NCBI GenBank assembly: GCA_017500935.1
Contig: JAFVXW010000018.1
Span: 36,051-100,050, forward strand
Length of the DNA stretch: 64,000 bases
Reading direction: 5' to 3'
Source of the DNA: Lachnospiraceae bacterium
GTDB taxonomy: Bacteria; Bacillota; Clostridia; Lachnospirales; Lachnospiraceae
A model generated the notes under the pieces. That model worked only from the letters and a program-made list of their open reading frames with translations. It ran no database searches and was not told where the DNA came from. The first letter of the stretch is position 1. Each line of letters starts with the position of its first letter. The translations under genes and the position numbers were made by a program. Shown here one piece after another: positions 1 through 64,000 of this stretch.

Positions 1-1563
1 ATTGCGCTCTGTATTGGTATCCACCGCAGAAACCGAATCATCCAGAATCAGGATCGGCGCTTCTTTCATCAGCGCACGCGCAATGGAAATACGCTGTTTT
101 TGTCCGCCGGAAACAGTCACGCCGCGCTCTCCCAGAATAGTCTGATAACCCTGGGCAAATTCTTTGATGTTGCTGTCCACATCTGCAAAGCGTGCCGCCT
201 GTTTAATCCCCACGGCATCAAATTTATCCACACCAAAGGCGATATTATTTTCGATGGTATCGGAAAACAGGAAATTATCCTGCGGCACATAGGCACAGGC
301 TTTTCTCACAGATTCAATGGTCACATCATTTACATCATGGCCGTCGATAAACAGCATACCGTCTCCCACATTGTAGGTACGCAGGATCAGATCCACAAGC
401 GTGGTCTTTCCGGAACCGGTTTTGCCCACCAATCCCACATTTTCACCGGCTTTAATGGTAAAGGACACATTTTCCAGCACATTATAGTCACCGTCGGGAT
501 AACAAAAATCCAGATTGCGGAATTCAATATCACCGCGGATGTTGTTCAGTTCAGCTGCACCTTCTCTGTCGGCCACATCCACTTTGGCATCCAGAAGCTC
601 ACCCACACGGTTTAGGGAAGCCTTGCCTCTGGAAGTCATATCGATCATTTCGGACACCGACATAATGGGCCATATAATAGAAGTAAAATATCCGATAAAT
701 TCCACCAGCTGACCGGCATTGAAGCTGCCTTTATACACCAGATAGCCGCCGTAGCCCAGAATAATGCAGATAACGCTTTCCACAAACAAGGTCACCAGCA
801 CACGCATCATGACAGATGCCTTGGTGTGATCGATGTTTGCCTTTTCATTTTCCACATTCAGCTTCTTAAAGGCCATCAGTTCCTTTGCTTCCTTGACAAA
901 TGCCTTGATCACGGCGATACCCGAAAAGCTTTCCTGCGCAAAATCAGACAGATTGGAAAAAGCTGCCTGGCGGATATCCCATTTTTTCATCATATAGCGG
1001 CCGATCACCGTTGCCGATGCCATAAGGCATGCCATAGGAATCAGTGACAGGATCGTCAGCAGCGGATCCATGCCCCACATTTTCCGTACCGCCATAGTCA
1101 GCATCAGTACCGCATCCACACACATCATGATGCCCCAGCCAAAGCATTCCTGCACGGTATCCAGGTCATTGGTAAACAAACTCATCAGATTACCGACTTT
1201 ATTGACCTGATAATACTGCTGGCTTAAGTTTTTGGCATTGTCAAACATTCTGTTGCGCAGGTCAGTTTCCACACGGATGGCCGATCCCAGAAAGCAGACT
1301 CTCCACAAAAATCTTCCGACCGCCATTGTCACAACAACAGCGATCATGGGCATACAGATATGATCCAGCAAAAAATCCATATCAAATGCCATCTGCACAC
1401 CGTCTTTTACCACATATCCCTGACTGACGCCGTTGACTGTCATCTGATACAGTTCAGGCACCCGCAGGTTCATATAATCCACTGCGATCAGCGCCAGGAT
1501 ACCCAACAGCAAAAGATGGGCATTTTTCAAATAATACCGGTTAATATGCTTACCGAGTATCAT
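1..1563 (-). CDS. ABC transporter, fused permease/ATPase (3' end cut by window)
   Basis: Type-I ABC exporter half-transporter: an N-terminal membrane domain of about 330 residues with several hydrophobic helices, then an ATPase domain. Walker A GKTGSGKTT lies near residue 380, the signature VSGGQKQR near 484, and Walker B ILILDDS with the D-loop SAVDT near 505. The frame is open to base 1, so 521 residues are present and roughly the last 60 (H-loop and tail) are missing. The ATG at 1563 follows AAGGAGG and sits one base beyond the stop of the DUF1667 gene. A second half-transporter partner may lie outside the window. The substrate cannot be told; this class includes lipid, peptide and multidrug exporters. 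Confidence 0.93.
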   Translation of the reverse strand, partial: MILGKHINRYYLKNAHLLLLGILALIAVDYMNLRVPELYQMTVNGVSQGYVVKDGVQMAFDMDFLLDHICMPMIAVVVTMAVGRFLWRVCFLGSAIRVETDLRNRMFDNAKNLSQQYYQVNKVGNLMSLFTNDLDTVQECFGWGIMMCVDAVLMLTMAVRKMWGMDPLLTILSLIPMACLMASATVIGRYMMKKWDIRQAAFSNLSDFAQESFSGIAVIKAFVKEAKELMAFKKLNVENEKANIDHTKASVMMRVLVTLFVESVICIILGYGGYLVYKGSFNAGQLVEFIGYFTSIIWPIMSVSEMIDMTSRGKASLNRVGELLDAKVDVADREGAAELNNIRGDIEFRNLDFCYPDGDYNVLENVSFTIKAGENVGLVGKTGSGKTTLVDLILRTYNVGDGMLFIDGHDVNDVTIESVRKACAYVPQDNFLFSDTIENNIAFGVDKFDAVGIKQAARFADVDSNIKEFAQGYQTILGERGVTVSGGQKQRISIARALMKEAPILILDDSVSAVDTNTERN

Positions 1564-1564
1564 G

Positions 1565-1918
1565 TTATGTTTCCTCCTTTGTCGCCACCACCGCCACACC
1601 GGTGCCGGCTGCGTTTTCAATGATCACCTGTCCGACTTTCACAGGTGCCTGTACACAAACTTCCTTTAACTGCCGGATACAGTCCATGATCTTACCTTTT
1701 GGAATGTCGGAAGCCGTTTTTACCGGCAGCATCTTTCCGTCTGTCATCCGTACCGTACTGGTCACGATACGGGTAGGGTTTGTCACCTCTTTGCGGGCGT
1801 AGACGTCACCGCGGTTACAGGTGTTGCCGGTCACGCTGACAGGCACACCGTCCTGCATTGTCACTGTCAGCTGACACCCCAGAGGGCAGCAGATACAGGT
1901 CATCTCACGTATTTCCAT
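1565..1918 (-). CDS. DUF1667 family cysteine-rich protein
   Basis: 117 residues with an N-terminal cysteine cluster (Cys8, 10, 11, 15, then Cys34 in GNTCNRG), typical of DUF1667. This small family is usually encoded beside a GlpA-like dehydrogenase and an FAD oxidoreductase, as here. The cysteines probably bind a metal or Fe-S cluster and could form the electron-transfer subunit of the complex; that role is inference. It starts 2 bases after the stop of the upstream oxidoreductase, so the three genes are surely co-transcribed. Confidence 0.85.
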   Translation of the reverse strand: MEIREMTCICCPLGCQLTVTMQDGVPVSVTGNTCNRGDVYARKEVTNPTRIVTSTVRMTDGKMLPVKTASDIPKGKIMDCIRQLKEVCVQAPVKVGQVIIENAAGTGVAVVATKEET

Positions 1919-1920
1919 CT

Positions 1921-3225
1921 TCAGTCCTCCTCTATCCGCACTGTAAGCTTTGCCCCATTTTGATATGCAGATTCCTGCAGCAATGCCTGCAGCTTCTGTT
2001 TTTCCAAAATGATCTCCTCCATCTCACCGGGAGCCATCACCGGGCGCTTTCTGTGAAGAAGCCGCTTGTCATCCAGATATACACTCACATAACAGCCTTT
2101 ATAAATCTTTCCGACGCGGAAACGTACGATCAGTTTATCTTCCATTTTTGCCGGATCAATACTGTTTGGAACAGTGTAGCGCACACCGTCTGCGGCAGTC
2201 ACCAAAATACGCTTTCCTTTTGCCGCAGCTTGCTGCTTTTCATCTGCTTCCTGTTTTCCCTGCAGATAGACAGCTGCCTGTTGTCCTGCTTTTTTAGCTT
2301 CCCCTGAAACATAATCCACCAAATCATGTACATGCAGCACATTGCCGCAGGCAAACACGCCTTCCAGACTGGTTTCCAGCGATTCATTGACAACCGGTCC
2401 GCCTGTCACCGGATTGATCTCCACGCCCATTTCTCTGGAAAGCTCGTTTTCCGGAAGCAGACCGCAGGACAGCAAAAGTGTGTCACAACTGTATTCTTCT
2501 TCTGTCCCTGCAATGGGCGTTCCGCTTTCATCCACCTGTGCAAGCACAACCGCTTCCACTCTTTCTTTTCCTTTGATATCCACCACGGTATGGGAAAGCA
2601 GCAGCGGAATGTCAAAATCCTCCAGACACTGCACAATATTTCGCTTTAAGCCGCCGGAATAAGGCATCAGCTCTGCCACAGCCTTTACTTTTGCCCCTTC
2701 CAGGGTCATACGGCGCGCCATGATCAGGCCGATATCGCCGGAGCCTAAGATCACCACTTCCCTGCCGGGTAAAAACCCTTCGATATTCACAAGCCGCTGT
2801 GCAGTGCCCGCCGAATAAATGCCTGCCGGGCGATATCCGGGGATATTGAGCGCGCCTCTGGGGCGTTCCCTGCATCCCATGGCCAGGATCAGTGCTTTTG
2901 TCTTAATCTGCACAAGTCCCTGCTCCCGGTTCAAAAGGGTTACTGTTTTGTCCTTGTCAATATGTACTGCCATGGTATTGGTCAGAAAAGGGATCTGCAG
3001 CGCCCTCACCTGCTCCACATATCTTCCGGCATATTCGGGGCCTGTCAGTTCTTCCTGAAAGGTATGCAGACCAAACCCGTTATGAATACACTGGTTTAAA
3101 ATACCGCCCAGCTCTTTTTCACGTTCAATGATCAGAATATCATCCACGCCGCTTTGCTTTGCCGCGATCGCTGCCGCCAGTCCCGCAGGACCGCCGCCGA
3201 TGATCACCAGTTCATGTTCTCTCAT
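1921..3225 (-). CDS. NAD(P)/FAD-dependent oxidoreductase (GlpA-associated)
   Basis: 434 residues. The N-terminal dinucleotide fold is GGGPAG at residues 10-15, the family-typical LGGILNQCIHNGFG follows, and a second Rossmann motif VVILGSGDIG lies near residue 160. This matches the pyridine-nucleotide disulfide oxidoreductase-like subunit that accompanies anaerobic glycerol-3-phosphate dehydrogenases in clostridia. It probably passes electrons from the dehydrogenase to NAD or another carrier. GGGGAGG precedes the ATG. It lies 3 bases from the GlpA-like gene upstream and 2 bases from DUF1667 downstream, which argues for one complex. The exact acceptor is unknown. Confidence 0.85.
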   Translation of the reverse strand: MREHELVIIGGGPAGLAAAIAAKQSGVDDILIIEREKELGGILNQCIHNGFGLHTFQEELTGPEYAGRYVEQVRALQIPFLTNTMAVHIDKDKTVTLLNREQGLVQIKTKALILAMGCRERPRGALNIPGYRPAGIYSAGTAQRLVNIEGFLPGREVVILGSGDIGLIMARRMTLEGAKVKAVAELMPYSGGLKRNIVQCLEDFDIPLLLSHTVVDIKGKERVEAVVLAQVDESGTPIAGTEEEYSCDTLLLSCGLLPENELSREMGVEINPVTGGPVVNESLETSLEGVFACGNVLHVHDLVDYVSGEAKKAGQQAAVYLQGKQEADEKQQAAAKGKRILVTAADGVRYTVPNSIDPAKMEDKLIVRFRVGKIYKGCYVSVYLDDKRLLHRKRPVMAPGEMEEIILEKQKLQALLQESAYQNGAKLTVRIEED

Positions 3226-3228
3226 CTG

Positions 3229-4674
3229 TCATACCTCCCCGATCCTGTCCTTGTTTGTTCCAACGATCAGCCGGGAAGGCGGGTTATTTTTGCATATTTC
3301 CTGCTGTCCCCTGCTGCATTCCCTTGCCAGGATCTCCATGGTTTTCGGGGTGCAAAAGCCTGCCTGACAGCGTCCCATACCGGCTCTGGTACGGCGCTTG
3401 ACACCGTCCAGTGTTGTCGCTCCAAGAGGCCTGTGAATGGCAGCCATGATATCGCCCTCCGTCACCAGCTCGCAGCGGCAGACAATCTGTCCGTACGCAG
3501 GATTTTTCTCCAGCATCCTCTGCTGCTCCTGTGCAGAACAGTCCATAAACAGATGCAGTCCTTTTCGTTCTTCTATAAAATCTTCTTTTTCTTTTAATTC
3601 GGTTAAAGATGCCATCAGGTCACGCACATACACACCGATGGCAGGTGCGCTGGTAAGGCCGGGAGACTCAATCCCTGCCACATCAATAAAGCCTTGGGCA
3701 TCCGCTGCTTCTTCAATGATAAATTCATGTCCGTCTTCATGGGCACGGAGTCCTGCAAAGGAAGTGATCACCTGACGCATGGGCACATTTTTGACAGAAA
3801 GTGCGCATTTTTCCTGTAAAGTCTGCAGTCCCTGTCTTGTGGTGGCCGTGTTTTCCTTATCCTCCACATCCACCGCAGTAGGACCCACCAGCAGATTTCC
3901 GTGCACGGTAGGCGTTACAAGCACGCCCTTGCCCATGGGACCGGGCAGCATAAAGATCGTATGGGAAACCAGATTACCGGCTGTTTTGTCCAGCAGACAG
4001 TAATCGCCGCGTCTTGCCGTGATATGGATTTTGCGTTCACTTACCATATTGTGAAATACGTCCGCATAAACACCCGCCGCATTGATCACAAACCGGCTTT
4101 CAAACATTCCTTTGCTTGTCTGCAGCTGATAGCCGGCCTCCGTTTTTATGATAGTTTCCACTTTGGTCTGCAGGAAAAATTCTGCGCCGTTTTCCGCCGC
4201 ATTCTCTGCATAGGCAATATTCATGGAAAACGGACAGATAATACCCGCACTGGGAATATGCAGTGCCGCATACACCCCGTCTGCCAGATTTGGTTCCAGC
4301 TCCAGTGCCTGACTGCGGTCCAAAATCCGCATGCCTTCCACACCGTTTTGACGTCCCTGCTCCAAAAGCTTCTCAAGTCCTGCCACACCTTCCGGTGCCG
4401 TACAAACCACCATGGAACCGTTTCTGACAAAGGGAAAATCCAGTTTCTTTGCCATCTCCTCCATCATCCGGTTTCCAGCCACGTTAAGCTTTGCCATCAG
4501 AGTGCCGGGCTTTGCATCAAATCCGCCGTGTACAATGGCACTGTTTGCCTTGCTGGTGCCTTCGCACACATCACTTTCCTTATCCAAAACTGCTATTTTC
4601 AACTGATATCGGGACAGTTCCCTGGCCACGGCACAGCCGGAAACCCCTGCACCGATAATGATCACATCATACAT
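3229..4674 (-). CDS. FAD-dependent glycerol-3-phosphate dehydrogenase-like protein (GlpA type)
   Basis: 481 residues from the ATG at 4674, chosen because GGGAG precedes it and the protein then begins with MYDVIIIGAGVSG, a classic FAD-binding fold. A longer open frame upstream has no such support. An N-terminal DAO-type oxidase domain is followed by a C-terminal BFD-like [2Fe-2S] domain with cysteines in VCRCE and GRCQAGFC. That architecture is GlpA-like, but related L-2-hydroxyglutarate or other hydroxyacid dehydrogenases share it. No glycerol kinase or facilitator is next door, so the substrate assignment rests on architecture and the partner genes. Confidence 0.8.
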   Translation of the reverse strand: MYDVIIIGAGVSGCAVARELSRYQLKIAVLDKESDVCEGTSKANSAIVHGGFDAKPGTLMAKLNVAGNRMMEEMAKKLDFPFVRNGSMVVCTAPEGVAGLEKLLEQGRQNGVEGMRILDRSQALELEPNLADGVYAALHIPSAGIICPFSMNIAYAENAAENGAEFFLQTKVETIIKTEAGYQLQTSKGMFESRFVINAAGVYADVFHNMVSERKIHITARRGDYCLLDKTAGNLVSHTIFMLPGPMGKGVLVTPTVHGNLLVGPTAVDVEDKENTATTRQGLQTLQEKCALSVKNVPMRQVITSFAGLRAHEDGHEFIIEEAADAQGFIDVAGIESPGLTSAPAIGVYVRDLMASLTELKEKEDFIEERKGLHLFMDCSAQEQQRMLEKNPAYGQIVCRCELVTEGDIMAAIHRPLGATTLDGVKRRTRAGMGRCQAGFCTPKTMEILARECSRGQQEICKNNPPSRLIVGTNKDRIGEV

Positions 4675-4695
4675 AGCGTTTCTCCCTGTTGTATG

Positions 4696-4729
4696 AAAAC
4701 AGGGCAGAGCTTTTAATGCTCTGCCCTGT
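4696..4729 (-). terminator. Rho-independent terminator after the PRTase-like gene
   Basis: A perfect 12-bp stem (4699-4710 with 4718-4729) has a 7-base loop and a short T run on the minus strand. It lies between the phosphoribosyltransferase-like gene and the GlpA-like gene, so transcription of the former largely stops here. Confidence 0.75.
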
Positions 4730-4744
4730 AATAAACTAATCTGT

Positions 4745-5386
4745 TTATAATTTTGAATATCCGTAACCGTTAACCATTGCATCCAGCTTCTGTTTTGCCT
4801 TGCAGTAAGGACAAGCATAAGCTTCGTATGCCTGATAACCGGGAACATCATCTGTTGTGAAAATGCTCTCAACCTGCTTACCGTTGATGGAATCAATGGC
4901 ACTGAATACGGAACAGATATGTACCACATTACCGCCGTAGTAATCGATACATTCCATACTTCTGCTGATGGTAAGACCGGTTGTGGAGGTTGCCAGAAGC
5001 AGGATCACATTCTTGCCGCGGATTGCAGACACCAGATTGTCTCTGAACAGCATCTGGTTGTTGATGTTGAATTCCGGTGTTACTACATATACGGTCTGAT
5101 GCATGTTCTGGTTGGGGAAACTGCCCTTTTCCAGTTCTTCTGCCAGATATGCACCGATCACTTCCGTGCCGTCCATACAAACGATGGTATCAATAACAGT
5201 ATCTATCGGAAAACGCTGTACAAAAGCCTTCGCAACTGCTGCTGCCTCGCTGCGGCGGGTCTTTAAGCCGGTCATATCCACATAATAATTGATGTGGGAA
5301 TGGCTGGTTGCAAAATGTCCCGGAATTGCGCGCAGAACAATGTTATTGCCTGCCTTGGAGTAAAATTTCATTACGCTGTTTTCCAT
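4745..5386 (-). CDS. Phosphoribosyltransferase-like protein (orotate PRTase related)
   Basis: 213 residues resembling a type-I PRTase fold: IVCMDGTEVIGAYLAEEL near residue 70, then a hydrophobic strand and TSTTGLTISRS near 135, where a PRPP loop would sit. The usual acidic pair of the PRPP motif (as in VVIVDDLITTG of the gene at 50,188) is replaced by LLLATSTTG, so activity on PRPP is doubtful. A CPYC pair near the C-terminus could bind zinc. The gene stands alone, with its own promoter, a 22-bp palindrome upstream and a terminator downstream. I infer a purine/pyrimidine-related or regulatory role. Confidence 0.65.
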   Translation of the reverse strand: MENSVMKFYSKAGNNIVLRAIPGHFATSHSHINYYVDMTGLKTRRSEAAAVAKAFVQRFPIDTVIDTIVCMDGTEVIGAYLAEELEKGSFPNQNMHQTVYVVTPEFNINNQMLFRDNLVSAIRGKNVILLLATSTTGLTISRSMECIDYYGGNVVHICSVFSAIDSINGKQVESIFTTDDVPGYQAYEAYACPYCKAKQKLDAMVNGYGYSKL

Positions 5387-5437
5387 ATATAGCCCCCTGT
5401 CCTTCCGGCGCTGTCCCGCGCCGAAACGCTTTTTTTC

Positions 5438-5466
5438 ATTATAACTTGTAAGCGTATGGGACGCAA
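5438..5466 (-). promoter_or_regulatory. Promoter of the PRTase-like gene
   Basis: On the minus strand TTGCGT (5466-5461), a 17-base spacer and a perfect TATAAT (5443-5438). A GC-rich hairpin lies in the leader between the promoter and the start codon at 5386. Confidence 0.6.
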
Positions 5467-5488
5467 GAAGTATTTCTCACTTCAGCCT

Positions 5489-5510
5489 GTTAAATTGATA
5501 TCAATGTAAC
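5489..5510. promoter_or_regulatory. 22-bp palindrome upstream of the PRTase-like promoter
   Basis: The core ATTGATATCAAT (5494-5505) is a perfect palindrome flanked by GTTA and TAAC, giving 10 of 11 paired positions. It lies just upstream of the -35 box and right after the stop of the M18 gene, so it looks like an activator or repressor site rather than a terminator; no T run follows. Confidence 0.5.
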
Positions 5511-5520
5511 AGCAGCCTGT

Positions 5521-6780
5521 TTAGCTCATGAAATACTTCACCAGCTCTACCATGGACAGAGTATCCTCCACGCCCGCGGTTTCAAATGCAGAGTGCATTG
5601 CAAACTGCGCAAAGCCGATATCCGCTGCCGGGAATGCTGCCTGCGCCATCAGAATGTTGCCCAGTGTGGAGCCGCCTGCAATATCGGATCTGTTGGCCTG
5701 ATTCTGCAGTTTGATATTGTGTTCCTTGCAGATATCACGCACCACTGCTGCGGATGCGCCGTCGGTGGTATATTTCTGGGAACCGCTGAACTTAAGCACT
5801 ACACCGCCGTTTATGTAAGGATGGTTTACGCTGTCATATTTTTCAGGATGGTTGGGATGCAGCGCATGTGCATTGTCTGCAGAAAGCATAAAGCTGTTTG
5901 CAAGCAGATGCTTTTTCTGGCGCAGAGTCATGCCAAAGCTCTCGATCACATCATCAATGATATCTGTGATAAAAGGAGAATTTGCCCCCTGCTTGGTGGT
6001 GCTGCCGGATTCTTCGTTGTCAAACAGCGCATAAATGGAAACATATTTTCCCGGTTTTGCACAAAGGAAACCTTTCAGGGTTGCAAAAGCACACTGCAGG
6101 TCATCCAGGCGGGGCGCACCCACCAAAGAATCATCCGCACCCATGATACGACCCTGATCGCGGTTGTAAACATAAAGGTCACTGCCCAGAATATCTTCTT
6201 CTGCCACGCCCAGCTGCTGTGCGCACAGTTTTTTCAGTGTGCAGTCCTGATCCATAGCCATTAAAGGCAGCATATCAACCTGTGCATTGGGCTTAAAGCC
6301 TTCGTTGAGATCACGGCTGTAGTGAATCGGCAGATTGGGAATGATCAGCAGATCTTTCTTAAAGTTCACCAGCTTTTCCACCAGCTTGCCGTTTTCTTTT
6401 ACGATCACGCGGCCTGCTGCGGAAAGCGGTCTGTCAAGCCAGGGAAACATCACGATACCGCCGTATCTTTCGGTGTTGAGCTTCACATACTGACCGTTTA
6501 CCTTCATCTCCGGATTTTCCTTGATCTTAAAACAGGGAGAATCGCTGTGGCTGGAAACCACACGGAAACCTTCAAACTCACCTTCCGGAATCTCAAAAGC
6601 GATAATGGAAGAATTATTGCGTTTTTCATAATATTTGCCGCCGTGCACGATCTGCTGATCCACAAGCAGTTCAAAACCGGCTTCCTTTAACATTGCCTCC
6701 GCATTTGCCACTGCATGAAAAGCGGTAGGGCTTTCATCGATAAAACGGAGCATTTCTTTTGATACTTCAATTGCGTTCAT
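5521..6780 (-). CDS. M18 family aminopeptidase
   Basis: 419 residues, the usual length for bacterial M18 (aspartyl-aminopeptidase-like) enzymes. Metal and catalytic motifs are visible: SSHSDSP with His78 and Asp80, ADDSLVGAPRLDDL, FDNEESGS and SADNAHALHPNH. It probably removes N-terminal acidic or neutral residues from peptides in the cytoplasm. Its ATG follows AAAAGGAG and overlaps the end of the DUF2156 gene by 14 bases, so it is the last gene of the 10.9-5.5 kb operon. Confidence 0.93.
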   Translation of the reverse strand: MNAIEVSKEMLRFIDESPTAFHAVANAEAMLKEAGFELLVDQQIVHGGKYYEKRNNSSIIAFEIPEGEFEGFRVVSSHSDSPCFKIKENPEMKVNGQYVKLNTERYGGIVMFPWLDRPLSAAGRVIVKENGKLVEKLVNFKKDLLIIPNLPIHYSRDLNEGFKPNAQVDMLPLMAMDQDCTLKKLCAQQLGVAEEDILGSDLYVYNRDQGRIMGADDSLVGAPRLDDLQCAFATLKGFLCAKPGKYVSIYALFDNEESGSTTKQGANSPFITDIIDDVIESFGMTLRQKKHLLANSFMLSADNAHALHPNHPEKYDSVNHPYINGGVVLKFSGSQKYTTDGASAAVVRDICKEHNIKLQNQANRSDIAGGSTLGNILMAQAAFPAADIGFAQFAMHSAFETAGVEDTLSMVELVKYFMS

Positions 6781-7681
6781 ATGCGTTCTCCTTTTCTGTT
6801 ACAATTCCCATCTCCATCAAAAATACGGGATGATAGGAAAGTTTTGCACGCCTTAAGCCTTCTGAACCTGCATCATCTTCCCGGTTGACATAGCGGTAAC
6901 CTTCCATTGCATGTTCTGCAAACTGCTGGTTGATCATACTGTATGCACCGGGGACATCTGAAAATGCCTTTTCAAAATGTACCACAAACATGTCTTTTCC
7001 GCAGGGCTCTCCGATGGCAAATGCCACAACACGGCCGTCTGCCCGCAAAAGTCCTCCTGTCAGGTCCAGCTGTCCGAGCTGTTCCAGTGCCTGCATTGTC
7101 ACCTGAATCTCTTCTGACTTTTCGCCCTCTTCATGGTCATCATTCAGGCGCCACCATTTTTGTGCCATCTCTTTGCATTCCTGCACATTGGCATCGGTAA
7201 TGGGTTCATAACACCAGTCCGGATACAGACTTTTAAACTTATTACAGTGGTTTTTCTTGCCGTGATAACTCTTTCCCGACAATTTTACCAGTTTTTCCCT
7301 CTCGTAAACATAATCGGCTTCATCTCTGTTATATTCTGCCAAAAATCTTCCCGGCCACAATTCTTCCAATATGGAAAACTGCTGCGGACTCACAAGATGC
7401 AGCTTAAAGGGCAGTTTTTTTTGATAAAACCACTCTGCCAGCGCATCAATAGCCGCTTTCACATCCTTTGCTCCGATCGGGAAGCTGACAGAGAGACCGC
7501 CGTCTCCGGACTTAAAGACCAGACTGTCTTCCACCACTGCATAATGCACTTCATAAAAGGGCTTCCATAAGATATTGTTGGCAAAGGTAAATTCACAGTT
7601 TCTGACCGGTTCTCTGTCATAGTAACTGTTGATGAGTTCCTTGTCCGAAAGGGACAGTTCTTTCCAATTAATTAAACTCAT
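6767..7681 (-). CDS. DUF2156 (phosphatidylglycerol lysyltransferase C-terminal-like) protein
   Basis: 304 residues of the DUF2156 family, a GNAT-related fold found alone or as the catalytic half of MprF. The stand-alone form has no membrane domain, so it is soluble and its acceptor is unknown; an aminoacyl transfer reaction is inferred from family only. The start shares a base with the TAA of the upstream Sel1 gene (TAATG), implying translational coupling. Confidence 0.82.
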   Translation of the reverse strand: MSLINWKELSLSDKELINSYYDREPVRNCEFTFANNILWKPFYEVHYAVVEDSLVFKSGDGGLSVSFPIGAKDVKAAIDALAEWFYQKKLPFKLHLVSPQQFSILEELWPGRFLAEYNRDEADYVYEREKLVKLSGKSYHGKKNHCNKFKSLYPDWCYEPITDANVQECKEMAQKWWRLNDDHEEGEKSEEIQVTMQALEQLGQLDLTGGLLRADGRVVAFAIGEPCGKDMFVVHFEKAFSDVPGAYSMINQQFAEHAMEGYRYVNREDDAGSEGLRRAKLSYHPVFLMEMGIVTEKENAYERN

Positions 7682-8295
7682 TATTTTCTGATCATACCAA
7701 GCAGTGCCTGCGCTTCTTTCTGGAACTGATTCTCTTCTTCAAGAGCTTTCTTTGCCCAGGTTTCTGCTTTTTCCATTGATTTTACAGTACCGTTGCCCAC
7801 ATAGTATTTGGCAGCCAGCGGATAATATGCGGAAGCATAGCCTGCTTCTGCTGCCTTTTTCATCCATTCATAAGCAGCCACATGGTTCTGCTTAGTTCCC
7901 AAACCGTGGAAATAGCAGAAAGATGCATTGTTCATGGCACTGGGATGCCCCATTTTAGCTGCCTTGAGAAAGCATTTGAGTGCTTCCGCATACTTTTTCT
8001 GCTGCATCAGAAAGCTGCCCTTGTTCAGGATCTTCATGCTTTCACTTTTTTCATCGGTATACTGATCTTCCAGTTCCTTATCAAGCCAGTATAATACCTG
8101 GGAAGCCAGCTGGCGGTCACCTTCTTCCACCGCTTTTTTTGCCCACAGTTCAGCCTGCTTTAAATCTCTTTCTGTACCGGAGCCTTCATAATATTTGTGC
8201 GCTAAAAGTGCATATGCTTTTGCATCACCGCTTTCCGCTGCAGTTTTTACTTCTGCAAATGCTTCCTTTAAGCTGCGTGCTGTTTTTTCACTCAT
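7681..8295 (-). CDS. Sel1-repeat (TPR-like) protein
   Basis: 204 residues from the ATG at 8295. GAGG lies 9 bases upstream, and a GTG 15 bases earlier lacks a site. At least three Sel1-like units are visible (for example AMNNASFCYFHGLG and WMKKAAEAGYASAYY). Sel1 repeats form alpha-solenoids that scaffold protein contacts. The start overlaps the stop of the larger Sel1 gene (ATGAGTGA). No signal peptide is present. It closely resembles the neighbouring gene, so the pair likely arose by duplication. Confidence 0.85.
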   Translation of the reverse strand: MSEKTARSLKEAFAEVKTAAESGDAKAYALLAHKYYEGSGTERDLKQAELWAKKAVEEGDRQLASQVLYWLDKELEDQYTDEKSESMKILNKGSFLMQQKKYAEALKCFLKAAKMGHPSAMNNASFCYFHGLGTKQNHVAAYEWMKKAAEAGYASAYYPLAAKYYVGNGTVKSMEKAETWAKKALEEENQFQKEAQALLGMIRK

Positions 8296-9831
8296 TTTCT
8301 TTTTCCTCACTCACATCTACTGCAGGATATCCCCATTTTTTTGCCAGTTCAAAACAGATTTTTGCAATTTCAGGAGCTTTTTCCTCATAATGCTGTGCAG
8401 TGCGATACATCGCATAAGAGTGACCCATGTATGCCGCAATGCGGTACATATCCACATATACTTCCTTAAATCTGGGATCGTCGATGGCTTCAAAAACAGA
8501 AGCCAGACCGCAGACTGCATCCAGATTGCCGTAATGCATCGCCTTTTCAAAACCGGGGCGTGCCATCATCGCAGGTGCAGATGCATTATTTGCAGCAGCC
8601 GGATTTTCTTCTGTATTTTTCCAATAGGTCGCTGCCTGTTCCATTGCGGTAAGTGCATTGAGCGCACTGCTGTATACACGCTTGGTCTTCTGTTCATTGG
8701 CAATAGTCAGATCAAAGATCTTATCCGCGCCTTCCAGACCGATCTGTTTTGCATAGGCCTGCCAGAGCGCCACTTTATTGACACCGTTGAAGGTACGGAT
8801 GATCAAAACCAGCGCATACTGGTCTCCGCGGTAAACCGCAGCTTCCAGAAACTGATATGCCTTTGCGGGATCTGCTTTCAGGCCAAGACCTTTTAAGTAT
8901 GCAAAACCGATCAGACGCAGTGCTGCCGCATGACCGGCACGTCCTGCGATCTCCAGCTGTTCAAGAGCAGCTTCGTATTCCTTTTTATTCCAAAGCTCAT
9001 TTCCTTTTTCAAGGGCTTCGCGTACTTCCGGCGCAAAACTCTTTTCATGGGCAATGATGTTGAGCAGGATCTGTGCACCGGGCGTGAAGGGATTTTTAAA
9101 TTCCACCGCTTTTTTCGCCCAGTATTCTGCCATATCCAGAGATTTTTCTGTTCCTCTGCCGTTTAAGTATTTATCTGCCATTGCGTAGAAGGAGGATACC
9201 AGACCGCCTTCTGCCGCACGTTTCATCCACTGGAAGGATTTTTCATCACTCTGCTCTACACCCTGTCCGGAAGCATAGCAAAGAGACAGATTGTTCATCG
9301 CATTTAAGTCGCCTGCCAGCGCAGCATTTAAGAAGCATTTGAATGCCTCTTCAAATTTCTGCTCCTTCAAAAACTCTATGCCCTTATTTACTTCGTTCAT
9401 CGCCATCTGTCTGGTCTGGACAATAGGAGATTTCTGAATTGCTTCTTCAAGCTTTGCAAGAAGCTGTTTTGCCGGTTCCTGATGTTTGTTTCCGTCCTCA
9501 GCAGCGCGTCTTGCCCACTGGATCGCATCCGGCATGGACTGCTTTGTTCCGTCGCCTTTGAGATACTTAAGTGCCAGTATAAATAAGCGGGTGTATAACC
9601 GCCTTCAGCAGCCTTTTTCATCCATACAAAAGAAGCTTCCTTGTCCTCAGCGGTTCCCTGTCCGTTATAAAAACAGAGTGCCACATTGTTCATCGCACCG
9701 GGATGACCTTTGAGTGCCGCTTTCATAAACGCCTGAAAGCCTTCTTCATACTTTTTCTGTGCAAAACACTGCAGGCCATATGTTACATCTGCTTCTCCTG
9801 CAATGTTTGGTTTATTATTCTGATCATTCAT
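8288..9831 (-). pseudogene. Long Sel1-repeat protein split by a one-base frameshift
   Basis: Two overlapping frames encode one Sel1 protein of about 510 residues. The N-terminal frame (9831 to about 9580) reads through AAEGGYTPAYLY. The second frame continues LALKYLKGDGTKQS, exactly where the same repeat unit continues in the sister gene (AYYPLAAKYYVGNGT). One base is missing near 9577-9582. The C-terminal frame alone runs to 8288 with at least five repeat units and a C-terminal helical region. The N-terminal ATG follows TGAGG. The shift could be real decay, a read error, or recoding; the rest of the frame is intact, which favours a recent event or an error. Confidence 0.82.
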
Positions 9832-9842
9832 CTGCTTTTACC

Positions 9843-10910
9843 TCACTTCTTCCCTTTCAGCCATCCAAAGAGCCTGCCAGTTCCTTTTTCTTTCTGAGCG
9901 GCAGCATCTTTGTCTTCTGCAGCAGTCTCCTCAGCAGAAACTTCTGCTTCTTCTGCTGTTTCATTGGGCATGGTTCCGGGAATGGTGTCTGCCTCTTTCT
10001 CTGCTTCAGGCATCAGGAAATCATCTGCATTGAATCCGCCTGTTACAGCATTTGCCACTGCAACTGCTGCTTCCGCTGCGGTCGCAGGCCTTTTGGGCAT
10101 TGCCTGCATACCGCCATTGACAGAATTCTGCGCCATCATGGACGCCATTGCCGCCATCATCTGCTGTTCCTGATTCTGTGCAAAAGTCTCCTCTCCTGCT
10201 TTGGAAGGCCAGGGCAGCCTGTCAAGATCACTGTTGTCTCCTGCCCAGGGCGCTGCACCAAGAATAGGCTTTGCAACAGGCGCTTCGGAAAACGCAAAGC
10301 TTTTGATCTTTGTGTACGCCTCACGCACTTCTTCCACAGAAGGCTGTCTTAATGCTTCTTCCCGTGCTTTTCTCTGTTTTTCCACATTGACGGTAACCGC
10401 TTCATCCAGTTCCTTCAGATAAGAAGCAAGGTCCAGATCAGGCTTGATTTCCTTTAAAGTCTTTTCGATATCCAGAAGCCACATTTTCTCCTGCACACCA
10501 AAAATCGTGTTGTTTTCATTTTCTTCCATGGATGCATCCGGCTTATTGCGCAGTACATTGCTGTTGACGGTGCGCAGACGCTTAAAACGCTCAGGATTGG
10601 AGGCAAGACCATATTTTTCCTCCAGCATGGGCATTGCTCCGTCCAGATACATTTTCAGATCCTTATCATAAGGCATTACCAGATAGCAGAGTGCACTGAT
10701 ATCAAAGGCCTCGATCGTTTTTCCTTTTTTACCCTGCACAAAGCTGTCAACTGTTTTAAATTCTGCATATCCTTCCATGATCGGACGTGCAAAATACATA
10801 TACCATTCTTCCCCAAAACGTGCAGTCAGGGCAGAATCCACCGCTTCCCTGAAAGTGGGCAGTGCTTCCTGCTCCAGTGCTTTTTTGACGATATCCGCAT
10901 ATAAAAGCAT
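9843..10910 (-). CDS. Unknown protein at the head of the Sel1 operon
   Basis: 355 residues. The first 200 or so are helical and charged, weakly reminiscent of Swt1-type HEPN domains, but I see no clear RxxxxH catalytic motif. From about residue 245 to the end the sequence is low complexity: Met/Ala-rich, then Ala/Glu-rich, ending in the basic tail GWLKGKK. No signal peptide. The start follows GAGGAGG, and the gene lies 11 bases before the Sel1 gene. It is presumably a partner of the Sel1 scaffolds; the function is unknown. Confidence 0.7.
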   Translation of the reverse strand: MLLYADIVKKALEQEALPTFREAVDSALTARFGEEWYMYFARPIMEGYAEFKTVDSFVQGKKGKTIEAFDISALCYLVMPYDKDLKMYLDGAMPMLEEKYGLASNPERFKRLRTVNSNVLRNKPDASMEENENNTIFGVQEKMWLLDIEKTLKEIKPDLDLASYLKELDEAVTVNVEKQRKAREEALRQPSVEEVREAYTKIKSFAFSEAPVAKPILGAAPWAGDNSDLDRLPWPSKAGEETFAQNQEQQMMAAMASMMAQNSVNGGMQAMPKRPATAAEAAVAVANAVTGGFNADDFLMPEAEKEADTIPGTMPNETAEEAEVSAEETAAEDKDAAAQKEKGTGRLFGWLKGKK

Positions 10911-10976
10911 CTTTGTTCCTCCTCGTATCCCATCCTGTTCATTATGACGGGATTTCTTTTATTGCCAAAAACGAAA

Positions 10977-11002
10977 GAAGCACTGCCCTCCGGCACTGCT
11001 TC
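10977..11002 (-). terminator. Hairpin terminator between the PHP gene and the Sel1 operon
   Basis: An 11-bp stem with one mismatch (GAAGCACTGCC with GGCACTGCTTC) is followed on the minus strand by a T-rich stretch (TTTCGTTTTT). It ends the PHP-hydrolase transcript before the Sel1 operon begins. Confidence 0.6.
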
Positions 11003-11085
11003 TTTTGGCATATTCCGGCTATTATGTTTTTTAGTATACGTGACATGCCCCGATAAATCAAGGAAACTTTCTATAAAAATCGCTG

Positions 11086-11913
11086 TTATCTTGCAATTGG
11101 CGCAATATCTTCCTCTGTCAGCCCCAAAAGATCGGCGGCAAGCTGTGCATTTCCGTATTTTTTGTGCGTTTCATTGTCATGGGAATCGCTGCCGAAGATA
11201 AATTTACAGCCGCATTCCTTTACGATCTTAAACATCCGCATCTGCGCACATTCTGCGATCTGTTCCGGTGTCTTGTTCATCATCTGGGAAACATTGATCT
11301 CAAAGGCAATGTTTTTCTCTGCGCTCTTGGTAAACAGACGCTTCATTACATCCTCAGACAGCATATTGATGAGGATGGTGTTGTCATACGGGCAGCATAC
11401 GGCTTCAAAAGGATGTACCACTGCCGTGATATAACGGCTTACCGGGCTGTCTAAGATATCATCATAGGCCTGTATCATGTAATCCAGATGCTTCTGATAG
11501 GGCTGATATAAGTCTTTGGGCATGGTGATGTGAGTATGGGACTGGGGTACGATGATAAAATCAAATTTTTCCGCAGTTTCCTCCGTCACTGCCACGCCGC
11601 GGTGAATGGGATCGTATTCGGTCTCGCATCCAAAATATACCTGCACATCGGGATCGGCATACTTTTCCAGTTCCGGCTTGATCCGCAGAAGATGCTCGTA
11701 ATTCTGATGCTCCAGCTTTCCGTCCTCAGGTGCATAAAATCCCCAGCCGGGAATAAGGCTTCCGTCAATGGGGCTGTCCCAGAAATGATCCGCAAAGCCT
11801 ATCTTTTTTAAACCGAGCTCCTTTGCGGTTTTCATGTAATGCTCCACCTGCGCGGAAGGATGTCCGCAGTGGGATAAATGGGTGTGGATGTGAAAATCAT
11901 GTGTAATCTTCAT
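11086..11913 (-). CDS. PHP-domain phosphoesterase (histidinol-phosphatase-like)
   Basis: 275 residues. The start at 11913 is chosen because AAGGAGG precedes it and the protein then opens with MKITHDFHIHTHLSHCG. The PHP metal motifs DFHIHTHLSH, FADHFW, FGCETEYD and FGSDSHDNE are all present. These trinuclear-metal hydrolases include HisK-type histidinol phosphatases. No his genes are adjacent, so the physiological substrate is open; the neighbours are a hydrolase and a FadR-type regulator, suggesting a catabolic setting. Confidence 0.85.
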   Translation of the reverse strand: MKITHDFHIHTHLSHCGHPSAQVEHYMKTAKELGLKKIGFADHFWDSPIDGSLIPGWGFYAPEDGKLEHQNYEHLLRIKPELEKYADPDVQVYFGCETEYDPIHRGVAVTEETAEKFDFIIVPQSHTHITMPKDLYQPYQKHLDYMIQAYDDILDSPVSRYITAVVHPFEAVCCPYDNTILINMLSEDVMKRLFTKSAEKNIAFEINVSQMMNKTPEQIAECAQMRMFKIVKECGCKFIFGSDSHDNETHKKYGNAQLAADLLGLTEEDIAPIAR

Positions 11914-11938
11914 AAATACAAGGCCTCCTTCTTTAGTA

Positions 11939-12676
11939 TCAGCAATGTGAAAAACGCTCCAGAAAATCCGCGATCGGCGCAGGATCTTTAAGACCATGCG
12001 GATGATGATCACAGTTTTCTTTTATATAAACTTCAATGGTACCGCCGTTTTTCCGATAGAACTCTGCCAGAATCTGTCCGTTTTCACAATAGGGAACCAC
12101 TTTGTCGCTGTCACCGGCTGCCAGCACCACCGGAATCCTGTTCTGCAGCAAAATATCCATCTTATCAATGGGATGTTCCCTGTAACTTAAAAGCTGACTG
12201 ACTGTCCGCCCCGTGATCCTGTGATATTCTTCAAACAAAGAAATCTCCGCCGCTCCCAGCGCAGCGGGACAGCTTAACAGATTCAGCACAGGTGCGTCCA
12301 GATACAGCGCACTGATCTTTTCGGGACAAAGTGCTGCCAGCATCACACCGTAAAGACCGCCGCAGCTCATGCCCACTACAGCACATTTCTTTTCCAGTTC
12401 AAATCCGGACGCCACATGATCAATAAAACGCCCTTTTCTTTCCAGGTCAGGCTGCTGTGCCCACCGGTTGTCATTTTCATTATAAGCGATGTGCCAGCCT
12501 CTGTCCAACAATTCCATTTCCAGCGTCGGAAACGCTCCAAAATATTCGGTTTTCAATGCCCATTTCCCATTGGGTTTTCCATTGGGCTTTACCAGAATTG
12601 CCTTTTTTCCCTCAAATACAAAATGCTCCTGCCGATACTCTTTAAAATCACTTTCGGTAATTGTTTCAAAAGGCAT
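11939..12676 (-). CDS. Alpha/beta hydrolase
   Basis: 245 residues from the ATG at 12676, placed 9 bases after GGAGG; the ATG at 12685 abuts the site and is less likely. The nucleophile elbow is GMSCGGLYG (G-x-S-x-G), followed by YLDAPVL. AAGDSDKVVPY marks the acid strand and CDHHPHGLKD carries the catalytic His. The protein is cytoplasmic. It overlaps the regulator gene upstream, so it is in the same operon and under the same operator. Probably a carbohydrate esterase or a broad acyl hydrolase. Confidence 0.82.
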   Translation of the reverse strand: MPFETITESDFKEYRQEHFVFEGKKAILVKPNGKPNGKWALKTEYFGAFPTLEMELLDRGWHIAYNENDNRWAQQPDLERKGRFIDHVASGFELEKKCAVVGMSCGGLYGVMLAALCPEKISALYLDAPVLNLLSCPAALGAAEISLFEEYHRITGRTVSQLLSYREHPIDKMDILLQNRIPVVLAAGDSDKVVPYCENGQILAEFYRKNGGTIEVYIKENCDHHPHGLKDPAPIADFLERFSHC

Positions 12677-13376
12677 TTTTTCCATCCTCCATGGTCTGCC
12701 AGCCTGCCTCCGGATATTCTCCGGGTTCCTTTAATGCGCCCTCCAGATCTCTTCTGCGCAGTGTTTCGTATAACTCTCTTTTGATTTTATACAGCTTGCC
12801 TGCTCCCTGATTGCGGATGTACCACTGCCACAGATATTCGCTTTCAATCTGAAAGGAATGGTAAAGCAGGGGCAGCAGCATATTGCCGCTTAACACTGCC
12901 AGTTCATGATGAAACAGATAAACGGCATGCGCTGTTTCTTCCGGTGTTCCCGGATCGCCGATGGCAGCAGCATAAGGTGCCAGACTGTCCAGCTCTTCAT
13001 CAGATGCATTTTCGATCACCATCTGCAGACATAACTGTTCCAGCACATTACGAACCTGTAAAAGTGACGCTACTTCCTTATGCCGCATAATGCCGCCGTT
13101 ATAACGCATGATCGCAATCAGTGTTTCCAAAGTTCCCTTGCGGCGGTAATCGCACACATAAACGCCCTGTCGGGGAACGATCTCTACAAATCCAAGCTTT
13201 TCCAGCTCGATCATTCCCGCTGAGATCACCGGTCTGCTGACTCCCATGCGCACGGAAAGCTCCCGTGCTGCAGGCAGCTTTTCTCCCACAGCCAATTCTC
13301 CTGAGAGGATCATATTTTCAATCTGCTGTACAAACAGATCTGTAAGAGACAGTGTTGTGATCTTCTGAAATCCCAT
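12666..13376 (-). CDS. FadR/GntR-family transcriptional regulator
   Basis: 236 residues from the ATG at 13376, with GGAGG 8 bases upstream (a start 15 bases earlier is possible). A winged HTH (LPAARELSVRMGVSRPVISAG) precedes an FCD ligand domain whose metal/ligand helix includes FHHELAVLSG. FadR-type regulators bind TGGT-n-ACCA palindromes, and two such sites flank this gene's divergent promoters. It therefore probably represses both itself (with the hydrolase) and the GPH symporter / serine hydrolase pair, with a sugar acid or its derivative as inducer. Confidence 0.9.
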   Translation of the reverse strand: MGFQKITTLSLTDLFVQQIENMILSGELAVGEKLPAARELSVRMGVSRPVISAGMIELEKLGFVEIVPRQGVYVCDYRRKGTLETLIAIMRYNGGIMRHKEVASLLQVRNVLEQLCLQMVIENASDEELDSLAPYAAAIGDPGTPEETAHAVYLFHHELAVLSGNMLLPLLYHSFQIESEYLWQWYIRNQGAGKLYKIKRELYETLRRRDLEGALKEPGEYPEAGWQTMEDGKNAF

Positions 13377-13401
13377 CTGTATCTCCTCCATTCAGTGCTT
13401 T

Positions 13402-13412
13402 TGGTAATACCA
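13402..13412. promoter_or_regulatory. FadR-type operator 1 (regulator side)
   Basis: TGGTAATACCA, a perfect 5+1+5 palindrome, lies about 10 bases downstream of the predicted start point of the minus-strand promoter, where a bound repressor would block it. Confidence 0.72.
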
Positions 13413-13427
13413 CAAACATTTTCTTCT

Positions 13428-13456
13428 ATTTTACAGTGATTATAAACCAATGTCAA
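13428..13456 (-). promoter_or_regulatory. Promoter of the FadR-type regulator operon
   Basis: Minus-strand TTGACA (13456-13451), a 17-base spacer and TAAAAT (13433-13428): a near-consensus sigma-A promoter. Confidence 0.75.
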
Positions 13457-13497
13457 CTTGCCGTATTCAGCATACCGCCGAAATTCTCCTGCCCGTA

Positions 13498-13527
13498 TTG
13501 ACATTCATTTTTCCGTGATATTAAGAT
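13498..13527 (+). promoter_or_regulatory. Promoter of the GPH symporter operon
   Basis: TTGACA (13498-13503), an 18-base spacer and TAAGAT (13522-13527). It faces away from the regulator promoter. Confidence 0.65.
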
Positions 13528-13545
13528 GGTTTTAACAAAAACATT

Positions 13546-13558
13546 CTGGTAATACCAG
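13546..13558. promoter_or_regulatory. FadR-type operator 2 (symporter side)
   Basis: CTGGTAATACCAG, a perfect 6+1+6 palindrome sharing its 11-base core with operator 1. It sits about 12-24 bases past the predicted start point of the plus-strand promoter, mirroring the other side. Confidence 0.78.
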
Positions 13559-13603
13559 TCTGTTTATTTGCTTCAGAAAACATGACACGAAAGGAGTCAC
13601 CCG

Positions 13604-15046
13604 ATGAAAACTTCATCAACCAAAACCAGATACACCACTACCTTTACAGAGCGCAGCAGTTTCTGGTTATTCGGCATCGGTATGCTGTTTTACTACCAGA
13701 TCGTAGGCGGCTACTTAAACACTTACCTGCTTTTGCAGGGCGTTGATCTGGCAAAAGTTGCCCTGATCTTTTTGGGCATCAAAATCTGGGATGCGGTAAA
13801 CGATCCTCTTTTTGCCTTTATCTTTGACCGTATCAAATTCAAAAAAGAAAAATGTCTCCCCTGGCTGCGTATCGCTGCTGTGATCATGCCTTTAGCCTCC
13901 ATTGCCGTATTCAACATGCCCGGCAGCTGGACTCCCGGCGGCAAACTTGTATGGTTTGCTGTAACCTATATGCTCTGGGATGCTGCATACACAGTCTGTG
14001 ACGTGCCTTTCTTCTCCATGACCACCACCATGACCGCGGATATGAATGAAAGAAACGTACTCTTTTCCATCGCCCGCGTGTTCCACGGCGCTGGTACTCT
14101 TCTGTGTTCCACTACGATGACATTGCTGGTCGGCGAAAAAGTCGGCATGCCTTTCGGCAAGGCTGCCCTGATCGTCTGCCTGGTGGGTGCAGTATTTACC
14201 ATTCCGTTATGTTTCCTTGGAAAAGAACGTTATGCGGTTCCTGAAAAGGAAGATAACGATGCACCCAAATTTACCTTAAAGGAAATGTTCTCCTATTTAA
14301 AACAGAACAAATATCTGACCATGATGTACGGCTGTCAGATTCTCTGCGGAATCTGCGCTACCAGCGGTGCGGCCGGCATGGTGGGTACCTATTATGTGTA
14401 CGGACAGACCAGCTTCGGTGTCATCACCACCTGGCTGAACATGATCCCCGGACCTGTGCTTGGTATGCTGCTGCCCATGATTTTAAAGAAAGTGGACCGT
14501 TTCAAGCTTTACATTACCTGTAACCTGTTTACCATGTGCTGGAGCATCTTCAGCTTCAGCGTTTACTTCCTTGGCTGGCAGACCGTTCCTTTTGCCATCA
14601 CCGGTGCGATCGTCACCGCCATCCCCGCAACTTTAAGCGGTCTGGTTGCATATATGTTTACGCTGGATGCTCTGGAATACGGTAAATTTAAAACCGGTAT
14701 CGACGCAACAGGCATCAACTTTGCAGTGCAGACCTTCTCCGCAAAAATCCCCGGCGCTTTCAGCACTGCTCTGGGAACCTTCCTGTTAAGCCTGACCTCC
14801 TTTGTTTTGGTGGAAGCAGACAGCATCGCAGACCTGGCAGCTTCCGGTTTTGTACAGACAAAAGAAGCCATCGACCAGATGTGGATCGTGACCGGTCTTC
14901 CCGGCATCATTTCCAGTCTGATCTCCAATATCTTACTGCTTTGCTTCTACAAACTGCGCAGCAAAGATGTCGCTGTCATGGCCAGATACAATGCCGGCGA
15001 GATCAGCAGAGCTGAGGCAGAAAGCCAGCTGTCCAGAAAATACTGA
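13604..15046 (+). CDS. GPH-family sugar:cation symporter
   Basis: 480 residues with about 12 hydrophobic segments. The GPH (glycoside-pentoside-hexuronide) signature is present: KIWDAVNDPLFAFIFDRIKF near residue 65 and a cytoplasmic loop after the sixth helix (KEDNDAPKFTLKEMFSYL). It imports a glycoside or uronide with a cation. Start after AAAGGAGT. The next gene begins 29 bases downstream, so the hydrolase it encodes probably acts on the imported compound. Controlled by the FadR-type operator upstream. Confidence 0.9.
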   Translation: MKTSSTKTRYTTTFTERSSFWLFGIGMLFYYQIVGGYLNTYLLLQGVDLAKVALIFLGIKIWDAVNDPLFAFIFDRIKFKKEKCLPWLRIAAVIMPLASIAVFNMPGSWTPGGKLVWFAVTYMLWDAAYTVCDVPFFSMTTTMTADMNERNVLFSIARVFHGAGTLLCSTTMTLLVGEKVGMPFGKAALIVCLVGAVFTIPLCFLGKERYAVPEKEDNDAPKFTLKEMFSYLKQNKYLTMMYGCQILCGICATSGAAGMVGTYYVYGQTSFGVITTWLNMIPGPVLGMLLPMILKKVDRFKLYITCNLFTMCWSIFSFSVYFLGWQTVPFAITGAIVTAIPATLSGLVAYMFTLDALEYGKFKTGIDATGINFAVQTFSAKIPGAFSTALGTFLLSLTSFVLVEADSIADLAASGFVQTKEAIDQMWIVTGLPGIISSLISNILLLCFYKLRSKDVAVMARYNAGEISRAEAESQLSRKY

Positions 15047-15075
15047 TTGTTTCTGTTTTTGAAAGGAGTTTTATC

Positions 15076-16194
15076 ATGCCTAAGTTTACCTCAGTTCTTG
15101 ATCAGCTGCTGGATGCCATTCAGGCTGAGTACAGCCTGCCCGGTTACGACTGTGCGGTATGGCAAAACGGCAGAGAAATTTACCGCCGTATGTCCGGTGC
15201 CGCTGACCTTGAAACGCAGACCCCCGTTACAGATCAGACCCTCTACAATATCTACTCCAACACAAAAGTCATCACCTGTACCGCCGCACTGCAGCTGTTT
15301 GAGCAGGGGAAATTTCTTTTGGAAGATGAGCTTTCCCGCTATTTCCCCGAATTTGCCCACATGAAGGTGCGTATGCCGGACGGCACCGAAACAGATGCCA
15401 AAAATCCCATCACCATCCGCGATCTTTTCCGCATGACTGCGGGCTTTGGCGACGGCGGTGAATATAACGAAATGGGCATGAAATTTTATATGGAAACCGG
15501 CGGTGCCTGCCCTTTAAGCGCACTGCCTGCTTATCTGGCCCAGGTTCCCCTGTTTTTTGAACCCGGCACACAGTTTCGCTATGGTATCTGCCATGAAATG
15601 CTTGCCGCACTGATTGAAAAGCTTTCCGGCCAGACCTTCGGTTCCTATCTGGAACAGCACATTTTCCGCCCTCTTGGAATGCACAACACTGCTTTTTCTC
15701 TGGACAAGCTGGAAAACAAGGCACTGGCAAACCAGTACCGCTATGCCGGTCCCGACCAGCCGCTTGTCAGCCTCGGTGCTGCCAACTGCCTGATCCCGCC
15801 TATCTTAAAGGAAAGTGCCAGCGGCGGTCTGATCTCTTCTGTTGATGATTACATGAAATTCCAGCAGGCACTTGCCTGCGGCGAGCAGCTTCTTTCCCGC
15901 CGCACCATCGATCTGATGCGTCTGGATCAGTTAAGCGGCTCCATGCGAGAAGGCTACGGCTATACCCATATCGGCACGGGCTACGGACTTGGCGTCCGCA
16001 CCGTCATCGACCAGGCAGCCTGCGGTTCTCCCATCGGTTTTGGCCCCTTTGGCTGGGGCGGCGCTGCCGGAACCTACGGCTCCATCGATCCTGAAAACAA
16101 TCTGTGCATCTTCTACGCGCAGCATGTGTTTGGTACCGAAGACCTGCGGACACATAACCGCATCCGCAATGTGATCTATGCGGGAATTGAGTGA
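15076..16194 (+). CDS. Beta-lactamase-family serine hydrolase
   Basis: 372 residues of the class-C beta-lactamase / esterase fold. The S-x-x-K motif is Ser61-Asn-Thr-Lys64. The tyrosine motif is probably RYGICHEML near residue 175, where the usual Asn of Y-x-N is not obvious. The late glycine motif is GWGGAAGTYG near residue 325. No signal peptide, so cytoplasmic. Co-transcribed with the symporter, which favours an esterase or transesterase acting on an imported acylated sugar rather than antibiotic resistance. Confidence 0.86.
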   Translation: MPKFTSVLDQLLDAIQAEYSLPGYDCAVWQNGREIYRRMSGAADLETQTPVTDQTLYNIYSNTKVITCTAALQLFEQGKFLLEDELSRYFPEFAHMKVRMPDGTETDAKNPITIRDLFRMTAGFGDGGEYNEMGMKFYMETGGACPLSALPAYLAQVPLFFEPGTQFRYGICHEMLAALIEKLSGQTFGSYLEQHIFRPLGMHNTAFSLDKLENKALANQYRYAGPDQPLVSLGAANCLIPPILKESASGGLISSVDDYMKFQQALACGEQLLSRRTIDLMRLDQLSGSMREGYGYTHIGTGYGLGVRTVIDQAACGSPIGFGPFGWGGAAGTYGSIDPENNLCIFYAQHVFGTEDLRTHNRIRNVIYAGIE

Positions 16195-16233
16195 TAACGC
16201 AACAAAATACAAGCAGTATTCTGTAAAAAGATC

Positions 16234-16265
16234 AAGCCCGGCTGTCAAATTTGGCAGTCGGGCTT
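16234..16265 (+). terminator. Terminator hairpin after the serine hydrolase gene
   Basis: An 11-13-bp stem with G-U pairs (AAGCCCGGCTGTC with GGCAGTCGGGCTT). The T run is poor on the plus strand and better on the minus strand (CTTTTT), so it may work in both directions. Confidence 0.55.
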
Positions 16266-16407
16266 AAATTGTTGTCTGACAGTAACCGCGATCAGCGCAG
16301 TGTATGTGCCTTGCGCACTCTATTTTTACACTTTACCTGCTAAATCAAACTTCAGGTCCTACAGTATGTAATTTTTTTGCGATTTATCCCGTCTTTTACC
16401 TACTACA

Positions 16408-16439
16408 AACGGGTCAATACGCCCTGGCAATGACCCGTT
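16408..16439 (-). terminator. Hairpin at the 3' end of the MFS gene
   Basis: A 9-bp perfect stem AACGGGTCA / TGACCCGTT lies directly after the MFS stop on the minus strand. The rest of 16195-16450 holds no gene that I can see. Confidence 0.5.
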
Positions 16440-16450
16440 CCTTTTCTCAC

Positions 16451-17719
16451 TTATTCTGTTCCGCCCTCACGGTCCTGGCGCTTCAAAACGCCGGATTTTG
16501 TCACCATAAGTGCCATAACAATAAAGATCACGATATTCAGCGCAAATGTCAGGCGGCGGTCCATCGCAGACAGCTGTCCGATCAAAAGTCCGAAAGGCGT
16601 GGTGATCGCCATGGTCACCACATAAAGCATGCCCTGAATACGGCTGCGCTCCTGCGCATCAATGAAAATGACCATCAGCGCATCCTTGCGGGGCATCAGC
16701 AGGGAACAGGCAAAGGCTTCACAGACTGTATAACCCAGCACCAGCCAGATATTGCCCACCGGCGCTGCCAGAAGCATCACATGACTTGCCACATACAAAA
16801 CCAGTGCTCCCACCATGACAGGACGGTACGCCAGCCGGTTGCATCTGTCCTGGATGGTAAAAATAAAGCCCAGCATCAGCGCCGCGCGCACAATGGGAAA
16901 TACCGCCACAAAGGACTGGGATACCCCCAGATTTTCCGTGATATACAAAGAAAAAAAGCTGCCCGTGATCATGGTGGACACATTGATCAGCGCATAAAGC
17001 AGAATGATAAAGCGTGTACCGGAGCTTTTAAAGATCATCTTCAGCACATCCTTATATTCCCACATCATTTTCCAGATGGAGGTATCCTTTGTTTCCTGCA
17101 TCCGGATCTTGCCCTGTTTTGTCTCTCTGGAAGCAAAATACAGGATCAGAAATTTGCTGGTCATCATCACAAAGGTTACAAAATACAGAATACGCATCGT
17201 CGGGATGATCGTCAGCTTCGCGATCAGTACGCCGGAAATCGGTGCAAAAAAGACTGCCAGCAGACCCGACACGTTGATCCAGGTATAAATATCCACCAGA
17301 TCTTCTTCTTTTGCATCCTCCACCAGCAGACAGTTCCAGGCATTGTCCGTGATCTTCCACATGCCGTTTACCACTGCCGCCGCCACAAACCACCAGAAAT
17401 TCTGCGCAAACATCCAGATCAGACAGGGGACTGACCATGACAAAATATCAAACACAGCTGTCGTGACACGGCGTCCCAGCTTATCACACAAAACTCCGCC
17501 CAAAAGTGCCGCAATAACCTGAAACACCGCACCCAGAGAAAGCAAAAATCCGATCTGCTGATCGTTTACGCCCAATGCCACCATAAACAGGGTCGCATAG
17601 GGGGAATACAGGTTATAGGGGATTCCCCAGAGAGGCTCTGTGTATACACAGGCGCGCTGATTGCCCCGCAGGGAACGCAGAGCCTGCCAGAGGCTTCTTT
17701 TTTCATTGTTTTCAGACAT
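16451..17719 (-). CDS. MFS transporter
   Basis: 422 residues, about 12 membrane helices, with the MFS loop motif GVLCDKLGRR near residue 80 between helices 2 and 3. The N-terminal stretch (YTEPLWGIPYNLYSPYATLFM) resembles uncharacterised MFS exporters common in Firmicutes. It lies 17 bases downstream of a methyltransferase gene, so it could export a methylated product; that link is inference. Start after AAAGGAG. Confidence 0.88.
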   Translation of the reverse strand: MSENNEKRSLWQALRSLRGNQRACVYTEPLWGIPYNLYSPYATLFMVALGVNDQQIGFLLSLGAVFQVIAALLGGVLCDKLGRRVTTAVFDILSWSVPCLIWMFAQNFWWFVAAAVVNGMWKITDNAWNCLLVEDAKEEDLVDIYTWINVSGLLAVFFAPISGVLIAKLTIIPTMRILYFVTFVMMTSKFLILYFASRETKQGKIRMQETKDTSIWKMMWEYKDVLKMIFKSSGTRFIILLYALINVSTMITGSFFSLYITENLGVSQSFVAVFPIVRAALMLGFIFTIQDRCNRLAYRPVMVGALVLYVASHVMLLAAPVGNIWLVLGYTVCEAFACSLLMPRKDALMVIFIDAQERSRIQGMLYVVTMAITTPFGLLIGQLSAMDRRLTFALNIVIFIVMALMVTKSGVLKRQDREGGTE

Positions 17720-17736
17720 TTACGTGTTCTCCTTTG

Positions 17737-18525
17737 TTACTTCTTTTCAAACTCATACAGACGGTACATTTTCTTTGAAAGCCGTCCGCCATATAATTTT
17801 TCAAAAATCGCTTTTTCAATTCCATACAGCTGCGCGGTCAGCTCTGCCGGTGTCATCTCATGCTCTTTTACAAACGAAATACCCGTATCCGCGATAATCT
17901 GCAGAGGGGCATCCACACCGAAAACCTCGGTTACACCCACTTCATTGATGGGATTTTTGTATCTGGACATTTTTGCCGCAAAAACCGTATAACAGTCCAT
18001 CAGGATATGTATCTTGCCGAAATACGCGCCGATCATTTTCAGAAATTTCTGCAGTTCCTGCGGCTTTAAATACATGCTCACACCTTCCATCACAAGGATC
18101 AGATCCTGTCCTTTTTCAAAATGCGCAAGCCATTCCGGCTGCCGGATATCGGCATCAAGCATACAATAGGTGCTGCTTTCTGCATAATACCGTCTTCGCT
18201 CTCTGATCACTTCAGGAAAATCCAGATCTGTCCACATCCTGCCGCCGGCCTCCACCCGCAGGCAGCGGCTGTCCATACCGCAGCCCACATGCAAAACTGC
18301 CGCATCCGCATCCTTTTTCATCTGTGCCGTCAGCCAACGGTCAAACACCGCAGAACGCATTCCCATGTAGTAAGCAAGCCATTTGGATCTTGCCTTTCCC
18401 TTTAAAGCAAAGCCCTCTGCCTCCCAGATTTCCTCTGCCTTTTTGTCCTTTAAAAGAATACCTTTTTTGCTCACGTACGCCTTTCCGTACAGCGGTATAT
18501 ATAAAGTTTTATTTACGTTATCCAT
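17737..18525 (-). CDS. Leucine-carboxyl-methyltransferase-family SAM methyltransferase
   Basis: 262 residues. Motif I is VLHVGCGMDSRCLR near residue 88, followed by TDLDFPEVIRERR and LVMEGVSMYLKP, the pattern of the LCM/PPM1/TcmP family of O-methyltransferases. In bacteria these usually modify small-molecule or polyketide carboxylates or hydroxyls; the substrate here is unknown. It has its own promoter and is followed by the MFS gene. Confidence 0.86.
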   Translation of the reverse strand: MDNVNKTLYIPLYGKAYVSKKGILLKDKKAEEIWEAEGFALKGKARSKWLAYYMGMRSAVFDRWLTAQMKKDADAAVLHVGCGMDSRCLRVEAGGRMWTDLDFPEVIRERRRYYAESSTYCMLDADIRQPEWLAHFEKGQDLILVMEGVSMYLKPQELQKFLKMIGAYFGKIHILMDCYTVFAAKMSRYKNPINEVGVTEVFGVDAPLQIIADTGISFVKEHEMTPAELTAQLYGIEKAIFEKLYGGRLSKKMYRLYEFEKK

Positions 18526-18558
18526 ACCTGATCATTCCTTTCAAAACTCTCAAAAAGA

Positions 18559-18587
18559 ATTATAACGAAACAGGTGAAAAATCACAA
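18559..18587 (-). promoter_or_regulatory. Promoter of the methyltransferase/MFS pair
   Basis: Minus-strand TTGTGA (18587-18582), a 17-base spacer and TATAAT (18564-18559), 34 bases before the start codon. Confidence 0.6.
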
Positions 18588-18646
18588 GTAAACTGTTATG
18601 ATTAAAGCAGCTGAATTTGTATCCCCTTTTTACGGAGGTATTTTTT

Positions 18647-20809
18647 ATGAACTTTCCCACAGCCTCAGCCCATCCGCGCCCTGTCCGTTTAAGCGAAGAA
18701 ACCCGCGCGTGGGCCTATACATCTCTGCACGGCAAATATGGCGATGAAGCCATTTCCAACGATGCCGTAACCCTGGATCATATCGAAGGTTTTGAAAACC
18801 TTTCCGCCACTGCGCAGTATGATCTGATGATCCGCGAGATCGCCGCCAAATCCCCGCTCCGGATCTGTCCTGCAGAAAAAATCTGCGGCAGTGCCACCTT
18901 AGGACTTGGTATCTCTCATGAAGTACCTGCCCGTTTTAACGGCAAGCCTGTTTTTCCCAGCGTCAGCCATCTGACCATCCGCTATGACAAGGTGATCCGC
19001 GAAGGTCTTTTTTCCTATGAAAAAGAAATCCAGGAACGATTAACCGATCCTGCGCTCACAGCATATGAAAAAGAGTTTTTGCACAGCCTTCTTAACGTGA
19101 TCGATTCCATGCAGATCTGGCATTCCCGTTATCTGAAAGAAACCAAAGATACGCGCCCCGATCTTCACGCGCTTCTCAAACAGGTGCCTTTTGAGCCTGC
19201 CCGCAATTTCCACGAGGCGCTGCAGTCTCTGTGGTTTGTATTTGCCTTTGTGCGCCTGTGCGGCAACTGGCCCGGCATCGGCAGAATCGACTGGCTTCTG
19301 GGCGATTACTTAAAACAGGATCTTGCCTCCGGTGCTCTCACCCTTGATACCGCCCGCGAATTACTGGCATCCTTTTTTATCAAAGGCTGTGAATGGATCC
19401 AGTCCAACACACCACCGGAGTCCGGCGATGCCCAGCATTACCAGAATATCGTTTTAAGCGGTATTGATACAGACGGCTGCGAAATCACCAACGAAGTCAC
19501 TTATCTGGTTTTAGATGTGGTGGAAGAACTGGCAATCTCCGACTATCCCATCACCGTGCGTTTGAATCAGAATTCTCCGGCTGCCTTAAAACGAAAGATT
19601 GCAGAAGTGATGCGTCATGGCGGCGGTATCGTGGCGATCTATAACGAAGATCTGGTGCTGCAGGCACTTGCCAACGAAGGCTATGAGGAAAAAGAAGCCC
19701 GCCGTTTTGCCAATGACGGCTGCTGGGAAGTGCAGATTCCCGGCAAGACCAATTTCTCCTATCATCCCTTTGACGGTCTGCAGATTTTCAATAAGGCGCT
19801 GGGACTGGACGAAGCCTGTGACGCTGCCATTCCTGCCTTTGCATCCGTCGATGAAATTTACGAAGCCTTCCTGAAAGGTCTTAAAAAACATCTGGAAAAC
19901 ACCTTCCGGGAACGCGTGGCCGACCGCTTTATCAAAAAAGACGGCCGCTGGCAGCCCAAATATCAGGAAACACCCACTTCCGTTGTCAGCCTTTTTGAGG
20001 ACGGCTGTATCGAAAACGCCCGTTCCTATCATGAATACGGTCCCACCTACATGGTTCGCTCCCCTCACATCGGCGGCGCACCGGATATCGCAAACTCCCT
20101 GTATGCAATCCAGAAGGCGGTATTTGAAGAAAAGAAACTGACGCTGTCCGAACTGATCCGGATCGTCAGAAACAACTGGGAAAACGAAGAGGTTTTAAGA
20201 CTCTCTCTGAAAAACAAATATACCTACTACGGAAATGACAGCGATGACAGCAGCGAGATCACAGCCGATATCTGGCATGCCCGCATCTTAAATGACTTTG
20301 CGGATCTTGTCAAAAAATGTTCCGCCGGAACCGATTATCCCTGCCGCTTCATTCCCGGCGTCAGCACCTTCGGCCGCCAGATTCAGTGGCTTCCCCAGCG
20401 TACCGCTACGGTTTTCGGTGCCAAAAAAGGAGATATCCTCTCCGGCAATGACTCTCCGACTCCCAGCACGGATTCTGCCGGTGCCACAGCCATCATCCGT
20501 TCTCACTGTAAGGCAGACCTTGTCAGACAGTCCTGCGGCGCGGCGCTGGATATCAAGCTCTATCCCAAAACACTCCATGATGAAACCGGTGTTTTGGCAC
20601 TGATTTCCCTGATGGACGGCTTTTTAAAGCTGGGCGGATTCTTCCTGCAGCTGGATGCCATGGATGTGCAGACACTTTTGGATGCCCAGAAAAATCCCCG
20701 GAATCACAAAACCCTTTCCGTGCGTGTTTCCGGCTGGAATGCCCGTTTTGTCACTCTGGACGAACAGTGGCAGACCATGATCATTGAGAGAACGGCTCAG
20801 AATCTGTGA
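18647..20809 (+). CDS. Glycyl radical enzyme (PFL/dehydratase superfamily) of unknown substrate
   Basis: 720 residues from the ATG at 18647, which follows ACGGAGG; an upstream ATG adds 10 residues without a site. The thiyl cysteine is Cys359 in NDGCWEV, and the radical glycine is Gly696 in RVSGWNARF, 24 residues from the end. Dehydratase-type members have G-C-V-E; here the Glu is kept but Val is Trp, and the usual RVxGY is RVSGW. It is shorter than PFL (about 760). No activating radical-SAM enzyme is adjacent, so activation must be in trans. Expression ends at a strong terminator at 20,889. It probably performs a dehydration or C-X cleavage on a polyol, sugar acid or amine; the class is unknown. 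Confidence 0.9.
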   Translation: MNFPTASAHPRPVRLSEETRAWAYTSLHGKYGDEAISNDAVTLDHIEGFENLSATAQYDLMIREIAAKSPLRICPAEKICGSATLGLGISHEVPARFNGKPVFPSVSHLTIRYDKVIREGLFSYEKEIQERLTDPALTAYEKEFLHSLLNVIDSMQIWHSRYLKETKDTRPDLHALLKQVPFEPARNFHEALQSLWFVFAFVRLCGNWPGIGRIDWLLGDYLKQDLASGALTLDTARELLASFFIKGCEWIQSNTPPESGDAQHYQNIVLSGIDTDGCEITNEVTYLVLDVVEELAISDYPITVRLNQNSPAALKRKIAEVMRHGGGIVAIYNEDLVLQALANEGYEEKEARRFANDGCWEVQIPGKTNFSYHPFDGLQIFNKALGLDEACDAAIPAFASVDEIYEAFLKGLKKHLENTFRERVADRFIKKDGRWQPKYQETPTSVVSLFEDGCIENARSYHEYGPTYMVRSPHIGGAPDIANSLYAIQKAVFEEKKLTLSELIRIVRNNWENEEVLRLSLKNKYTYYGNDSDDSSEITADIWHARILNDFADLVKKCSAGTDYPCRFIPGVSTFGRQIQWLPQRTATVFGAKKGDILSGNDSPTPSTDSAGATAIIRSHCKADLVRQSCGAALDIKLYPKTLHDETGVLALISLMDGFLKLGGFFLQLDAMDVQTLLDAQKNPRNHKTLSVRVSGWNARFVTLDEQWQTMIIERTAQNL

Positions 20810-20825
20810 GGTAAGTTTCAAAATC

Positions 20826-20882
20826 TGATATTTGTCTTACCAAATGATATTTGTCTTACCAAATGATATTTGTCTTACCAAA
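20826..20882 (+). repeat. Three perfect 19-bp tandem repeats
   Basis: TGATATTTGTCTTACCAAA occurs three times head to tail with no mismatch (20826, 20845, 20864), between the stop of the glycyl radical enzyme and its terminator, so it would be in the 3' untranslated RNA. Confidence 0.93.
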
Positions 20883-20888
20883 AGTGAA

Positions 20889-20927
20889 AGGCGTGAACCT
20901 GCATCATCAAAGTTCACGCCTTTTTTT
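20889..20927 (+). terminator. Strong terminator of the glycyl radical enzyme gene
   Basis: A 10-bp perfect stem (AGGCGTGAAC with GTTCACGCCT) is followed by seven T on the plus strand. Confidence 0.9.
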
Positions 20928-20996
20928 GTTTATTTTGATCGTTGCTCTGTTTTACTACTTTTGTGCGCAGTTCACTTTGAAACCTGGCATTTCGCC

Positions 20997-22523
20997 TTAC
21001 GCCACAGTTTCATCCGTAATCTTAACCATCGCCTCTTCCATGCTCATACCTTCCGCGATCGCCTGTCTTCTGGCCGCATTGACTGCCTGAATGGTTTTGA
21101 CCCGTTCACCGGTCAGTGCATATCCTTTCATGGCGATCAGCGTTGCTGCCCATGCCACCATGGGAATGATGCAGAACAGAATGATCACAACCCAGTTCAT
21201 ACCTTCCGCATAGGGAGTTGTAATGGTAGGCAATGTTTCCAGTCCGATAAAAGTGACCGCCACGCCCACAACAGTCGCAGACAGAGAGGAAACCAGCTTA
21301 TCCACCAGTGAAAACAGCGTACCCATGATACCGGGAATGAATTTGCCGGAACGATAGGTTTCATAATCCGCACAGTCAGCCACCATGGGAATCGGCATAT
21401 CTGCTGTCGCATAATACGCACCGTAACCGATGCCAAAAAACAGAATAAACAGAACCGTATACAGATTGATCGCCAGTCCGTTTTCATTATATAAAGACAT
21501 ATTCAGTGCCGGAACACCGGGTTTCCAGAGAAGCAAAAGCACCAAAACACCCACATAACAGATCAGTGCTACAGACACATAACGCATCAGGGATGCCTTC
21601 TGTCCTTTTTTCTGGGAAGTACGCACCGTCATAAGGAAAAACGGAGCGGAGAACACATATCCGAGTACCATCATCGGCAGATACAGACGGTTATAGTCGC
21701 CCATCATGCAGCCGTAAAGCATACATAAAACAGTCAGGTTTGTCGCAATGGAAAGTGCCAGTTTGCATCCTGCACCTGCCACCATCAGACGCTGCATGGG
21801 TTTATTGCCTTTGATGATCTCGATATATTCAGAAATTTTTACCTTCTCCTGACTGCCGCCGATACCGAAATACTTGGTCTGGTCTTTTTCCCAGATACCG
21901 ATCACCGCAAGTGCGGTCAGAGCCATGGAGACAATAATACCAATAGGAGTCAGTACACGGAAAAACTGTGCATTATAATCGCCTACATTTGCTGCCACAA
22001 TAGGGGCTAAAAACTGCATGGAACCCATACCTGCCAAAGAACCAACCGTATTAAAAATGGTAAACAGCGGTCTCTGTTTGGGATCATTGGTCAGTACAGA
22101 CTGACCGGAACGGGTACAGGAAGTCTGGAAAGTATAACCGATTACCCATACCGCATACAGAACAATGAATGCCGCATAACGCATCCACATCAGCTTTTCA
22201 GGAATGGCAGGTGTCACCATATACAGTAAAATCACTGCTGCCGCCATGATCACGTTGCCGATCACCATAAACGGACGGAATTTACCGAATCTGCCGTCTG
22301 TTCTGTCCATCAGCGCACCGATGATCGGATCGGTGACTGCGTCAAACACACGCATACCGGTAACCATAAAAGATGCAAATACCATCGCCAACGCCAGTAC
22401 ATTGGAACCAAAGGTTGCGATATAACTTAAGATCAGAACATAATATACATTGGTTGCGCCGTTGTTAAGCGGAAATAAAACCAGCTGATACAGTTTGGCG
22501 CGGTTCATTTTTTGGTCGTTCAT
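20997..22523 (-). CDS. GPH-family sugar:cation symporter
   Basis: 508 residues, about 12 helices. Signature residues TDPIIGALMDRTDGRFGKFR near residue 65 are those of melibiose/uronide symporters. It follows a GH2 hydrolase and an MGH1-like hydrolase on the same strand with short gaps, so it is the importer of that operon. The substrate is presumably the disaccharide or glycoside cleaved by the GH2 enzyme. Start after AAGGGAG. Confidence 0.9.
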   Translation of the reverse strand: MNDQKMNRAKLYQLVLFPLNNGATNVYYVLILSYIATFGSNVLALAMVFASFMVTGMRVFDAVTDPIIGALMDRTDGRFGKFRPFMVIGNVIMAAAVILLYMVTPAIPEKLMWMRYAAFIVLYAVWVIGYTFQTSCTRSGQSVLTNDPKQRPLFTIFNTVGSLAGMGSMQFLAPIVAANVGDYNAQFFRVLTPIGIIVSMALTALAVIGIWEKDQTKYFGIGGSQEKVKISEYIEIIKGNKPMQRLMVAGAGCKLALSIATNLTVLCMLYGCMMGDYNRLYLPMMVLGYVFSAPFFLMTVRTSQKKGQKASLMRYVSVALICYVGVLVLLLLWKPGVPALNMSLYNENGLAINLYTVLFILFFGIGYGAYYATADMPIPMVADCADYETYRSGKFIPGIMGTLFSLVDKLVSSLSATVVGVAVTFIGLETLPTITTPYAEGMNWVVIILFCIIPMVAWAATLIAMKGYALTGERVKTIQAVNAARRQAIAEGMSMEEAMVKITDETVA

Positions 22524-22561
22524 AAAAAATCTCCCTTACCGGTTTCCCGGTTTTATCCTTT

Positions 22562-24523
22562 TTATACCCAGTTTTCACCCTTGCCGTCGTTTTTCTTTAA
22601 TTTATAGGCCGGATTGGGCCTGGTCACCCGGCGGATGACAGCAGTATCCGTACATTTTGTACTTCCGCTTACCGCTGCTGCTTCCAGCTTCACTTCTCCC
22701 TCAAGAGGAAGTTTAAAGGTAAATACCTTATCTGCTGTCTGCTCACCCACTTTTTTACCGTTGGCATACAGTTCCACGCAGGGTGCGTTGGAATATATTT
22801 TTATCCGGGTCTGCTTCTCTGCCCTGTCTGCATAACGGCTGCCGCAGATATGCACGAAGGGCTCTTTTGACCAATAAGCCTTGTATAAATAAAAACTGTC
22901 TTTTTTGATCTTGCGGTCAAAGGTGACAAGTCCTTTGTGATTCATGCCGGGTTCTCCGCCCTGATTTCTGGCATCTGCCGCAAAATCAAACATATTCCAG
23001 AGATGGGTTGCCCACATAAAAGGACGTTTTTCAAAGAACCGGAGCAGATATTCGTGATAAACCGCCTGATATTCTTCTGTCTGATCACCGCGGCGCGGAC
23101 GGGATGAGTGGAGATTGGTCATCGCCTCGCAGCCGTACTCAGAATATCCCAGACAGCGGTTGGGATACTTCCAATGGAAGAAATCCACCCACAGGTCGTT
23201 TAAGAACAGGCACGGTGTATACCATCCCAGATACAGATTCCAGCTTACAAGGTCTGAAATATGCGCCACTTTGTTGAAAGGACCGCATACCGCATAACAG
23301 GCAAGCGTGGTTGGACGGGTCGCATCCATGCTGTGCACCAGATCATTGAGCATCCGGTGATTGTCCAGCATATCCTTATTATCTTTGGTGGAAATAGTGA
23401 TCTCATTGCTTAATCCCCACACACAGATACTGGGGTGGTTGTAGTTCTGAATGATCAGTTCCTTCATCTGGGAAACCGTATTTTCACGGCCATTTGGCAT
23501 ATGCTCTGAAATATAGGGAATCTCTGCCCATACCACCATGCCGTATCTGTCACACAGATCATAAAAATACTGGTCATGCTGATAATGTGCCAGTCTGATC
23601 GTATTGGCACCTACCTCACGGATCATGTCCATATCGGTATCGTGATGTTCTTTTGTCAGCGCATTGCCGATGCCTTTCCAGTCCTGATGACGGCATACAC
23701 CGCGCAGCGGATAGCTTCTGCCGTTTAAGAAAAAGCCCTTCTGCGGATCCACCAAAAAGGTACGCACACCGAATGCGGTACGGATGCGGTCTTTTTCTTC
23801 TCCATTCACAAAAAGCACGGCTTCGCAGCTGTACAGATAAGGATCGTCAATACCGTCCCACAGATGAACATTGGGTAGGGTCAGATTCGCCTCTGCCATG
23901 ACTTTATCCGCTGCCAACTGTGCTTCCGTCTTTTGCTGTACACAGAGATTTCCTTCCGCATCCCGAACAGAAATTTCCACTGTACTTCCCTCGATATTAA
24001 CCCAGGTCTTCACATTGATTTGCGCATCTTTTCCTGTTACAGAAGGTGTAACCGCAATCCCGCGTCCTCCAAAATAATCCATATCAAAATGACAGGCATT
24101 GACTGTCACAAGCTTTACATCCCGGTAAATACCGCCGTAAAATGTAAAGTCTGCTTTCTGGGGATACACGCGGTCATTTACCGAGTTGTCAACTTCCACA
24201 ACCAGCGTATTCTCCTGTACCAAAACCTCTGTCACATCGCAGCGGAAGGTGGAATAACCGCCGTCATGACTCATCACACATTTCCCGTTCAGATATACCT
24301 TCGCAGACGCATTGACACCGTCAAATTCCAGATAAACACGTTCCTTTTCCGTATATTCGGGTGCTGCAAATCTTTTTTTATAAATGCAGGTTCCACGGTA
24401 ATAATCGTTGCCGCCGTCCTGACCGTCCAGCGCATTCCAGGTATGCGGAATATTCACTTCTGAAATACTGCTGTCATGGTATTGAAATTCCCAGCTCTGA
24501 TTGAGCAGCTGTGTTTTTCTCAT
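22562..24523 (-). CDS. Glycoside hydrolase family 2 enzyme
   Basis: 653 residues. The N-terminal GH2 jelly-roll begins with SWEFQYHDSS and the immunoglobulin-like domain lies near 185-290. The TIM barrel follows, with acid/base Glu in WGLSNEIT near residue 380 and nucleophile Glu in YSEYGCEA near 460. The enzyme is shorter than LacZ (about 1000) and closer to beta-glucuronidase/beta-galactosidase size. No signal peptide, so it cleaves an imported glycoside. It sits between the GH-like gene at 24.6 kb and the symporter. Confidence 0.9.
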   Translation of the reverse strand: MRKTQLLNQSWEFQYHDSSISEVNIPHTWNALDGQDGGNDYYRGTCIYKKRFAAPEYTEKERVYLEFDGVNASAKVYLNGKCVMSHDGGYSTFRCDVTEVLVQENTLVVEVDNSVNDRVYPQKADFTFYGGIYRDVKLVTVNACHFDMDYFGGRGIAVTPSVTGKDAQINVKTWVNIEGSTVEISVRDAEGNLCVQQKTEAQLAADKVMAEANLTLPNVHLWDGIDDPYLYSCEAVLFVNGEEKDRIRTAFGVRTFLVDPQKGFFLNGRSYPLRGVCRHQDWKGIGNALTKEHHDTDMDMIREVGANTIRLAHYQHDQYFYDLCDRYGMVVWAEIPYISEHMPNGRENTVSQMKELIIQNYNHPSICVWGLSNEITISTKDNKDMLDNHRMLNDLVHSMDATRPTTLACYAVCGPFNKVAHISDLVSWNLYLGWYTPCLFLNDLWVDFFHWKYPNRCLGYSEYGCEAMTNLHSSRPRRGDQTEEYQAVYHEYLLRFFEKRPFMWATHLWNMFDFAADARNQGGEPGMNHKGLVTFDRKIKKDSFYLYKAYWSKEPFVHICGSRYADRAEKQTRIKIYSNAPCVELYANGKKVGEQTADKVFTFKLPLEGEVKLEAAAVSGSTKCTDTAVIRRVTRPNPAYKLKKNDGKGENWV

Positions 24524-24571
24524 CTTGATCTCCTTGCTTTAATTTGTGCTGTTTTTCTGATCAGCCTTTAA

Positions 24572-24593
24572 ATTGTATTCAAATAAATACAAT
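24572..24593. repeat. Inverted repeat between the two hydrolase genes
   Basis: Arms ATTGTATT and AATACAAT are separated by 6 bases. It lies in the 104-bp gap of the sugar operon. No good T run follows, so it is either an internal attenuating hairpin or an operator. Confidence 0.4.
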
Positions 24594-24627
24594 CCCGTTT
24601 CAAGTTTAGCACCGTATGGGAGGGGAT

Positions 24628-26169
24628 TCAACGCTTAAAAACCTTGGTGCAGCGCTGTTTCTTTCCTTCTTCTCCCCAGATCACTTCCAGTTCCACATCC
24701 ACATTGCTCTCCAGAATAACCTGCGGCATTTCGTTAACATCCTTTCTTGCCATGCAAAGAAGAGTCAGTTCTCCCTCCTTGCCAAACGGATATTTTTTCA
24801 CTCCGTGTTCTTCCGTCAGATTGATATCCCACACGATCCTATTTTTATCTGCATCAGGTTTAATACCAAATACATATTCAAACAGGACGGAAATCGGGAT
24901 CAAACCTGTCCAGCCTACAAAATCCCGGCGCGCAATATTACCTTTTGCAGGTCTTCCCTCATTGACAAACTCCGGCGCATAGTTTTCAAACACTGTGTCC
25001 GTATCTTTATACACTTCCACCACTGCCGCAAGACTCTCTTTTCCAATTTCATGAGCCAGACCGTACTTCCCGTATTTATCCAGCCCCTTTAAGATCATAT
25101 AGTTGGTGGGTGCCCAGACACCTCCGCACCAATATTCCCCTGCCGGAGCATAGTCTTTATGATCTCTGGACAAGGACGGAACTCTGTGAGGGGATTTAAA
25201 ATATTTTTCATCCTCCAGCATCGCGATCATTCTTTCCGCGCGCTCCTTCGGCGCACATTCTGCGATCAGCGCCCAGTAAGCCCCTACATGGCGGACCATA
25301 TTATACTTTCCATTGTTCCAAAGATCATAGTAAAATCCGCTTTCCTCATCCCAAAGTTTGCCGTTGATCACTTCTTCCATATGATCTCTCTCTGCTTCCA
25401 GCTCCGCGGCAAATTCCATACGTCCCAATACGCGGGCCATCTCCAGCAGAATATTACAGTCAAAGAGTGCCTGCATACAGGCATCTACCCAAACCATGTG
25501 TCCATGTGAAAAACCAACATGATACCCCGGCATCAGACGGGGCATGTTATCCATACCGCATCCCCATCCAGTCGAAAAATAAGTGCCGTCCGGCCATGTA
25601 TGATGCTCAGCCATCCAGCGATGATATGCCATCAGCGGGGGAAATACTTGGGCCAGACGTTCTTTATCGCCAAAATTCTGAAAATATTCCCACTCACACC
25701 ACGCCATTACAGCCGGCCCCGTTGCGGAAGGATCATACCTCGTAAAATGGTCACGTCCTGTACTCTCCTCGATCTCGCGGCAGATAAATCCATCTTTATG
25801 CTGATGGGAGTAAAGATTGTCCAGTGTTCCCTGAAAATTAAAGATTCTGTCCGCATACTTTCCAAACATCAGGATAAACGATGAATCCCACATAAACACA
25901 CATCCGTTAAATGCAGTATCTATGAAGTTGGATACAAATCCGGTTCCCTCCTGCGGTGTGCAAAGATTGCCGAACGCAAGCTCCCAGGTCTTCCAATAAC
26001 AATCTATGGTATCCTGATGTCCATCCCAGACCGGCAGCGGAAGCAGATCTTTGATCTTTCCAAAAACCGGCAGGGGATCTGTATCGGGTTCTTTCCTGAG
26101 AAAAACATTTTCTTTTACCAGTTCCTCTTCTTCTAAAGTAAACTCACTGTTTTGTTTGAAAAAATCCAT
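24628..26169 (-). CDS. MGH1-like/trehalase-type (alpha/alpha)6 glycoside hydrolase
   Basis: 513 residues of the (alpha/alpha)6 clan that includes trehalase and GH63. Visible marks are FMWDSSFILMF near residue 95 and a long helical barrel with WPDGTYFSTGWGCGMDN near 195. GVWAPTNYMILKGL near 365 and the end-barrel strands VEVIWGEEGK follow. No signal peptide. First gene of the sugar operon, with a well-defined promoter. Activity on trehalose is only one possibility; related enzymes act on diverse alpha- or unsaturated glycosides. Confidence 0.84.
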   Translation of the reverse strand: MDFFKQNSEFTLEEEELVKENVFLRKEPDTDPLPVFGKIKDLLPLPVWDGHQDTIDCYWKTWELAFGNLCTPQEGTGFVSNFIDTAFNGCVFMWDSSFILMFGKYADRIFNFQGTLDNLYSHQHKDGFICREIEESTGRDHFTRYDPSATGPAVMAWCEWEYFQNFGDKERLAQVFPPLMAYHRWMAEHHTWPDGTYFSTGWGCGMDNMPRLMPGYHVGFSHGHMVWVDACMQALFDCNILLEMARVLGRMEFAAELEAERDHMEEVINGKLWDEESGFYYDLWNNGKYNMVRHVGAYWALIAECAPKERAERMIAMLEDEKYFKSPHRVPSLSRDHKDYAPAGEYWCGGVWAPTNYMILKGLDKYGKYGLAHEIGKESLAAVVEVYKDTDTVFENYAPEFVNEGRPAKGNIARRDFVGWTGLIPISVLFEYVFGIKPDADKNRIVWDINLTEEHGVKKYPFGKEGELTLLCMARKDVNEMPQVILESNVDVELEVIWGEEGKKQRCTKVFKR

Positions 26170-26210
26170 TTTGGGTCCTCCGTTTCTTTTGATTCTTTTT
26201 CGAACACTTC

Positions 26211-26249
26211 TTGTTTTTCATTATAGCTGAGATTATAATGACTAGACAA
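26211..26249. promoter_or_regulatory. Overlapping divergent promoters (sugar operon and yitT)
   Basis: Plus strand: TTGTTT (26211), 17 bases, TATAAT (26234-26239). Minus strand: TTGTCT (26249-26244), 18 bases, TATAAT (26225-26220). The two overlap, so RNA polymerase cannot use both at once. Confidence 0.65.
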
Positions 26250-26278
26250 GTTATCTGCGAAAGGAAAATTCTTTCTTT

Positions 26279-26926
26279 ATGAGAAAAAGCATTTTATCCC
26301 CCTTAATCGCACTGTCATTCAGGCAGTGTGTTTTATCGCTGGCAGGCAGCATCATCCTCGCCTTTGGCCTATACCATATTCATGCCCAGTCCGGTATCAC
26401 GGAAGGCGGTGTTCTGGGAATGACACTGCTGCTGCAGTACCACTTTGCCATTTCTCCCTCAGTATCCGGATTTCTCTTAAATGCGGTCTGTTACTTTATC
26501 GGCTGGCGTTTTCTGGGTAAACGCTTTTTGTTTTACTCTGCAGTCGCTGCCCTTGGTTTTTCTGCTTCTTATCGTATTTTTGAATTTTTTCCGCCCCTTT
26601 GGCCTGCTGCCGCCGATCATCCCTTTCTTGCAGCCATGATCGGTGCTGTTTTTATCGGTGTCGGTGCAGGTTTAAGCGTGCGCGCAGGCGGTGCCCCCAG
26701 CGGTGACGATGCTCTTGCCATGGCTGTTTCCAAAGCAACCCGCATGCAGATCCAATGGGCATACCTGATCTCCGACCTGCTTGTACTCGCCCTGTCCCTG
26801 ACCTATATTCCGCTGTCACGTATTCTGTATTCCCTTTTGACAGTGGTTCTTTCCGGTCAGATTATCGGCTGGATACAGAACATAAATATCCCGAGACGCA
26901 AAAACGGCCAGTCCTCTTTGGACTGA
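26279..26926 (+). CDS. YitT family membrane protein
   Basis: 215 residues, five or six hydrophobic helices, with the family core GITEGGVLGMTLLLQYHF near residue 37 and a glycine-rich segment GVGAGLSVRAGGAPSGDD near residue 124. YitT/DUF161 proteins are polytopic and uncharacterised; this one lacks the C-terminal DUF2179 domain of the longer members. A weak ribosome site (AAAGGAAAA) sits some 12 bases upstream. Confidence 0.82.
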   Translation: MRKSILSPLIALSFRQCVLSLAGSIILAFGLYHIHAQSGITEGGVLGMTLLLQYHFAISPSVSGFLLNAVCYFIGWRFLGKRFLFYSAVAALGFSASYRIFEFFPPLWPAAADHPFLAAMIGAVFIGVGAGLSVRAGGAPSGDDALAMAVSKATRMQIQWAYLISDLLVLALSLTYIPLSRILYSLLTVVLSGQIIGWIQNINIPRRKNGQSSLD

Positions 26927-26937
26927 CCGCTCTTTTT
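26905..26937 (+). terminator. Terminator of yitT-like gene
   Basis: Stem CGGcCAGTCC/GGACTGaCCG with one internal mismatch, then CTCTTTTTT. The left arm overlaps the last codons of the gene. Confidence 0.82.
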
Positions 26938-27323
26938 TATACCGGAATAAATGCCATCACCAGACAAAAAGCCGCAACAACAAAAACACAGTAATCTTCC
27001 CAGTAGAGCTTTCTTGCAATGATCATATCTTTAGGTTTTCTGGGATTTACAAAAATAGGATATTCTCTGTTTGCCTTATAATTGAGTTCCCCTGTTTTCT
27101 TAAGAGAAAAGCATTCAAAAGAACGACAGCTGTACCATTCGCTGCCAAGTGTGAACTCAAATACCGGTGCAAACTGCTGACCGTCTTTTTTGGGTGTCAT
27201 ACTGTCCCATCTGACAAATCTTCCAGGAATCTGCAGTTTGCAGTTAAGCTTTCTAAGCAGTATCCAGATACCGGCTGCCAATGCTATGATGCCGGCACAA
27301 AGCCATATTATTCTGATAATCAT
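26937..27323 (-). CDS. Small two-helix membrane protein (DUF3592-like)
   Basis: 128 residues: an N-terminal membrane helix (residues 3-22), a beta-rich soluble middle with a YPIFVNPRKPKDM segment, and a C-terminal helix (about 108-126). The middle section resembles DUF3592 proteins, where a short beta domain lies between two helices. Start after AGGAGG. Function unknown. Confidence 0.65.
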   Translation of the reverse strand: MIIRIIWLCAGIIALAAGIWILLRKLNCKLQIPGRFVRWDSMTPKKDGQQFAPVFEFTLGSEWYSCRSFECFSLKKTGELNYKANREYPIFVNPRKPKDMIIARKLYWEDYCVFVVAAFCLVMAFIPV

Positions 27324-27435
27324 TCTCTAATTCCTCCTGATTTCTATGTAACACAAACATATTCCAAGAATACATGAAAATCACAGGATTGTCCATACTC
27401 TAAATCACAGAACCGTTGTTTTGCAGCATTTTCTT

Positions 27436-28200
27436 TTACTTTAAATTGTTCAGAATCATTTCCTCCAGCACTCTGGAATTGATCGGCATCTTGGAAGTTT
27501 CAAATGTAAAGAGCAGCCTGTCTCCCCTGAAAATTCCGTTCTTTTCATACGCAAGAATTCTTCTTAACGCTTCCTCCTGATAACTTTCATCATCCATCAT
27601 CCCAAAATGCTCAAAATAGATTTCCTTCCTCTGTTTTACATCCAATACCGTGAAATCCGGATGAATTTGTCCATAGCCGTTTAAATACAGCGGATACTCA
27701 TACCGATACGGAATTCCATGCCGGTAAAGAATGTTTGCAATCAGCAATTCTGATTTTGACCGCATCCGTTCCCCTTTTTCCGAATAGAATTCCGGTGCAT
27801 CCTCCCGGAAGCCTTTTTTCTCGTATTCCACGTTTTCCCACTGTTTCACAAATTCCTCATCCGGCAGCCAGATTGGCTGTACATGCTTTTTGCGCCGTTC
27901 ATCCAGCATTTCATAAATTGCTTCACATTCTGTGCCCTGCCCCGTTTCCTGATAGAACCTGCTTACTTTCTGAAGCTGTTCCAATTCCTTCTGGGCTGTC
28001 CGAAGTACCTTTTCATCATAGTCTTTCTGGCAAAGCTGATGGATAAGCTTCTGATTCTTTTCCCGGATGTAGGTGCGTTTGCCGTGGTGATTGAGGTAAT
28101 ATTGTATATTTCCCTTGCAAACATTAATATTGAGTGTTCCTTCAGGTGCTTTCTGAAGTTCCTGCTCTTTTTTACTGATAATCTTTTGAAGAATTGTCAT
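27436..28200 (-). CDS. PD-(D/E)XK-nuclease-like protein of unknown function
   Basis: 254 residues. A basic N-terminal half (lysine-rich, with KRTYIREKNQK) precedes a fold with RSKSELLIANILY, a YEYPLYLNGY strand, HPDFTVLD and YFEHFGMMDD. The E...PDF...E-x-H spacing is that of PD-(D/E)XK nucleases. Similar proteins are frequent and unnamed in Lachnospiraceae, as I remember the family. AAGGAGAG lies close to the ATG. A stronger AAGGAGGAG sits 33 bases earlier before an in-frame ATT, so a longer form with a rare start is conceivable. It lies directly downstream of the palindrome array, which may contain its promoter and operators. Confidence 0.7.
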   Translation of the reverse strand: MTILQKIISKKEQELQKAPEGTLNINVCKGNIQYYLNHHGKRTYIREKNQKLIHQLCQKDYDEKVLRTAQKELEQLQKVSRFYQETGQGTECEAIYEMLDERRKKHVQPIWLPDEEFVKQWENVEYEKKGFREDAPEFYSEKGERMRSKSELLIANILYRHGIPYRYEYPLYLNGYGQIHPDFTVLDVKQRKEIYFEHFGMMDDESYQEEALRRILAYEKNGIFRGDRLLFTFETSKMPINSRVLEEMILNNLK

Positions 28201-28243
28201 TCTCTCCTTGATTTTTGCAGCAAAAATAATCGTTCTCCTCCTT

Positions 28244-28599
28244 ACTTATGTAATTTGTTATAATATAAGCCTTGTACATGTACTCATTTCTTGCATTTAA
28301 ACACTTTTACGTGTAAACACACAAAAATATGAAGTATAACACGTACAAATACAACGCTTATTCGTATTTACCTATGTAATATGTGAAAAATAAGATTGAT
28401 GACATGTACAGATTCTTTTTCTCATTATTCCTATACATGTCAGCTTAGATTAAATTGAATTTGCACATGTACCTCCCACTTTCTACAAAGCTTCAATACA
28501 TGTCATATCAGAAATATTAAGATTATTTACATGTACAAACTTTTTTTGATCTCACTTTCGTACATGTAAAACAAAGGAAATAACAAACTCAACATGCCA
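28244..28599. repeat. Phased array of twelve ACATGT-type palindromes (63-bp super-repeat)
   Basis: Six-base cores are centred at 28248.5, 28278.5, 28311.5, 28341.5, 28374.5, 28404.5, 28437.5, 28467.5, 28500.5, 28531.5, 28564.5 and 28594.5. Seven are exact ACATGT; the others differ by one or two bases (TTATGT, ACGTGT, ACACGT, CTATGT, ACATGC). Intervals are 30,33,30,33,30,33,30,33,31,33,30. Even sites read ACATGTAC and odd sites TACATGTmA, so orientation alternates. Stretches between are pyrimidine-rich (33 steps) or purine/AT-rich (30 steps). Some pairs match as longer inverted repeats (TTTACATGTAC with GTACATGTAAA; TGACATGTA with TACATGTCA). No ORF spans it. Confidence 0.9.
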
Positions 28600-28628
28600 A
28601 GACAGTCCAAGCTTATCCCAACACCTCA

Positions 28629-28656
28629 TCTGCGCCCACCAAAAAGTGGGCGCAGA
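28629..28656 (-). terminator. Hairpin after prfA
   Basis: An 11-bp perfect stem TCTGCGCCCAC/GTGGGCGCAGA with a 6-base loop, 12 bases past the prfA stop. It lacks a T run, so termination strength is uncertain. Confidence 0.55.
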
Positions 28657-28667
28657 CTCCAAAAACA

Positions 28668-29741
<1,074 letters not shown>

Positions 29742-29761
29742 TCTCTATTCTCCTCTCAAAA

Positions 29762-30598
29762 TCACATCATCGTTCCATAAACCACACGGTCATTGCCTGC
29801 AAAATCCTTCAGGGCTGTCACCGCTGCAAATCCGGCCTCTTCCATCAGCGCACAGACTGCTTCCCTCTGATCATAGCCGATCTCAAAAAAAAGCATTCCG
29901 CCGCCGCACAGATACTGCCGGCTGTCTGTAATAATTCTTTTATAAAAATCAAGTCCGTCTGTTCCGCCGTCCAATGCCATATGAGGTTCGTGATCCCGCA
30001 CTTCTTCCATCAATCCATCGATCACGCTGCTCTGAATATAGGGCGGATTGGAAACAATGATCTCAAATTTACCTTCTACATTGGAAAAAAGGTCGCTGTG
30101 CACAAATGTCACATCTTTATCCGGACATAAGCTGACTGCATTCGCAGACGCCACCGCCAGCGCTGCCTTTGAAAGATCGGCACCCACACCGATACAGTCA
30201 TTGGAATAATGCAAAAGACTTAACAAAATGCAGCCTGATCCGGTACACATATCAAGAATCCGGAAACCGTCATGCAAATGCCTTAACACTTCTTCAACCA
30301 GCACTTCCGTATCCTGTCTGGGCGTGAGTACGTTTTCACTGACAGCAAATTCCAGCCCCATAAATTCGCATACGCCGGTCAGATGCTGCAGCGGAATATG
30401 TTCTGCCCTGCGCCTGATCAAAGAAAGATAAGCGTCTGTCTCTGTATCCGCCACTTCCCGGTCACCATGCACCAAAAGATCATTTCTGTTTGTATGACAC
30501 ACATGCTCCAAAAGCAGACGGGCATCCCAGGCAGCATCCTCAATGCCTGCCTGCACCAGCAGCTCTTTTCCGTTTTCATAAAGGGCACGGTACATCAT
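29762..30598 (-). CDS. prmC: Release factor glutamine methyltransferase
   Basis: 278 residues. An N-terminal helical RF-binding domain, SAM motif ILDMCTGSGCILLSLL near residue 116, and the glutamine-methylase NPPYIQSS motif near 187. It methylates the GGQ glutamine of RF1/RF2. The start overlaps the end of the DUF1385 gene (ATGA). Confidence 0.96.
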   Translation of the reverse strand: MMYRALYENGKELLVQAGIEDAAWDARLLLEHVCHTNRNDLLVHGDREVADTETDAYLSLIRRRAEHIPLQHLTGVCEFMGLEFAVSENVLTPRQDTEVLVEEVLRHLHDGFRILDMCTGSGCILLSLLHYSNDCIGVGADLSKAALAVASANAVSLCPDKDVTFVHSDLFSNVEGKFEIIVSNPPYIQSSVIDGLMEEVRDHEPHMALDGGTDGLDFYKRIITDSRQYLCGGGMLFFEIGYDQREAVCALMEEAGFAAVTALKDFAGNDRVVYGTMM

Positions 30599-31647
30599 TT
30601 GTCTGCACCGTCCTCAGATACCGCTTCAGCAGAAACCGCACTGTTTTTAGACGCGGCTGCTTCACCCTCTGCAGCGCTGCCGCTCGCTTCAGGCGCCACA
30701 AATCCAAAGTTGTCCTTTAAATACGCTCTCCAGTCAAAAACCGCTTCCACAGAAGCAATCGCGATCTCGATCATGTCATCATCCGGCTCTTTGGTTGTAA
30801 GCTTCTGCAAAAGCAGACCGGGCGCAGAAAGCAGACCGATAACAGGATTGTCGCTTCTGCCCGCCAGACGGATCAGCTCATAGGAAATGCCAGCGATCAC
30901 CGGAATCAAAAGCAGACGGATCAAAAGACGCCACACCGGATCAGAAACCCGGATAAACATAAACAGCACAACACTGACTACCATAACAAACAGTAAAAAG
31001 CTGGTGCCGCAGCGCTTATGTTCTCTGGAGCTGTTGCGTACATTGTGCACATTCAGCTCCCTGCCGTTTTCGATACAGTTGATACATTTATGTTCTGCAC
31101 CGTGATACATATAGACACGGCGGATATCCTTCATTGCAGAAATCATTACCACATAGGCCAGAAAGATCAGAATACGCAGCACACCTTCCAAAACAGCAAG
31201 CAGTGTCAGATTTCTCACAAAACCGCCAAAGAAAGAACTTATCCAGTAAGGCAGGATCATAAAAATGGCAACTGCCATCACAATGGAAAATGCGATGGTC
31301 ATTCCCATGATCACTTTTTCAGCTTTTTCACCAAACACCTTTGTCAGAAACTGTTCAAACTTACCGGGCTTTGCCTGTTCGTCTTCCTCAAAAAATTCTG
31401 CCGACCAGGTCAGGGTCTGCATACCCAATACCATGGAATCTATAAAATTAAATACACCGCGCACAAACGGAAGCTTTGTGATCTTTTTATCACCCCAGAT
31501 GCCTTTATATTCATCTGTTTTGGTCTCGATCGTACCGTCAGGCTTGCGTACGGAAACTGCGTAGCGTTCCCGGTTTTTCATCATGACACCTTCCAGTACA
31601 GCCTGACCGCCGATGCCGCAGTAGCTGTTATGTTTTTCTTTGCTCAT
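30595..31647 (-). CDS. DUF1385 family membrane protein
   Basis: 350 residues beginning GIGGQAVLEGVMMKNRERYAV, the DUF1385 hallmark. Several membrane helices lie in the middle (about 105-160, 200-245), with the EHKCINCIENG and SREHKRCGTSF segments between them. The alanine/glutamate-rich tail is presumably disordered. The family is always near rpmE/prmC/prfA in clostridia; its function is not established. Confidence 0.9.
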   Translation of the reverse strand: MSKEKHNSYCGIGGQAVLEGVMMKNRERYAVSVRKPDGTIETKTDEYKGIWGDKKITKLPFVRGVFNFIDSMVLGMQTLTWSAEFFEEDEQAKPGKFEQFLTKVFGEKAEKVIMGMTIAFSIVMAVAIFMILPYWISSFFGGFVRNLTLLAVLEGVLRILIFLAYVVMISAMKDIRRVYMYHGAEHKCINCIENGRELNVHNVRNSSREHKRCGTSFLLFVMVVSVVLFMFIRVSDPVWRLLIRLLLIPVIAGISYELIRLAGRSDNPVIGLLSAPGLLLQKLTTKEPDDDMIEIAIASVEAVFDWRAYLKDNFGFVAPEASGSAAEGEAAASKNSAVSAEAVSEDGADK

Positions 31648-31731
31648 AAATTCAGTAACTCCTTTTGCTGCAGTTAAAAAACTAACCGTTCAACCTGCGC
31701 CGTTCGCAAAGCGCCCATGGTTGAACCGATA

Positions 31732-31772
31732 CAAAAAATAAGGTTGAGATTTTTGTTAAAAAACCTCAACCC
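31732..31772 (-). terminator. Terminator of rpmE
   Basis: Stem GGTTGAG/CTCAACC (31741-31772), followed on the minus strand by TTATTTTTT. A second imperfect inverted repeat, GTTCAACC/GGTTGAAC (31688-31726), lies next to it. Confidence 0.75.
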
Positions 31773-31784
31773 TGTTTCAATCTC

Positions 31785-31985
31785 TTATTTCACACCGTAT
31801 TTCTTGTTGAACTTATCAATACGTCCGCGAGCCTGAGCAGCCTTCTGCTGGCCGGTGTAGAATGAATGGCACTTGGAGCATACTTCCACGTGGATCTCTT
31901 TCTTGGTAGAGCCGGTTACAAATGTGTTGCCGCAGTTGCATGTTACAGTTGCCTGGTAGTAATTAGGATGGATTCCTTCTTTCAT
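31785..31985 (-). CDS. rpmE: 50S ribosomal protein L31
   Basis: 66 residues. Zinc-binding (C+) form: cysteines in VTCNCGNTF and in [12 protein letters not shown]. Full length for the family. Start after GAGGTGAAGG. It has its own promoter between rho and the gene. Confidence 0.97.
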
Positions 31986-32081
31986 GTCCCTTCACCTCTT
32001 CTATATCGTTTTCCAGTTACTTATGTTCTCATCCACTAGGCCGTCAGGCCATGCTTACAGTTTCCCATAAACAGCTTTATT

Positions 32082-32110
32082 ATTGTAGCATAGCTTTTTA
32101 CGCGATGCAA
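32082..32110 (-). promoter_or_regulatory. Promoter of rpmE
   Basis: Minus-strand TTGCAT (32110-32105), a 17-base spacer and TACAAT (32087-32082). The roughly 90-base leader contains a small GGCC/GGCC hairpin, a possible autoregulatory site. Confidence 0.65.
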
Positions 32111-32120
32111 GTCCTTTTTA

Positions 32121-33773
32121 TCAGATAATCCGCATTTTTTTTACAGTCTGCACGAATTCTGCATTGTTTCTGGATTTTGCAAACAGATCCAGAATCTTGT
32201 CTACGGCTTCGTCGGGCTTCATGCCGTTTAAAGCGCGGCGCACAATGTTGATCGCTTCCATTTCTTCTGCATCCAGAAGCAGATCGTCGCGTCGGGTTCC
32301 GGTTTTGGGAATGTCGATAGCCGGGAAAATACGTTTTTCGGAAAGTTTTCTGTCCAGCATCAGTTCCATGTTGCCGGTACCTTTAAATTCCTCGTAGATC
32401 ACATCATCCATACGGGAACCGGTATCCACAAGTGCGGTTGCCAGAATGGTCAGACTGCCGCCCTCTCTCATATTGCGGGCTGCGCCGAAGAAACGCTTAG
32501 GCATATGCAGCGCTGCCGGGTCAATACCGCCGGATAAGGTTCTTCCGCTGGGCGGAACTACCAGGTTGTAAGCTCTGGTCAGACGGGTAATGCTGTCAAG
32601 CAGGATCATAACGTCCTTTTTATGCTCAACAAGACGTTTTGCACGCTCAATTACCATCTCTGAAACGCGCTTGTGATGCTCAGGCAGTTCATCGAAGGTG
32701 GAATAGATAACTTCCACATTAGGACCTTCCACAGTCTCACGCATATCGGTTACTTCTTCAGGACGTTCATCGATCAGCAGAATGATCAGATGCATGTCCG
32801 GATAGTTTTTCTTTACAGACATTGCCACTTCCTTTAACAGAGTGGTCTTACCGGCTTTGGGAGGAGATACGATCATACCTCTCTGTCCTTTACCGATGGG
32901 GCTTAACAGATCCATGATGCGCATTGCGGTGGAAGAACCGTAACGCTCCAGCTTCAGACGGCTGTCGGGGAAAATAGGAGTCATATCCTCAAAATTAGGT
33001 CTGTTGGCCATCTGTTCCGTGGTATAGCCGTTTACTGTTTTTACATATAAAAGTGCGGAAAACTTCTCATTCTGTGTTCTGACTCTGGTGTTTCCCACAA
33101 GAATATCACCTGTTTTTAAACCAAAACGGCGAATCTGGCTGGGTGCCACATAAATATCGCTCTCACCGGGCATGTAATTGGCGGAACGGATAAAACCGTA
33201 ACCGTCAGGCATGCATTCCAGAATGCCGCTGACAGTGATGCCGCTGTCCAATTCTGCAGGGAACTTGTCCTCCTCTGCATTGGCGGCCTGCACGCCGCGG
33301 TTATAGGGGCTGTTGTATCTTACCTCGCCGTTTTTCTGATAATACACTCTGCCGTCAGGGCGTCCCTGCTGATTGGGATTTTCACTGCGGCCTGTATTCT
33401 GATTTGCGCCCTCGTTTCTGACCGCATTCTGATTTGCGCCTTCGCTGCGGTAGTTATTCTGATTTGCTCTGTATCGATTTCCTTCTCTGACCATATCACC
33501 GGAAGGTGCTTTTGTCACATTTTCTTCTTTATGTTCTTCTTTTTTCTCTGCAGCATCCTTATTCTCAGCAGCTGCCGTATTGCCCTGCTGCAGCTCTGCT
33601 GTATTCTCCACTGCTTTTGTTTCCGTTTTTCCCGCGTTTTCTGCCTCATCCAGAGCCACCATTGCATCGATGACCTCTGCCTTTTTCATTGCGGAAACAC
33701 TTTTTATCCCTCTTGTTTTGGCCAGTTCTTTTAAAACTGTCAATGCCAGGGTTTCATACTTTTCTCTCATCAT
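32121..33773 (-). CDS. rho: Transcription termination factor Rho
   Basis: 550 residues from the ATG at 33773 (GAGGAG 9 bases upstream; the next codon is also ATG). Order: SAP-like Rho_N (about 1-50), an acidic Ala/Glu/Lys linker, an Asn/Gln-rich disordered insert (about 100-165) with repeated NQN units, cold-shock RNA domain ([17 protein letters not shown]-type), then the RecA ATPase with Walker [11 protein letters not shown]. The long insert is typical of clostridial and actinobacterial Rho but unusually Asn-rich here. Rho terminates untranslated transcripts. Confidence 0.96.
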
Positions 33774-33951
33774 GCTGCCAATCTCCTCATTATATAAACA
33801 CTTCAAGTTTTCGTTCTATGGTATCTTACGTTTTGATCTGCGGTGGATTCTTACGGCTGAACTGCTTCAGATGTACTGATTTTTAGAAATACTGCATGTG
33901 TATCGCGGTTATTATACTACATATTCCTCAAAATAGGAAGTATTTTTTGTC

Positions 33952-33980
33952 TTGATTCACCTGCGTAAATATTATATGAT
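33952..33980 (+). promoter_or_regulatory. Promoter of the malic enzyme gene
   Basis: TTGATT (33952-33957), a 17-base spacer and TATGAT (33975-33980), 63 bases before the ATG. Confidence 0.6.
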
Positions 33981-34042
33981 GATAAGTAACCTCACCAACA
34001 AAAAATTGTTGTATTTATAATAGAAGAAAGCTGGAAAAAATC

Positions 34043-35194
34043 ATGACTACCAACGAAAAAGCATTACAGCTCCATAAAGAATGGAACGGTAAACTGGAAA
34101 TCACCTCCAAAGTTCCCGTAAAAACCCGCGAAGCACTGTCTCTCGCTTACACCCCCGGTGTTGCAGAACCCTGCAAGGTCATTGCCCGGGATAAATCCCA
34201 GGTTTACACCTACACCATGAAATCCAATACCGTTGCTGTTGTTTCTGACGGCTCTGCAGTCCTTGGTCTTGGCAATATCGGTCCCGAAGCCGCTATGCCT
34301 GTTATGGAAGGAAAGGCTGTTTTATTCAAGGAATTCGGCAATGTCAACGCGGTTCCCATCTGTCTGGACACCCAGGACACCGAAGAGATCATCAAAGCGG
34401 TAACCTGGCTTGCGCCCACCTTCGGCGGCATCAATCTGGAAGATATCAGCGCCCCCCGCTGTTTTGAAATTGAAGAACGCTTAAAAGCCACTCTGGACAT
34501 CCCTGTTTTCCATGATGACCAGCACGGCACTGCCATCGTTGTGCTGGCAGGCATCATCAACGGCTTAAAGCTCACCGGCAAAACCAAAGAAGAATGCCGC
34601 GTTGTGGTAAACGGTGCAGGCAGCGCAGGCGTTGCCATCACCCGTCTGCTTTTGACTTACGGTTTTAAAAATATCACCATGTGCGACAAGATCGGCATCC
34701 TCTGCGACGGCTGCGAAGGCTTAAACTGGATGCAGGAAAAAATGGTCAAGCTGACCAACCTGGAGCATAAACAGGGCAGTCTTGCCGATGCCATGAAGGG
34801 TGCAGACATCTTTGTGGGCGTTTCTGCTCCCGGCATTGTTTCCGAAGAAATGGTGGCATCCATGAACCACGACTCCATCCTCTTTGCCATGGCAAATCCC
34901 GTTCCCGAGATCATGCCTGACCTTGCAAAAAAAGCCGGCGCACGCATTGTGGGCACCGGCCGCAGCGACTTTCCCAATCAGGTTAACAATGTAGTTGCAT
35001 TTCCCGGCATTTTCAAAGGTGCTCTGGAAGGCCATGCAAAACAGATCACCGATGAAATGAAGCTGGCAGCCGCCAATGCGCTGGCAGATCTGGTGACACC
35101 CGAGCAGCTCTCCGACGAATTTATCCTGCCGGAAGCCTTCAATCCCCAGGTTGCCGAAGTGGTTGCCAAAGCGGTCAAAGACCATATCCGCTAA
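34043..35194 (+). CDS. NAD(P)-dependent malic enzyme
   Basis: 383 residues, the short bacterial form without the phosphotransacetylase-like tail of MaeB. Motifs: LSLAYTPGVAEPC near residue 32, the divalent-metal site around FGGINLEDISAPRCFEIE, FHDDQHGTAIV, and the dinucleotide fold VVNGAGSAGVA near 190. It converts malate to pyruvate and CO2. The ribosome site is weak (GGAAAAAATC). It appears monocistronic or loosely coupled to the radical SAM gene 6 bases downstream. Confidence 0.92.
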   Translation: MTTNEKALQLHKEWNGKLEITSKVPVKTREALSLAYTPGVAEPCKVIARDKSQVYTYTMKSNTVAVVSDGSAVLGLGNIGPEAAMPVMEGKAVLFKEFGNVNAVPICLDTQDTEEIIKAVTWLAPTFGGINLEDISAPRCFEIEERLKATLDIPVFHDDQHGTAIVVLAGIINGLKLTGKTKEECRVVVNGAGSAGVAITRLLLTYGFKNITMCDKIGILCDGCEGLNWMQEKMVKLTNLEHKQGSLADAMKGADIFVGVSAPGIVSEEMVASMNHDSILFAMANPVPEIMPDLAKKAGARIVGTGRSDFPNQVNNVVAFPGIFKGALEGHAKQITDEMKLAAANALADLVTPEQLSDEFILPEAFNPQVAEVVAKAVKDHIR

Positions 35195-35200
35195 ATAATC

Positions 35201-36244
35201 ATGCAGCAGACCGGCTATACGCTGCCTGCCGCATGGCACGGCAAACCCTACTATTCTCTGGATGCCTGGTGCAAAAACACCTTCTCAGAAAAACTTTACA
35301 AAATCGCACTGGATATCGGCTGCAGCTGTCCCAACCGCGACGGCACCATCGGCTATGGCGGATGTATTTTCTGTTCAGAAGGCGGAAGCGGCGATTTTGC
35401 CGCCGGACAAGCGACGGCCGGTACCAATACAGCTGCAGATATTGCTGCTGATGCCAGCGCTGATATCGCGGCACGTTCGGCCGGCATTTCCGCCCAGCTT
35501 GCCCAGGGCAAAACCCTGTTTGGCGAAAAAAAGACAGGCAGCCGCTATATTGCTTATTTTCAGTCCTACACCAACACTTACGGAGTCCCTGACCGCCTGG
35601 CCTTTTTCTATCGTCAGGCACTGAAAGTCCCCGAAGTTGCCGGTATCTCCATTGCCACCAGACCGGATTGTCTTTCGGATGCAATCCTTTCCCGGATCAA
35701 TGCACTGCGTCAGGAATTTCCGGACAAATTTATCTGGATCGAACTGGGACTGCAGAGCATTCATGAAAAAACAGCCCAGCTGATCCGGCGCGGTTACCCG
35801 TTTTCTGTTTTTGAACAGGCAATGGAAAAACTTCACAATGCCGGCATTCCGGTCATTGTACATGTCATTCTGGGACTGCCCGGAGAATCCCGGGATGAAA
35901 TGCTGCAGACAGTACAGGCAATGAACCGCTTTTCACCTTTTGGCATCAAGCTGCAGCTTCTGCATGTTCTGCAAAATACCGTTCTGGCAGATATGTACCA
36001 AAACCACGAATTTGAAGTTCTTTCCAAAGAAGACTATCTGGAGCTGGCCACTGATGCCATCGCCCATTTGTCCCCTGATATCTGCATTCACCGTATCACC
36101 GGGGACGGCCCCAAAAACCTTCTCATCGCTCCCAACTGGAGCCGCAACAAACGGGATGTTTTAAACAGCATCCACTCCCGGATGAAACAAAAAAACATCA
36201 GACAAGGAAGCTATTATGAACCAGGAACCACTGACACTTTATAA
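35201..36244 (+). CDS. TIGR01212-family radical SAM protein
   Basis: 347 residues. An unusual cysteine motif, GCSCPNRDGTIGYGGCIFC near residue 40-58, in place of plain CxxxCxxC; this, plus SYTNTYG and IELGLQSIHE, marks the TIGR01212 (YhcC) family. Compared with the usual 300-310 residues there is an Ala/Thr/Asp-rich insertion after the cluster motif (ADIAADASADIAARSAG). The ATG has no visible ribosome site, so translation likely depends on coupling to the malic enzyme 6 bases upstream. Substrate unknown. Confidence 0.9.
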   Translation: MQQTGYTLPAAWHGKPYYSLDAWCKNTFSEKLYKIALDIGCSCPNRDGTIGYGGCIFCSEGGSGDFAAGQATAGTNTAADIAADASADIAARSAGISAQLAQGKTLFGEKKTGSRYIAYFQSYTNTYGVPDRLAFFYRQALKVPEVAGISIATRPDCLSDAILSRINALRQEFPDKFIWIELGLQSIHEKTAQLIRRGYPFSVFEQAMEKLHNAGIPVIVHVILGLPGESRDEMLQTVQAMNRFSPFGIKLQLLHVLQNTVLADMYQNHEFEVLSKEDYLELATDAIAHLSPDICIHRITGDGPKNLLIAPNWSRNKRDVLNSIHSRMKQKNIRQGSYYEPGTTDTL

Positions 36245-36731
36245 ACTGATCGTCCTTTACCTTTTAGATCAGGTCACCTTTCCGTTAAGCAAAACCCAGA
36301 TCGGTGATTTTATCCTTGAAAAAGAATATACCTCTTTCCTCACCCTGCAGCAGGTTTTAAACGAACTGGTGGAAACCGGGCTTGCCTCTGCCAAAACGCT
36401 GGTGAACCGTACCCATCTGCAGATCACCAACGAAGGAAAGGCCACTTTGTCCTATTTTGGCAACCGTGTCAGCGATGCCATCAAGTCTGATGTGCGCGAT
36501 TACTTAAAGCGCAACGAACTGGAAATGCGCAATGAATCCTCCATTCAGGGCAATTACTACAAGGCTGTCAACGGAGAATATGAAACCGAACTGACCGCCG
36601 TGGATAAGGATGTGAACCTTGTCACCATCCGCTTAAGTGTTCCCACCGAAGAACTTGCGGTTTCCATCTGCGACAACTGGCAGAAAAAAAATAAGGAAAT
36701 TTATCAGTATCTGACAGCTATGCTGTTTTAA
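36216..36731 (+). CDS. DUF4364 family protein
   Basis: 171 residues, full length for DUF4364, which carries a winged-helix N-terminal region (LYKLIVLYLLDQV, TLQQVLNELVETGL). Start after AAGGAAG and 29 bases inside the radical SAM gene. A DNA-binding role is plausible from the fold; nothing more is known. Confidence 0.86.
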   Translation: MNQEPLTLYKLIVLYLLDQVTFPLSKTQIGDFILEKEYTSFLTLQQVLNELVETGLASAKTLVNRTHLQITNEGKATLSYFGNRVSDAIKSDVRDYLKRNELEMRNESSIQGNYYKAVNGEYETELTAVDKDVNLVTIRLSVPTEELAVSICDNWQKKNKEIYQYLTAMLF

Positions 36732-36740
36732 CTGCAAATA

Positions 36741-36799
36741 AAATACCCGGAAGAAAGCCGGCTGCAAAATCAGCTGTTTTTCTTCCGGGTATTTTTTGT
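36741..36799. terminator. Bidirectional terminator between convergent genes
   Basis: A stem of about 14 bp (AATACCCGGAAGAA with TTCTTCCGGGTATT) with T runs on both strands. It serves the DUF4364 gene from the left and the dehydrogenase-fusion operon from the right. Confidence 0.85.
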
Positions 36800-36835
36800 G
36801 CGCAAAGCACACACGTATTTTATACGCACACTTTT

Positions 36836-39271
36836 TTATTCCATCTTCACAAAGGGCATTTCGGCCTCCTGCGTATACCGATACAGGCAAATCTCAGAGC
36901 TGTGGGCACCATTGTCATAATGTTCCTCTGAAAAATAAAATCTGCCGTCTCCCAAAGAAATCATGCCGGTACTGCCATAGGCAAAACGATATCCGTAAAT
37001 TCCCTTTTCAGACAAACCTTTTTGGGCAAGCTGAAGCACTTTGCGGGGTGTGTCGCCGTAACCCGGCAGCACTGCTGTCTGCGGTGTCTGGCCGCCAGCG
37101 ATCACATACATGTCAAAGTTGGGATATTCTTCCTTTTGTCCGCGGTACACTGCCGCCAGAATATCTCCGGTAACGGGATCGTATTCCAGATTCTGTATGC
37201 CGTATACCGTATTGCCGGTGGGTACAAAATACTGATTTTCACAATGATCAGGACCGCTTGTGTGGATGCAGCCGTCTGTCAGTACCGCTTCGTACGCTCT
37301 GAGCGCAGCCGGATCATAGGAAAGCAGCACCTGACAGTCATTGTCCGTGCGTTCCACATCCCCGTAGATTCCGTAGGCCACATACATCCGCATACCTTCC
37401 CCTTCAAAAGCAGGCGCAAAGGTAATGCCGTCAATACCGGAACAGCCGTAACGATGCCGCTGTATCTTTCGTGCATCCTGCTTAGATACCGCCTTTTCAT
37501 CCTGCCATTCATGCAGATAATCCTCGACCACTTCCCTTAACCAGACTGTTGTCACCACGCCGTCTGTCTGCGCGTCCATGCCAACTCTGTTGATCTTGTC
37601 CACATCAAAAATCGCCACGTAAAAGGCATTGTCTGCCTCACCGTCAAGCCCCAGATGCTTGCGGATTCCCTGACCGATGCTGTCATTTTTATATTCCAAA
37701 GAAGCATACACACGGCCATCGGCTTCATTGTAAGCCATACATCCCAGATGACCGGTGAAACCTTTGACAGAGCCCACCAGATTGCCGTCCATATCAAGCT
37801 TGATAAACTCCGTGGTAAAAGAACAGTATATAAATTCTCTTTTGCGGTCGATCGCGATCCCCTGAATGTGGCCGCCGTACCAGTTTCCAGTGGCAATTTT
37901 AAGGGGCAGCTGTTTTTCGTCTGCCGGGTTTACATCTGCCGGTTCTTCACCTGCCAAGCCTTCATGCACCGGGCCACGGCTTCCAAAAAGCAAAAAATTC
38001 AGCCACAGAACGGAATATCTGTCCTTTAAATCCTTGGCAAACAAAAGTGCCTGCTGTATCTTTTCACTTCCATACAGTTCTTCAAAGACTGCCATGTCCA
38101 GTCCGACACTTTCTGCATATCCTGCCAGCGTTTCAGAAGCAGGTACTTCCTGCAAAACTTCCCGGATCTGCTGCCATTTTTCTACGATCACCTGACTGTC
38201 ATCCTGTTCATACCAGTTTAATCTATGCTGCAGTGCGATGACGCCTTCTGCCGCTCTGTCATAAATATCCCGGATGTTCTGTTCCCAAGCTGCCCAGTCA
38301 AAGTTAAAAGCCTGCTGTCCGGCTGCTGCCGCCATCCGTTTTATTTCCTCTTCTGATAAAGCCAGCAGTTTTTCACGCATTTTCTGGGTGTACACGGCAG
38401 AATAGATCACATCGGTTCCATGTGCAAAATACGGCTCATTTTTCATTATACCGATGACTTCAAAAAAATGAGACAGATGATGCTCACTGCCGGAAGCCGG
38501 TCTGGAATTGCCGGCATAAGCCATCGCCACACCAACGCCAACCAGCGCATTCATCAGAATCTCCACGGCATCCGCATCACGCGTTAAAAGCTTAGGCCCC
38601 AGATCTTTGGTTTCCATCAGCATCTCGTATGTCAGATCATAAATTTCCTGACAGAAATATTCATTGCGGATTACCCGGCTTAATTTCCAGTCATTTAAGC
38701 AGGAAAACTTGCCGATTATATCGCCGTAACCGGACTGAATCAGATCCATGGGCGCATCTTTTAACACATCCACATCCCCGATGATCGCCTCCGGCACATG
38801 CGCATTGTAAGTGATCTTCATATTTCCGATGATCATCGCCGCTCCCACAGAAGCAAATCCGTCCATGGACGGTGCTGTAGCCACGATCATATAAGGAAGC
38901 TTTTTGCAAAAACTTACATATTTGCACAGATCATTGATCACACCGGAGCCTGCGCCGATGATCAGATCGGTATCCTCTTCCACACAGCTTTCCAGCTTTG
39001 CGATGCTGGATTCATCCGGCACAAGCACGCCTTCCGGATGAAAAATAAGCGTATGCAAAACGCGGTCTCCCAGCAGCTTCTCTGCCTTTTCACCGCAGAC
39101 TCTGTAAGTGTTGTCATCGCACACCAGTAAAATCTTCTGATAGCCTTCTGTCAGCTCTGCGATCCTGTTGACCGCACCTTTTTCAATGATCACATGTCCC
39201 ACTTTGCAGGAATGTTTCTGTCCGCAGCTGCAGACAACTTCCTTTTGCAGCAGTTCGCTGATTTTTTTCAT
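36836..39271 (-). CDS. sn-Glycerol-1-phosphate dehydrogenase (AraM-like) fused to a propeller-like domain
   Basis: 811 residues. Residues 1 to about 430 are AraM/EgsA-like: DLIIGAGSGVINDLCKYVS, TAPSMDGFASVGAAM, GYGDIIGKFSC, SGSEHHLSHFFEV and EPYFAHGTDVIYSA carry the NAD and metal sites. From about 460 to the end a repetitive beta-rich domain follows (GGHIQGIAIDRKREFIYCS, GHLGCMAYNEADGRVYAS, YGCSGIDGITFAPAF), which looks like a beta-propeller. AraM proteins are normally 390-430 residues, so the second half is a fusion. No signal peptide. Third gene after rarA and a phosphodiesterase on the same strand. Confidence 0.86.
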   Translation of the reverse strand: MKKISELLQKEVVCSCGQKHSCKVGHVIIEKGAVNRIAELTEGYQKILLVCDDNTYRVCGEKAEKLLGDRVLHTLIFHPEGVLVPDESSIAKLESCVEEDTDLIIGAGSGVINDLCKYVSFCKKLPYMIVATAPSMDGFASVGAAMIIGNMKITYNAHVPEAIIGDVDVLKDAPMDLIQSGYGDIIGKFSCLNDWKLSRVIRNEYFCQEIYDLTYEMLMETKDLGPKLLTRDADAVEILMNALVGVGVAMAYAGNSRPASGSEHHLSHFFEVIGIMKNEPYFAHGTDVIYSAVYTQKMREKLLALSEEEIKRMAAAAGQQAFNFDWAAWEQNIRDIYDRAAEGVIALQHRLNWYEQDDSQVIVEKWQQIREVLQEVPASETLAGYAESVGLDMAVFEELYGSEKIQQALLFAKDLKDRYSVLWLNFLLFGSRGPVHEGLAGEEPADVNPADEKQLPLKIATGNWYGGHIQGIAIDRKREFIYCSFTTEFIKLDMDGNLVGSVKGFTGHLGCMAYNEADGRVYASLEYKNDSIGQGIRKHLGLDGEADNAFYVAIFDVDKINRVGMDAQTDGVVTTVWLREVVEDYLHEWQDEKAVSKQDARKIQRHRYGCSGIDGITFAPAFEGEGMRMYVAYGIYGDVERTDNDCQVLLSYDPAALRAYEAVLTDGCIHTSGPDHCENQYFVPTGNTVYGIQNLEYDPVTGDILAAVYRGQKEEYPNFDMYVIAGGQTPQTAVLPGYGDTPRKVLQLAQKGLSEKGIYGYRFAYGSTGMISLGDGRFYFSEEHYDNGAHSSEICLYRYTQEAEMPFVKME

Positions 39272-39315
39272 GATGTTTCTCTCCGTTTATTGTAACTATT
39301 CCGCCATGACTGAAT

Positions 39316-40692
39316 TTACAGCTTTATTCTCACAGCGTTTGTCTGCTCCAGCATCTCTCCGATCACCTGACCGTCTGCATCTCCAAGATCAAGCCCCATC
39401 AGTTTTGCCAGTGTTACGCCCTCATCCCAGAGCTCTATTGTGCGCGCAATAATCCCCGGACTGATCCCGCATCCGCAGGCAGCAAAAAAAGTGCCGTAGC
39501 CATCTGCATCGGGCAGATAGCCATGGGTTCCGTGCATCGTATGCTTTTTTTCGTCTTTTACCTCTTTAAACTCCTGACCGCAGCCATCCAGAAATACATA
39601 GCCTTCTGCTGCTTCCAGCATCAGAAAACAGGCAGGGTCTGCGCCAAGCTCTGCTGCCTCATTCTGTGAAAAAACTTTTGCAATGCCGTATTCCGGTCTG
39701 GCAGCCAGTGTGTCAAACAGACTGCGCACCTGCTCTTTTAAAGCTTCCGACGCGCTCTCGCCGCCTTCTAAATAAACATAACAGCTGCCGTCGCAGGTCT
39801 TTGTGACCGCTTTCCACTTCCGGATTCCGGAATCTCCCGGCCGTCTGTGATCGCCGGTGGCACCGGTACGCTCTTTTTGGGCCTGTGGCAGATATTCCAA
39901 AAGTCCTTCTTTGCGCAGCACTTCATTTAAATATACGATGTGCTCAGCATCCTTCTGATAATGATCTCCAAGCAGAACCACCGTGGTCTTTTCCATATCT
40001 CCGGTTTCAGCAAGGGCTTCCAGAAGCTCTCCCAGACGTTCATCATGCCGTCTGATGGCATCCTGCGCCTTCTGATGATCGACACCGTAAATGTGCCGGT
40101 TGGTATCTGCATCCGTAAAATGCAGTAAAAACAGATCCGGATTATATTTCCGGATCGTATACAGCGCACTGGCATGGGTAAAATTGTCCAGCGCAGGCTG
40201 TCTGATACCGTCACGCAGATGTCCGAAACGTCTGTTTAGATCCAGCTGGTAAAAAAGCGGTCCGTTCAACGCATTGACTAAAATCTGATTCTGCCACTTA
40301 CGGGTAACCATGATCTCGGGCACACTGTAAGGAATCTTACTCTGCCCCACCACCGGCCACAATAGTGCCGCCACTTTTTTTCCCATTTTCATCGCTTCAT
40401 CATAAAGCGTGGTACTTTTGATATATTTTCGCTGACAGATCCAGTCTGCACCGTCGCGGTCAGGCTGCAGCTTTGTATTGTTGATCACACCGTGATTAGC
40501 GGGTTTTCGTCCGGTGATAATGGAAGTATGCGCCGGATAAGTAATGGAAGGATATACGCTTTTTACATGCTCACAGAGCGCTCCCTTTTCAAAAAAAGCC
40601 TTAAAATGCGGCAGTGTCTTCATAAATTCCAGATCCCGGCTTCCCACCGCATCCAGCGAGATCACCATCACCCTGTCAGGAATCTTCTTCAT
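39316..40692 (-). CDS. Alkaline-phosphatase-superfamily phosphodiesterase
   Basis: 458 residues. The metal site starts with VMVISLDAVGSRDLEFM, the threonine nucleophile is in YPSITYPAHTSIITG near residue 60, and LHFTDADTNRHIYG and VVLLGDHYQ supply other metal ligands. The nucleotide pyrophosphatase/phosphodiesterase (NPP) type fits. No signal peptide, so cytoplasmic, unusual for the family. It overlaps rarA by 4 bases and precedes the glycerol-1-phosphate dehydrogenase fusion, hinting at a lipid or nucleotide-derived substrate. Confidence 0.86.
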   Translation of the reverse strand: MKKIPDRVMVISLDAVGSRDLEFMKTLPHFKAFFEKGALCEHVKSVYPSITYPAHTSIITGRKPANHGVINNTKLQPDRDGADWICQRKYIKSTTLYDEAMKMGKKVAALLWPVVGQSKIPYSVPEIMVTRKWQNQILVNALNGPLFYQLDLNRRFGHLRDGIRQPALDNFTHASALYTIRKYNPDLFLLHFTDADTNRHIYGVDHQKAQDAIRRHDERLGELLEALAETGDMEKTTVVLLGDHYQKDAEHIVYLNEVLRKEGLLEYLPQAQKERTGATGDHRRPGDSGIRKWKAVTKTCDGSCYVYLEGGESASEALKEQVRSLFDTLAARPEYGIAKVFSQNEAAELGADPACFLMLEAAEGYVFLDGCGQEFKEVKDEKKHTMHGTHGYLPDADGYGTFFAACGCGISPGIIARTIELWDEGVTLAKLMGLDLGDADGQVIGEMLEQTNAVRIKL

Positions 40693-42047
40693 TCGCCGTT
40701 CCTTTCATCCGCAGCAGCCTGTTCTCTTGCTTCCCTGCGGATTCTTTTTAAATGCTCTTTGATCTTTACCTCATATCCGTTGCCGCTGGGCCGGTAAAAT
40801 TCCCTGCCGGTCAGCTCATAGGGCAGATACTGCTGCTCCACATAGTGATTGGGGTAATCATGGGCATATTTATAGTTAAGTCCGTGTCCCAGCTTTGCCG
40901 CTCCTTTATAGTGGGCATCCTGCAGATGGGTGGGAATCGGCAGATTGCCGGTCTGCTCCACAACTGCGTTGGCCTCAAAGATCGCATTGCAGGCCGCGTT
41001 GCTCTTAGGCGCGCTGGCCACATAGGCTGCCGCCTGGGACAAAATGATCTGGGATTCCGGCATACCGATGCGCTCAGCCGCCAGCGATGCGCTGACAGCC
41101 ACCTGCAGTGCCTGGGGATCTGCATTTCCCACATCCTCTGCCGCACAGATCATGATCCTGCGCGCGATAAATTTCACATCTTCTCCTGCATACAGCATTC
41201 TCGCCAGATAATAAACCGCCGCATCCGGGTCGGAGCCGCGCATACTCTTGATAAAGGCAGAGATCGTATCATAGTGATTGTCGCCGGTCTTGTCGTATCT
41301 GACCACACGCTTCTGGATACACTCCTGCGCCACTTCCATTGTAATATGGATCTTACCGTCTGCCGCTCTGGGAGTGGTCATCACGCCCAGCTCCACCGCA
41401 TTGAGCGCATGACGCGCATCTCCGCCGGAAAGCTCCGCCAGAAATTCCATGGCCTCGGCATCGATCATGGCATCATAGGCGCCCATCCCGCGGTCCGGAT
41501 CATAAACCGCCCTGCATATCAGCTCTTTGACATCCTCTCTGGAAAGAGGCTTTAATTCAAAAATAATGGATCTGGAGATCAGCGCGGAATTCACCTCAAA
41601 ATAAGGATTTTCCGTGGTCGCACCGATTAAGATCACGGTTCCGTCCTCCACAAAAGGAAGCAGATAATCCTGCTGCCCCTTGTTGAAACGATGAATCTCG
41701 TCGATAAACAGGATCGTCTTTTTCCCAAACATCCCCTGCTCATCCTTGGCCTTCTGCACCACTTCTTCCATATCCTTTTTACCTGCCACCGTGGCATTGA
41801 TCTGTGTAAAGCGCGCACTTGTGGTATTGGCGATTACCTTGGCAAGCGTGGTTTTGCCCGTTCCGGGCGGTCCGTAAAAAATAATAGAGGAAAGCTTGTC
41901 AGCCTTAATGGCGCGGTAAAGCAGCTTGTCCTTGCCGATAATATGCTGCTGCCCTACCACTTCATCCAGTGTGCGCGGTCTGATACGCGCCGCCAGCGGC
42001 GACTCTTTTTCCTGCGCTGTCTCTCTCATATAATCAAATAAATTCAT
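40689..42047 (-). CDS. rarA: Replication-associated recombination protein A
   Basis: 452 residues from the ATG at 42047, chosen because GGAAGGTGG precedes it and MNLFDYM is the usual beginning. AAA+ marks: GPPGTGKTTLAKVIA near residue 55, sensor and FIDEIHRFNKGQQD near 105, and the clamp-loader-like C-terminal part. It acts at stalled forks (MgsA/RarA). The start overlaps the end of the Gfo/Idh gene, so it is translated from that operon. Confidence 0.95.
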   Translation of the reverse strand: MNLFDYMRETAQEKESPLAARIRPRTLDEVVGQQHIIGKDKLLYRAIKADKLSSIIFYGPPGTGKTTLAKVIANTTSARFTQINATVAGKKDMEEVVQKAKDEQGMFGKKTILFIDEIHRFNKGQQDYLLPFVEDGTVILIGATTENPYFEVNSALISRSIIFELKPLSREDVKELICRAVYDPDRGMGAYDAMIDAEAMEFLAELSGGDARHALNAVELGVMTTPRAADGKIHITMEVAQECIQKRVVRYDKTGDNHYDTISAFIKSMRGSDPDAAVYYLARMLYAGEDVKFIARRIMICAAEDVGNADPQALQVAVSASLAAERIGMPESQIILSQAAAYVASAPKSNAACNAIFEANAVVEQTGNLPIPTHLQDAHYKGAAKLGHGLNYKYAHDYPNHYVEQQYLPYELTGREFYRPSGNGYEVKIKEHLKRIRREAREQAAADERNGE

Positions 42048-43235
42048 GATGCCACCTTCCACGGGTAAAATCCGGAATATCCATCACGGCACCGCCCTTT
42101 GCAATGGACATCTCCGAAAGAGCCGTGATCACCATCCAGCTGGCACCGTCATAAACATCCACCGGCATGGGGGCGTCATTGCGCAGTGCCTCGAAAAATT
42201 TTTCAAATTCCAGCCAGTCCATACCGTCATGGCCGCCCTTTATACCATCCTCAATGTAGCGCTTCCAGACAGGATGGTCATATTCTTCCTCATAAACAGA
42301 CGCATTGCCTGCGCAGGATTTTTTCCAGTCAAAATCATGGGCAATGTCTTCTGCTCTGTCCAGAAAAACAGAATCGGTTGCCTCCTCATACATACCCTTT
42401 GTGCCTCTCACCGTAAAATTGCGGCTGTAAAACGGGGCAGTGTGGTATCCAGATTCAAAAGAATCGTCTCGCCGCCCGCGCACTTGATCACAGTGGTGAC
42501 CACATCGCCCTGGGCAAAGGTTTTATCCTTTAAAAATTCGTCATCGGGCTTGTTTTTCTTCACATATTCCTGCAGACCGGCTGCTTTGGAAGCAACAGAA
42601 GTCAAAGTCAGCATACGGTTGCCGCGGTTGATCTTTAAAATCTTCGCGATCGGCCCCAATTCATGGGTGGGATAATTTTCACAGTTTCTGCTCAGATAAT
42701 TGCGCAGTCTGTAGTGTCTGTTCTCCCTGCCGTAGGAAATCTCATAGCGCAGATCATGATGATAACCGCCCACGCAGTGCACGATCTGTCCTAAAACTCC
42801 CTGCTGCGCCATGTTTAAAACCATCATTTCCCGTCTGCCAAAGCAGCAGTTTTCCAGAAACATAAAAGGAGAACCGCTTTCTTCATACGCATTCACAAGA
42901 TCCCAGCACTGCTCCACGGTGTATGCACCGCCAACCTCCACTGCCGTGGCCTTGCCTGCACGCATGGCAGCAACCGCGATTTCTGCATGGCTTTCCCATG
43001 CTGTCGCGATGATCACCGTGTTGACATTCTCATCCTGTATCATATCTTTATAATTTAGGTAAACCGCCGGTTTTGCCTGCCCTGCGTCCATGACATGCTG
43101 CGCCCCGGCCTGCGCTCTGTCCTCATATTCATCACAGACAGCCACTACCTGCTCGCCCTGTGCCAAAACCACATCTTTTAACAATCCCTGACCACGTCCG
43201 CCCAGACCGACAAAACCGATTCTGATATTTTCCAT
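42034..43235 (-). pseudogene. Gfo/Idh/MocA-family oxidoreductase, broken by a one-base frameshift
   Basis: The N-terminal frame (ATG 43235, MENIRIGFVGLGGRGQG) holds the Rossmann domain and EVGGAYTVEQCWDLV. It runs to LNLDTTLPRF and then goes out of frame. The second frame continues YSRNFTVRGTKGMYEE to the stop at 42034. The break is at a run of four A on the plus strand (42429-42432); five would restore a 400-residue enzyme. Family role: NAD-dependent oxidation of sugars or inositols. Either a recent loss, a slippage-variable tract or a base-calling error. rarA overlaps its end. Confidence 0.85.
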
Positions 43236-43312
43236 AGGTAACCTCCCCGAAATGCTCAGCGCAACGTACACCTCTATTCATCGGGTGCCCTCTGCGCCCG
43301 ATGCTTTCTATC

Positions 43313-43341
43313 AGTATAGCACATATGTTCTGATTTTTCAA
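43313..43341 (-). promoter_or_regulatory. Promoter of the Gfo/Idh-rarA operon with an SOS-like box
   Basis: TTGAAA (43341-43336), a 17-base spacer and TATACT (43318-43313). Inside the spacer, minus strand, AGAACATATGTGC (43331-43319) resembles one LexA half-site plus core (GAAC-ATAT-GT). The -35 box overlaps the end of the deacetylase gene. Confidence 0.5.
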
Positions 43342-44066
43342 TCAAACAGAATCTCTTCCACCGTTACAAATTCATACCCTTTTTTCTGCAGCTCATCCAC
43401 GATCTGCAAAGCCGCCGCCACCGAAGAGGCATACTCATCATGCAAAAGGATCACGGCATTTTCCTTTGCCCTGGATATCACTTTTTTTACCACTTCTGAA
43501 GCATTTTGTGTGCACCAGTCCAAAGGGTCGATGGTCCATAAAACAGGCAACAGATTTAACTCTTTTTCAAAACTCTTATCCCAGCTTCCGTAAGGCGGGC
43601 GCACATAAACCACTTCTTCCCCGGTAATACCGCTGATGATCTCGCCGGTTCTGACCAGTTCCTCCTGAAATTTATCCCGGTTGCTTTTGGTCAGCTGCAG
43701 ATGACTATAGGTGTGATTGCCGATCAGATGACCCTCCTCATGCATCTGTTTTACCAGTTCCGGAAACCTTTCCGCATTTTTTCCGGTAATAAAAAAAGTG
43801 GCTTTTACGCCCCGCTCCTTTAAGCCCTCCAAAAGCTTCGGAGTATAGACAGCAGAAGGTCCGTCATCAAAGGTCAGCGCAATTTTACCGGCAGTGGGCA
43901 AAGCACCGGAAGAAAAATAAGCAGACACCACAGAAACCGCCGGTTGTAGCTCCTCTGCAGCAGCACTGCCGCCGTATTCTGTTTTTTGCTGCAGTGAAAA
44001 TCCCCCTATTAATATAAGCAGCAGGACTGTGATCAATAAGCGCCAGAAAATACTGCCTTTTACCAA
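43338..44066 (-). CDS. Polysaccharide deacetylase family protein
   Basis: 242 residues. An N-terminal hydrophobic helix (residues 9-25) anchors it or acts as a signal. NodB-type catalytic motifs follow: IALTFDDGPSAVYT near residue 62, GNHTYSHLQL near 115 and RPPYGSWDKSF near 152. Likely acts outside the membrane on peptidoglycan or another N-acetylated glycan. Stands alone, with a terminator between it and the nucleoside hydrolase-like gene. Confidence 0.92.
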   Translation of the reverse strand: MVKGSIFWRLLITVLLLILIGGFSLQQKTEYGGSAAAEELQPAVSVVSAYFSSGALPTAGKIALTFDDGPSAVYTPKLLEGLKERGVKATFFITGKNAERFPELVKQMHEEGHLIGNHTYSHLQLTKSNRDKFQEELVRTGEIISGITGEEVVYVRPPYGSWDKSFEKELNLLPVLWTIDPLDWCTQNASEVVKKVISRAKENAVILLHDEYASSVAAALQIVDELQKKGYEFVTVEEILFD

Positions 44067-44135
44067 TTTCGAGCTTCCTTTTTCCTGCTTTCTACCATTA
44101 TATGGTTTTACTGTAAAAAAGTGCGCGCATAAAGA

Positions 44136-44174
44136 AACTCCTGCTTCCGATCGCGAAGATGCAAAGCAGGAGTT
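44136..44174 (-). terminator. Terminator of the nucleoside-hydrolase-like gene
   Basis: An 11-bp perfect stem AACTCCTGCTT/AAGCAGGAGTT followed on the minus strand by TTTCTTT. T runs exist on both strands. Confidence 0.75.
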
Positions 44175-44221
44175 CTTTTCCGATTCACATACCGCCTGAC
44201 GGCGGCATCCATATCAAAATA

Positions 44222-45130
44222 TTATCTGACAGGTGCAGCGTAAATCTCATCCAGAAGAATGCGCACACGTTCACGGGCCTCTTCATCCGCAAACTTTATG
44301 TAAGTCCGAAGTGCATTTTCATCCGGCTGACAGGACACGGTCCCATCATCATTTACCTGTACACAGACAGGTTCAGAAAGGGCCCAGTCATTGCAGACAC
44401 CACGGAATGCAAAATCCACTGCCGCAGGGTCAAAGCTGGCATTGTGTCCATGATTGTGCAGTTCATAGGCAACAGAAACGGGATTTTCAGGATCCAGTTC
44501 CGCAAAACCGGTCTGGAAGCTGACACCGATCTCGAAGCCATGGAAATATACCGGCACAGGACAATGATTATAAAAAGTCTGCGCAGCAGGAATCTGCATG
44601 GCAATATTAAATTCCGGATGCGTAAAGTCTGCAAAATCACCTGCCATGGAAACAACACAGCGTACTTTGGAAGTAAAAAGCTCCGGCTCTGCTGCAAAAA
44701 TCTCTGCCGCAGTATTCAAAAATCCGACTGTAATGATAACAACGCTTTTCTCAGCGGCATTCTGCAGCACTTCGCGGTATAAGTCCAGCGCCGGACGGAC
44801 AGTCAGGGTACCGTTTCTGAAATTTTCAGAGAACTGTTCTGAAATCTGACGGCTGTATCTGCTTTCAGGTTCTGACTGAAAGCCCTTATCTGTCGTCATA
44901 CCGATGGAAACCTCCATGCCATAATAAGATGCGATCGCATCAATGGCACCACATCCGTAAAGATTGTCAATGTCATTGATCACAGCACCGATTTTGATAT
45001 TGTTTTTTTTGCAGTAATAAAACAGGACTGCCAGCGCGCCGCAGTCATCACAGTCCGTACAGATATCCGTATCCAGAATAACAGTATCCGCAGGTTTTAC
45101 AGGAAGGAAATCGGAAAGCGGATGATTCAT
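44222..45130 (-). CDS. Nucleoside-hydrolase-fold protein with an altered calcium motif
   Basis: 302 residues. The N-terminal strand DTDICTDCDDCGALAVL corresponds to the DTDxGxDDxxA calcium/ribose motif of inosine-uridine hydrolases, but with three cysteines and a rearranged spacing. VINDIDNLYGCGAIDAI corresponds to the second motif, and late FHG/NHGHNASFDPAA segments carry polar residues. It may use another metal or substrate. Start after AAGGAGG; promoter at 45,162-45,190; monocistronic. Confidence 0.78.
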   Translation of the reverse strand: MNHPLSDFLPVKPADTVILDTDICTDCDDCGALAVLFYYCKKNNIKIGAVINDIDNLYGCGAIDAIASYYGMEVSIGMTTDKGFQSEPESRYSRQISEQFSENFRNGTLTVRPALDLYREVLQNAAEKSVVIITVGFLNTAAEIFAAEPELFTSKVRCVVSMAGDFADFTHPEFNIAMQIPAAQTFYNHCPVPVYFHGFEIGVSFQTGFAELDPENPVSVAYELHNHGHNASFDPAAVDFAFRGVCNDWALSEPVCVQVNDDGTVSCQPDENALRTYIKFADEEARERVRILLDEIYAAPVR

Positions 45131-45161
45131 AAGCTGCCTCCTTGTGAGCTATTTTTCTTTT

Positions 45162-45190
45162 AGTATAAAGAATTTCAGACAATAATACAA
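45162..45190 (-). promoter_or_regulatory. Promoter of the nucleoside-hydrolase-like gene
   Basis: Minus-strand TTGTAT (45190-45185), a 17-base spacer and TATACT (45167-45162). Confidence 0.6.
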
Positions 45191-45237
45191 GAGAAGCTGC
45201 CGCAGATTATCTGTGACAGCCCCCAAACCACTTTTGT

Positions 45238-45549
45238 TTATTTGATTTTTACCGCAGTGCCGTATGCGATGCACTCTGCTGCGCTCTGCATAACAGATGC
45301 CGATGCATAACGGATATTTACGATGGCATCTGCCCCCAACTTCTGCGCCTCATCCACCATACGCTTTACCGCAATGGCTCTTGCTTCGTTGAGCATCTCT
45401 GTATAATCTGAGACCTCGCCGCCCACCAGAGTCTTCATGGCAGCCATGAAATCCTTTCCAAAATTTTTGGAATATACCACATTTCCCTTTACCAATCCAA
45501 GAGCTTCCATTTCCTTACCCGGAATATGATCAATATTTAGAAGCAGCAT
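45238..45549 (-). CDS. YbjQ-family (DUF74) protein
   Basis: 103 residues from the ATG at 45549, set by GGAGGGG nearby. The YbjQ fold is recognised from VYSKNFGKDFMAAMKTLVGG, LNEARAIAVKRMVDEAQKLGADAIVNIRYA and the final YGTAVKI. A pentameric family of unknown role, formerly annotated as heavy-metal binding. Its start lies inside the end of the MerR gene, so the two are co-expressed. Confidence 0.9.
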   Translation of the reverse strand: MLLLNIDHIPGKEMEALGLVKGNVVYSKNFGKDFMAAMKTLVGGEVSDYTEMLNEARAIAVKRMVDEAQKLGADAIVNIRYASASVMQSAAECIAYGTAVKIK

Positions 45550-46180
45550 CTTCTTCCCCTCCATCAATTTCTTTCATTCTCTGCATCAGTGCCGCGATCG
45601 CGCCTGCGGCAAACACCAGCGGAATTGCCACAAGAACCAGAAAGATCGGCAGCGGCGGTGCACCGGCAGGATCTGTACGAAACGCCCATATCAACAACAC
45701 CGAAACCATGATCATCAATCCGCAGAAAACCACTGCTGAGATCATCAAACCGCTCTTTTTTTTCTTTTTGTCCTGCTGCTTTACATCCATAAAACGCATC
45801 CCCTCACTTTCCATTCTGTCAATCTCAGACAACCACAGATCAGTATCTATGCCGGGATAGGTTACATTGCTGTCCACAAGCTTTGCGCAGGTCATACGCA
45901 TATTGTCAAGGCTTTTGCTTTGATCCTGCAAAAGGATCATGTGACGCTCCAGTGCTGCTTCCATGGTAATGGAACCGCTCTGTATTCTGCGTATTTCCTC
46001 AATCGGCACGGAGAGTCTGCGAAGCAGACGGATTTTCTTTAATGTTTCCACATCCTCCGGCAGATAATCCCGATATCCGTTTTCCAGACTTCTTCCGGGA
46101 TTTAACAGTCCTTCTTTTTCATAAAAACGAATATTCTTTTTGGTAATACCCGCCAGCCTTTCCGCTTCATTAATCTTCAT
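45530..46180 (-). CDS. MerR-type regulator with two C-terminal membrane helices
   Basis: 216 residues. N-terminal MerR HTH (INEAERLAGITKKNIRFYEKEGLL) and a short coiled dimer helix, then a lysine-rich patch (QQDKKKKK) near residue 138. Two hydrophobic stretches follow (about 145-168 and 176-198). So the regulator is anchored in the membrane, with no usual metal-binding cysteine loop. It probably responds to a membrane signal. Autoregulation is likely from the operator in its own promoter. Overlaps YbjQ by 20 bases. Confidence 0.88.
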   Translation of the reverse strand: MKINEAERLAGITKKNIRFYEKEGLLNPGRSLENGYRDYLPEDVETLKKIRLLRRLSVPIEEIRRIQSGSITMEAALERHMILLQDQSKSLDNMRMTCAKLVDSNVTYPGIDTDLWLSEIDRMESEGMRFMDVKQQDKKKKKSGLMISAVVFCGLMIMVSVLLIWAFRTDPAGAPPLPIFLVLVAIPLVFAAGAIAALMQRMKEIDGGEEDAASKY

Positions 46181-46230
46181 TGCTGCCCTTCCTTTTCAGA
46201 TACACACTGTTTTGCTGTTGTTGTACCTTA

Positions 46231-46261
46231 ACGCTACACCTTCCACCAAGGGAAAGGTCAA
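46231..46261 (-). promoter_or_regulatory. MerR-type promoter with 19-bp spacer and dyad operator
   Basis: Minus strand TTGACC (46261-46256), then exactly 19 bases, then TAGCGT (46236-46231). The spacer region holds the dyad ACCTTCCACCAAGGGAAAGGT (46238-46258 on the plus strand; arms ACCTTCC/GGaAAGGT). The over-long spacer with a central dyad is the signature of promoters twisted by MerR proteins. Confidence 0.78.
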
Positions 46262-46279
46262 GGGATTTTTGAAAATTCC

Positions 46280-46453
46280 TTAAACAAACTGATTTCTGGC
46301 GGCATCATAATAATAATTTATGCCCGCAAGCTTGTCTGTGATCTCCTGCTTGTCCACATCCAGGTCATCGCACAGGGCATCAAGATCTTTGTAATAGTCG
46401 CGCAGCTTCAGATTCAAAAAGCTTAAAAGCATTACAGGGTCCTTGGGTATCAT
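46280..46453 (-). CDS. DUF4250 domain protein
   Basis: 57 residues beginning MIPKDPVMLLSFLNLKLRD. The ATG at 46453 lies 8 bases after GGAGG; earlier ATGs overlap the site. This is a full-length DUF4250 protein, a small soluble helical family of clostridia with no known role. Ends with YYYDAARNQFV. Lies between clpB and merR on the same strand. Confidence 0.85.
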   Translation of the reverse strand: MIPKDPVMLLSFLNLKLRDYYKDLDALCDDLDVDKQEITDKLAGINYYYDAARNQFV

Positions 46454-46522
46454 AATCATATCCTCCATTTTACATAATGTTACCCCCGATGGACATTAGT
46501 TTCCACCGGGGGATAGGTGATC

Positions 46523-49105
46523 TTATTTTCTTTTTGCGGCAAGTATACCGTTTTCTGCTGTGATCAGAATCGTGTCACCCATCTGCACCTGATCAGAAAG
46601 GATCAGTCTGGCAGAAAGAGTCTCCACATATTTCTGAACATAACGCTTTAAGGGGCGGGCACCATAAACAGGATCATACGCCTGCTCTACCACGTGTGCC
46701 TGTGCTTCAGGCGTCAGTTCAATGCGCAGCTGTCTGTCCTCCAGACGGCGGTTCAAATCCGCAATAATTAAGTGAATGATACCACTGATATTGTCCTTCG
46801 TCAAAGGTTTAAACAGAATCGTCTCATCCAGACGGTTTAAAAATTCCGGTCTGAAATGGCTTCTCAGCTCACCCATCACCATATTTTCCGCTTCCGGTCT
46901 GATATTTCCCTCCGCGTCAATGCCGTCCAGCAGATAATGTGCGCCGATGTTGCTTGTCATGATCAGGATGGTGTTTTTAAAATCCACCGTTCTGCCCTGG
47001 GAATCCGTGATACGGCCGTCATCCAGCACCTGTAAAAGTACATTGAACACATCGGGATGGGCTTTTTCAATCTCGTCAAACAAAACAACGGAATAGGGTT
47101 TTCTGCGGACAGCCTCTGTCAGCTGACCACCTTCCTCATATCCAACGTATCCGGGAGGCGCTCCGATGAGTCTGGATACAGAATACTTCTCCATGTACTC
47201 ACTCATGTCGATACGAACCATATTGTTTTCATCGTCGAACAAGGATGCTGCCAGTGCTTTTGCAAGCTCGGTCTTGCCCACACCGGTGGGACCCAAAAAC
47301 AGGAAGGAACCGATGGGCTTTGTAGGATCTTTAATTCCTGCTTTGGAACGGATAATGGCTTCCGTCACCTTGGTTACGCCCTCATCCTGTCCGATGACAC
47401 GGTGATGCAGCTCTTCATCCAAATGTAAGGTTTTGCTCCGCTCGCTCTCTGTCAGCTTGGAAACCGGAATACCGGTCCATCTGGAAATGATTTTGGCGAT
47501 TTCTTCATCAGTCACCGCCTCATGCACCAAAGAGCGATCCTCTTTTTTCACATTCTGTTCTTCAATCTCCAGCTGCTGCTTTAAACCGGGCAGCTTTCCA
47601 TAGGCCAGCTCTGCTGCCTTTTCCAGATTGCCTTCCTGCTGGGCGATCTGAATCTGACTGTTGACCGCCTCAATCTCCTCACGCAGATGAGACAGGCGCT
47701 CCACGCTCTTTTTCTCATTGTCCCACTGGGCTTTTTGGGTATTGAAATCGGATTTTAACTCTGCCAGTTCCTTCTGCAGTGCCTCCAGACGCTCGCGGCT
47801 TAACTGATCCTCTTCTTTTTTCAAAGCAGCCTCTTCAATCTCCATCTGCATGATCCGGCGCTGCAGCTCATCCAGTTCGGTGGGCATGGAATCCAGCTCC
47901 GTCTTGATCAGCGCACAGGCCTCATCCACCAGATCGATCGCTTTGTCCGGCAGAAATCTGTCTGAAATATAGCGGTTGGAAAGGATCGCCGCACTCACCA
48001 GCGCATTGTCCAGAATTTTCACGCCATGGTAGACTTCGTAACGGTCTTTTAAACCGCGCAGGATAGAAATAGTATCCTCTACGGTAGGTTCATCCACCAG
48101 CACCGGCTGAAAACGGCGTTCCAGCGCGGCATCTTTTTCAATATATTTACGGTATTCATCCAGCGTGGTCGCACCCACACAATGCAGCTCGCCCCTTGCC
48201 AGCATGGGCTTCAACAGATTGCCGGCATCCATGGCACCGTCGGTTTTGCCTGCACCCACAATGGTGTGCAGCTCGTCGATGAAAAGAATGATCTGGCCGT
48301 CACTTTTTTTGACATCCTCAAGCACCGCTTTTAAACGTTCCTCAAATTCGCCACGATACTTGGCGCCTGCCACCAGCGCGCCCATATCCAGAGAAAAAAT
48401 CTTCTTATCCTTTAAGCCCTGCGGCACATCTCCGCGCACGATACGCTGTGCCAGTCCTTCCACAACCGCAGTCTTGCCGACACCGGGCTCACCGATGAGC
48501 ACCGGATTATTTTTGGTCTTTCTGGACAAAATCCGGATCACATTGCGGATCTCTGCATCTCTGCCGATTACCGGGTCCAGCTTCTGGGCTCTCGCACGCT
48601 CCACCAGATCCTGACCGTATTTTTCCAGTGTATCATAAGTCGCCTCGGGATTGTCGCTGGTCACGCGCTGATTGCCGCGCACGGTGGACAACGCCTGTAA
48701 AAAGCGCTCTCTGGTAATGCCATACTCTGCAAAGATTGCTTTCAGTTCCTTGTTGGGATGATGCAGCATGGAAAGAAACAGATGCTCTACGGACACATAT
48801 TCGTCACCCATCTGCTTTGCCTCATCCTCTGCATGGATCAGTACCTGATTCAAATCCTTGCCGATAAAAATCTGACCGCCCTGCACCTTCACACGCTTCT
48901 CAAGTGCAGCCTGTGCCCTGCGCACAAAATGCTCCTTCTGGATCTCCATCTTCTCGATAAGCTTTAAGATCAGGCTGTCTTCTATTGTCAGAAGGCTGTA
49001 CAGCAGATGCTCCTGCTCAATTTCCTGATTGCCGTACTCGTAAGCCAGCTTTTCGCAGCCCTGTACGGCTTCCATGGATTTCTGCGTAAATTTGGAAATA
49101 TTCAT
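46523..49105 (-). CDS. clpB: ATP-dependent chaperone ClpB
   Basis: 860 residues, standard ClpB length: N domain (1-145), NBD1 with Walker [12 protein letters not shown] near 205, the long coiled-coil middle domain (about 400-530), and NBD2 with Walker [13 protein letters not shown] near 605. Disaggregase working with DnaK. Controlled by a promoter overlapping CIRCE, which implies HrcA repression. A CCCCCG/CGGGGG hairpin follows the stop (46,483-46,512) but lacks a T run. Confidence 0.97.
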
Positions 49106-49168
49106 ACAATTCCTCCGTTTCTGAACTTTTATGTTCTATTATCACTATAACATTTGTTATCTGGGAAC

Positions 49169-49211
49169 AATATAGCACTCGTTGTTAGCACTGTCAAGAG
49201 ATGAGTGCTAA
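49169..49211 (-). promoter_or_regulatory. clpB promoter overlapping a CIRCE element
   Basis: CIRCE: TTAGCACTG (49185-49193), 9 bases, GAGTGCTAA (49203-49211), one mismatch from the consensus. The minus-strand sigma-A promoter TTGACA (49197-49192), 17 bases, TATATT (49174-49169) overlaps it, so HrcA would block RNA polymerase. An extra half-site TAGCACTC lies at 49173-49180. Confidence 0.9.
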
Positions 49212-49277
49212 CGGAATTATTAAAAAAAAGTAAAGCCGCTGGTGTTTGGCGGCTTTACCAGTATGACACATTTGTAT

Positions 49278-50090
49278 TTATTTTATTTTCTCTGCAAGCA
49301 GAATATCCATACAATGCTGATGCGGTATGTTGCCGCTATTACAGTCAAAAATCACTTCTTCCGTTTTTCTCAACAGCCAATCATGATAACACATGAAAAG
49401 TTCTCCCGATTTCCACGGATATCTGCCGGTTACCTCTTCATCCGGTGACTGTGCGATAAACGGCTTTTCCACAAACACATTTATCGCATGAATCCCCCTT
49501 TCATTGGTATGCGTTTTCAGATTTTCTGTAAGTTCTGCCCTTATATCCGGAGTAATATAATGAAAGACACCGCTGCTGAAAATAATATCAAACTTTTCAG
49601 ACAGCCTGTAATCCAATATGTTTGCCCTGAAAAAATCCACGTAAGTTCCGCATTTTTCAGCTAACCTTTTTCCCTTTTCAAGACCGGAATCCGACACATC
49701 AAAGGCCGATACAAGATATCCGTTTTTGGCAAGAAAAACTGCATCTTTGCCTTCACCGCATCCCATATCCAGAACTTTTAAAGGCTTAACCGGCGGCCTC
49801 AGCTTCATGATTTCATAACATAAGCTGTTTGGAACGATTCCCCAATAATATTCCTCTGACTGATATCTTTTTTCATAATCCGTCACCACTGCGGAACGAT
49901 ATCCAAGGAGCGCATCCACGCTGGTTCCCAGGATTGCGGCAATTGCCGGAAGCAATTCTATCTCAGGACACGCTGTACCGTTCTCCCACTTCGACACAGC
50001 CTGAAAGGAAACATGCAGTTTATCTGCCAATGTCTGCTGTGTGTAGCCAAGTGCTTTTCTTTTATGTAAAATCATTGATCCCAGATTCAT
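49278..50090 (-). CDS. HTH regulator fused to a SAM methyltransferase
   Basis: 270 residues. Residues 1-62 are an XRE/Cro HTH (RKALGYTQQTLADKLHVSFQ, AVSKWENGTACPE). From about 90 a class-I methyltransferase follows, with motif I VLDMGCGEGKDAVFLA and motif post-I VSAFDVSDSGLEKG; it resembles TehB-type methylases. Start after GGGAGG. The enzyme domain may sense or modify a ligand while the HTH controls DNA; that is inference. Confidence 0.87.
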   Translation of the reverse strand: MNLGSMILHKRKALGYTQQTLADKLHVSFQAVSKWENGTACPEIELLPAIAAILGTSVDALLGYRSAVVTDYEKRYQSEEYYWGIVPNSLCYEIMKLRPPVKPLKVLDMGCGEGKDAVFLAKNGYLVSAFDVSDSGLEKGKRLAEKCGTYVDFFRANILDYRLSEKFDIIFSSGVFHYITPDIRAELTENLKTHTNERGIHAINVFVEKPFIAQSPDEEVTGRYPWKSGELFMCYHDWLLRKTEEVIFDCNSGNIPHQHCMDILLAEKIK

Positions 50091-50187
50091 TTTTGTGTAC
50101 CTCCCAAGATCAGTATATTGAAAAACGAAAGTTATGCCAATAACCGGGGAGTTTAAAAATATGGAAGGGTTCTACCAGGGGTTGAGC

Positions 50188-50961
50188 TTAACTTACATCT
50201 TTATCTGTAATAATCGTATATACTTTCGTCCCAAACTTCTCTTCCAGCATCTTTGCACCCAGATTCTGCTTTCTGGCTTCCTCATTGGTAAAATCAGCAA
50301 TGACCAAAATCCCCGCCACTTCAATGTCAGCGATTTCCTTCAGGCGTTCAATCCTCTTACATATTGTCTGCCCGGTAGTAATGAGATCGTCCACAATCAC
50401 AACTCTTTCACCGTCCTTCAATGTATGACCGCATAAAATACGTCCCTGTCTGTCCGCCACTTCTCTGTCATAACAAAAGTCTGCTGTCACACCATACTTG
50501 TTATACAAAGAACAGGCCGCTGCCGCAGAAAATGCAATTCCATGATATGCAAACCCCACGATCGCGTCAAATTCCAATCTATTTTCTCTGATACAATCAG
50601 CAAAAAACTCACCAATTTTGGCAATCTGTGCATTTGTACTGAATTTCTCTGTGTTCAGATAATAATTTTTCTTCTGTCCATTTTTCAGTTCAAATTCTCC
50701 AAACTCCAAAATACCGTTTCCCACCATAAATCTGATAAACTTTTCTTTGTAAGTAAGTGCATTCAACTTATATCCCATGAGCTCATCAATGCTTATGCCA
50801 AAATAATCGGCAAGTTTCGGCAAAATCATAATATCCGGCAGTGCAGATTCATTTTCCCACTTGCTGACAGCCTGACCTGATATTCCCAATACTTCCCCTA
50901 ACATTTCCTGTGTGACACCCTTATTCTGTCGCAATCTCTTAACGTTCGCCCCTATTGTCAT
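50188..50961 (-). CDS. HTH regulator fused to an orotate-phosphoribosyltransferase-like domain
   Basis: 257 residues from the ATG at 50961 (10 bases after AGGAGG). An XRE HTH (RLRQNKGVTQEMLGEVLGIS, AVSKWENESALPD) occupies residues 1-65. From about 75 a PyrE-like PRTase follows, with an intact PRPP motif RVVIVDDLITTGQTI near 195. It could be an active PRTase whose expression or DNA binding responds to orotate or PRPP. It shares the HTH-plus-enzyme design with the next gene, and their HTH parts are related (both VSKWEN). Confidence 0.86.
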   Translation of the reverse strand: MTIGANVKRLRQNKGVTQEMLGEVLGISGQAVSKWENESALPDIMILPKLADYFGISIDELMGYKLNALTYKEKFIRFMVGNGILEFGEFELKNGQKKNYYLNTEKFSTNAQIAKIGEFFADCIRENRLEFDAIVGFAYHGIAFSAAAACSLYNKYGVTADFCYDREVADRQGRILCGHTLKDGERVVIVDDLITTGQTICKRIERLKEIADIEVAGILVIADFTNEEARKQNLGAKMLEEKFGTKVYTIITDKDVS

Positions 50962-51140
50962 ATTCAATCTTCCTCCTAAAATATGTTAAGGTACCTTACA
51001 GGTTCAATATAACACAGACATGTCTTTCGCACACTGTAGGCTATGTTTACCTTTTTGAAACTGCCGGTTGTTTCACCAAAAAAGGAGCCGCAAAGCTCCT
51101 TTTCCATCATCCTCTCACTATCCCGGTACATATTATAAAA

Positions 51141-52076
51141 TTACTGCCAATAAGTTTCCAAATAATGTTCTGCTTCTTTCTGCGTAACAGAAGTATTTTT
51201 CAGAAGATACGCCATAGTCTGTTCTTTGGTAAGACCAAGCTCCCTGCAGGTTTGGATTGTTCCAATGATTTGACCTTCTGCACGTCCAGCAATAAGCCCC
51301 TCCTCACGTCCGGTATCAACGCCATACTGGAATTCACTTTCCCGCAGTTTTCTGATTTCTGTTTCCACATCAAATTCGTAAATAGCCATTTGGATCACCT
51401 TTGCTTTCTGGGACAAAAGAAAATCCCGTAAAATATCATTATGGATACAATCTTCTACAGCCAGATGCACTGCCTCCTCAACCGGATTGGTCTGGGTATA
51501 GTCCCGCACAGTTTGCACAAATAAACAATACTCACGAAGTGTTTTGCATTTGGACATCAGTTCCACGTTACACCCTTTGTTGATATTCAGCATCAAAACC
51601 TTTAGTTCCAGTTGGGGGTCCTGGTCCGGAACAGAAAAGGCATCCGAAAGTTTTTGGATCATACGCTCAGGCTGTTTCTGGGTTCCGTTATAAAATACAA
51701 CAAAACGCGGGGCAGGGATTTTCACCAATCGGGTGGAGTATATGGATTTGTCTCTGATATATTCCGTATAATGTGTGGCAATATACACCAGATCACGAAG
51801 TGGCATATTCGGATTAAACGATGCCTGCTGTTCATAAATATGCAGCCTGGAATCCAGAATAAATGCCACATCATCCTTGACACCCATATAGATGGCATGC
51901 TCCAAAGTTTTGACCTGCAAAACACTTTCATCTGTGTAATTGGTGTTGTTCAAGGCATTATAAAGCTGTAAAAGCTCTTTTGGATCATTGAACAAAAGAC
52001 GAAAGACCGTATCTTTGTGTTTTCGCATAACGGAGAGGGTATGCGAAGAAAGCTCCTGTTGCTGATTTTGATTCAA
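51141..52076 (-). CDS. Rpn family PD-(D/E)XK nuclease / transposase-like protein
   Basis: 311 residues. Typical Rpn order: KHKDTVFRLLFNDPKELLQLYN, YMGVKDDVAFILD, LHIYEQQASFNPNMPLRDLVY and RFVVFYNGTQ, with Asp and Glu-x-Gln active-site residues. The C-terminal part is a charged coiled region (TGREEGLIAGRAEGQIIG). The best start is TTG at 52076, 7 bases after AAGGAG. Rpn proteins promote RecA-independent recombination; family copies are scattered and mobile, but no terminal inverted repeats are seen here. Confidence 0.86.
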   Translation of the reverse strand: MNQNQQQELSSHTLSVMRKHKDTVFRLLFNDPKELLQLYNALNNTNYTDESVLQVKTLEHAIYMGVKDDVAFILDSRLHIYEQQASFNPNMPLRDLVYIATHYTEYIRDKSIYSTRLVKIPAPRFVVFYNGTQKQPERMIQKLSDAFSVPDQDPQLELKVLMLNINKGCNVELMSKCKTLREYCLFVQTVRDYTQTNPVEEAVHLAVEDCIHNDILRDFLLSQKAKVIQMAIYEFDVETEIRKLRESEFQYGVDTGREEGLIAGRAEGQIIGTIQTCRELGLTKEQTMAYLLKNTSVTQKEAEHYLETYWQ

Positions 52077-52370
52077 TCGTCAGCTCCTTTCTGCGTAAAA
52101 CGCCGGCTGATGCAGCAATATTGCATCAGTTACAGCAGAAAAGAACTGCTCTCTCCATCTTCAGCCTCTTCTGCCGGTTAAAATGTGAATGGTAAGCATA
52201 AGAGTTACTGAAAAACAGACCTTAGAATCTCTCATAGAAATAGGAACGTTATGCTTATGTTTATCATAACACCCAAAAGCAGGAATTGCAATATCAATCA
52301 CAAGTTAATTTCAAAACGTAATTACGTTACTGCATATAAAAATATATACATCCTGTACGCGGGTACGTAT
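52077..52370. other. Non-coding stretch upstream of the Rpn gene
   Basis: About 290 bases with no gene. It contains a hairpin CTGATGCA/TGCATCAG (52108-52130) and a separated inverted repeat TAAGCATAA / TTATGCTTA (52193-52201 and 52249-52257). These could be regulatory or the edge of an old insertion; nothing decisive is visible. Confidence 0.5.
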
Positions 52371-52403
52371 AAAAAAACACCGCCCGACATTCCCGTTAGG
52401 CGG
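52371..52403 (-). terminator. Terminator after the DUF47 remnant
   Basis: Stem CCGCC/GGCGG with flanking pairs, followed on the minus strand by seven T (52377-52371). Confidence 0.75.
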
Positions 52404-52433
52404 CATTCCGCATTTTTCATCCATTATTTTTCA

Positions 52434-52945
52434 TCAGGTATTCTTCATCACGATCATCTCGATGGAGTCACCCACATGCTCGCAGGCATCCGCGCAGCTT
52501 TCCATGCGGTCATAAATTTCTCTCCAGGAAATGATATCCAGCACATCGCTGCAGTGTTCACGCACACGCAGGGTTGCTTCCAGATAAAGCTTGTCGCAGA
52601 TTTCTTCCATATGGCTTAATTCAATGATCATGGAATGCAGCTTCTGGGGTTTTTTGAAGTTGGCAAGCTCAACCAGCATATCTCTCATCAGCACGCAACA
52701 GCTTACGATGCGTTCTGCAAATTTGATGGCTTCGGGAGTGATGATCTGAATCTGGTCCACATAAAACCGCTGCAGCACCTCCTCGATACAGTCGCAGACC
52801 TCGTCGATATTCTGGCTGATCACTGCCAGATCTTCGCGATCAATGGGAGTCACAAATGCCTTTGCCAGCGCCTTAGTCATTTCATGCTTTTTAGTGTCTG
52901 CGTCATGTTCATACGTGTGCATTTTTTCCAGCAATGATCTTTTTT
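52434..52945 (-). pseudogene. DUF47 phosphate-transport regulator, N-terminus lost
   Basis: The recognisable part begins at SLLEKMHTYEHDADTKKHEM and continues through FVTPIDREDLAVISQNIDEV to the usual end, about 160 of 205 residues. The first 40-45 residues are missing; their place is taken by the 3' part of the pit remnant, joined at an AAAAGATCATT-like microhomology (52,933-52,946). DUF47 proteins normally partner Pit phosphate transporters. It has no start of its own with a good ribosome site, so it is probably non-functional or made at a low level from an internal ATG. Confidence 0.82.
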
Positions 52946-53247
52946 TCCGCCGATGGAAGTTCCCACGCCCATGATGACAGAACACAAAGCCATGATCCAG
53001 ACCGGCATCTGCACAGCCTGTCCGGTACTCTGCCCATTGACCAGAAAAAGACTCAGCAAAATAACACCCATAAATTTCTGACCATCCTGCGCACCGACAT
53101 AGATCTTGTCACAACACAGGTTGCAATGGCATTGGGCGCATCTGTCCATCCATTTACCAAAATAACGCCCAGTGTCAGAAGTACAGCCAACATAAGCAGC
53201 GGATTGTCCATCATCTGTCCCCAGAAATGAGAAAATGATAAATCCAT
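52933..53247 (-). pseudogene. Remnant of a Pit-family phosphate transporter
   Basis: The start is intact: MDLSFSHFWGQ, then NGWTDAPNAIATCVVTRSMS, the first Pit signature. At about 53,095-53,102 the sequence jumps out of frame into GAQDGQKFMGVILLSLFLVNGQS and GTSIGGKK from the second half of Pit, then joins DUF47. Roughly 180 internal residues and the last membrane helices are absent; the protein ends early at VLFC. Two deletions thus collapsed a pit-DUF47 operon of about 1.6 kb into 0.8 kb. Confidence 0.85.
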
Positions 53248-53338
53248 AAAAACCTCCCGATAACGTTTTCACATATCTGTCACAACGTTAATATATGCAG
53301 TTTTATTCTATCATTTCCTCCGCTAATTTCTGATTAAG

Positions 53339-53382
53339 AAAAAGACAGGAGCAGCCAAGTTTCATAACACTCGCCGCTCCTG
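53339..53382 (-). terminator. Terminator of the M20 dipeptidase gene
   Basis: Stem CAGGAGC-GC/GC-GCTCCTG with a mismatch, then TCTTTTT on the minus strand. Confidence 0.72.
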
Positions 53383-53431
53383 CCGGTAATTCTTATTGAT
53401 ATTCCGTTTTCAGACAGCTATACCGGATGGT

Positions 53432-54826
53432 TTATTTACACAGTTTTAAAATTGCCATCGCATAGATCGCTGCACTCTTTTTCATCTGTTCCACAGACAT
53501 AAATTCATCTGCACCGTGCATACGGTTGTCCACTGCAGGATCTGCACATCCAAATGCCACACCGTTTTCGATGTGATGTACATAGGTACCGCCGCCGATG
53601 GCAATGGGTTCACCGTCGATGCCGGTAACATCCTTGTAGCAGGAAAGCAGAGTCTTTACAAATTCAGAATCCTTAGGCACATAATGAGCGGGATTCATTC
53701 CGCAGGGCTCCGGTGTAAAACCGGCTTCCACCATCTGCGCCCAGATCACATCAAGGGTATTTTCTTTTGTGCCGCAAACAGGTACACGGGAATCAAATTC
53801 TGCGCAGACAGTCTCTCCGTCATAGGCGAAAATGGTCAGACACAGAGTAAGTCTGCCGGATTCGTCTTCATGAGCCACATTCAGTGCTTTTCCGTAGTAA
53901 TCGCCGTGAGGATACAGCTTTGTCAGGTTTTCAAACAGTTTTTTCTGCTTTGCATCTGCAAAAGGCACATCACCCAGGAAAGAAAGCATTGCAGTCAGTG
54001 CGTTGTTGCCTTTTTCGGGAGATGCTGCGTGACAGGATTCACCTACAAACAGTACCTGAATGCCGTTTTCCTGCTCAGTCAGCACCGCCTGTGTACCTGT
54101 GCGCTCTGCTGCTGTCTGTGCCACTGCATTCAGCTGCGCAAACTCCATACCTGCGATCACAACAGCTGCCTTGCCGGGAACGACGTTTCTCTTGGTGCCA
54201 ACCTGGGAATAAACCAGACGCACACCTTCTGTCGCATTGGTCTTTGCTGCAAAACGCATGCCAAGAGAACCTTTTTCAATATGGATCAGCGGGAAATCCG
54301 CATCGGGAGAAACGGTCATGGGCGCATGTTTTTCAATGCCGTAATAATAGCGGATATCAGAGCTGCCGCATTCTTCATCGGAACCCCAGATCAGACGGCA
54401 GTTGCCGGAAAGCTCTGCGCCCAGTTCTCTGACTGCCATCATCGCATATAAAGCAGCAACTGCAGGACCCTTGTCATCTGCGGAACCTCTGCCGTAAAGT
54501 TTTCCGTCTTTTACAACCGGTGCAAAAGGTTCGCACACGGTAAAGCCCTCACCTGCGGGCACTACATCCAGATGCGCCAGCACATCCAGTCTGGAAGGCT
54601 TGTCATTTAAATCAGCGGTCACTACATAATTGTCATAATTTTTTGCAGCAAAGCCGCGTTTTTCAAGAATCTCCATTCCCTTTGCCAAAACCTTTGCATT
54701 GCCTTCGCCAAAGGGCATGCCGGGCTGAGCGGGCATACGTTCACTGTTGATTCTGATCAGTTCCATTGCATCTTCCAGCATTTCCTGTTCATGGGCATCA
54801 ATAAATGCCTGTATTTTGTTAAGCAT
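53432..54826 (-). CDS. M20 family dipeptidase (PepV-like)
   Basis: 464 residues from the ATG at 54826, 8 bases after AGGAGG. Zinc ligands: LAHLDVVPAGEGF with His and Asp near residue 90, RGSADDKGP with the bridging Asp, WGSDEECGSSDI with the catalytic Glu pair, and FGCADPAV/MHGADEFM at the end. PepV/Sapep enzymes cleave dipeptides in the cytoplasm. Monocistronic with its own terminator. Confidence 0.93.
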   Translation of the reverse strand: MLNKIQAFIDAHEQEMLEDAMELIRINSERMPAQPGMPFGEGNAKVLAKGMEILEKRGFAAKNYDNYVVTADLNDKPSRLDVLAHLDVVPAGEGFTVCEPFAPVVKDGKLYGRGSADDKGPAVAALYAMMAVRELGAELSGNCRLIWGSDEECGSSDIRYYYGIEKHAPMTVSPDADFPLIHIEKGSLGMRFAAKTNATEGVRLVYSQVGTKRNVVPGKAAVVIAGMEFAQLNAVAQTAAERTGTQAVLTEQENGIQVLFVGESCHAASPEKGNNALTAMLSFLGDVPFADAKQKKLFENLTKLYPHGDYYGKALNVAHEDESGRLTLCLTIFAYDGETVCAEFDSRVPVCGTKENTLDVIWAQMVEAGFTPEPCGMNPAHYVPKDSEFVKTLLSCYKDVTGIDGEPIAIGGGTYVHHIENGVAFGCADPAVDNRMHGADEFMSVEQMKKSAAIYAMAILKLCK

Positions 54827-54999
54827 GATCATATCCTCCTGTTTAAAGATCACGATAAATATTTCTTTAGATTATAGCAGATTTTTCCCGTTTCCGCATC
54901 ACAAATCTCAAATATCTGTTTCCACGATTTCATTTTTATATTATACTGATATCATGAAACAGCGTCTGTGCAGACAGACCACAGACAAAGGAGGCAATC

Positions 55000-56829
55000 A
55001 TGACACCTTTTGAACAATTACAGAAAAATATCAATCAGGGATGGCAGACATGGAACAACGCCAGTGTTTTTTCCTATGTGCACATGCCTGAAAAAATGGG
55101 CTTTAAACTTGGTCTGAAAGACTACAAGTACGAAAAGAGCCTGCCCACCGCACTGATCGGAAGCGAACCGGAGGACGGCATTGTCACCCCCTATGCCCAT
55201 GCCTATGACAACAGCTACACCTTTTCCCGTCTGGAATGGCTGGACATCGAGATCACCGTGGAAACTGCCTGCGCAGACGGCGATCAGGTTGTGATCGTAA
55301 CCCCCGTTAAGCTTCCCCCCAAGGCACCCACTCTGATCGTGGAAAGCATAAGCCTCTGGAACAGCAGCGCCATTCTGACCAAAAAAGACAGCACTCTCAC
55401 TCTGCAAAAGGATGACACCGCCATTACCGTCCAGATGACTGCTCCCGAAAATATCGAGTATTTTACCTGGTGCAATACCCCTTATCTTTCCGCTGCCCTC
55501 TCTGAGCCCATCGGTATCAGTACCGGCAAGGCAAGAACCCTGGAAGAAATCCGAAAAATCTGCGCTGCCCAGAAACAAAAATGGGCCGACAACATGAACA
55601 AATACGGTAAATTTGCAGAAACCTACAATGCGATGCAGACCTGCCAGGCCTGGGATACCATTTACAATCCCGAATACGGCTTCCCCACCACCACAGTAAG
55701 CCGTATCTGGAATAATAGCTGGGGCGGCTACGTACTGTTTTGCTGGGATACCTATTTCGGTGCCCTGATGCAGGCTCTGGACAACAAGGAACTGGCATAC
55801 TGCAATGCCATCGCCATCACCCGCACTTTAAGAGGCTGCGGTTTTGTTCCAAACTATACCGCACAGAACAATGTAAAAAGCTTTGACCGTTCCCAGCCCC
55901 CCGTCGGTTCCATGACCTGTCTGGAAATTTATAAAAAATACCAGGAAAAATGGTTTTTGGAAGAGGTTTTTGAGGATCTGTTTACCTGGAATGAATGGTT
56001 TATGAAAAAACGTACCGGCAAAAACGGCCTGCTTGCCTGGGGAAGCAACCCTTACAAGGGTGTGACCGGCCATGTGCTGGAAACCCAGGGTGTCGGCAAA
56101 TTCCGTGCCGCTGCCTATGAATCCGGTCTGGACAACTCCCCCATGTTTGATGACATGCCCTTTGATACCGAACGCTGTATCCTGCTTCTGGAAGATGTGG
56201 GCCTGACCGGTCTTTACATCAAGGACTGTTACAGTCTGGCAGAGATTGCTGCGATCCTTGGTTATGCCGACAAAGCAGCACTTTTGCTTGACCGTGCACA
56301 TACACTGGAAGACAAACTCGAAACACTCTGGGAAGATGACTTTGGCATGTATCTGTGCCGCAGGGAAGACACCGGTGCTTTCCAGTACCGCATTTCCCCC
56401 TTCCACTTCCACGCACTTTTCAGCAAAAAAGCCGGCAAAGAACATGCGGAAAGAATCGTCAAAGATCATTTCTACAATCCGCAGGAATTCTGGGGCGATT
56501 ACATCATGCCCGCGATCGCAAGAAACGACCCTGCTTATCCCGATCAGGACTACTGGCGCGGCCGTATCTGGGCTCCCATGAATTATCTTGTATACATGGC
56601 ACTTTCTGAATATGCTTCCGAAAGCGAACTTGTAGCACAGGCAGTTAAGGATCTCTCTGAAAAATCCGAAAAGCTGATCTTAAAAGAATGGCTGGAAATG
56701 GGACATGTTCATGAAAACTATGACGGTGATACCGGTGACGGCTGCGGTGTTGCAAACAGTGACCGTTTCTACCATTGGGGCGGCCTGCTTTCCTTTATCA
56801 CCCTCCACTACGAGAATTACTTTAACTAA
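55000..56829 (+). CDS. GH63/MGH1-like (alpha/alpha)6 glycoside hydrolase
   Basis: 609 residues. An N-terminal beta-sandwich of about 170 residues precedes the barrel, whose motifs include NSWGGYVLFCWDTYFGALMQ near 250, LLAWGSNPYKG near 345, YESGLDNSPMFDD near 372, WRGRIWAPMNYLVY near 525 and GYDGDTGDG-type HENYDGDTGDGCG near 570. No signal peptide. Related in fold to the gene at 24.6 kb but distinct in order. Start after AAAGGAGG. It stands alone and ends at a strong bidirectional terminator. Substrate unknown. Confidence 0.86.
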   Translation: MTPFEQLQKNINQGWQTWNNASVFSYVHMPEKMGFKLGLKDYKYEKSLPTALIGSEPEDGIVTPYAHAYDNSYTFSRLEWLDIEITVETACADGDQVVIVTPVKLPPKAPTLIVESISLWNSSAILTKKDSTLTLQKDDTAITVQMTAPENIEYFTWCNTPYLSAALSEPIGISTGKARTLEEIRKICAAQKQKWADNMNKYGKFAETYNAMQTCQAWDTIYNPEYGFPTTTVSRIWNNSWGGYVLFCWDTYFGALMQALDNKELAYCNAIAITRTLRGCGFVPNYTAQNNVKSFDRSQPPVGSMTCLEIYKKYQEKWFLEEVFEDLFTWNEWFMKKRTGKNGLLAWGSNPYKGVTGHVLETQGVGKFRAAAYESGLDNSPMFDDMPFDTERCILLLEDVGLTGLYIKDCYSLAEIAAILGYADKAALLLDRAHTLEDKLETLWEDDFGMYLCRREDTGAFQYRISPFHFHALFSKKAGKEHAERIVKDHFYNPQEFWGDYIMPAIARNDPAYPDQDYWRGRIWAPMNYLVYMALSEYASESELVAQAVKDLSEKSEKLILKEWLEMGHVHENYDGDTGDGCGVANSDRFYHWGGLLSFITLHYENYFN

Positions 56830-56858
56830 AAACAGCCTGTAAGAAAAAAGTACACAAC

Positions 56859-56898
56859 AAAAAGGATGAAGCCCTTGTAAGAGGACCTCATCCTTTTT
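56859..56898. terminator. Bidirectional terminator between convergent genes
   Basis: Stem AAAAAGGATGA/TCATCCTTTTT (11 bp), then CTTTT on the plus strand and an A-rich left flank that gives a T run on the minus strand. Confidence 0.85.
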
Positions 56899-56935
56899 CT
56901 TTTCCTGTCATATCTGCTCGTCAACATCATCTGCT

Positions 56936-57526
56936 TTAAAGCCACTTCCACGAAACCAGCACCGGAAGCAGACCAAGCAGAGGGTTAAACCCTTTCAGGC
57001 TCTGCTTTAACTTTTCCTTCATCCGAAGAAGACGTACTTTAAAACAGGACTCCGTAATTCCCAGTTGTTCGGCCATCTCGGCGCCTGTATAACCATACTC
57101 ATAAAACTGCCGCAAAATCTGTATTTCTTTGTGCGTCAATACTTTTTCCATCGTCGCATACAGATCCACCATGCTGTAAGGATTGGTCTCCTCCGCCAGG
57201 TTCAGAGTCCCTGCGGTATTTCCTGCAATATAACCGTCAGAAATCCCGCCATACTCACTCTCCAGAAATTCCAGTACACTTTCTTCGTTCACACAGAGTT
57301 TGCTCTGCTGCTCATACCACTTCTTAACTCTGTAGCGCGCAACAACGACCAAAAATCCGGGAACATTCGGATGATGTTTTACGGCTTCCCATTTTGCATA
57401 TGTAATATAGAATACATCCTGTACAACATCATCCACAGCCGCATCATTGTTTCTGATCATGCGTCTGACAAAACGATACACTAGCTGATAATGACTGTTA
57501 TAAACGTCTTCAAAATCCTTATACAT
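56936..57526 (-). CDS. ECF-type RNA polymerase sigma factor
   Basis: 196 residues from the ATG at 57526 (GGAG 8 bases upstream; an earlier ATG at 57544 touches AAGGA). Sigma-70 region 2: YNSHYQLVYRFVRRMIRNND and VVQDVFYITYAKW. Region 4: LTHKEIQILRQFYEYGYTGAEMAEQLGI. Region 3 is absent and region 1 is minimal, so ECF-like. It follows the XRE gene by 35 bases; no anti-sigma factor is visible, so the XRE protein may take that controlling role. Confidence 0.87.
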   Translation of the reverse strand: MYKDFEDVYNSHYQLVYRFVRRMIRNNDAAVDDVVQDVFYITYAKWEAVKHHPNVPGFLVVVARYRVKKWYEQQSKLCVNEESVLEFLESEYGGISDGYIAGNTAGTLNLAEETNPYSMVDLYATMEKVLTHKEIQILRQFYEYGYTGAEMAEQLGITESCFKVRLLRMKEKLKQSLKGFNPLLGLLPVLVSWKWL

Positions 57527-57561
57527 TTCGTCTGCTCCGCTCATTCCTTATGAATGCTTTG

Positions 57562-57879
57562 TCATCGGTACAAAAGGGCCATAAAATGCATGATCTGTTC
57601 AACGATCGGCTCTTTTGCCCTGGGAATCTCGCGGAAAATATCTTCTAAAACTTCTTCTGACAGCTCCTCACCGGTTAACAGGTAGGTAGGATCCAGTCCC
57701 ATCCCCTGATAGATCGTAAGCACTCTGTCAACTGTAATCTTTCGGATACCCCGCTCAATTTCCCCATAATAGGTTGCAGAAATCCCCAAAAGCTTAGCGG
57801 CCTGCCTCTGTGTCAGCCCCATCTCCCTGCGGCGTTTACGAAGCCGTTCGCCAATTTCAACAAATAAATCCTCTGCCAT
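57562..57879 (-). CDS. XRE-family transcriptional regulator
   Basis: 105 residues with an N-terminal HTH (GLTQRQAAKLLGISATYYGEI) and a helical tail. Start after GGGAG. It precedes the sigma-factor gene on the same strand, and the long upstream region holds three AATGACACGC-type repeats (minus strand) that could be its operators. Confidence 0.87.
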   Translation of the reverse strand: MAEDLFVEIGERLRKRRREMGLTQRQAAKLLGISATYYGEIERGIRKITVDRVLTIYQGMGLDPTYLLTGEELSEEVLEDIFREIPRAKEPIVEQIMHFMALLYR

Positions 57880-58271
57880 ATGCTCTTTTCTCCCAAATCA
57901 GTCTGATATCTTTATTTTACTGATATTCTGGCAATAATTAGAGCAACCAATACAGAGTATTTATTGTAAAAATAACGCTATTGGTTATGATTTCAAAAGT
58001 TTTTAATTATTTTGTTTACATAATTTCATTGACCGGTTTAGTTTTTTTACTATAAACCGAATATTTCCATGCATTTCGAACACCTCGCTTTTCTTATCAA
58101 AAAATAACACAAATTTTCTGACAAATCCCCAATTTCCACAGCGTTATCCACATATTCGTGTGTCATTATCCCCAGATTTGCGTGTCATTTTCCGAAAACT
58201 GCGTGTCATTTTTATGAATCTTCGTTACTTATCCACGTATAAGCTCCGGTGACATAACTTTTTATCCACAT
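57880..58271. other. Intergenic region with DnaA boxes and three 21-22-bp-spaced repeats
   Basis: DnaA boxes: TTATCCACA (58144-58152 and 58262-58270), TTATCCACG (58229-58237) and TTATCCCCA (58166-58174). Iteron-like GTGTCATT at 58160, 58182 and 58203, the last two within GCGTGTCATTTT. To the left is a strongly AT-rich zone (57,900-58,135) with an inverted repeat CGGTTTA/TAAACCG (58034-58059). No gene is seen here. It separates the helicase end from the XRE start on the same strand. Confidence 0.75.
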
Positions 58272-60665
58272 TTACAGCCAATCGTTCCAGAACTTCTCCA
58301 CACGCAGTCCCACCGATTTTTTTGAGACCACTTCAAAGCTTTGCCACTCTCTTGGAAACAGTTTCAGATAGGTTCTGTTTAAGAATCGCTCGTCCAACAG
58401 CGCAACAATTCCGATATCCTCGGCGGTACGAATCACACGTCCGGCGGCCTGCAGTACCTTGTTCATGCCCGGATAACGATACGCATAATCAAATCCGTCT
58501 TCTCCTTCTTTTGAAAAATACTGTTTTAAGATTTCACGTTCATTGCATACCTGCGGAAGCCCGGTTCCCACGATAACAGCCCCAATCAGACTGTCATTTT
58601 TAAGGTCGATTCCTTCGCTGAAAATACCGCCAAGAACACAAAACCCGATCAGACTCTTTTCTTCTTCAAACTCGATATCCATCTGAATGATCTCTTCCAG
58701 ACAGCATCCGCTGTTTCCTTCAAAGCGATGCAGAAAGCTTTCCCGTTCCTCCTCACTCATAAATTCCTGCTGCAAAAGACATTCCGCCTGATCCGGATCC
58801 AGAAAATATTTTTCATAGATCTCAAAGACTGTTGACAAAAACGCATGGGATGGAAAAAATATCATATAATTTCCATGACGCCTGGATGTAATTTCATGAA
58901 TATAGGCGGCAATCCTGTAATACTCCGTTTCGGAACGCCTTGTATATTTACTTGTCACATCCTCTGCCAGAAACAGAGCTTTACGCTTGGGATCGAAAGT
59001 AGATCTGGCATATACTTCAAAATCCTGTGCTTCCCCGCCCAACAGTTTCTTATAATACTGAATCGGAAGCAGCGTTGCCGAAAACAGGATCGTGCTTACC
59101 CCTCTGCCCATGCATTGCTGCAGATTTCTTGAAGGGTCCACACAAAACAGTTTCAGGAAAAAACGGCCGTCTTCTTCCAGCTGTGTATACATCACATAGT
59201 GATCATCCACCAATTCATAAATCATCAGAAAATGAGAAACCTGAAAATAAAACTCCAAAATCGCCTGCCGCACAGGATTATCGGTATGATTCTCCAGATA
59301 TTCTTCCATCGTTCCGGATAATCGGGCCAATGCCTGCACAAAAGAATCGATCATGTCCACCAGCTGATAATTTTCGCACTCCCTTTTCATTTCCAGAAGT
59401 GCCCTGTTGCATTTTTCCAGCTGTTTTTCCATATGCGGCTCCACCGCCTTTACGATCCGTTTCAGTTCCAGAAAATCTTCCTTGTACAAAACAGCACTGT
59501 ACATATCCCTGCCTCTTTCCAGCAGATTGTGTGCCTCATCTACCAAAAAAAGATAGTTTTCCTTACGTGTACTGTCCGCAAAAAAACGTTTCAGGTAAAC
59601 ATGCGGATCGAACAGGTAATTGTAATCGCATATGATGCCGTCGGCAAACAGACTCATGTCCAAAGACATTTCAAAAGGACATACCTGATGCTTTCTGGCA
59701 TAACTTTCAATTTTCTCTCTGCTGTAACTCTGTTCATGTGTCAAAAGATCAAAGACTGCATCGTTGATCCGGTCATAATGTCCTTTGGCATACGGACAGT
59801 GTTCAGGATTGCATAAAGTCTCCTCTATAAAGCATATCTTCTCACGGGCCGTAAGAGTTACATTTTTTATAAAAAGTCCTTGATTTTTTAATATTTCATA
59901 GGTTTTTTCCGCCACGGAGGCCGTAATCGTCTTGGCAGTCAGGTAAAATATCCTGTCAGCCTTGCCTTCCCCCATCGCTTTGATCGCCGGAAACAGTGTG
60001 GAAACCGTTTTTCCCACACCGGTAGGTGCTTCTATGAAAAGCTTGCGCTTATGGCAGATCGTGTGATACACATGGGTAACAAGCTCTTTTTGTCCTTCCC
60101 GGTAGGCAAAAGGAAACTGCAGCATCCGGATGGATTCCTGCCGCATCCCCCGCCAGTTGATCTCTTCTCTTGCCCATTTTTCATACTGTGAGATCAGCTC
60201 CCCAAACCAGCTCTCCAGTTCCTCAAATGTATACTCATAATGAAAATACCGGATCTGTTCCGTTTCCAGATTGCAGTAGGTCATCCGCACCTTCATCTGC
60301 TCCTGTGCGTGATCATAGGCGTACATATAGGCATAACATTTAGCCTGTGCCAAATGTTCCGGCACAGGCTCTTTCATCCGCTCCAAATCCTTATAGGTTC
60401 CCTTGATCTCATCAATCTGTGTGATGTCACCGTCGATCACACCGTCTGCACGGCCTTCCACTTTGATCGTAAGCCCCTCAAACTCACAGTTGTGACGCAT
60501 CACAACCTCCGCATGATAAGAAGAACCCATCTTCTTTTGTATCATGCGGTGAATCCGGCTGCCCTCCTGCATGGCATCCTCAGACATCACTTTTACCCGA
60601 TTGTCAATATCACCGGACCGTAAAATAAATTCCACCAGCCGGCGTACAGAAATTCTGACCTCCAC
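58272..60665 (-). CDS. Rad3/DinG-type Fe-S helicase with N-terminal PD-(D/E)XK domain
   Basis: 797 residues; start GTG at 60665, 7 bases after GGAGG. The N-terminal 190 residues look like a nuclease domain (EFEGLTIKVEGRADGVIDGD, ITQIDEIKGTYKDLE). Helicase motif I is APTGVGKTVSTLFPA near 215, motif II is DEAH near 360, and VLQAAGRVIRTAED is motif VI. Four cysteines for a 4Fe-4S cluster lie in KICFIEETLCNPEHCPYAKG and HQVCPFEM. XPD-family helicases unwind 5'-3' and resolve G4, R-loop or damaged DNA. Genes upstream are an SOS-boxed repair pair. Confidence 0.93.
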   Translation of the reverse strand: MEVRISVRRLVEFILRSGDIDNRVKVMSEDAMQEGSRIHRMIQKKMGSSYHAEVVMRHNCEFEGLTIKVEGRADGVIDGDITQIDEIKGTYKDLERMKEPVPEHLAQAKCYAYMYAYDHAQEQMKVRMTYCNLETEQIRYFHYEYTFEELESWFGELISQYEKWAREEINWRGMRQESIRMLQFPFAYREGQKELVTHVYHTICHKRKLFIEAPTGVGKTVSTLFPAIKAMGEGKADRIFYLTAKTITASVAEKTYEILKNQGLFIKNVTLTAREKICFIEETLCNPEHCPYAKGHYDRINDAVFDLLTHEQSYSREKIESYARKHQVCPFEMSLDMSLFADGIICDYNYLFDPHVYLKRFFADSTRKENYLFLVDEAHNLLERGRDMYSAVLYKEDFLELKRIVKAVEPHMEKQLEKCNRALLEMKRECENYQLVDMIDSFVQALARLSGTMEEYLENHTDNPVRQAILEFYFQVSHFLMIYELVDDHYVMYTQLEEDGRFFLKLFCVDPSRNLQQCMGRGVSTILFSATLLPIQYYKKLLGGEAQDFEVYARSTFDPKRKALFLAEDVTSKYTRRSETEYYRIAAYIHEITSRRHGNYMIFFPSHAFLSTVFEIYEKYFLDPDQAECLLQQEFMSEEERESFLHRFEGNSGCCLEEIIQMDIEFEEEKSLIGFCVLGGIFSEGIDLKNDSLIGAVIVGTGLPQVCNEREILKQYFSKEGEDGFDYAYRYPGMNKVLQAAGRVIRTAEDIGIVALLDERFLNRTYLKLFPREWQSFEVVSKKSVGLRVEKFWNDWL

Positions 60666-60746
60666 GGTATTTCCTCCACTCTCTCATCTAAGAAAATACT
60701 ACCTGTTTCCGGTCAAAGAGTCAATAACGCCGCACTGTATTTCCCG

Positions 60747-61544
60747 TCACAGCCTGTCTTCGCATTCCGTCATAAAACTGCGGTATTTCAGCGGCATAAA
60801 ATGTTTCTGCAGCTTTCGGTTTTCCCTTTCCTCAATGCTGATACTTTCGGTAAATCTACGGATCAGCAGGTTGATCTCCCTTTCCTGCTGCGTATATCTG
60901 CCTTCCATATTTTCAAACGCCAGACACTCAGACTCCTGCAGATGCATAAGAAACCAGGGCTTCCCCGAAGGATGTACCCCGGCAATCCCTCTTTTCGTAT
61001 CAGCGATCACAAAATTCTCCAGCGGAAACCGGTCTGCAAAATGCGGCATCACAAACGCGGTCACATCTGCATCCGGCTCTATTCTGGAAAACAAAAGTCC
61101 GCCCTCCAATTCCCGAAAACGGACAAACATTTTCATGCGGTGTTCCTCCTTACGGACCCGACGTGCCAATTCAAACACTCTCTGTACACAGTCATAAGTC
61201 AGTGCCTGTAAAAGCTTCCCCTTTACCTGACCGGAAAGCCCCAGCACCACTGTCTCATAAATTGCCTGGGCACGGTCACTGCTTCCCGAAGCCGCCGCAA
61301 AACAGATATCCTCATAGGTATCGGCACCAAAACGCCGGATCAGTGTATCGGCTACCTTCGCTGCCTTATACGGCTGTGTCCAAACCTCCCTGTAATCCGC
61401 AAACAGGTTCAGATCGTCTGCCCCCGTCTGAATCCTTGTATTCTCCTGTATGAGCTTCCATTCATAAGCCTGATAAATTGCTGTCAGAATCCCTTCCAGC
61501 GCAGGCTCACATACCAGAATGATCTCCCTGTAACCGTCCGCCAT
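60747..61544 (-). CDS. TIGR03915-family DNA metabolism protein
   Basis: 265 residues from the ATG at 61544 (GAGG 9 bases upstream; a TTG at 61559 is less likely). Family marks: LVCEPALEGILTAIYQAYEW, FREL-EGGLLFSRIEPDAD and HMPLKYRSFMTECEDR-like end. TIGR03915 (also DUF4130) proteins are always next to the TIGR03916 radical SAM protein, and some versions are fused to uracil-DNA glycosylase. Function unproven; presumed DNA repair. It follows its partner by 11 bases. Confidence 0.92.
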   Translation of the reverse strand: MADGYREIILVCEPALEGILTAIYQAYEWKLIQENTRIQTGADDLNLFADYREVWTQPYKAAKVADTLIRRFGADTYEDICFAAASGSSDRAQAIYETVVLGLSGQVKGKLLQALTYDCVQRVFELARRVRKEEHRMKMFVRFRELEGGLLFSRIEPDADVTAFVMPHFADRFPLENFVIADTKRGIAGVHPSGKPWFLMHLQESECLAFENMEGRYTQQEREINLLIRRFTESISIEERENRKLQKHFMPLKYRSFMTECEDRL

Positions 61545-61555
61545 ATGTATCTTCC

Positions 61556-62905
61556 TCAAATCACCTTTTGTACAAAGCGGTTCTGATCCATGATAAACCG
61601 CCTGTCGTCAAACAAAGACAGCTGCTGATAGGTCACGCCGTCTGCATCAAAAGGAAGCCTCTCCTTACAGTCCAGAAGCTGTCTTGTAATAAAATCCTCA
61701 TCCGTCCGCACCCGGTACATCTGCCGTCCGCTGCAGAGAATAAAAAAATGTGCTCTCTTCAAAACCACACCCATCTTCTTTAAATGGGAAAAATCCAGAC
61801 TGCCGTTTCGCCTTGCCTGCACGATCCGCCGTGCACTCTTAACTCCGATCCCCGGTACCCGCAGAAGGGTTTCATAGGAGGCTTTGTTTATTTCCACCGG
61901 GAACTGTTCCAGATGCCGCAGCGCCCAGTCAGCCTTGGGATCCAGCAAAATATTAAAATCAGGGCGTTCCTGACTCAAAAGCTCGTCCGCACAAAAACCG
62001 TAAAAACGCAAAAGCCAGTCAGCCTGATAAAGACGGTGTTCCCGCAAAAGGGGCGGCCCGCCGGGCAGAGCCGGCAGCTCTTTATCCTGATTCACCGCCA
62101 CAAACGCCGAGTAAAACACCCTTTTTAACGCAAATTTCTGATACAGACTCTCCGCAACAGACAGAATCTGATAATCATTCTCCGGCGTGGCACCTATGAT
62201 CATCTGCGTAGACTGCCCTGCCGGTACAAACTGCGGTGCATTGCGGTAAAGTGCAATCTCATTCTTACTGACCTCTATACCGTTCTGAATCTGGCGCATC
62301 GGTGCCAGAATCGTTCTCCGGTGCTTATTCGGCGCCAGACGCTGCAGCCCCTCTGCTGTGGGCAGCTCCAGATTCACACTCATTCTGTCCACCCAGAATC
62401 CGGCTCTCTGGATCACCTCCGGCGCAGCTCCGGGAATGGCCTTGATATGAATATACCCCTGAAAATGATACTCTGTGCGCAGCTTGTATACAGTCTGCAG
62501 GATCAGCTCCATCGTGTACGTGGGATTATAAAGAATTCCGGAGCTTAAAAACAGACCTTCAATAAAATTGCGCCGGTAAAACTCTATTGTCAGCCGACAG
62601 ACCTCATCGGGTGTAAAACTGGCCCGGGGAATATCGTTGGAACAGCGGTTTAAACAATACTTACAGTCATAGACACATTCATTGGTGAACAAAATCTTAA
62701 GCAGACTGATGCATCTGCCGTCTGCCGAAAAGCTGTGGCAAATTCCCGCCTTCACCGCATTGCCGATGCCCTTTCCGTCCCCTTTGCGCTCACTGCCGCT
62801 GCTGGTACACGCCACATCGTATTTGGCCGCATCGCTTAATATTTCCAGTTTTTCCATCAGGGAAAGTCCCGAACCTGACATCCCTGTACCGATCATAATA
62901 TTCAT
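61556..62905 (-). CDS. TIGR03916 putative DNA modification/repair radical SAM protein
   Basis: 449 residues from the ATG at 62905 (GAGG upstream; a longer frame has no site). Radical SAM CxxxCxxC: NECVYDCKYCLNRC near residue 78. The C-terminal half contains a helix-hairpin-helix DNA-binding motif (LLRVPGIGVKSARRIVQARR near 345), so it probably acts on DNA. The promoter bears two LexA-like boxes, so it should be induced by DNA damage together with the TIGR03915 gene downstream. Chemistry unknown. Confidence 0.94.
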   Translation of the reverse strand: MNIMIGTGMSGSGLSLMEKLEILSDAAKYDVACTSSGSERKGDGKGIGNAVKAGICHSFSADGRCISLLKILFTNECVYDCKYCLNRCSNDIPRASFTPDEVCRLTIEFYRRNFIEGLFLSSGILYNPTYTMELILQTVYKLRTEYHFQGYIHIKAIPGAAPEVIQRAGFWVDRMSVNLELPTAEGLQRLAPNKHRRTILAPMRQIQNGIEVSKNEIALYRNAPQFVPAGQSTQMIIGATPENDYQILSVAESLYQKFALKRVFYSAFVAVNQDKELPALPGGPPLLREHRLYQADWLLRFYGFCADELLSQERPDFNILLDPKADWALRHLEQFPVEINKASYETLLRVPGIGVKSARRIVQARRNGSLDFSHLKKMGVVLKRAHFFILCSGRQMYRVRTDEDFITRQLLDCKERLPFDADGVTYQQLSLFDDRRFIMDQNRFVQKVI

Positions 62906-62917
62906 ACTGCGCCTCGC

Positions 62918-62965
62918 AAACATATGTTCTTTTCACATTATAGTACATATGTTCGATTTGCGCAA
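62918..62965 (-). promoter_or_regulatory. SOS-controlled promoter with two LexA-like boxes
   Basis: Minus strand: -35 TTGCGC (62965-62960), 17 bases, -10 TATAAT (62942-62937). Box 1 CGAACATATGTA (62955-62944) is in the spacer. Box 2 GAACATATGTTT (62929-62918) lies over the transcription start. Both fit the Gram-positive LexA consensus CGAAC-n4-GTTCG in most positions. Confidence 0.82.
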
Positions 62966-63022
62966 GTATAAATCGTGTGGGTTTTGTGCACACTCCGCAC
63001 AGGGTGCGGGTACACAAAAAAA

Positions 63023-63069
63023 CCTTCCCGGCAGACAGGGACTTGTGAATCCATCGTCTGTCAGGAAGG
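63023..63069 (-). terminator. Terminator of the YkgJ gene
   Basis: A 14-bp stem with one or two mismatches (CCTTCCCGGCAGAC with GTCTGTCAGGAAGG), then seven T on the minus strand. Confidence 0.88.
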
Positions 63070-63094
63070 CATTTTTATGATACCGTCTGTATCC

Positions 63095-63793
63095 TTATTC
63101 ATTTATATACACTGCCGCAGCTTCTTTTGCCTGTGCCAGGCGTCCTTCAAACTGTTCGTAAAAATCTCTGTCCGTTTCATAGGGAAGTACGTAAAACTGC
63201 TGCAGGATAAACAGGTTCACCTGTTTTAACAGGGCTGCCCTTTTCTCATCTGCAGGCTGCATGGCCTCCTCCATGGCCTTATTCTGAATCCCTTTCAGGA
63301 AATAGTGCCAGTCTGTGACAAAACGCTCATAGCGTGCCGCAGAGGGGATATCCAGCCATTTTTTCACCTTGACCTTGGTTCTGGATTCCTTGGTACATTC
63401 ATGAATCTGAATAAAATATTGAAAGGATCCATTTTCATAAAGACGTCCCAGAGGGAACAAACGGCAAATACCGGGGCGGTGGGTATGAATGCTGCATCTG
63501 CCCTGCGCATTCAGATACACACAGGCTTCCTGCTCTCCTGCCATCTTCAGATTAGGCAGAATGATGCCGTCAGCCACATTCAGCTCCACGCTTTCGTCCA
63601 GAAGCTGGGCAAATGCTTTGCCTGTATACTGTGTCAGCTGATAAATATCATACGGATCAAGTGTAATACTGCTGCCCATCCCTCTGCAGCATGCACTGCA
63701 TCCGCTGCAGTCATCACATCCGACTTTTACAAGATCCTGCAGACTATACAGTCTGCCGTCAGAAACTTTTTGCAAATCTATTTCGCGTTCCAT
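63095..63793 (-). CDS. YkgJ family cysteine-cluster protein
   Basis: 232 residues from the ATG at 63793, 6 bases after GGAG; the GTG at 63805 is an alternative. Cysteine pattern: VGCDDCSGCSACCRGMGS near residue 25, ACVYLNAQGRCSIHTHRPGICRLFP near 85-110 and HECTKES. This is the YkgJ (CxxxCxxC-type zinc or Fe-S) pattern. The function is unknown; it sits between the SOS pair and tRNA genes. Confidence 0.9.
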   Translation of the reverse strand: MEREIDLQKVSDGRLYSLQDLVKVGCDDCSGCSACCRGMGSSITLDPYDIYQLTQYTGKAFAQLLDESVELNVADGIILPNLKMAGEQEACVYLNAQGRCSIHTHRPGICRLFPLGRLYENGSFQYFIQIHECTKESRTKVKVKKWLDIPSAARYERFVTDWHYFLKGIQNKAMEEAMQPADEKRAALLKQVNLFILQQFYVLPYETDRDFYEQFEGRLAQAKEAAAVYINE

Positions 63794-63818
63794 ACTTTTC
63801 TCCACTCCCTGAATAACG

Positions 63819-63852
63819 AAAAAACCTGGGTTCCTATTATTAGGAATCCAGG
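63819..63852 (-). terminator. Terminator of the tRNA transcript
   Basis: A near-perfect 12-bp stem (CCTGGGTTCCTA/TAGGAATCCAGG), then six T on the minus strand, right after tRNA-Lys. Confidence 0.88.
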
Positions 63853-63863
63853 ATCTTTACTAC

Positions 63864-63936
63864 TGAAGCACGGGGGATTCGAACCCCCGACAACCTGATT
63901 AAAAGTCAGGTGCTCTACCGGCTGAGCTAGTGCTCC
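63864..63936 (-). tRNA. tRNA-Lys (UUU)
   Basis: 73 bases. Acceptor GGAGCAC pairs GTGCTTC with one G-U; D-arm AGCTCAGCCGGTAGAGCA; anticodon stem CTGAC/GTCAG-type with loop CTTTTAA, anticodon TTT; T-arm GGGGG-TTCGAAT-CCCCC. Discriminator A; the CCA end is not encoded. Confidence 0.96.
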
Positions 63937-63983
63937 ATAATATAAAACAAACGGACGCTTCTGCATTCCGTAGACATAACAAA

Positions 63984-64000
63984 CTGGGCTAGCTGGATTC
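63984..64000 (-). tRNA. 3' end of a further tRNA (probably Gln), cut by the window
   Basis: On the minus strand the last bases form the start of a T-loop, a T-stem half CCAGC and an acceptor half TAGCCCA with discriminator G. The partner acceptor strand would be TGGGCTA, as in clostridial tRNA-Gln. The anticodon is outside the window, so the identity is inferred. Confidence 0.6.

Follow-up and report, generated by a model that had tools for sequence, protein, structure and literature searches.

An alternating inverted array of short DNA words and the neighbouring gene, which encodes a 254-amino-acid (aa) protein, form a pairing that recurs in many related gut bacteria, each with its own word. 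We found the pair in a 64,000-nucleotide stretch from a Lachnospiraceae bacterium (the window). At the level of sequence, the array, its helical phase, selection on its words, its linkage to the gene, a link between word and reader domain, and the existence of gene-less arrays are all established. The array is very probably a DNA binding array for the 254-aa protein. We favour, with some reserve, a broader reading as probable, namely a phased DNA platform bound by the protein together with a dispersed gene/array repeat system.

A phased array of alternating words upstream of the gene

The array sits upstream of the 254-aa gene, in the interval separating that gene's start from the 3' neighbour's end, that of prfA (28668-29741, minus strand) (Table 1). 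The original prediction had listed seven exact and five near-exact ACATGT cores in alternating orientation and in helical phase. The seven exact cores (28276, 28402, 28435, 28465, 28498, 28529 and 28562, the last six forming the best-kept half) and the predicted intervals of 30, 33, 30, 33, 30, 33, 30, 33, 31, 33 and 30 bp were borne out. Three of the remaining sites carry one mismatch (ACGTGT at 28309, ACACGT at 28339 and ACATGC at 28592), and two, TTATGT at 28246 and CTATGT at 28372, are poor matches with two mismatches each. The 12 positions are phased at 10.5 bp with a coherence of R = 0.89, again as predicted. The oriented word TKACATGTAY, read on alternate strands, is exact at 5 of the 12 positions, has one mismatch at 28276 and two to five at the others (five at 28592). 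Because these mismatches rise at the outer sites, the predicted alternation is clear from 28402 to 28562 and weaker elsewhere.

Table 1. Features of the window discussed in the text (window coordinates)
Feature	Coordinates	Strand	Basis or properties
254-aa protein paired with the array	27436..28200	-	Predicted model, mean pLDDT 90.7
Residues 17-64, three-stranded sheet and start of the long helix, proposed word reader	28009..28152	-	Predicted structure; partial Mantel r = 0.18, p = 0.002
Residues 137-254, PD-(D/E)XK-type nuclease domain	27439..27792	-	Invariant residues, PADLOC, Foldseek
Alternating inverted array, 12 lattice positions	28244..28599	.	Period 63 bp = 6 helical turns
Best-kept array half	28400..28569	.	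Six exact ACATGT; oriented word approximately TKACATGTAY on alternate strands
Degenerate gene-proximal array half	28246..28377	.	Exact site 28276; decayed sites 28246, 28309, 28339, 28372

Shuffled sequences rarely or never reproduced these features. Triples of ACATGT at the array spacing occurred four times in the window, all within the array, and in 0 of 100 shuffles, while no shuffled 1-kb segment (n = 5,000) held more than five ACATGT. An equally good lattice fit for the five degenerate sites (28592 included) arose in 2 of 20,000 shuffles, and a lattice-free chain search allowing two mismatches reached at least 11 sites in 2 of 100. Within its own genome, three exact ACATGT at this spacing were present only in the window array, which gives no evidence that this word has dispersed there; such a triple was absent from every other genome among the 13 of the genus. 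A 32-bp match in another genome (G037) was considered as a second array and rejected, as it is no array.

The 254-aa protein has a predicted PD-(D/E)XK nuclease domain

The predicted model runs from an N-terminal three-stranded sheet through a long helix into a PD-(D/E)XK core, which makes the protein a putative nuclease. An acidic active-site motif (E151, P181-D182 and E197) sits in an alpha/beta core whose Foldseek matches, although weak, fall in the PD-(D/E)XK superfamily (Bax1, DrdV and Vsr; best E 0.014). E151, P181, D182, F183, E197 and H198 are invariant in 20-sequence alignments and K214 nearly so; K214 presumably supplies the missing active-site lysine. The C terminus of the PADLOC family PDC-S68 matches residues 137-249 (E = 1.8e-25), and the homologous domain also occurs inside large helicase or AAA-ATPase proteins. 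It is the most conserved region of the protein, with a mean entropy of 1.88 against 2.48-3.02 elsewhere.

The N-terminal two thirds had no PADLOC match, and the window protein had no confident family in Pfam (none at E ≤ 0.001), NCBIfam or PHROGs. Modelled alone, the N-terminal part reached a pLDDT of 95.6, with chromodomain-like folds as its best Foldseek matches (E 0.2). Neither domain has a confident fold match in the PDB, the best E values being 0.014 and 0.2. We had guessed from the sequence pattern that the N-terminal domain was AP2-like or an integrase arm, which Foldseek did not bear out. Among the window open reading frames inspected, no methyltransferase was noted adjoining the gene.

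The gene is patchily distributed. Matches at E ≤ 1e-15 occurred in 83 of 392 genomes of the order and in 12 of 398 genomes of the phylum; five of these 12, in Lachnospiraceae, are full-length, and seven elsewhere cover the nuclease part only. Two of the 13 genomes of the genus carry the gene. One complete genome (G290) has seven full copies and one fragment, and another (G354) has three copies. We rejected a phage origin, for which there were three unannotated phage records (one spanning 96% of the protein) and seven viral contigs matching the nuclease domain only, and a plasmid origin, for which eight plasmid records each matched part of the protein and the plasmid collection held no full-length gene. 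An empty-site comparison at prfA across 12 genus genomes caught no insertion; the sequence after prfA differs in each of these 12 relatives and the neighbouring DNA is not comparable.

Arrays with locus-specific words accompany the gene across relatives

A scan of one genome per species yielded 21 loci encoding relatives of the 254-aa protein, and the 700 bp before each relative's gene revealed further alternating arrays with other words, such as TACCATGA/TCATGGTA in L023 and ACCTTGCC/GGCAAGGT in L030. These words are 6-8 bp long and differ between loci. We therefore counted arrays systematically, defining them as chains of one 8-mer with one mismatch allowed, in alternating orientation and within 1.5 kb on each side of the gene, with 19-50 bp between sites, a limit at which longer periods would be missed. 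The 139 gene copies comprised 4 from the genus scan, 21 from the one-genome-per-species scan, 29 from the order scan and 85 further ones; they were chosen among the best-scoring matches listed and are thus not a random sample. Two duplicates (L008 and L033) were removed, two copies appear twice (L043/L079 and L054/L086) and L113 is an overlapping fragment, for which reason we also give counts by protein cluster, which allow for duplicate copies.

Chains of at least five sites accompanied 105 of the 139 homologous copies and 1 of 139 shuffles; at six or more sites the figures were 90 and 0. By protein cluster (70% aa identity), 85 of 112 had a chain of at least five. None of 26 control loci did (12 prfA loci of the genus, and 7 viral and 7 phylum loci with the nuclease domain only). 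The predicted tie between the array and the adjacent PD-(D/E)XK-like gene is thus real. Co-occurrence is nonetheless mixed: 34 of the 139 copies have no chain of at least five sites, many of them with three or four sites and some at contig ends, and arrays without the gene exist, yet the spacing is conserved.

The gene-linked arrays in the 105 copies have 5-30 sites (median 9). They lie upstream of the gene in 91 and downstream in 14, with a median of 109 bp from array end to conserved protein start. This proximity agrees with simple autoregulation, in which the array would serve the gene as one large operator, but we consider that account improbable, given the 14 downstream arrays, arrays of up to 37 sites and arrays with no gene at all. 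The earlier suggestion of an operator or a centromere-like array was right in tying the array to the adjacent gene; it did not anticipate that the array is no one-off but belongs to a large family, with gene-less members in three genomes (G804, G354 and G290).

Two loci deserve separate mention. At L029 (~2501-3492), in a metagenome-assembled genome, the gene is apparently broken, with only its C-terminal part in frame, and the adjoining array is well kept. In the window's own genome, the array of a paralog (L009; contig C36, ~1034-1405) changes word partway: TTTGCATG/CATGCAAA gives way to TTTGAATG/CAGTCAAA, as though a transition had been caught.

Array periods fall on whole helical turns

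We compared periods using one array per protein cluster with at least six sites (74 clusters). They fell into classes of 51-54, 61-65 and 70-75 bp, with none at 55-60 or 66-69 bp. The class means of 52.70, 62.96 and 73.44 bp correspond to 5.02, 6.00 and 6.99 turns of 10.5 bp. It is the sum of neighbouring spacings that is phased (R = 0.81 at 10.5 bp), each single spacing alone giving R = 0.11, and re-pairing spacings between arrays reached the observed phasing in 0 of 20,000 trials. The best-fitting helical repeat was 10.6 bp. Two five-site arrays (L085 and L086), outside this test, have a period of 84-85 bp.

Whole-turn periods are characteristic of proteins bound along a single face of B-DNA, and periods of five, six and seven turns indicate that the arrays act as double-stranded DNA. 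The predicted helical phasing is upheld.

Words are conserved, spacers drift and the N-terminal domain tracks the word

Nine orthologous pairs of gene-linked arrays could be aligned, after three unalignable pairs were dropped. Differences affected 26 of 584 core positions and 364 of 2,007 spacer positions (Fisher p = 2.5e-19, to be read with the caveat that pairs share loci and are not independent); looser pooling that kept L017/L018 gave 57 of 639 and 438 of 2,157. By these alignments, selection maintains the words but not the spacers. The predicted conservation of cores amid drifting spacers is thereby upheld, and the sequence evidence likewise supports the accompanying view that protein binding, rather than recent duplication, underlies it.

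That the arrays are chance patterns or functionless decayed tandem repeats is hardly credible. Some arrays, for example L271, do contain repeated spacers of the kind that tandem duplication would give, but the shuffles, the control loci, the conservation of core over spacer and the helical quantisation all weigh strongly against this account.

Folded RNA, the other option originally entertained, was unsupported. Bases beside neighbouring inverted cores paired no better than those beside distant ones (0.277 versus 0.288, p = 0.28, 69 arrays), giving no indication of hairpins in either RNA or DNA, and an apparent long hairpin seen by eye in L012 is not general. With Rfam also empty at E ≤ 1 over window positions 27000-30000, an RNA element was rejected.

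That an unusual nuclease works here with a guide-RNA array, of a CRISPR-like or TIGR-like type, is very improbable. Alternating short repeats and spacers beside a nuclease gene do resemble the TIGR-Tas layout as given in the available part of its description (PMC12045711), but that same description, set against the helical periods found here, led us to reject a guide array. The period is quantised, the spacers are passed on by descent and diverge instead of being exchanged, and we detected no Nop-like family match, no extra pairing and no meaningful phage match of the window array (two phage records, 31 bp each, E = 0.1).

Across 73 arrays, word similarity tracked identity in residues 17-64 (partial r = 0.18, Mantel p = 0.002, corrected for the other regions), an effect modest in size, and tracked neither residues 65-136 (r = 0.01) nor the nuclease domain (r = 0.03, p = 0.20). 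All 19 syntenic pairs compared at a shared chromosomal place (pairs share loci) showed lower conservation in the N-terminal than in the C-terminal part. The word changes along with it: examples are GGCAGG in L049, GACAGG in L084 and GGCATG in L082.

Arrays occur away from the gene

Three genomes (G804, G354 and G290) have arrays at places whose fetched sequence holds no full gene copy, and in two of them, G804 and G354, these arrays carry the word of the gene-linked array. Eight of ten other TACCAT...ATGGTA places in G804, the home of L023, have chains of 6-12 sites; two (L211 and L212) have no chain. A control using the reversed pattern is no neutral one for this search, since the reversed order also occurs within alternating arrays. 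None of the ten has a full gene in the fetched sequence, although at L213 a gene match runs off the edge of the retrieved sequence, ~2.5 kb from the array. One of the G804 arrays is found in the L1-L10 ribosomal gene interval, another behind pheT. The L1-L10 array also occurs in G807 and partly in G806. Comparison of its G804 and G807 versions shows 1 difference in 88 core positions and 152 in 377 spacer positions, with the order of spacings preserved, a 75-bp step included.

In the complete genome G354, one word occurs at five places, with the gene at one and absent from the other four (6.0-6.5 kb fetched). Spacers are similar from place to place (inner 0.58 versus 0.34 when permuted, outer 0.51 versus 0.31; 9 of 10 place pairs with z > 2 for inner and outer each), which points to copying. 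The G804 arrays are less uniform: pairs with z > 2 numbered 16 of 21 for 23-nt and 9 of 21 for 24-nt inner spacers, and 2 of 21 for 25-nt and 5 of 10 for 26-nt outer spacers. The outer spacers of different G804 loci, above all the 25-nt class, thus show little common ancestry, and the sign of copying is not general. Several of the GTACCAT arrays of G354 (L267-L271) are flanked by sites of another kind, CCCCATA/TGGGGTA, making the arrays mosaic.

Surveyed blind, 800 kb of G290 (30% of the main contig, picked in part so that known genes were covered) yielded 20 chains of at least five sites, and shuffles yielded 0. Of the ten chains with at least six sites, five lie beside the gene and five away from it. 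The latter include two places with the common word TAAGTGTA and a 37-site alternating AGGCAGTA array at 27/25-bp spacing (L232, 19048-19991; G290:C1:219048-219991), which has no member of the gene family in its vicinity. TAAGTGTA is not in any gene-linked array found in G290. One gene copy there (L167, G290:C1:1027085) has no nearby array, and the orphan arrays L226 and L234 share TAAGTGTA; gene and orphan arrays might belong together.

These gene-less arrays bear on two further accounts. If the nuclease were inactive or secondary, the protein could bridge dispersed arrays and organise the chromosome or insulate transcription units, as DNA-binding structuring proteins do. Intergenic gene-less arrays at L1-L10 and behind pheT, one of them kept in place in three genomes with words and spacing conserved, are in keeping with such a role, and helical phasing suits a structural complex. 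Still, we regard chromosome architecture as unlikely: the nuclease domain, with its invariant E/PD/E residues, is the most conserved part of the protein, words and reader domains change fast between relatives, which is unusual for a housekeeping system, and only 2 of 13 genus genomes have the gene.

We judge rather improbable a defence nuclease held in check, in which the array would titrate or cap the nuclease and silence its promoter until an invader disturbed the array and freed the enzyme. Gene-less and downstream arrays do not need such silencing, the N-terminal two thirds of the protein lack any PADLOC match, and, as the seven viral-contig matches are to the nuclease domain only, there is no phage-borne whole-gene counterpart among the viral contigs. 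What speaks for defence is the domain shared with the candidate PDC-S68 helicase proteins, the upstream position of most arrays and the multiple copies in G290.

Discussion

We prefer a dispersed system of the REP/BIME-RAYT kind on three grounds: the arrays away from the gene, the copying in G354 and turnover in step with the reader. In the mechanism that we propose, the array would be a double-stranded DNA binding platform for the neighbouring gene's protein. Each 6-8 bp word would be read by one protomer through the N-terminal beta-sheet domain, consistent with the statistical link between residues 17-64 and the word, and protomers on adjacent inverted words may pair symmetrically. With periods of whole helical turns, the complexes would align on one face in a regular nucleoprotein row; the phasing is observed and the complex is what we infer from it. 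Binding upstream of its own gene might also allow the protein to regulate that gene. Gene and arrays together would form a dispersed repeat system, with array copies in some genomes lying intergenically, away from the gene.

The nuclease domain would most likely cut or nick at or near the arrays, and the ensuing recombination could expand, homogenise and spread them. That the nuclease drives array turnover is, on the sequences compared, a tentative proposal. A stronger version, in which one PD-(D/E)XK protein with a fast-changing DNA reader drives, in step, the turnover of all cognate phased arrays of a genome, is possible but doubtful. DNA readers and satellite-like arrays co-evolve at eukaryotic hotspots and centromeres, and the proposed system would be a bacterial counterpart.

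If the proposal is correct, these arrays are a bacterial repeat class with the geometry of the DNA helix written into the genome, in periods of five, six and seven turns. Dozens of natural reader-word pairs would make the recognition code of a small nuclease-fused beta-sheet domain learnable from sequence and testable. The persistence of repeat arrays such as BIMEs would become testable as well, with words, readers and arrays traceable through the same places in related species.

Comparison with known systems

The pairing shares parts with several known systems. CRISPR arrays have near-identical repeats in one orientation, exchangeable spacers and Cas proteins; here the cores alternate, the spacers are inherited and drift, and no Cas-type family was found for the 254-aa gene in Pfam or NCBIfam. 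Plasmid iterons and centromeres fit poorly with the chromosome-type neighbours, such as prfA. The original prediction had likewise recognised no CRISPR, known iteron set or known centromere. TIGR-Tas systems also pair a nuclease-type gene with short alternating repeats, specific to the locus, on either its upstream or its downstream side. Their 8-12 nt repeats, 9-nt spacers, 36-nt guides and Nop domain, as given in the available text of PMC12045711, differ from the present arrays, in which periods are 51-75 bp instead of a 36-nt unit and the spacers are far longer, helix-quantised and drifting; Pfam and NCBIfam gave no Nop-domain match for the window protein.

On the protein side, PDC-S68 and other helicase or AAA-ATPase proteins have a homologous C-terminal nuclease domain. 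PDC-S68-type proteins are large and lack the N-terminal reader domain, and the seven phylum loci with only the nuclease domain have no array. Type II restriction enzymes and Vsr-like endonucleases share the PD-(D/E)XK fold, as the weak Foldseek matches to DrdV and Vsr indicate. Unlike Type II restriction enzymes, however, the present protein has its presumptive binding words arrayed beside its gene, with no methyltransferase among the neighbours inspected.

The closest parallel in layout is REP/BIME-RAYT. According to the available portion of PMC2817692, these systems also have intergenic arrays of short alternating units, a single cognate enzyme gene that commonly adjoins one of the arrays, more arrays at other genomic sites and repeat classes mixed at one place. 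Regular alternating intergenic repeats are present here too, and they extend beyond the enzyme gene in G804, G354 and G290, although not for the window word. The two differ in enzyme and repeat: RAYT is an HUH tyrosine transposase (IS200/IS605-like) and the enzyme here is of PD-(D/E)XK type, and a REP repeat is an imperfect, stem-loop-forming palindrome of 20-40 bp (PMC3733652, in the part available), whereas the unit here is a 6-8 bp word with no extra pairing in 69 arrays. As both enzyme type and repeat type fail to correspond, this is no RAYT system. Its period, moreover, is set to whole helical turns, unlike that of REP/BIME, and G354 has about five array places for one word where REP/BIME have hundreds. 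No description of such arrays was found in the sequence libraries scanned or in the literature searched, whose coverage left out preprints and most subscription papers. In aggregate, these comparisons suggest that the pairing of gene and array is an unrecognised kind of bacterial repeat system, sharing with BIMEs its layout alone.
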